From assembly GCA_946481205.1 (NCBI GenBank), contig CAMLNB010000033.1, forward strand, positions 1 to 21,212: a stretch of DNA of 21,212 nucleotides, in the 5' to 3' direction. This document shows positions 1-21,212 of this stretch, in pieces (within the stretch, counting starts at the first letter, position 1; every line of letters starts with the position of its first letter). The stretch comes from an uncultured Kangiella sp. Lineage in GTDB: Bacteria; Pseudomonadota; Gammaproteobacteria; Enterobacterales; DSM-103792. Position numbers and translations under genes: made by a program. The notes beneath the pieces are model-generated. The model had not been told where the DNA came from. It made no database searches and saw nothing but the letters and a program-made list of their open reading frames with translations.

Positions 1-818
1 TTGGTGCGGCCGGGGTAACCGGCCAGCAGAATCGGGTCGCCGTTCTTCAAGCCTTCGGCCGATACCACCAGAAAGTCTTTCGATTGGTACGGCACGTTGT
101 CCGGTGACGGATCGGCCGGCTTGCCGTTCTTGCCGACGTAGGCACGAACGAAGGCGAAATCGCCGGTGTGGCGCGGCCATTCAAAGTTGTCGATGTCGCC
201 GCCGTAATTGCCAATCATCTCGGCCGGCGCATAAACCAAGCGGACATCGCGAATCATCAATTGGCGGATGCGGTAGTACTCGAGGCCACGGTGAAAACTC
301 GGCACCGAGCAGCGATAGGCCGGATCTTTCTCGCATTCGGCGATCAGGCTCTTGATGCGCATCTGAATCGCTTCATGCCGGGCCTTGCCGGTCAGGGTGG
401 CATCGAGGCCTTTCAGCACCTTGTCGGTGACATTCTCGACTTTGTCGGTGACATAGATACGTTCATTCGGTCCGGCCGGCAGCTCGTCTGCCAGAGACTT
501 GGCCAGAAAACCATTGGCGAGCAGATTTTTGTCGGCGGTGGAATTGCGTTGAACAGCACCATACGCGCAGTGATGATTGGTGACGACCAATCCATTCGGC
601 GAGACAAAAGACGCCGAGCAACCGCCGGTGGAAACGATTGCGCTCATCGGATGCTTGGTCAGATCGCTCAGCTTTTCCGCAGGCATCGTGATGCCGATGC
701 GTTTGAGTTCAGCTTTGAGCTCCAGCAGCTGATGCGGTTGCCATTGGCCTTCGTCGGCTGATACCGCCGCGCCGATGATCGCCAACAGGCCGATGGTGAT
801 TCGTGCAATCTTGAACAT
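1..818 (-). CDS. S46-family dipeptidyl-peptidase, N-terminal part (cut by window edge)
   Basis: The first 272 residues of a secreted serine peptidase of family S46 (DPP7/DPP11/DAP BII type), which removes dipeptides from the N-terminus of oligopeptides in the periplasm. An N-terminal signal peptide ends near residue 21 (hydrophobic ITIGLLAIIGAAVSA). The catalytic-histidine motif TNHHC is at residues 80-84 and a catalytic-Asp region GGDIDNFEWPRHTGDF is at 206-221, with Asp210 the likely triad member. The nucleophile serine would lie near residue 650 in this family, beyond the left edge, so activity cannot be judged. The start is ATG at 818, preceded by a GGGGATGAG purine-rich stretch. The reading frame stays open to base 1. 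It lies 65 bp downstream of the cysteine-rich protein gene on the same strand and could be cotranscribed with it. The family call is firm; DPP7 versus DPP11 specificity is not determinable here. Confidence 0.93.
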   Translation of the reverse strand, partial: MFKIARITIGLLAIIGAAVSADEGQWQPHQLLELKAELKRIGITMPAEKLSDLTKHPMSAIVSTGGCSASFVSPNGLVVTNHHCAYGAVQRNSTADKNLLANGFLAKSLADELPAGPNERIYVTDKVENVTDKVLKGLDATLTGKARHEAIQMRIKSLIAECEKDPAYRCSVPSFHRGLEYYRIRQLMIRDVRLVYAPAEMIGNYGGDIDNFEWPRHTGDFAFVRAYVGKNGKPADPSPDNVPYQSKDFLVVSAEGLKNGDPILLAGYPGRT

Positions 819-883
819 AACTCATCCCCAACAAAGTTCAGCGTATCGTTTTATTAGTACCGGCTGTGGTGCCATCTGCCGGT

Positions 884-1588
884 TCAATCTTTCTCTTTGA
901 TTTTCAGTTTCGGCTTGTCGGTCAGCGGTTTCGGCAGCGTGGGCTTGGGTTTACCGGTTTGCTGGCCCGGGGGCTGATCAATCTTGGCCGGTTCGACATA
1001 ACCTGCTGGTACAACGCCGCAGATACCACTGCCGTTTGGTTGCGGAATGCATACGGTGCCGCTGATGCAGCTGACAATCTGATGTGGCGTGCTGAGGACC
1101 ATAACATCGCGGCCGCTGCAAATCTGGGGCGCTTGTGAGCCGGACAGCGCGGCGACCCCGCTGGTGCTGTCATCACAGTCTTCGTCATGATTGCGGTTGT
1201 CCCAGCGCTCGATATTACCGGGGTAACGGTTGGGATCATTGTCGTCACAATCATCTCCGCCGCAGTACATCGCTCTGGCGCCGTCACCGTCGCGATCGGG
1301 GCAGGCGGTTTCGGCAACGCAGCGATCCGTTTCTTCGTTGCAGAACTGACCGGCGCGGCAAACTGGGTTGCGATCAGCAACACAGCCGCGGGCATCGGCG
1401 CCGCTGGTGCCGGGCTGGCAACGTTCGACTCCGTTGCAAAAACTGCGATCATTGCATTCGCTGTCGCGGGTGCATTGCTCGGCAGCGTCAGCCGACGTCG
1501 CGGTAACACCGACAGCCAATCCGAGCAGACAGCAGAGAGCAATGGTAAGAAGCCAGGGATGATGGCGGGCGGATGACTGAACCGGCAT
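884..1588 (-). CDS. Secreted cysteine-rich protein with MopE-like metal-binding motif
   Basis: A 234-residue exported protein of unknown role. A signal peptide (hydrophobic core LLTIALCCLLGLAVGV, cleavage probably after SADA near residue 35) is followed by a compact cysteine-rich module with the pattern C-x3-D-x-E-C-x5-C-x5-C, a shorter related stretch, and then an acidic motif at about residues 96-142 (PDRDGDG, GGDDCDDNDP, DEDCDDST). That acidic stretch matches the 'putative metal-binding' MopE-type repeat found in surface proteins of myxobacteria and relatives; the D-x-D-x-D-G portion resembles calcium-binding loops. I count 16 cysteines in the mature part, an even number that suits disulfides. 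The C-terminus is proline- and lysine-rich (ends KIKEKD), with no membrane anchor. The ATG at 1588 has a good ribosome site, AAGGAG at 1597-1602. Function is not inferable beyond extracytoplasmic metal-binding or a structural role. Confidence 0.85.
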   Translation of the reverse strand: MPVQSSARHHPWLLTIALCCLLGLAVGVTATSADAAEQCTRDSECNDRSFCNGVERCQPGTSGADARGCVADRNPVCRAGQFCNEETDRCVAETACPDRDGDGARAMYCGGDDCDDNDPNRYPGNIERWDNRNHDEDCDDSTSGVAALSGSQAPQICSGRDVMVLSTPHQIVSCISGTVCIPQPNGSGICGVVPAGYVEPAKIDQPPGQQTGKPKPTLPKPLTDKPKLKIKEKD

Positions 1589-1621
1589 GACCGGTGCTCC
1601 TTGTCAGAGCCGCCATGACAG

Positions 1622-1643
1622 CATCAGCGGCAGGTGGCTGATG
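1622..1643 (-). terminator. Small hairpin after fdxA
   Basis: A 7-bp stem (CATCAGC paired with GCTGATG) with an 8-base loop lies just downstream of the fdxA stop on the minus strand. There is no T-tract, so it may only slow polymerase or protect the fdxA mRNA end rather than terminate efficiently. Confidence 0.25.
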
Positions 1644-1654
1644 ATGGTCTCGGC

Positions 1655-1978
1655 TTAACGCTTCAGGTGCGGCAACTTGTTTGGTACGCCATCCCATTTT
1701 TCGGCATCGGGCAGCGCGGCTTTCTTCTTGTTGATATTCGGCCAGTTCTGCGACAGTTCGGCGTTGATCTGGATGTATTGTTTCTGATCATCCGGCAATT
1801 CGTTTTCTTCAAATATGGCGTTGACCGGGCATTCTGGTTCGCACAGACCGCAGTCGATGCATTCGTCCGGGTTGATCACCAGAAAGTTTTCGCCTTCGTA
1901 GAAGCAGTCGACCGGGCAGACTTCCACGCAGTCTGTGTGCTTGCAGAGGATGCAGTTGTCGGCAACAACAAAGGCCAT
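1655..1978 (-). CDS. fdxA: Seven-iron ferredoxin FdxA
   Basis: A 107-residue electron carrier with one [3Fe-4S] and one [4Fe-4S] cluster, of the Azotobacter ferredoxin I type. All nine cysteines of that family are at the expected places: by family analogy Cys9, Cys17 and Cys50 hold the 3Fe cluster; Cys21, Cys40, Cys43 and Cys46 hold the 4Fe cluster; Cys12 and Cys25 are the additional conserved ones. The segment [16 protein letters not shown] is characteristic. The C-terminal extension of about 45 residues (ends LPHLKR) is normal for the family. The start ATG has GGGAG at 1985-1989. The mutS stop lies 42 bp upstream on the same strand, and the mutS-fdxA order is common in Pseudomonas and relatives. 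The role is cytoplasmic electron transfer; the physiological partner is unknown. Confidence 0.96.
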
Positions 1979-2020
1979 GATGAACTCCCGAACGGCAGCC
2001 GGCGATGTAGCGGCTGGCAG

Positions 2021-4612
2021 CTATTTACGTAACGATTTCAATTGGTATAGCACGTCCAGCGCGTCGCGCGGACTGATGCGGTCAATATCCAGTGCATCGA
2101 GCAGGGCGTGGGCCGGATCGGTGGCGGGTTTCGGCTCGGTTGTCGCCGGCTTGGCGTGCGCCACCGGTGTCGCCGATTCGAGCTGGCCCAGGTGGGCGCG
2201 GGCACGAGCCACAACCGCCAACGGCAGACCGGCAAGTTGCGCGACATGGATGCCGTAACTGCGGTTGGCCGGGCCTTCTTCGATGGCGTGCAAGAATACC
2301 ACCGAATCGCCGTGCTCGGTCGCGCTGACGTGCAGGTTGACCATGCCGCTGTGTTGCTCCGGTAGCCTGGTCAGCTCGAAATAATGGGTCGCAAACAGGG
2401 TCAAAGCCCCGATCTGCAAATGGATATGTTCGAGGCAGGCCCAGGCCAGTGCGAGCCCGTCATAGGTGCTGGTGCCGCGGCCGATTTCATCGAGCAGCAC
2501 CAAGCTCCGTTGGCTGGCGTGGTGCAGGATGTTGGCGGTTTCGTTCATCTCGACCATGAAGGTCGAGGCGCCACCGGCGACATCATCGCTGGCGCCGATG
2601 CGGGTGAAGATGCGGTCGACCAAACCGATCTCGGCACTGTCGGCGGGGACAAAACTGCCGACGTGGGCGAGCAGGGTGATCAGCGCGATCTGCCGCATAT
2701 AGGTCGATTTGCCGCCCATGTTGGGGCCGGTGATGATTTGGCTGCGGCGTTCGGCATTCAGCGCAGTGTTGTTGGCGACGAACGGCTCATTAATGAATTG
2801 CTCGACCACCGGATGGCGGCCGCGCTGAATGTGTATGCCCGGCTCATCGCGCAACTGCGGTCGGGTGTAGTTCAGCGTGCCGGCCCGTTCGGCCAGCGAC
2901 TGCAAGACATCGAGTGTGGCGAGTGCATCGCTGCAGGCTTGCAGTGCCGGCAGATCGGTGCGCAGCGTGGCGAGAATCTGTTCGTACAGTTCTTTTTCGC
3001 GCAGCAAGGCCCGTTCGCTGCCGCGCAGCACGCGTTCTTCCTGCGCAGAAAGTGATTCGGTAATGAAGCGTTCGGCGTTCTTCAGCGTTTGCCGACGGCG
3101 GTAATGTGCTGGTGCCAAATGCGCCTGGCCGCGCGAGATTTCCAGATAAAAACCGTGCACGCGATTGAACCCGGCTTTGAGCGTACCGATGCCGGTGGCA
3201 GCACGTTCTTCCGCTTCGATGCGGGCAAGAAAACCGTCGACGCCTTCTGACAATTCGCGCAGCTCATCGAGCTCGTTGTCGTAACCGGCGGCGATCACGC
3301 CGCCGTCGCGAACGAGGCTGGACGGTTGCTCGGCAATAGCGCGGCTCAGCAGTGCTTCGACATCCGGAAACGCGCGCAGGCCGCTGGTCAGTTCGCGCAA
3401 ACCTTGGCCGGCAATCGTTTTCAGCACCGCCAGCAGATCGGGTAGGGCGCGGGTGGCTTCGCGCACCCGAACCAGATCGCGCGGGCGGGCCGAACCGAGC
3501 GCGATGCGCGCCAAAACCCGTTCCAGATCGCCGACGGATTTCAGCGCGCTGCGGACATCGTTCAGCGCTGCCGATTGCAGCAGCGCCTCGACCGCATCAA
3601 GTCGCTGTTCAATCGCTGCGCGCCGGCACAGCGGCCGGTGCAGCCAGCGGCGCAGCAGGCGGGTGCCCATCGCGGTCACGGTGCGGTCGAGCACTTGCAG
3701 CAGCGTGTGCGCGTCGTCGCCGCGGATGGTTTCCGACAGTTCCAGATTGCGCCGGGTGGCCGGGTCGAGCTGCAGTGCGTCGTCACCACGCTCCAGCGTT
3801 GGCGGCCGCAGGTGCGGCAGCGCGGTTTTCTGGGTTTCCTTGGCGTATTGCAGCAGCGCGCCAGCGGCGCCGAGCCCGGCGGTCACCTGACCCAGACCAA
3901 AGCCGTCGAGGTTGCGGACGTTGTAATGGCGCTGCAGGGCGTCGCGGGCCGAGACCGGTTCGAACTGCCAGGCCGGGCAGAGCCGGCGGGCGCCGAGCGC
4001 CGGCAACGGCAGCTCGTGTAAGGTTTCATCGAGCAGCAGCTCGGCTGGTTGCAGCCGGTGCAGTTCGGCGCAGAGCTCGGGCAGCGAACGCGGCTCGCTT
4101 AATGCGAAACGGCCACTTGCCAACTCCAGCGTCGCAACGCCAAAGTGCGAGCCGGAATCGTGGTGGTCAGACCTTTGCGTGATCGCTAGAATCAGGTTGT
4201 CGCGGCGCTCGTCCAGCAGCTCCTCGTCGGACAGCGTGCCGGGGGTGACAATGCGGACCACGCCGCGCTCGACCGGGCCCTTGGCCAGCGCCGGATCGCC
4301 GAGCTGCTCGCAGATGGCCACCGTGAAACCTTGTTTCACGAGCTTGGCGAGGTAGGGCTCCATGGCGTGCCAGGGCACGCCGGCCATCGGAATGGGGTCG
4401 CCGTTGGAAGCGCCGCGCTTGGTCAGCGTGATGTCCAGCGCCTGGGCCGCGGTGGCCGCGTCCTCATAAAAAAGTTCGTAGAAATCGCCCATCCGATAGA
4501 ACAGCAAATGCTGGGGATGGGCTGCCTTGATGCGCAGATACTGCTGCATCATGGGCGTGTGGCCGGACAGGTCCGGCGACGGAGTCAGTGAGAGCGTTGT
4601 CATCGCCGGCAT
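2021..4612 (-). CDS. mutS: DNA mismatch repair protein MutS
   Basis: An 863-residue mismatch-recognition ATPase that binds mispaired or unpaired bases and recruits MutL. The mismatch-binding F-x-E motif is intact (Phe44-Tyr-Glu46, in [11 protein letters not shown]). The C-terminal ATPase has Walker [10 protein letters not shown] starting at residue 629 (Lys635), the ST-rich switch [10 protein letters not shown] at about 680-689, Walker B with Asp708-Glu709 followed by [10 protein letters not shown], and the THYFELT motif. The C-terminus ([13 protein letters not shown]) is the usual tail with the helix that supports tetramerisation. Length is typical (about 850-860). The start at 4612 is the most upstream ATG; a second in-frame ATG (residue 4, at 4603) is equally possible because neither has a clear Shine-Dalgarno. 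It is divergent from pncC with about 47 bp between starts, and the gene looks fully functional. Confidence 0.98.
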
Positions 4613-4659
4613 TCTACTGGCAGCGCTTCAACTCGCCCAGCGGCGAAAAAGGATTACAG

Positions 4660-5172
4660 GTGCAAACGCATTCCGAAACCGGTGACGTGAACCGGAAAAT
4701 TGCTCAACAAGTAGCCGCTCTTGCCCGAGGCTTGCAGGCAGATGGTCTGTGGCTGACGACCGCCGAATCCTGCACCGGAGGCCTGATCGCGGCGGCGTGC
4801 ACGGCCTTGCCGGGCAGCTCGCGCTGGTTCGAGCGCGGCTTTGTTACCTACAGCAACGAGGCCAAGCAGCAGATGCTCGGCGTCTCTGCCGACACGCTGA
4901 ACCGATTCGGCGCGGTCAGCAGTGAAACCGTGATGGCGATGGCATTTGGCGCGCTGGCACACAGCAAGGCCGATATCGCGATTAGCGTCAGTGGCATTGC
5001 CGGCCCCGATGGTGGCACTGATGCCAAACCTGTCGGCACGGTCTGGTTTGGTTTGGCCCGCAAAGGCGTGGCGGTGGAAGCGCGTGTGCAGCATTTCAAT
5101 GGCGAGCGTGCCGCAGTGCGCGAACAAGCGCTGGAGTACGCACTGCAATGGTTGCTTGATAGCCTGAGTTAG
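4660..5172 (+). CDS. pncC: Nicotinamide-nucleotide amidohydrolase PncC (CinA C-terminal domain)
   Basis: A stand-alone CinA C-terminal domain that deamidates NMN to nicotinic acid mononucleotide, recycling the NMN released by NAD-dependent DNA ligase. Family motifs are present: TAESCTGG (the Ser is the proposed nucleophile), PGSSRWFERGFVTYSNEAK (conserved Tyr and Lys), and SGIAGPDGGTDAKPVGTVWFG. I chose the GTG at 4660 because AAAGGA ends 6 bases before it and it gives 170 residues, close to the usual 160-165. The longer reading from ATG 4588 would overlap the 5' end of mutS and add 24 residues unlike the family. It is divergent from mutS and 50 bp upstream of the acyl-CoA dehydrogenase. In many gammaproteobacteria recA follows this gene; here it does not. 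Confidence 0.93.
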   Translation: MQTHSETGDVNRKIAQQVAALARGLQADGLWLTTAESCTGGLIAAACTALPGSSRWFERGFVTYSNEAKQQMLGVSADTLNRFGAVSSETVMAMAFGALAHSKADIAISVSGIAGPDGGTDAKPVGTVWFGLARKGVAVEARVQHFNGERAAVREQALEYALQWLLDSLS

Positions 5173-5222
5173 TGGAATTCGCCTACGGATATTTAAAAAC
5201 AGAAACGTTCCAGGAGACATCA

Positions 5223-6983
5223 ATGACGTACAAGGCCCCGATTCGTGATTACCAATTTCTGCTGCAGGAATGGCTGAAATTGCCGGAGCGTTGGCAGCAA
5301 CTGGGTGGTCAAGCCGAACTCGATTCCGGTTTGGTCGATGCCGTGCTGGAAGAGGCCGGCAAGTTTTGCGCTGGCGTGCTGGCACCGATCAACCGTAGCG
5401 GTGATGAAGAAGGTTGCAGCATCAGCAATGGCGTGGTCAAAACCCCGAAAGGTTTCCCGGAAGCCTGGAAGCAATTTGCCGAGAGTGGCTGGCAGTCACT
5501 TTGTGGCGATCCGCAGTACGGTGGTCAGGGCTTGCCGCGCACGCTGCATGTTGCCATCGAAGAAATGATTTATGGCGCCAATACCTCGTTCTGTCTGTAT
5601 TCGTCGCTGACCAACGGCGCCACCGAGTGCATCGCTGCACACGGCGACGAAACGATGAAAACCACCTATTTGCCGAAGCTGCTGAGCGGTGAGTGGGCTG
5701 GTGCCATGTGCCTGACCGAGCCGCATGCCGGCACCGATCTCGGTCTGCTGAAAACCAAGGCCACGCCGAATGGCGATGGCAGCTACAGCATCAGTGGTAC
5801 CAAGATTTTTATCACCGGCGGCGAGCATGATCTGACCGACAATATTGTTCATCTGGTGCTGGCTCGTTTGCCGGATGCGCCAGCCGGCACCAAGGGTATT
5901 TCGCTGTTCCTGGTGTCCAAACACGAGGTCAAGCCTGACGGTTCGCTTGGTGCACGCAATGCGTTCGGCTGCGGTTCGATTGAACACAAAATGGGCATCA
6001 AGGCGTCCAGCACCTGCGTGATGAATTTCGACGGCGCCAAAGGCTATCTGATCGGCAAACCGAATGAAGGCCTGAAGTGCATGTTCACGATGATGAACGT
6101 CGAGCGCTTGTCGATTGCCGTGCAGGGCGTGGGGCTGGGTGAACTGGCTTGGCAGATCGCGGCGCGTTATGCCAGCGAGCGCAAACAAAGCCGGGCGCCG
6201 GGCTCAAAAGAAGTCGCGGATCCGATCATCGTCCATCCGGATGTGCAACGGATGCTGCTGACCATGCGTGCGTACACCGAGGGCGGTCGCGCGCTGGCGC
6301 TGTGGATGGGCAGTTTGCTCGACGAAGCGCATACCGGTGCCGATGCCACGGTCAAAGCGAAAGCCGAAGCGCTGCTGGCGTTCCTGACGCCGGTGGCAAA
6401 AGCCTTCTTCACCGATATAGGGTTCGAAGTTTGCAACCACGGTGTGCAGGTGCTCGGCGGTCACGGTTACGTGCGTGAGTGGGGCGTCGAGCAAACGGTG
6501 CGTGATGCGCGTATCGCCCAGATTTACGAAGGCACCAACGGCGTGCAGGCGATGGATTTGGTTGGCCGCAAGCTGATCGCCAACAAAGGCGAAACGGCCG
6601 AAGAATTGCTGCTGGCGATCCGCCGCTATGCCGAGAAGCTGAAAGATGCCGATTGGAAATCATCGTTGACTCAGGCCGCCAGCGACTTCGAATTGGCGCT
6701 TGATGCGATTCTGGAAAACGCCGATGACGGCGGTCGTCATGCTGGTGCCAATGCCGTGCATTTCCTGCATCTGACGGGGCATCTGATTTACGGTTGGCTG
6801 TGGTGCCAGCTGGCGCAAATCGCGGCGGCAACGGAAGACAGCGACGCCTATTATCAGCACAAGCTGCTGACTGCCGATTTCTTCCGCCGCCAGTTGATGC
6901 CGCGCACCGCCAGCTTGCGTACGCTGATCGTTGGTAGCAGCCATGACTGGGCTCAGCCGGACACTGCCTATTTTGCGGTTTAA
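5223..6983 (+). CDS. Acyl-CoA dehydrogenase with extended C-terminal domain
   Basis: A 586-residue FAD-dependent acyl-CoA dehydrogenase that introduces an alpha-beta double bond into an acyl-CoA thioester, the first step of beta-oxidation or a related pathway. The order is an N-terminal extension, an N-terminal helical domain, the middle beta domain with the flavin/substrate signature MCLTEPHAGTDLG at 162-174 and FITGGEHDLTDN, then a C-terminal helical domain with the putative catalytic Glu436 in IYEGTNG, and a further C-terminal domain of about 120 residues. This long architecture is shared with the DmdC (3-methylmercaptopropionyl-CoA dehydrogenase) group and with FadE-like enzymes of Pseudomonas. 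The sequence alone does not separate methylthio-acyl from ordinary fatty acyl substrates. The ATG at 5223 was chosen for AGGAG at 5212-5216; an upstream ATG at 5172 overlaps the pncC stop and lacks a ribosome site. Confidence 0.95.
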   Translation: MTYKAPIRDYQFLLQEWLKLPERWQQLGGQAELDSGLVDAVLEEAGKFCAGVLAPINRSGDEEGCSISNGVVKTPKGFPEAWKQFAESGWQSLCGDPQYGGQGLPRTLHVAIEEMIYGANTSFCLYSSLTNGATECIAAHGDETMKTTYLPKLLSGEWAGAMCLTEPHAGTDLGLLKTKATPNGDGSYSISGTKIFITGGEHDLTDNIVHLVLARLPDAPAGTKGISLFLVSKHEVKPDGSLGARNAFGCGSIEHKMGIKASSTCVMNFDGAKGYLIGKPNEGLKCMFTMMNVERLSIAVQGVGLGELAWQIAARYASERKQSRAPGSKEVADPIIVHPDVQRMLLTMRAYTEGGRALALWMGSLLDEAHTGADATVKAKAEALLAFLTPVAKAFFTDIGFEVCNHGVQVLGGHGYVREWGVEQTVRDARIAQIYEGTNGVQAMDLVGRKLIANKGETAEELLLAIRRYAEKLKDADWKSSLTQAASDFELALDAILENADDGGRHAGANAVHFLHLTGHLIYGWLWCQLAQIAAATEDSDAYYQHKLLTADFFRRQLMPRTASLRTLIVGSSHDWAQPDTAYFAV

Positions 6984-6993
6984 GCCGGGTGCC

Positions 6994-7024
6994 GCTATCG
7001 CCGGGGGTGAAGCCGGGCGATAGC
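6994..7024 (+). terminator. Hairpin directly after acyl-CoA dehydrogenase gene
   Basis: A perfect 9-bp stem, GCTATCGCC (6994-7002) with GGCGATAGC (7016-7024), and a 13-base loop, starting 10 bases after the stop codon. It is followed only by TGGTTT, so alone it would be a weak intrinsic terminator; a second hairpin with a T-run follows about 12 bp later. Confidence 0.4.
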
Positions 7025-7029
7025 TGGTT

Positions 7030-7035
7030 TACAAT
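7030..7035 (+). promoter_or_regulatory. Candidate -10 element of the tRNA-Arg promoter
   Basis: TACAAT (5 of 6 to TATAAT) is followed at once by a GC-only discriminator GCGCGCCCC, the type linked to stringent control of stable-RNA promoters. The best -35 candidate at 17-bp spacing, GTGAAG at 7007-7012, is poor (3 of 6). Transcription would start near 7042, about 31 bases before the mature tRNA. Confidence 0.5.
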
Positions 7036-7036
7036 G

Positions 7037-7068
7037 CGCGCCCCGCCATGTGCGGGGCGCGGTTTTTT
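7037..7068 (+). terminator. Intrinsic terminator overlapping the tRNA promoter
   Basis: A 10-bp perfect GC stem (7037-7046 with 7052-7061), loop CATGT, then G and six T residues (7063-7068). This is a textbook rho-independent terminator for read-through from the acyl-CoA dehydrogenase gene. Its left arm overlaps the probable tRNA transcription start, so a transcript beginning near 7042 would lack half of the stem. Confidence 0.75.
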
Positions 7069-7072
7069 CGCA

Positions 7073-7149
7073 GTCCCGGTAGCTCAGCTGGATAGAGCAT
7101 CCCCCTCCTAAGGGGAAGGTCGGACGTTCGAATCGTCTCCGGGACGCCA
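7073..7149 (+). tRNA. tRNA-Arg (anticodon CCT), reads AGG
   Basis: A 77-base tRNA with a full cloverleaf: acceptor GTCCCGG pairs perfectly with CCGGGAC, then discriminator G and an encoded CCA (7147-7149). The D stem is GCTC/GAGC, and the anticodon stem TCCCC/GGGGA encloses CTCCTAA, giving anticodon CCT. The T arm is GGACG, loop TTCGAAT, CGTCT (one G-T pair). It reads AGG, a rare arginine codon in GC-rich gammaproteobacteria. It sits convergent to the metallophosphoesterase gene, whose stop is 23 bp away. No attachment-site duplication or integrase is visible nearby, and the 3' end is intact. Confidence 0.97.
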
Positions 7150-7172
7150 TTGGTTTTCGGCGGCGCTGTGGC

Positions 7173-8444
7173 TCAGGGGTTTGATAACTGACCGCTACGT
7201 CGTTGCAAGCGGTGCCGGTAGCTTTCGACTGGCGTGCCGCTGCCATCATTCGGTGTCGTGTAATACACGAGCTGCATCGTGTCACCGCTCAATTCTACGC
7301 GCGCAAAACCCCAGACCATATCTGCGACGTAATGCGTGATCTTTTCCGGATAGGTCCGATTCTGATAGGCCATGAAGGCTTTGTTGGCGCCGCGCTGTTT
7401 GGCGGCCGCGCCGGAGACAATTTGTGGTAGCGGCGGCAGCTTGGTGAGCGCCGTGTCGACACCGATGCCCGCACAACTGTCCTCATGCAACTCCAACGTG
7501 TGCTCGTGGCCGGCAAACCATGCATCGGCATACTGACAGGCAATCGGCATCAGCATTTTGCGTAGCGCATGACCTTGCTCGAATTTGCTGCCGCCTGACG
7601 CCCAGACCGGATGGTGAGCGATCAGGAATTTCCAATTTGCATCCGATTGCTGCATGGCTGCGCGCAGCCAGTCCAGTTGCTGACGTTCCGCGTCGGTTTG
7701 CGGCGTCGCCCACGGGTCATTGCGGTCCAGTTTGTCATGGCGCAGTTCGCTACCATCATCGGCAAGCTTGGCTTTGTAAACCGTGGTGCCGCCGAGCAGC
7801 AGTTCAGTATCGACAATGAACAACTCAACCAAGCCGTTCGCTGCCGGCGGTTTGACCTGATAGAAGAATCCGTTGATGTAAAACGCGGGTTGCTGCTGCA
7901 AGTAATCAATTTGCGCCTGGGCACCCTCACGCGAGGTATTCCAGTCGTGATTGCCGAGCGTCACATAGGTTTTGAACGCAGTTCGGCTATGACCAAGATC
8001 GGCATAGGGCTGGCGAAACAACTTGTCAAATCGCGGCCCATCGGGATGGCCATCGGCACCGAGTGTGGCGCCGTCCGGATAAATGTTATCGCCCAGCATC
8101 ACGGCAAAATCACAGTGCTGCTGTTGGCAGACGGATTTCATCGCGCGGGCAACCGGCATTAGCCCACTGGCGGGCACATAGCTCTGCAGGCCGGGATGAA
8201 AATAATGCGGTGATGGCCGGAAATCAGCCAGTGGCTTTTTGTCGTCCAGCCATTCAGCACGTTCCATCGCGATGAACGCTTCCTCGCTGGTGAGCGCCGG
8301 TATGTAATCAGCCGCTTCGACGTAATCCATGTGATAACCGCTGTCGCCAAACGCGAGAAACGTAACGGTGTCTGCGCTGTTATCAGGTTGTTTGGTGCAG
8401 CCGGCTAGTAACAGCAAGCCGAGCAGAGAACAGGTTCGATACAT
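7173..8444 (-). CDS. Lipoprotein metallophosphoesterase (purple acid phosphatase-like)
   Basis: A 423-residue calcineurin-like phosphoesterase, third gene of the phytate operon. From the ATG at 8444 it begins MYRTCSLLGLLLLAGC, a lipoprotein signal with a lipobox cysteine at residue 16. Dinuclear-metal motifs appear in order: FGDSG (32-36), LGDNIYPDG (117-125), LGNHDW (163-168), AHHPVWASGG (276-285) and GHEH (312-315), so all metal ligands expected of an acid-phosphatase-like enzyme are present. The insertion between the first two motifs (about 80 residues) is longer than in small phosphatases. The likely job is hydrolysis of phosphate monoesters in the periplasm or at the surface, perhaps lower inositol phosphates left by the phytase (inferred from context). 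In-frame starts at 8471 and 8519 would add a leader without signal character; the 8519 start lies in the hairpin between the genes. No strong Shine-Dalgarno precedes any candidate. Confidence 0.88.
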   Translation of the reverse strand: MYRTCSLLGLLLLAGCTKQPDNSADTVTFLAFGDSGYHMDYVEAADYIPALTSEEAFIAMERAEWLDDKKPLADFRPSPHYFHPGLQSYVPASGLMPVARAMKSVCQQQHCDFAVMLGDNIYPDGATLGADGHPDGPRFDKLFRQPYADLGHSRTAFKTYVTLGNHDWNTSREGAQAQIDYLQQQPAFYINGFFYQVKPPAANGLVELFIVDTELLLGGTTVYKAKLADDGSELRHDKLDRNDPWATPQTDAERQQLDWLRAAMQQSDANWKFLIAHHPVWASGGSKFEQGHALRKMLMPIACQYADAWFAGHEHTLELHEDSCAGIGVDTALTKLPPLPQIVSGAAAKQRGANKAFMAYQNRTYPEKITHYVADMVWGFARVELSGDTMQLVYYTTPNDGSGTPVESYRHRLQRRSGQLSNP

Positions 8445-8479
8445 GAAGGAGCCCGAAAAAGAAGGGGACATGGCTGCGA

Positions 8480-8517
8480 GGCGAGGGCGGTTCCGACGCA
8501 GCGGAACCGCCCTCGCC
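8480..8517 (-). terminator. Perfect 16-bp hairpin between phytase and phosphoesterase genes
   Basis: GGCGAGGGCGGTTCCG (8480-8495) pairs perfectly with 8502-8517 around a 6-base loop. On the minus strand the stem starts two bases after the phytase TGA. No immediate T-run follows; the nearest, TTCTTTTT, is about 20 bases downstream. It may be an attenuator or RNase barrier that lowers phosphoesterase expression relative to phytase, rather than a full terminator. Confidence 0.6.
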
Positions 8518-8519
8518 AT

Positions 8520-10532
8520 TCAATCGAGCTTCAAGGCCGCGCGGACATCTGTCCACGCCACATATTTGAAGTTTTGTTTGCCTTGTGGCAGACGCTTGCG
8601 ACCATCTTGCAAGACCAGCAGGCCCTCACTGAACGCGCCGCCGAAATTGCCGGCACTGACTTCCAAGCCATCGGTTTCGGAAACGCCATCAATGCCGAGC
8701 TCTGCATTGATGGCGACCTGGAAACGGCCGCGCTGTGTGAACGGTGCTTTGGCGTCGAGCACGACGTAGCTGTCATCACCTTGGCTGGAAATGACCAGAT
8801 AGCTGTGCTGATCGTTTTGCCAGAGTCCGAGTCCTTCAATATCAGCTTCCACGCCAGCACCGGCGCGGATCACTTCGATCATGGTCGTCGGTGCATTGGC
8901 ATCGGCCGCCAGCGTCCAGACCGCCACGTCTTCTTCTCCAATATAAAGCTGTTTGTTGCGATCATCGGCAACGCAACCTTCAGGCTGGCTACCGACCTTG
9001 AACTCGCGCAGCAGCTCATGACTCAGCTTGCCATCACGGCTGTGCAGGCGGTACTGCAGGAAACGCCCATCCTTGTCGTTCGGAATAGCATGGATTTCTC
9101 CGGCTTGCGGCGAGTACAGACAAAGCCCGTAAATCTCAGTCATGGCGACTGGCAAATTGCCGAGCTCGCTAACCTGGCCAGTGCTGCGGTCAATGCCGTA
9201 AACCGTCAAACTGTTGAAGCTGCGATTGCCGGCAACGGCAAGATCAAGGGTTTTGCCCTGCCACGGAAAACCGCTGCGGATATCCACGTTGTTGATATCG
9301 CCACTGGCCAGTTTTTGCAGGGTCTTGCCGTCCAGATCATAAACCAGCAAGCCAAATTTCTTGTCGGTGGCCAGAATGCGGCTCTTGCTGCGATCACTCG
9401 GATGCATCCAGATTGCCGGATCATCGGCAGCGTCGCCTTCGCTGATCACGGCCTGAGTCTGAACCCGTGCCGGTACGCTGATAACCCGCGCTGGTTCTGC
9501 GCTTGCAGCTGCCCATGGCAGCGTAGCGCGGGCAAAACTGTCGGCGTCATCATCGCGGACCAACAGCTGCAATTGCTGTGCGTGCAGACGCACGCTGATC
9601 TGTTCCGGTTTCTGGCTGCCGGTCAGGGCGAGTGATGCCATCGGCTGCCATTGTCCGGCATTGTGTTGGTAACGATGCAGTTGTGCGTGTTCGCCATCAA
9701 CAATCAGTAGCGTGCCAGCGACAGCGGCCAAGCCGTCAGCGCTGCCAAGCGGACCGTGCGGCGCTACCAAGGCAACGAGTTCGCGCAGCGGATCGGTTTC
9801 CGCTGCGGCCGGGTAGCGCCAGACGCCGATACCTTCTTCATTAACGAACAGGTGATCGGCGTTGTCATCGACTGCACAGAACTTCGCGCTCGGCGGCAAA
9901 CTCAGCTGGCGCATTTGTTTGGCAGACGCCAGCAACTGATCGCCATGCCCCACCAACCAGTGCTCACCACGGCCTTCCTCACCAACGACAAACAGCTGCA
10001 GATTCTGTTCAGCATCGCGATACAGGCAAACCGACTCGACGCCAAAATCCATCGCCGGCAAGTACAGCGGCGTCGAAAAATGTGGCGTGCTGGCGCTGAG
10101 CTTCAGAACAGCGGCCTGGTGCCGAATGCGATCATAGGTGGCCACCCACAGCGAACCGTCGCTGTTGTCGCGGCTGTCGAGCGCGTCGAAACGGCCATCA
10201 AGCTGCGCCTGAATGCTGCCATCGGCAGTCAGTAACAGCAGGCCTTGGCGCGGGCTGGCGGCCAGCCGTTCGATGCCCTGCCAGGCCGTGCTGGCTGGAA
10301 GCAGTTGTGAGGCATCAATGGCCCATTCTTTCGCGGTGCTTACTGCGCTCAGATGCACGGCGTTGCTGGTCTCGGTAGCCGCGGTCGGTGCCGAGATTGC
10401 GCTGGTCGCATTGTCAGAACGGGTACTGGTATCCGGTGATTGTTGTTCGCAGCTGCTGAGACCAATTGTCGCCAGCATAGCCAATGCCACGGTGCTTGGC
10501 CGTGGCCTGCGCAGGGTAAAACCAACGTTCAT
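8520..10532 (-). CDS. Beta-propeller phytase, lipoprotein, two-propeller form
   Basis: A 670-residue phytase (EC 3.1.3.8 class) that releases phosphate from phytate in a Ca-dependent manner in known members. The start ATG at 10532 has AAGGA at 10540-10544 and gives a lipoprotein signal with lipobox LSSC, Cys28. The C-terminal half (about 350-670) is a standard beta-propeller phytase: SEGDAADDPAIW (364-375), ATDKKFGLLVYDLDGK, NNVDIR, QPEGCVADD, LYIGEE, EADIEGLGLW, SSQGDDSYVV, DGVSETDGLEV (615-625) and SEGLLVLQDG. The N-terminal half (about 80-340) looks like a second, degenerate propeller: for example SVCLYRDAEQNLQLFV parallels GLCLYSPQAGEIHAI, and FCAVDDNADHLFVNEE parallels GCVADDRNKQLYIGEE. 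It lacks the DAADDPAIW calcium/active-site strand. The gene follows the TonB-dependent receptor by 59 bp. A start at 10583 would overlap the intercistronic hairpin and destroy the lipoprotein signal. Confidence 0.94.
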   Translation of the reverse strand: MNVGFTLRRPRPSTVALAMLATIGLSSCEQQSPDTSTRSDNATSAISAPTAATETSNAVHLSAVSTAKEWAIDASQLLPASTAWQGIERLAASPRQGLLLLTADGSIQAQLDGRFDALDSRDNSDGSLWVATYDRIRHQAAVLKLSASTPHFSTPLYLPAMDFGVESVCLYRDAEQNLQLFVVGEEGRGEHWLVGHGDQLLASAKQMRQLSLPPSAKFCAVDDNADHLFVNEEGIGVWRYPAAAETDPLRELVALVAPHGPLGSADGLAAVAGTLLIVDGEHAQLHRYQHNAGQWQPMASLALTGSQKPEQISVRLHAQQLQLLVRDDDADSFARATLPWAAASAEPARVISVPARVQTQAVISEGDAADDPAIWMHPSDRSKSRILATDKKFGLLVYDLDGKTLQKLASGDINNVDIRSGFPWQGKTLDLAVAGNRSFNSLTVYGIDRSTGQVSELGNLPVAMTEIYGLCLYSPQAGEIHAIPNDKDGRFLQYRLHSRDGKLSHELLREFKVGSQPEGCVADDRNKQLYIGEEDVAVWTLAADANAPTTMIEVIRAGAGVEADIEGLGLWQNDQHSYLVISSQGDDSYVVLDAKAPFTQRGRFQVAINAELGIDGVSETDGLEVSAGNFGGAFSEGLLVLQDGRKRLPQGKQNFKYVAWTDVRAALKLD

Positions 10533-10544
10533 TGTTGCATCCTT

Positions 10545-10581
10545 AAAAATGCCGCCGCACCGACCGCTGCCGGGCGGCGGC
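10545..10581 (-). terminator. Attenuator-like hairpin with T-run between receptor and phytase
   Basis: On the minus strand a 7-bp GC stem (10575-10581 with 10551-10557) and a 17-base loop is followed by A and five T residues (10549-10545), placed directly before the phytase ribosome site AAGGA (10544-10540). It has the form of a leaky intrinsic terminator inside the operon. The large loop reduces confidence. Confidence 0.45.
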
Positions 10582-10591
10582 AAGCCCTGAC

Positions 10592-13099
10592 TCAGAATTG
10601 GCTGTAGCTGACGCCGATGCTATAGCTCGGGCCATACTCTTCATATTGATAGTTATAGGCACGGCGGCCGGTGTAGACGTAGTAGGGCTCATCACCGAGA
10701 TTGCGTGCTTCGACATACAGCTGCAGGCCCTTGCTCAAGAACCAGCGCGCGGACAGATCAAACTGGGTCTGCTGATCGACGAAAGCATCGTAGGATTTGT
10801 CGCTGATGTCGGCAACTTCGTACAAGTACTCAGACTTGTAGTTGCCGGTCAAACGCAGGCTCAAGGTATCGGTTTCATAGCCAAGCGTCAGGTTGCCGGT
10901 GACATCGGATTGGCTCGGCAAACGGATATCACGACTGTCGCCGCTGCCGTTGCGAATCTCGGCATCGGAGTCGGTGAACGTGGCGTTGACGGCAAGCAGA
11001 AAGCCGTTGGCAAATTTCTGCGACCAAGCCAGCTCCAGACCGTACAGACTGGCGCTGTCGCCGTTGGCAAAGCTGATCGCTTCGTCAAAGTCGGCCCAAT
11101 CGCCACTGCCGGCCAGATCGGTCTGGTAGACAAAATTGTCGATGTCTTTGTGGAAGACAAATGCCGACAGCACGCTGGCGTGGCCAAAGAAGTGCTCGAT
11201 GCCGATATCGATGTTGCGCGACTCGAGCGGCTTCAAATCCGGATTGCCGAACTCGGCTTCATCACCGTCAATGACAAAGCCCGGTGCGCGCTCACCGAAC
11301 GTGGCGCGAACCACGCTGTGGGTCAGGGCGAGCCGCAGCTGGGTATCGTCATTGATCAGGTAACGACCGTGCAGGCCCGGCAGCCAATGATCGTCGTCGC
11401 GCTTGGTCTGCACGGATTCGAATTCGCCATCGCGCAGGCCGGTGCCCTCGGCTTCAAACTTAGTGCCTTCGTAGCGCACGCCAGCGATGATGCGCCAGTC
11501 ATCCAGATCAAGCGTCTGCATGACATAGGCTGCGTTGATATCTTCCTGCATCGTAAAGTCTTCGATGCGGGACGCTTCCTCATCATGAAACTCGTCACGA
11601 TCGAGCTGGCTGAGCAGTTGCCGAACGGCCGCGCTGGAGATGGCAGGACCGAAGCGGCCAAGCGCGTAGTCCACGTTGCCGCCGGCCAAGGCGCTCAGAT
11701 TCAGCGCGTCGTCGCTGATGCCAAAGTCGGAGAAGTCTTCGTAAGCCCAGACCTCGACCTCGTTGTCTTTTTCGCGCCGGCTCAGCTTGGCACCGAATTT
11801 CAAGGTGGCATCGGCACTGCCCCAGCTGAACGGGCGGCTGAAATCGAGGCGGGCATTGTGCTCGGTATCGGTGGTGTCGCTCTTTGCAATCTCTGCTTCA
11901 TCAAGGCTGAAATTGCTGGCGTCATAAAAGGCTTCATCGAGCTGCAAGCGTGGCCGCCGGCTGTTACTGAAACCGCCGTCGCCACTGTCGGCGGTGAACA
12001 CTGCCGGATCGAGCTGATCCGGGTTGTCTTCACCGGCGCGGCCATAACCCACCTGGCCGCTGACTCGCCATGTGCTGTATTGTTTTTCTGCACCGACGAC
12101 TACCGAATAAATGGTCTGGGTTTCTTCCCGGTCTTTCAGCTCCCGGGCGACTTCGGTTTCGCCAATTTCGCCGTCTTCTTGAGCGTCTTCAAACTCGGCT
12201 TTCAGCAATTGCCGGTATTCCTGATCGGCAAAGCGGCTGTACAGTGTGCGTAACCAATACTTGCTGTCATCGTCAGGGCGGAAATCGAAATTCAGCGCGG
12301 CACCGATGCGTTCGCGTTCAATGCTGTAGTCGCGCTGTTCGACGCTGGCCAGCCGTGCGGCGTCGTCAAAATCCCAGTCGCCACCGGTTTCGACGTTATC
12401 AGAACCGAAGCTGCGGTCATGGAAGTTCACTGCGGCGGCAACGCCAAGCGTATCGCCGGCACCGAAGCGGTCGCTGAATGCAGCGGCATATTTCGGGCTG
12501 TGCTCGCCGGTGTTATCGTCATAACTGGTTTCGGCGCTGAGCGTATAGAACCGGCCTTTGTGATCGAATGCTGACAGGCTTTCGACTTCAACGGTGCCGC
12601 CGAGCGAGTTGGCGTCCATGTCAGGCGTCAGCGTTTTTACCACCGATACGGACTGTAATAGTTCAGCCGGCAGCACATCCAAGGCCACGGCGCGGCGCTC
12701 GCTTTCTGGTGCCGGCACCAGCGAGCCGTTGATGGTCACAGCGTTCAGATCCGGACTCAAACCGCGAACGCGGATAAAACGGCCTTCACCCTGATCGCGC
12801 TCGATGGAAATGCCTGGCACCCGTTGCAAGGCTTCGGCGGCGTTATCATCCGGCAGCTGACCAATGCCATCAGCCTTGACCACGCTTTCGATGCGATCCG
12901 AGGCGCGTTGCTCGCGCAGCGACTGCTCAAGGCTGGCAGCCTGACCAATCACCTCGATGCGAACGGCTTCGCCATCCTCGATGGCGACCGACGGCGCGAC
13001 CTGCTCAGCAGCATGCGCTGACAAACCGGATGCAACAGCCAGAGCCAGCACGCTGAAGCGAAACAGCGGGCCGGTGAAAACGGGTGAACGGTATTCCAC
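10592..13099 (-). CDS. TonB-dependent outer-membrane receptor (TIGR01782-like), phytate operon
   Basis: An 835-residue outer-membrane beta-barrel transporter powered by TonB-ExbBD, first gene of the operon. I start it at GTG 13099: GGGGAG at 13107-13112 lies 7 bases upstream and a clear signal peptide follows (LFRFSVLALAVASGLSAHA). The frame is open a further 93 codons upstream, but that part has no signal peptide and would cover the Pho box. A putative TonB box is RIEVIGQ just after the signal. The plug domain follows with IGQLPDDNAAEALQRVPGIS, IRVRGLSPDLNAVTINGS and LGGTVEVES, typical of the Caulobacter/Xanthomonas receptor group. The barrel runs to the C-terminus and ends in the canonical aromatic residue (SYSQF). 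The substrate is inferred to be phytate, its metal complexes or breakdown products, because beta-propeller phytases are repeatedly found next to such receptors. Confidence 0.94.
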   Translation of the reverse strand: MEYRSPVFTGPLFRFSVLALAVASGLSAHAAEQVAPSVAIEDGEAVRIEVIGQAASLEQSLREQRASDRIESVVKADGIGQLPDDNAAEALQRVPGISIERDQGEGRFIRVRGLSPDLNAVTINGSLVPAPESERRAVALDVLPAELLQSVSVVKTLTPDMDANSLGGTVEVESLSAFDHKGRFYTLSAETSYDDNTGEHSPKYAAAFSDRFGAGDTLGVAAAVNFHDRSFGSDNVETGGDWDFDDAARLASVEQRDYSIERERIGAALNFDFRPDDDSKYWLRTLYSRFADQEYRQLLKAEFEDAQEDGEIGETEVARELKDREETQTIYSVVVGAEKQYSTWRVSGQVGYGRAGEDNPDQLDPAVFTADSGDGGFSNSRRPRLQLDEAFYDASNFSLDEAEIAKSDTTDTEHNARLDFSRPFSWGSADATLKFGAKLSRREKDNEVEVWAYEDFSDFGISDDALNLSALAGGNVDYALGRFGPAISSAAVRQLLSQLDRDEFHDEEASRIEDFTMQEDINAAYVMQTLDLDDWRIIAGVRYEGTKFEAEGTGLRDGEFESVQTKRDDDHWLPGLHGRYLINDDTQLRLALTHSVVRATFGERAPGFVIDGDEAEFGNPDLKPLESRNIDIGIEHFFGHASVLSAFVFHKDIDNFVYQTDLAGSGDWADFDEAISFANGDSASLYGLELAWSQKFANGFLLAVNATFTDSDAEIRNGSGDSRDIRLPSQSDVTGNLTLGYETDTLSLRLTGNYKSEYLYEVADISDKSYDAFVDQQTQFDLSARWFLSKGLQLYVEARNLGDEPYYVYTGRRAYNYQYEEYGPSYSIGVSYSQF

Positions 13100-13167
13100 G
13101 TGACAACTCCCCAGAGCGAATCGAATGGCTTGCTTGCGACCGCCATCGCTGCCGCAACTGGAGCTGC

Positions 13168-13173
13168 ACGCTA
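13168..13173 (-). promoter_or_regulatory. Candidate -10 of the receptor-phytase operon
   Basis: TAGCGT (3 of 6 to TATAAT) starts exactly 10 bp after the second Pho-box heptamer, the spacing used by PhoB-activated sigma-70 promoters, where the Pho box replaces the -35. The hexamer itself is weak, as expected for an activator-dependent promoter. Confidence 0.4.
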
Positions 13174-13183
13174 GGGATCGTTG

Positions 13184-13201
13184 ATGGCAGTTCGATGACA
13201 G
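13184..13201 (-). promoter_or_regulatory. PhoB binding site (Pho box) for the phytate operon
   Basis: On the minus strand, CTGTCAT (13201-13195), spacer CGAA, CTGCCAT (13190-13184): 13 of 14 heptamer positions match the PhoB consensus CTGTCAT-N4-CTGTCAT with the exact 11-bp period. It ends 85 bp upstream of the GTG start of the receptor. Isolated CTGTCAT occurrences inside genes elsewhere in the window (for example at 1167, 8770, 16726 and 16951) have no second repeat at 11 bp. Confidence 0.75.
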
Positions 13202-13359
13202 TGCCGGAAGCGCAGCGCGGGAATCGCGGGTTTTGGCGCGTTTCATGGGCACTGTTGAGCTCGATGCACCCGGTTGCAAAGGCTCGCTGGGCAGCACTGT
13301 CGTGCTGATCGCGACTGCAACGGCAGTGCGATGCTCGCAGGCCGTTTTGATTTGTCGTC

Positions 13360-13372
13360 TCAGCTGAGCTGA
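13360..13372. promoter_or_regulatory. Palindrome in the divergent intergenic region
   Basis: TCAGCT-G-AGCTGA, a perfect 13-bp inverted repeat with one central base, overlapping a shifted 10-bp palindrome CTCAGCTGAG. It lies between the two divergent genes and could be an operator, but no regulator can be assigned. Confidence 0.25.
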
Positions 13373-13381
13373 TCGCACCCC

Positions 13382-13422
13382 CTGTCATGCGCGCTGACAT
13401 CGAACCGTCATCTGGCTGTGGT
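13382..13422 (+). promoter_or_regulatory. Tandem Pho-box-like heptamers upstream of GGDEF-like gene
   Basis: Four heptamers in plus orientation start at 13382 (CTGTCAT, 7/7), 13394 (CTGACAT, 6/7), 13405 (CCGTCAT, 6/7) and 13416 (CTGTGGT, 5/7), with periods 12, 11 and 11 bp. The middle pair has the exact Pho-box geometry. The array ends 39 bp before the ATG at 13462. I see no convincing -10 at the expected distance. The whole 362-bp region from 13100 to 13461 holds no other gene I would support. Confidence 0.5.
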
Positions 13423-13461
13423 GATCTGCTCGCCACTGCAAACTGGCCACCGGTATGCCCG

Positions 13462-14385
13462 ATGACGCTATCAACCGTTCGTTACCCTTGGCTGTTGTTG
13501 CCAACCTTGCTAGCCGCCAGTGCCATCCTGCTGCTGATGAGCTGGCATGGCAGCGCGAAGCCTGTGCAAGACTGGGCCTGGCTCGACATCGTTGGCGAAG
13601 GCGGCACCGCGTTATTGATTCTGTGTTGGCTGAGCTGGGTGGCACGGAGCCGGCCCGGCGGTCGGGTTACCGCGCTGTTGCTGCTGGGTTTGTCGTTTGT
13701 GTTTCTGGCGATGTGGTCTGATACGCTCGATGAATTCATCCGTTTGCCGGATCCGGTGCAGTGGGATCGCTGGTTGGAGTCGGCCACGATGCCCGCTGGT
13801 CTGTTGCTGCTGACGGCGGGCATTTATCACTGGCATCAGGAACAGCTGGCGATCAACGTCCAGATGCACAAGCGCGAACGCTTGTTTCGCGAACACCGCT
13901 ATTTCGATGCGCTGATCCCGCTGACCGGTGCCGGTTATTTGCGTCGGCAATTGCAGCGCGAGCTGAAACGGGTCGATGCCGACGGCCAACCGGCGTTTGC
14001 CCTAGTGGTGCTGGACCTGAATCAATTCACCGCGTTGAATCGCGAACACGGTTACGCCGAAGGTGACCGGGTGCTGCAGGCGGTGAGTCAGTTGCTGCTG
14101 CTCAATCTGCGCCAGCAGGATCTGCTTTGTCGACTGGCCGGAGATCGTTTTGTCGCGCTGTTACCGACGACATCTGCTGCCACGGCAGCACAGATTGCCG
14201 ATGAGTTGCGCATCGCGGTTGCCGCTTTGGCCTATCGGACGCAGCCGGCACATCAGCGTTTGCAGTTGTCGGCAACGGCAGTAGCGGTGATGCCGCGCGC
14301 CGATGAAACAGTAGAACAGTTGCTGAATCGGCTCGGTCAATCGCAATTGTCAGCAAACACCGCCGGCGCTGTGGCGTTTGCCTGA
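13462..14385 (+). CDS. Membrane protein with degenerate GGDEF domain
   Basis: A 307-residue inner-membrane signalling protein. About four membrane segments fill the first 130 residues (PWLLLPTLLAASAILLLM; GGTALLILCWLSWVA; VTALLLLGLSFVFLAMW; MPAGLLLLTAGIYHW). A GGDEF-like domain of about 160 residues follows, recognisable from LVVLDLNQFTALNREHGYAEGDRVL and the half-site LCRLAGDRFVALLP. The signature is AGDRF (226-230) instead of GGDEF: the first Gly is Ala and the metal-binding Glu is Arg. Diguanylate cyclase activity is therefore doubtful, and a receptor or scaffold role is possible. There is no clear RxxD inhibitory site. I prefer the ATG at 13462 because it directly precedes the first membrane segment and leaves the Pho-like sites upstream; ATG 13387 adds 25 polar residues. 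The AraC gene starts 6 bp after its stop, so the two are probably cotranscribed. Confidence 0.82.
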   Translation: MTLSTVRYPWLLLPTLLAASAILLLMSWHGSAKPVQDWAWLDIVGEGGTALLILCWLSWVARSRPGGRVTALLLLGLSFVFLAMWSDTLDEFIRLPDPVQWDRWLESATMPAGLLLLTAGIYHWHQEQLAINVQMHKRERLFREHRYFDALIPLTGAGYLRRQLQRELKRVDADGQPAFALVVLDLNQFTALNREHGYAEGDRVLQAVSQLLLLNLRQQDLLCRLAGDRFVALLPTTSAATAAQIADELRIAVAALAYRTQPAHQRLQLSATAVAVMPRADETVEQLLNRLGQSQLSANTAGAVAFA

Positions 14386-14391
14386 GCCATC

Positions 14392-15426
14392 ATGACCAGC
14401 GCAACGCGATGGTATGAGCGTGACGAGCGCTTTATTCCGGTTCATCAGCAGCCGGCCTGTTTGATCGACTTGGCGTTGGCGCGCGACGTAGACAGTCATC
14501 GGCTGTTGCGCGGTACCGGTTTGTTCTATGACCAGTTGGACAGCGAGCGTTTGATCAGCCCGCAGCAATTGCTGCGGCTGTTCGACAATGCGCTGCACTG
14601 TCTGGCCGCCGATGACACCGGTTTTCAACTCGGCCATCGCTTGCTGCCCGGCCATCATGGCAGCCTGAGCACTGCGCTGGCACATGCCAGCCATCTAGCG
14701 GATGCGCTGGATTTGTTGCTCAATCATCGTGCGCGTTTGAGCCCGCTACTGGCGCCGCGGCTGCATCTGGATGAGCGCTATGTTTGCTTGTATTGGCTCG
14801 ACGTCTGCGGTGCCGGCAGTGCTCTGCCGCAGCTGGTTGAAGCGCACATGACCGCGGTCAGCGCGATGTGTCGCTGGCAGAGTGGCGAGCGCTGGCCTTG
14901 GCAGTTTCTGTTCAGTCATCAGGCGCCGCCTTATCGCGAGCAGTACCAGGCACACCTGGGCGAGGATCTGCATTTCGGCTGTCAGATCGATGCGATGGTG
15001 CTGCCACGGGCTTATTTCCTGAAACCGTGGCCGCGTGCCTCGCAGACCGTCGCGGCATTGGCCCGTCGGCAATTGGCGCAGCAAGGCCAGCCGGCGCTGG
15101 CGACCAGCTTTGTCGAACGGGTTTATCAGAGCATGTTGGTGGAGGTCCGGCGCGGCAGCAGCCTTGATGCCATTGCTGCTGCACTCGACATCAGCCCGGC
15201 CACCTGCAAGCGCAAGCTCAAAGCCCATGGCAGCAGTTTTCAGGCCCTGCATGACGCGGTCCGCAAGCACGTGGCGCTGTACCTGTACTGGGCTCGCGGC
15301 TATGGCAGCGACGCGGTAGCCGACTACCTCGGCTTCCATGACACCACCAATTTCCGGCGCTCGTTCAAACGCTGGACCGGCCAGCTGCCCAGTGTGCTGC
15401 GCCATTATTTGCCACAAAGCAGTTGA
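14392..15426 (+). CDS. AraC-family transcriptional regulator (PF12625-type N-terminal domain)
   Basis: A 344-residue DNA-binding regulator. The N-terminal ~220 residues resemble the 'arabinose-binding domain of AraC regulator' family (CLIDLALARDVDSHRLLRGTG, then LLRLFDNALHCLAADDTGFQLGHRL), found in regulators of the OruR/ArgR and virulence type rather than true arabinose sensors. The C-terminal AraC domain has two helix-turn-helix units: the first around residues 256-280 (LDAIAAALDISPATCKRKLKAHGSSF) and the second around 303-332 (DAVADYLGFHDTTNFRRSFKRWTG), the latter carrying the conserved family signature. It follows the GGDEF-like gene by 6 bp and precedes the ABC export operon by 88 bp. 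Targets are unknown; candidates are the divergent phytate operon and the downstream transporter. No ligand can be inferred. Confidence 0.92.
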   Translation: MTSATRWYERDERFIPVHQQPACLIDLALARDVDSHRLLRGTGLFYDQLDSERLISPQQLLRLFDNALHCLAADDTGFQLGHRLLPGHHGSLSTALAHASHLADALDLLLNHRARLSPLLAPRLHLDERYVCLYWLDVCGAGSALPQLVEAHMTAVSAMCRWQSGERWPWQFLFSHQAPPYREQYQAHLGEDLHFGCQIDAMVLPRAYFLKPWPRASQTVAALARRQLAQQGQPALATSFVERVYQSMLVEVRRGSSLDAIAAALDISPATCKRKLKAHGSSFQALHDAVRKHVALYLYWARGYGSDAVADYLGFHDTTNFRRSFKRWTGQLPSVLRHYLPQSS

Positions 15427-15514
15427 GCTCCGGGCGCTGTCGCAAGGAGTTTGCTCCCAGATCAAATGTAGCGGGCTGACCTTGTGCCATGCTTGCTTTT
15501 ATTCCTGAGCAGGC

Positions 15515-16240
15515 GTGAGCGTTGGCGTGGCAGAAGGGCAGGTCGTGTTGCGCATGCAAGGCGTGCGCAAGGTCTATCAGGCCGGCGAGGTTGAGGTGGT
15601 CGCTTTGCGCGACATCGACCTCGAATGCAGAGCCGGGGAGTTCATTGTCATCTTGGGCGCGTCGGGCAGCGGCAAGTCCACCTTGCTGCATCTGCTCGGC
15701 GGCTTGGATACGCCAACTGCTGGCCGCATCTTTTACCTCGACCACAATCTGACGGCCGCCAGCGAGACGGAACTGACCCAGTTTCGGCGGCAGCATGTCG
15801 GCTTCGTTTTTCAGTTCTACAATCTCGTTCCCAGCCTGACCGCACTTGAGAACGTTGCGTTGGTAACGGATGTTGCACCGGCGCCATTGGATGCCGGTGA
15901 AGCGTTGCGTCGGGTGGGGCTGGCCGATCGGATTCACCATTTTCCGGCCCAGCTTTCCGGCGGCGAACAACAACGTGTTGCCATCGCTCGAGCCATTGCC
16001 AAACGGCCGGATGTGTTGCTCTGTGATGAGCCGACCGGTGCGCTCGATTACGCGACCGGCAAGAACGTGTTACAGGTATTGGCCGACGTCAACCGTGAGC
16101 TCAACACCTTGACGATCGTGATCACCCACAATGCCGCCGTAGCGGCGATGGCGGATCGGGTGATCCGACTCAGCAGCGGCCGGATCATTTCCGATACCCG
16201 CAATGACCGGCGTGCCAGTGTGGAGGAGCTGACATGGTGA
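15515..16240 (+). CDS. ABC transporter ATP-binding protein (MacB/LolD type)
   Basis: A 241-residue ATPase that energises the adjacent FtsX-type permease. All motifs are intact: Walker [10 protein letters not shown] (48-56, Lys54), Q-loop Gln100 in [18 protein letters not shown], signature LSGGEQQ (147-153), Walker B LLCDEP (Asp171, Glu172), D-loop GALD, and H-loop His205 in VITHN. The [15 protein letters not shown] segment is typical of the LolD/MacB/FtsE group, which works by mechanotransmission rather than classical transport. Starts are GTG codons at 15515 or 15527; neither has a well-spaced ribosome site and I keep the longer. The 88 bp upstream of it shows only a weak promoter possibility (CTGACC at 15476, TTTTAT at 15497). 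The permease follows after 34 bp. Confidence 0.94.
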
Positions 16241-16274
16241 CGCCCGTGGCAAAGACCGACGCGGTGGCCAACGC

Positions 16275-18635
16275 ATGAGTGCATTGGCGCAGATGCGGTG
16301 GCGCGACCTTTGGTGGTTGCGCGGCCAGGTGTTTGCGACGGCGCTGGTCATTGCCTGTGGCATTGCTTCGTTTGTTGCAACCTACGGCACCTGGCAGGCC
16401 TTGGCACGAACCCAGCAAGAATATTATCGGCAGTATCGCTTTGCCGAGGTTTTTGCCCCGGTCAAACGGGCGCCGCTGACAATGGTCAGCAAACTTGAGC
16501 AGCTCGCTGGTGTCGCTCAAGTTGCGGTGCGCATCAACGCTGAAATCATACTGGACGCTCCAGAGCGTGAAGTCCTGACCAGTGCGCGCCTGGTGTCGTT
16601 GCCACCCGAACAGCCGTCGCTGAACGGGATCTATCTGCGTCGTGGTCGCTGGCCCTCTGCGCATGTCGGCAACGAGGTGCTGGTCAGTGAAACGTTCGCC
16701 AAGGCCAATGCCTGGCAGCCCGGTACTGTCATTCCGGTGATTCTGAACGGTCGGCGCGAAACGCTGCTGGTGGTTGGCATCGCGCTGGCGCCTGAATTCA
16801 TTTATGAAGTCGGGACCGGTGCATTGCTGCCAGATGCGAAGCGATTCGGTGTGATGTGGATGGCCTATGACCGATTGGCCCCAGCCGTCGGCATGCAAGG
16901 CGCCTTCAATGAGGCTTTGTTTACCTTACAGCGAGGCGTCAGTGTTTCAGCTGTCATCGCGAACATTGACGCGCTATTGACGGTGTACGGCGGGACCGGC
17001 GCCTATGATCGCAACGATCATCCTTCACATCAGTTCATTCGTGACGAGATCAGCCAGAACCGGATTCATACCACGTTTGTGCCGGCGATCTTCCTGTCGG
17101 TGGCCGCGTTCCTGCTGCACGTTACGTTATCGCGGCTGATCAGCTTGCAACGCGGTGAGATTGGCCTGTTGAAAGCGTTTGGCTACTCATCGATGCAGAT
17201 TGGTCATCATTACGTAACGCTGGCGATGACCATGGCCTTGCTGGGGGCTGTGCCGGGTATCTTGCTCGGTGCATGGCTCGGCGAGGCGCTGACCGTTATC
17301 TACAACGATTATTATCATTTTCCGTCGCTGCGCTATGTCCTGCACGCATTCAACGTCCTGCTCGCATGTGCCATTGCCATTGGTGCCGCCTTTTTTGGCG
17401 CGCTGCTGCCGGTGCGTCGTGCCATTGCCTTGGCTCCTGCGGAAGCGATGCAACCCGAACCGCCACCGCGTTTTCATGCCGGTCGTTGGGAACGGCTTGC
17501 AACGTGGTTATCGCACACGCCGACCTGGCGGATGACCGTGCGGCAATTGTTGCGACGGCGACTGCGAGCCCTGTTTTCGCTGCTTGCTGCCAGTACCGCG
17601 ATGGCGATTCTCGTGCTCGGCGGATTCGGTTTTGACACGCTCGATGCGGTGATGCGTGAACAGTTTGACGAGCTCAATCGTGAACACGTCACGGTGCAGC
17701 TGCGCGAGCCGCGAGGCAATGACGCGCTGTCTGCATTTTATCGCTTGCCCGGGGTGCTGGAAGCCGAAGCGTTTCGCCAGATCCCTGTTCGCTTGCGCCA
17801 CGACCATTATCAAAAGCGCTTGGTCATTACTGCTATGCCGACGACGGCAAGTTTGCGGGTCTGGCGGGATTTCCGAGGTGAAGTGTTACCGCTGCCAGAA
17901 AACGGCATCAGCCTCAGTCAGACCTTGGCGACACAATTGCAGGTCAGTCGCGGCGACAAGGTGCTCGTGGAGGTGCTGGAAGGACAGCGTCGGCAGCGGT
18001 TGCTGCAGGTGGAGCAATTGACCGAGCAATGGCTCGGACTCGGTGCCTATGTCAGCCCGGCGACCGCGCAATGGCTGCTCGGTGACGGCGGGACGGTAAG
18101 CGGTGCCTGGTTGCGAATGGATGACCAAGCATGGCCCGCGCTGGCCTCGACATTGCGGGAGACTCCCTGGTTAGCTGCGAGCGTGCGCAAAGCCGATCTC
18201 AAGGCCAGTATGGATGCCATGCTGGAACGCAGTGTTGAAGTGGCAACCTTCATCAACATATTGTTTGCTGGCGCCATTGCCTTTGGCGTGATTTACAACA
18301 ATTTGCGTATCGCGCTATCGGAACGCGGTCGCGAACTGGCGTCTTTGCGGGTGCTCGGTTTTACCCGCCAGGAAGTGCTGCAGATATTACTGGCCGAACA
18401 AGCCGTGATTCTCCTGTTGGCGGTCCCGCTTGGCAGTGTGCTGGGTTATGGCTTGTGCGCATGGCTTAGCGAACGATTGGTGACAGATGCCTATCGTTTG
18501 CCATTGGTCGTCAATGGCGATACCTATCTCTCCGCGGCGTTGGTGTTGCTGGTGGCCGCCATGCTGTCAGCCATCGTAGTCGCCAAGCGGTTGGCCAAGA
18601 TGAACGTTGTTGATGTCCTGAAGACGAGGGAGTGA
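16275..18635 (+). CDS. ABC transporter permease with two FtsX domains
   Basis: A 786-residue inner-membrane permease built of two similar halves, each with one N-terminal membrane helix, a large periplasmic domain, then a three-helix FtsX domain (about eight helices in total). First half: helix near residues 18-38 (VFATALVIACGIASFVATYG), periplasmic domain to about 265, then three helices ending before LLPVRRAIALAPAEAMQP. Second half: helix LFSLLAASTAMAILVLGGFG, periplasmic domain, helices starting FINILFAGAIAFGVIYN, and the C-terminal NVVDVLKTRE. Coupling-helix-like motifs occur in each half (GEIGLLKAFGYSSMQI and RELASLRVLGFTRQEV). The adaptor gene starts 1 bp after its stop. The substrate could be a lipid, lipoprotein, peptide or small molecule; nothing in the sequence decides. 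No strong ribosome site precedes ATG 16275, so translational coupling to the ATPase gene is possible. Confidence 0.93.
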   Translation: MSALAQMRWRDLWWLRGQVFATALVIACGIASFVATYGTWQALARTQQEYYRQYRFAEVFAPVKRAPLTMVSKLEQLAGVAQVAVRINAEIILDAPEREVLTSARLVSLPPEQPSLNGIYLRRGRWPSAHVGNEVLVSETFAKANAWQPGTVIPVILNGRRETLLVVGIALAPEFIYEVGTGALLPDAKRFGVMWMAYDRLAPAVGMQGAFNEALFTLQRGVSVSAVIANIDALLTVYGGTGAYDRNDHPSHQFIRDEISQNRIHTTFVPAIFLSVAAFLLHVTLSRLISLQRGEIGLLKAFGYSSMQIGHHYVTLAMTMALLGAVPGILLGAWLGEALTVIYNDYYHFPSLRYVLHAFNVLLACAIAIGAAFFGALLPVRRAIALAPAEAMQPEPPPRFHAGRWERLATWLSHTPTWRMTVRQLLRRRLRALFSLLAASTAMAILVLGGFGFDTLDAVMREQFDELNREHVTVQLREPRGNDALSAFYRLPGVLEAEAFRQIPVRLRHDHYQKRLVITAMPTTASLRVWRDFRGEVLPLPENGISLSQTLATQLQVSRGDKVLVEVLEGQRRQRLLQVEQLTEQWLGLGAYVSPATAQWLLGDGGTVSGAWLRMDDQAWPALASTLRETPWLAASVRKADLKASMDAMLERSVEVATFINILFAGAIAFGVIYNNLRIALSERGRELASLRVLGFTRQEVLQILLAEQAVILLLAVPLGSVLGYGLCAWLSERLVTDAYRLPLVVNGDTYLSAALVLLVAAMLSAIVVAKRLAKMNVVDVLKTRE

Positions 18636-18636
18636 T

Positions 18637-19824
18637 ATGCGTTTGCAAGCCAAACCATTGCTGATTGGGTTTGCGGTTGTCGCACTGGCCATTACCGTGT
18701 GGCGGGTCACGCGGGCGGCACCAATTGCCGTTGATGTGGTCGAGGTCAGCTTGGCGCCAATGCGGGTAACGGTCGAGGAGGAGGGAGAAGTCCATGCTCA
18801 TGATCGTTACATGGTTACCGCGCCGATCACGGGTCGCTTGTTGCGGGTCCGTTTGCACGAAGGTGATGCCGTCAAAACCGGCGAGGTGGTCGCTTCGTTG
18901 ATGCCGTTGCCCGTATCGAGTTGGCAACGACAGGAGCTGGAGGCACGGCTAACGGCGGCGATCGCCCGGCAACGGGAAGCACGCGCGGATGTTGCCCGCA
19001 CGCAGTTGCTGCAGGAGCAGGCCGAACGCGAACGTGCGCGTACCGAACAGTTGCTGAGCCAGAAGCTGATAGCGCAACAAGTTGCTGATGATGCGTCGGC
19101 GCAAGCACGCGCAGCCGCAGAGGTGTCACGCGCAGCTCGGCAGCGCGCGGTGGCTGCAGAGGCTGATGTCGCGGCGACTCGCGCGTCGTTGGCGGCAATT
19201 GATGTCAGCGGCAACGTGGAACCCGTGAACCTGACAGCACCGGTCGATGGCAAGGTGCTGAGCCTCATCGAACAAAGCGAGCGAGTGCTCAGCAGCGGCG
19301 CGCCAATATTGCTGCTGGGGGATCCGAGCCGACTTGAGGCGCGCATCGAGTTGCTATCGACCGATGCGGTCAACGTCAGGCCGGGTATGGCCGTCGAACT
19401 GTTTGGATGGGGTGGGGAGCAAACGCTGACCGGACGCGTGCGGACCGTGGAGCCGTCGGCGTTCACCAAGATTTCGACGTTGGGTGTAGAGGAGCAGCGG
19501 GTGCGGGTCATTGCCGAGATCGACACTCCGCCGGCTTCGCTTGGCGATGGCTACCACCTTGAGGCACGTATTCTGATCTGGCAGGTGGATTCCACACTGC
19601 AAGTACCCGTCGGTGCACTGTTTCGGCAAGGCCCAGGCTGGGCCGTTTTTCGCGCTGAAGGCGATACCGCTGTGTTGACCTTAGTCGAGCTTGGTCAGCG
19701 CAACCGTGAGCAGGTGCAGGTGCTGAACGGTCTGGCACCGGGGCAATTGGTTATTGCCTATCCACCGTCCGATCTGGAGGATGGCAGTCGCATCAACGCC
19801 CGTTCTGCGGCGGGCCTCCGGTAG
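18637..19824 (+). CDS. HlyD/AcrA-type periplasmic adaptor of ABC exporter
   Basis: A 395-residue membrane-fusion protein linking the permease to an outer-membrane channel. A single N-terminal membrane anchor (LLIGFAVVALAITVW, residues 8-22) is followed by the first half of a lipoyl-like domain (APITGRLLRVRLHEGDAVKTGE), an alanine/arginine/glutamine-rich coiled-coil hairpin at about 95-190, the second lipoyl half (NLTAPVDGKVLSLIEQSERVLS), and beta-barrel and membrane-proximal domains to the end. GAGGGAG, inside the end of the permease gene, serves as its ribosome site, and the spacing of 1 bp to the previous stop implies tight coupling. The ATPase-permease-adaptor set resembles MacAB or DevBCA exporters. 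No TolC-like gene is in the window, so a shared outer-membrane channel encoded elsewhere is likely. Confidence 0.92.
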   Translation: MRLQAKPLLIGFAVVALAITVWRVTRAAPIAVDVVEVSLAPMRVTVEEEGEVHAHDRYMVTAPITGRLLRVRLHEGDAVKTGEVVASLMPLPVSSWQRQELEARLTAAIARQREARADVARTQLLQEQAERERARTEQLLSQKLIAQQVADDASAQARAAAEVSRAARQRAVAAEADVAATRASLAAIDVSGNVEPVNLTAPVDGKVLSLIEQSERVLSSGAPILLLGDPSRLEARIELLSTDAVNVRPGMAVELFGWGGEQTLTGRVRTVEPSAFTKISTLGVEEQRVRVIAEIDTPPASLGDGYHLEARILIWQVDSTLQVPVGALFRQGPGWAVFRAEGDTAVLTLVELGQRNREQVQVLNGLAPGQLVIAYPPSDLEDGSRINARSAAGLR

Positions 19825-19841
19825 CCCTTGATGACGCGGCT

Positions 19842-19859
19842 ATGCCATCATGTTGGCAT
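19842..19859. promoter_or_regulatory. 18-bp near-palindrome between adaptor and unknown gene
   Basis: ATGCCA-tCATGt-TGGCAT: two 6-bp arms around a CATG core with one mismatched pair. It lies 18 bp after the adaptor stop and 25 bp before the preferred start of the next gene. There is no T-run, so it resembles an operator rather than a terminator; function is unproven. Confidence 0.3.
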
Positions 19860-19883
19860 CTGCCCAACCGGCCCGGTCTGACC

Positions 19884-21203
19884 ATGCACGTCACCTTTCC
19901 CAATGCCAATAATTTCCAGTTGTCGCGCGGTATTTTCATTGCCGCCTGGAAGGTCTGGTTCAAGCGCTTCGATCCCCAGCCAGAGAGCTGGCGCGAAGGC
20001 CGCATCCCGCGTTTCGATGCCGAAGGCAAGCTGTGCGAAATGCTGGCGCGTGGCCACCGTTTTTCGGTGGATGTGATTGCCCGGCTGATGGTGCCGTGGC
20101 CGTTCCGCAACACGGTGCAGGCCAATGACGATTTCATCCGGCTGAATCCGGCACTGCTGCGCTCTTGCAGCTATGTCGACGAAGCGAGCGGCAACAGCGT
20201 GCCCGGCGCGCGCTTGACCGATCAGGCGCTCGACTATTGGGACTCGCTCTCGTTTGTTGCCCAGGAGATGTATCTGGTTTACGCCGAAGCGCGAGTGCAG
20301 GCCGATATTGAAACCTCCAGCGACGATCCGGTGGTGATCGACGACGGCGGCAATTGCGTGATCGGGGAAAGCATTTACCCGCCGGTTGTGCCGAAAGCCG
20401 ATGCGCCGGACAGCGAGTTCGTCAAAGCGCTGGTGCGCTGGATTGATGAAGAGCCGTATCAACCGATGTACCAGCGGCAACCGGTTGGCGAGCCCGTGAG
20501 TGGCTGGCATGACCGACTGCTGAAGTTCTTCTGGCCGAAGCCGCGAATCAATTACAGCGCCTACGGTTTTCTGACCAACTCATTGCTGTACCGCGCCCGA
20601 CTGCTGGCGAAAACCATTGAAGACAACAAAGCTTGGACGGTTGAAGAGCAGTTTCTGGCAGTAAAGATCGCCAATGAAATTTTCAATCTGTTTGGCGTGC
20701 CGCAGCGTGAAGTGACCACGGAAAATGTGCGCAAAGTCGTACAAGCGGCGCTGAATGCGGACGCCGATGCCAAAGCCAAGATGAACTCCGGTTGGACGTG
20801 GCTGGCGGCCTTTACGACCGCGCATCGCGAACACGATGCCAAGGCTCTGCCGCTGACCGGGTTCAATAGCCGCGTTGCGGCTTCGCTGGTGTCGCGGTTT
20901 GATTTTCTGTTGGCAGAAACGGGTCATAGCGCAGTCGGCAAACGGTTTGCCGGGCTCGGTACCGTTCCCGGTTACGGCGGCACCCGGCCGCGCCAGCTCA
21001 GCTTGAGCTGGCCGGATGCGTATCGCAGCTGGGCTTCACAAATTGCGGTCAGCCAACTGGTGCGCGAGATTCGTGATCTGCTCAACAACGAGCGCAAAGC
21101 TGATGGCAGCTTGCGCTATCAAGCCATGCCGTTGCCGGATGGTGGCACCGGGCCGTGGACAGTGCTCGGTGTCGGTTATGTCCTGATGGGCGACGGCTAC
21201 TGA
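19884..21203 (+). CDS. Uncharacterised protein, 439 residues
   Basis: I do not recognise this family. There is no signal peptide or membrane segment, so it is probably cytoplasmic. The N-terminal part is rich in aromatic and basic residues (FIAAWKVWFKRFDPQPESW). A middle acidic segment (SSDDPVVIDDGG) leads into a helical region with TVEEQFLAVKIANEIFNLFGVPQREVTTENV. Near the C-terminus there is a glycine-rich stretch (GLGTVPGYGGTRPRQ) followed by a helix (ASQIAVSQLVREIRDLLNNER). I prefer ATG 19884 over ATG 19842, because the latter sits inside a palindrome and encodes an unlikely leader (MPSCWHLPNRPG); neither has a good ribosome site. It follows the export operon by 59 bp on the same strand, but nothing in it suggests a transport role. 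Codon use and base composition look like the neighbours, arguing that it is a real native gene. Confidence 0.75.
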   Translation: MHVTFPNANNFQLSRGIFIAAWKVWFKRFDPQPESWREGRIPRFDAEGKLCEMLARGHRFSVDVIARLMVPWPFRNTVQANDDFIRLNPALLRSCSYVDEASGNSVPGARLTDQALDYWDSLSFVAQEMYLVYAEARVQADIETSSDDPVVIDDGGNCVIGESIYPPVVPKADAPDSEFVKALVRWIDEEPYQPMYQRQPVGEPVSGWHDRLLKFFWPKPRINYSAYGFLTNSLLYRARLLAKTIEDNKAWTVEEQFLAVKIANEIFNLFGVPQREVTTENVRKVVQAALNADADAKAKMNSGWTWLAAFTTAHREHDAKALPLTGFNSRVAASLVSRFDFLLAETGHSAVGKRFAGLGTVPGYGGTRPRQLSLSWPDAYRSWASQIAVSQLVREIRDLLNNERKADGSLRYQAMPLPDGGTGPWTVLGVGYVLMGDGY

Positions 21204-21212
21204 GACAGCAGC

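Follow-up and report, generated by a model that had tools for sequence, protein, structure and literature searches.

Genes for a TonB-dependent receptor and a beta-propeller-type phytase lie side by side in the 21,212-bp stretch of DNA analyzed here (the window), and an earlier note on this sequence had placed a PhoB box in front of them. The question raised by this locus is whether the box is a genuine control site and, if so, whether it acts on its own. Our results indicate that positions 13184–13201 very probably do form a control site for phosphate starvation, ahead of genes for phytate uptake and digestion. Since this box belongs to a divergent promoter that also contains another Pho box as well as an operator of a second, non-PhoB type (Table 1), it does not appear to act in isolation. 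We consider it probable that the site functions as a PhoB box within a conserved divergent promoter, both arms of which would be controlled jointly by PhoB and a local AraC-family protein.

Table 1. Features of the divergent promoter region and adjacent genes in the window.
Feature	Position	Strand	Details
Calcineurin-like metallophosphoesterase (PF00149)	7173–8519	-	no match in 80 loci at 1e-8
Beta-propeller-type phytase (PF02333)	8520–10532	-	profile match
TonB-dependent receptor (TIGR01782)	10592–13099	-	GTG start
Receptor-side -10, TAGCGT	13168–13173	-	10 nt past Pho box; placement and T-A-n-n-n-T pattern retained across 73 regions (anchored alignment)
Receptor-side Pho box, CTGTCAT-CGAA-CTGCCAT	13184–13201	-	18.7 bits; 13/14 consensus letters
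Operator E2, TGAGCTCGATGCACC	13256–13270	+	54 nt upstream of receptor box; 10/15 consensus letters, 2.7 bits (weak)
Operator E1, TGAGCTGATCGCACC	13365–13379	+	12.0 bits; upstream of GGDEF-side boxes, 14 nt from best pair
GGDEF-side Pho-box array	13382–13422	+	heptamers at 13382, 13394, 13405 and 13416 (steps 12, 11, 11)
Possible GGDEF-side -10, TGATCT	13422–13427	+	10 nt past pair 13394–13411; by position only, hexamer very weak
Membrane GGDEF-family protein, AGDRF loop and RxxD	13462–14385	+	profile matches, alignment
AraC-family regulator (PF12625 + PF12833), proposed E-binder	14392–15426	+	profile matches

The receptor-side Pho box and its conservation

The earlier note had described two heptamers in an 11-bp register, directed toward the receptor gene, with the hexamer TAGCGT exactly 10 nt downstream (13173–13168); their coordinates, strand, register and consensus fit (13 of 14 letters) all proved correct. 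With up to one mismatch, this is the sole match to the doubled heptamer in the 21,212 bp (both strands), and none of 100 dinucleotide shuffles contained such a match. When up to three mismatches were allowed, seven matches were found (1.47 expected), three of them within 13184–13422. Neither a sigma-70 promoter with a -35 sequence nor a terminator was detected in the region 13050–13520, and an Rfam search of 12900–13600 revealed no RNA family at E ≤ 1. A direct heptamer repeat in 11-bp register, followed about 10 nt downstream by a -10 sequence without a -35, is the arrangement of PhoB-activated promoters of the pstS and phoB type, in which CTGTCAT-type heptamers stand 11 bp apart and a weak -10 lies ten nt further on.

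Scoring with a PhoB weight matrix, as the earlier note had advised, ranked this box first among all positions of both strands of the window (18.7 bits). To build the matrix, 38 upstream regions of the pstS/phoB type were scanned in relatives, some of them preceding other members of these families instead of the main pstS or phoB gene; 17 boxes were used, and the remaining regions were dropped because of poor boxes or N. It contains no sites from phytase loci, and the choice of its boxes leaned on the known consensus.

Conservation was examined in the best 80 of 343 phytase relatives found. In 73 of these loci the receptor and GGDEF matches are divergent and at most 2.5 kb apart, with AraC behind GGDEF, while the other seven (L009, L022, L025, L026, L032, L040, L076) lack a usable receptor-GGDEF pair because of contig ends. 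The Pho-box set comprised 73 regions (the window and 72 loci; L078 left out). A receptor-facing score of at least 10 bits was obtained in all 73, whereas control windows of equal length taken from other parts of the loci reached it in 6.4% of cases; thus, the site is kept before orthologous genes. The earlier note had listed lack of conservation as a refuting outcome; its Pho-regulon reading passed this check and is supported by the conservation. In 72 of the 73 regions the receptor-side score is among the top 5% of the region's own control windows, the exception being L002, whose box is no better than 17% of them. Letters 1, 2 and 6 (T, A, T) of the -10, at 10 nt from the box, are nearly invariant. 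Many of the loci come from related Pseudomonas, and thinning by spacer identity left 56 regions, in which the information per column is 1.44 bits for the heptamers, 1.17 for the -10, 0.88 for operator E (described below) and 0.26 for the 54-nt spacer, where two short runs (AAA and TTT) reach about 1 bit.

The heptamers might be a chance match, or the site of another response regulator of the same family. Homologues of these regulators are numerous: the PhoB model gave 18–90 matches per genome. In the genomes of nine relatives, the model matched in all nine, above the cut-off in eight. However, a chance match is rejected by the conservation of the box and by the 0/100 shuffles, while the derivation of the matrix from relatives' pstS/phoB-type promoters and the phosphate-related gene content speak against another regulator, so that this explanation is very improbable. 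PhoB is predicted, with high confidence, to bind the receptor-side box.

A receptor start at the end of the open reading frame (13378) was rejected, since the GTG at 13099 is preceded by GGGGAG and followed by a signal-peptide-like sequence. As the receptor most likely starts at this GTG, the box is intergenic, and the receptor mRNA would have a leader of about 60 nt. The earlier note had assigned the box to a receptor-phytase-phosphatase operon; the receptor and phytase genes are indeed conserved, but the phosphatase gene (7173–8519) falls outside the conserved set.

The genera carrying the module include Pseudomonas, Stutzerimonas, Halopseudomonas, Alcanivorax, Methylophaga, Acinetobacter, Salinicola, Ectothiorhodospira, Brenneria, Herminiimonas, Oxalicibacterium, Rugamonas and Janthinobacterium. 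The window itself probably comes from a Permianibacter-like gammaproteobacterium: its MutS shares 92–94% identity with entries that include 'Pseudomonadota bacterium' and 'Permianibacter sp.' (99% with one further entry) and 73% with Permianibacter aggregans. No description of an AraC-GGDEF-phytase module was recognised in the open-licence literature searched. In the window, araC is followed on the plus strand by an ABC-exporter-like set (15515–21203) encoding an ATPase, an FtsX-type permease and an HlyD-type adaptor; such genes were not seen in the corresponding place in the other loci.

The opposed box array and operator E

The earlier note was right about the receptor box, but the picture was incomplete: an opposed array (13382–13422) and two copies of a further operator had been missed. 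The array faces the divergent GGDEF-araC operon. Its best pair (13394–13411) scores 12.7 bits, the highest plus-strand value of the window and just under the weakest training site (13.2 bits). We ruled out a GGDEF start at 13387: the coding sequence would then cover the array, and in the alignment the protein's N-terminus lies at 13462. With the same matrix and the same 6.4% control, 70 of the 73 regions have a GGDEF-facing score of at least 10 bits; ranked against each region's own control windows, 63 of the 73 scores fall within the highest 5%, and the other 10 do not.

Operator E, a 15-bp sequence (TGAGCTGATTTGACC), occurs in two copies on the same strand (GGDEF direction), each upstream of Pho boxes. 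Promoters of the pstS and phoB type share the box architecture, whereas here two opposed boxes lie in one region, each with a second, phased operator. Within the 110 nt searched before the receptor box, the distance between E2 and the box in 74 regions is 54 nt (56 regions), 53 nt (8), 43 nt (6) or 64 nt (2), with ties broken towards 54 nt; the steps correspond to about one helical turn. The best E match has fewer than 10 of 15 letters in two of the 74 regions. At least 12 letters are matched by E in 65 of 74 regions, compared to 1 of 74 for opposite-orientation controls, which reach at least 10 letters in 23 of 74. In the window, the next-best stretch in the span matches only 9 of 15 letters. 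L050 and L056 are weak in the E matrix scan, yet have their best E stretch at 54 nt. Among the loci cut by contig ends, E is found at a gap of 54 nt in L025, L026 and L032, while in L022 the Pho box is present and the DNA is too short to include E2.

Close to the GGDEF-side box, 69 of 73 regions (L078 left out) contain an E1 of at least 8 bits, at a distance of 6–8 nt (51 regions), 17–19 nt (14), 14 nt (2), -2 nt (1) or 30 nt (1). The 14-nt spacing of the window is unusual, being shared with L016 only. Fourteen regions are stretched to 0.8–2.2 kb (hit-to-hit), and in 13 of these both pairings persist, E2 staying near the receptor box and E1 near the GGDEF-side box; L034 is without E1.

In L002, L034, L042, L046, L048, L052 and L054, a gene of about 1.5 kb lies between the receptor and GGDEF genes and reads from the E1/Pho-box side. 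The five frames that were read are alike, and the two that were scanned (L048 and L054) are purple acid phosphatases (PF16656 + PF00149).

The arrangement bears on a simpler explanation, a plain Pho-regulon promoter in which both arms depend on PhoB alone and some other function falls to E, e.g. araC autoregulation. The conserved box and -10 are compatible with it, as are, in the available portions of two papers, the inclusion of phytase and TonB receptors in the Caulobacter PhoB regulon (PMC11208175) and the induction of a Flavobacterium phytase and receptor at low phosphate (PMC8115612). Nevertheless, E2 is tied to the receptor box and not to araC, at 43, 53–54 or 64 nt even in the regions of 0.8–2.2 kb, and in the accessible text of a proteomic study (PMC5082522), three Pseudomonas strains, which may or may not carry this region, are reported to give no evidence that PhoBR controls their phytases. 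Control by PhoB alone is therefore considered unlikely.

The AraC-family regulator as candidate E-binding protein

The exact E pattern, TGAGCYNAWWYGACC, was searched for in 16 genomes, giving 21 matches in 12 of them and none in four. By coordinate comparison, 15 of the 21 lie in this region and six elsewhere, versus four for the reversed control. Because the pattern was drawn from the same loci, matches within the region are expected, and the informative part is that there is no excess elsewhere. Among 194 genomes of the order, 67 matches were found versus about 76 for the control (hand count; 16 in one genome); seven of the 67, in six genomes, lie within about 1.2 kb of an araC orthologue, and the 60 others are again at control level. 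Such retention beside araC, with no excess at other loci, is as expected of an AraC operator.

An AraC orthologue (E ≤ 1e-50, in an initial scan that scored up to 10 candidates per genome) was detected in 13 of the 194 genomes, and GGDEF and phytase genes adjoin it in all 13. These comprise 12 newly fetched loci and G002, the genome of L004; L156 and L069 seem to be one and the same record, so the two locus sets overlap. The receptor gene is adjacent in 9 of the 12 fetched loci, L165 gave a weak partial match, and none is shown in L163 and L164, where the phytase and GGDEF genes diverge directly from one another. Eleven of the 13 loci have an E-box pair at 43, 53–54 or 63 nt, with cut-offs (E at least 10/15, gap 35–75 nt) that were set after the first set had been seen; L164 and L165 lack a pair on the phytase side. 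In a further phytase locus, L152, where AraC is 34% identical, E stands at 54 nt beside a weak box.

These data point to a local E factor, since E shows no excess elsewhere, and the conserved set includes no DNA-binding protein other than AraC. Placed beside a locus-specific operator, the conserved araC gene is proposed to encode the E-binder, an assignment based on sequence that we regard as likely. It is quite improbable that E is instead the site of another factor. Consistent with such a factor, conservation of AraC is the same in its DNA-binding domain as in the other one (0.69 vs 0.69), and the exact pattern is missing from four of the 16 genomes; on the other hand, four phytase loci without AraC and GGDEF (two of which have a receptor) contain no E above 10/15, and the control-level matches elsewhere argue against a factor acting outside this locus. 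The regulator has the domain layout of the PF12625 AraC-type regulators, but scores below the curated cut-offs of each of the QhpR, CypR and GliR models.

In some E copies (L077, L080, L157, L158 and the window), TGACC in the second half is replaced by GCACC. Both copies in the window carry GCACC, as if changed together, which possibly reflects a shared change in AraC specificity.

Two proposed inputs and the GGDEF-family protein

The observed elements of the divergent promoter, with their conservation, spacing and locus specificity, are best accommodated by the following mechanism, which we consider probable. Two modules would each comprise a Pho box, a weak -10 ten nt on, no -35 and one upstream E, whose distance from the box shifts by about one helical turn. 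At low phosphate, PhoB~P would stand in for the -35 contact at both promoters, and the neighbouring AraC-type protein would bind E1 and E2, adding a second input. Both inputs together would raise expression of the receptor and phytase in one direction and of the GGDEF-AraC pair in the other. The second input would most likely be phytate or an inositol phosphate, this ligand being the least certain part of the proposal. Joint action of PhoB and AraC, as judged from the sequence features, is reasonably probable; the weak E2 of the window (2.7 bits), its unusual E1 spacing (14 nt) and a GGDEF-side box scoring below the weakest training site count against the mechanism as a whole.

M9 medium is phosphate-rich. 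In the available part of an array study of P. syringae exposed to bean leaf extract in M9, the phytase PSPPH_2990 was up 3.2-fold and the AraC-family gene PSPPH_2994 2.3-fold (PMC2803797); judged by tag spacing, these genes would fit the present module. Given the medium, phosphate starvation would seem to be no absolute need in P. syringae. Conversely, low phosphate alone may be insufficient, as PhoBR control of phytases was not seen in the accessible text of PMC5082522, whose authors suggest phytate as the inducer. The published phytase, receptor and AraC data, as far as these sources present them, favour two inputs, short of a strict gate. Joint control could explain why Pseudomonas phytases were reported not to be PhoBR-regulated, and conserved Pho boxes with a second phased operator offer a testable resolution, namely a need for the two signals together.

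The protein encoded beside araC resembles PleD-type GGDEF domains in its aligned fold region and RxxD inhibitory-site motif (RQQD opposite RAID), but has AGDRF where PleD has GGEEF. Of 74 aligned module proteins, 72 have AGDRF and two AGDKF, and none has the GG(D/E)EF loop of an active diguanylate cyclase; the RxxD of a c-di-GMP inhibitory site lies five residues before the loop in all 74. Of 1,220 relatives in the database, the 120 nearest likewise all have AGDRF. Thirteen more distant proteins have AGDRF (8), AGDRY (1) or AGHRF (2; L157 and L158), the loop not being found in two, and RxxD is absent from the L165 protein. No relative was found in viral contigs, and no paper mentioning AGDRF together with GGDEF was found in the open-licence literature searched. 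Since acidic residues of the loop are lost in some members, a role as a nucleotide receptor or structural protein seems favoured over that of a cyclase.

More tentatively, and with rather more doubt than confidence, a dedicated phytate circuit of Gamma- and Betaproteobacteria may be envisaged, in which PhoB and a phytate-sensing AraC protein form a coincidence gate on back-to-back promoters via phased E-box pairs, and the AGDRF protein, as a non-cyclase membrane nucleotide receptor, ties phytate/phosphate status to second-messenger signalling. For phytate use, the analysis offers a candidate regulator and a candidate operator, along with an unusual subfamily of GGDEF proteins. In the available text of PMC3032545, rapA of Pseudomonas fluorescens Pf0-1, which encodes a phosphodiesterase, is likewise described as a Pho-box gene of the c-di-GMP family; in the present case, by contrast, the gene encodes a GGDEF protein with an altered loop and lies beside phytase and AraC genes.
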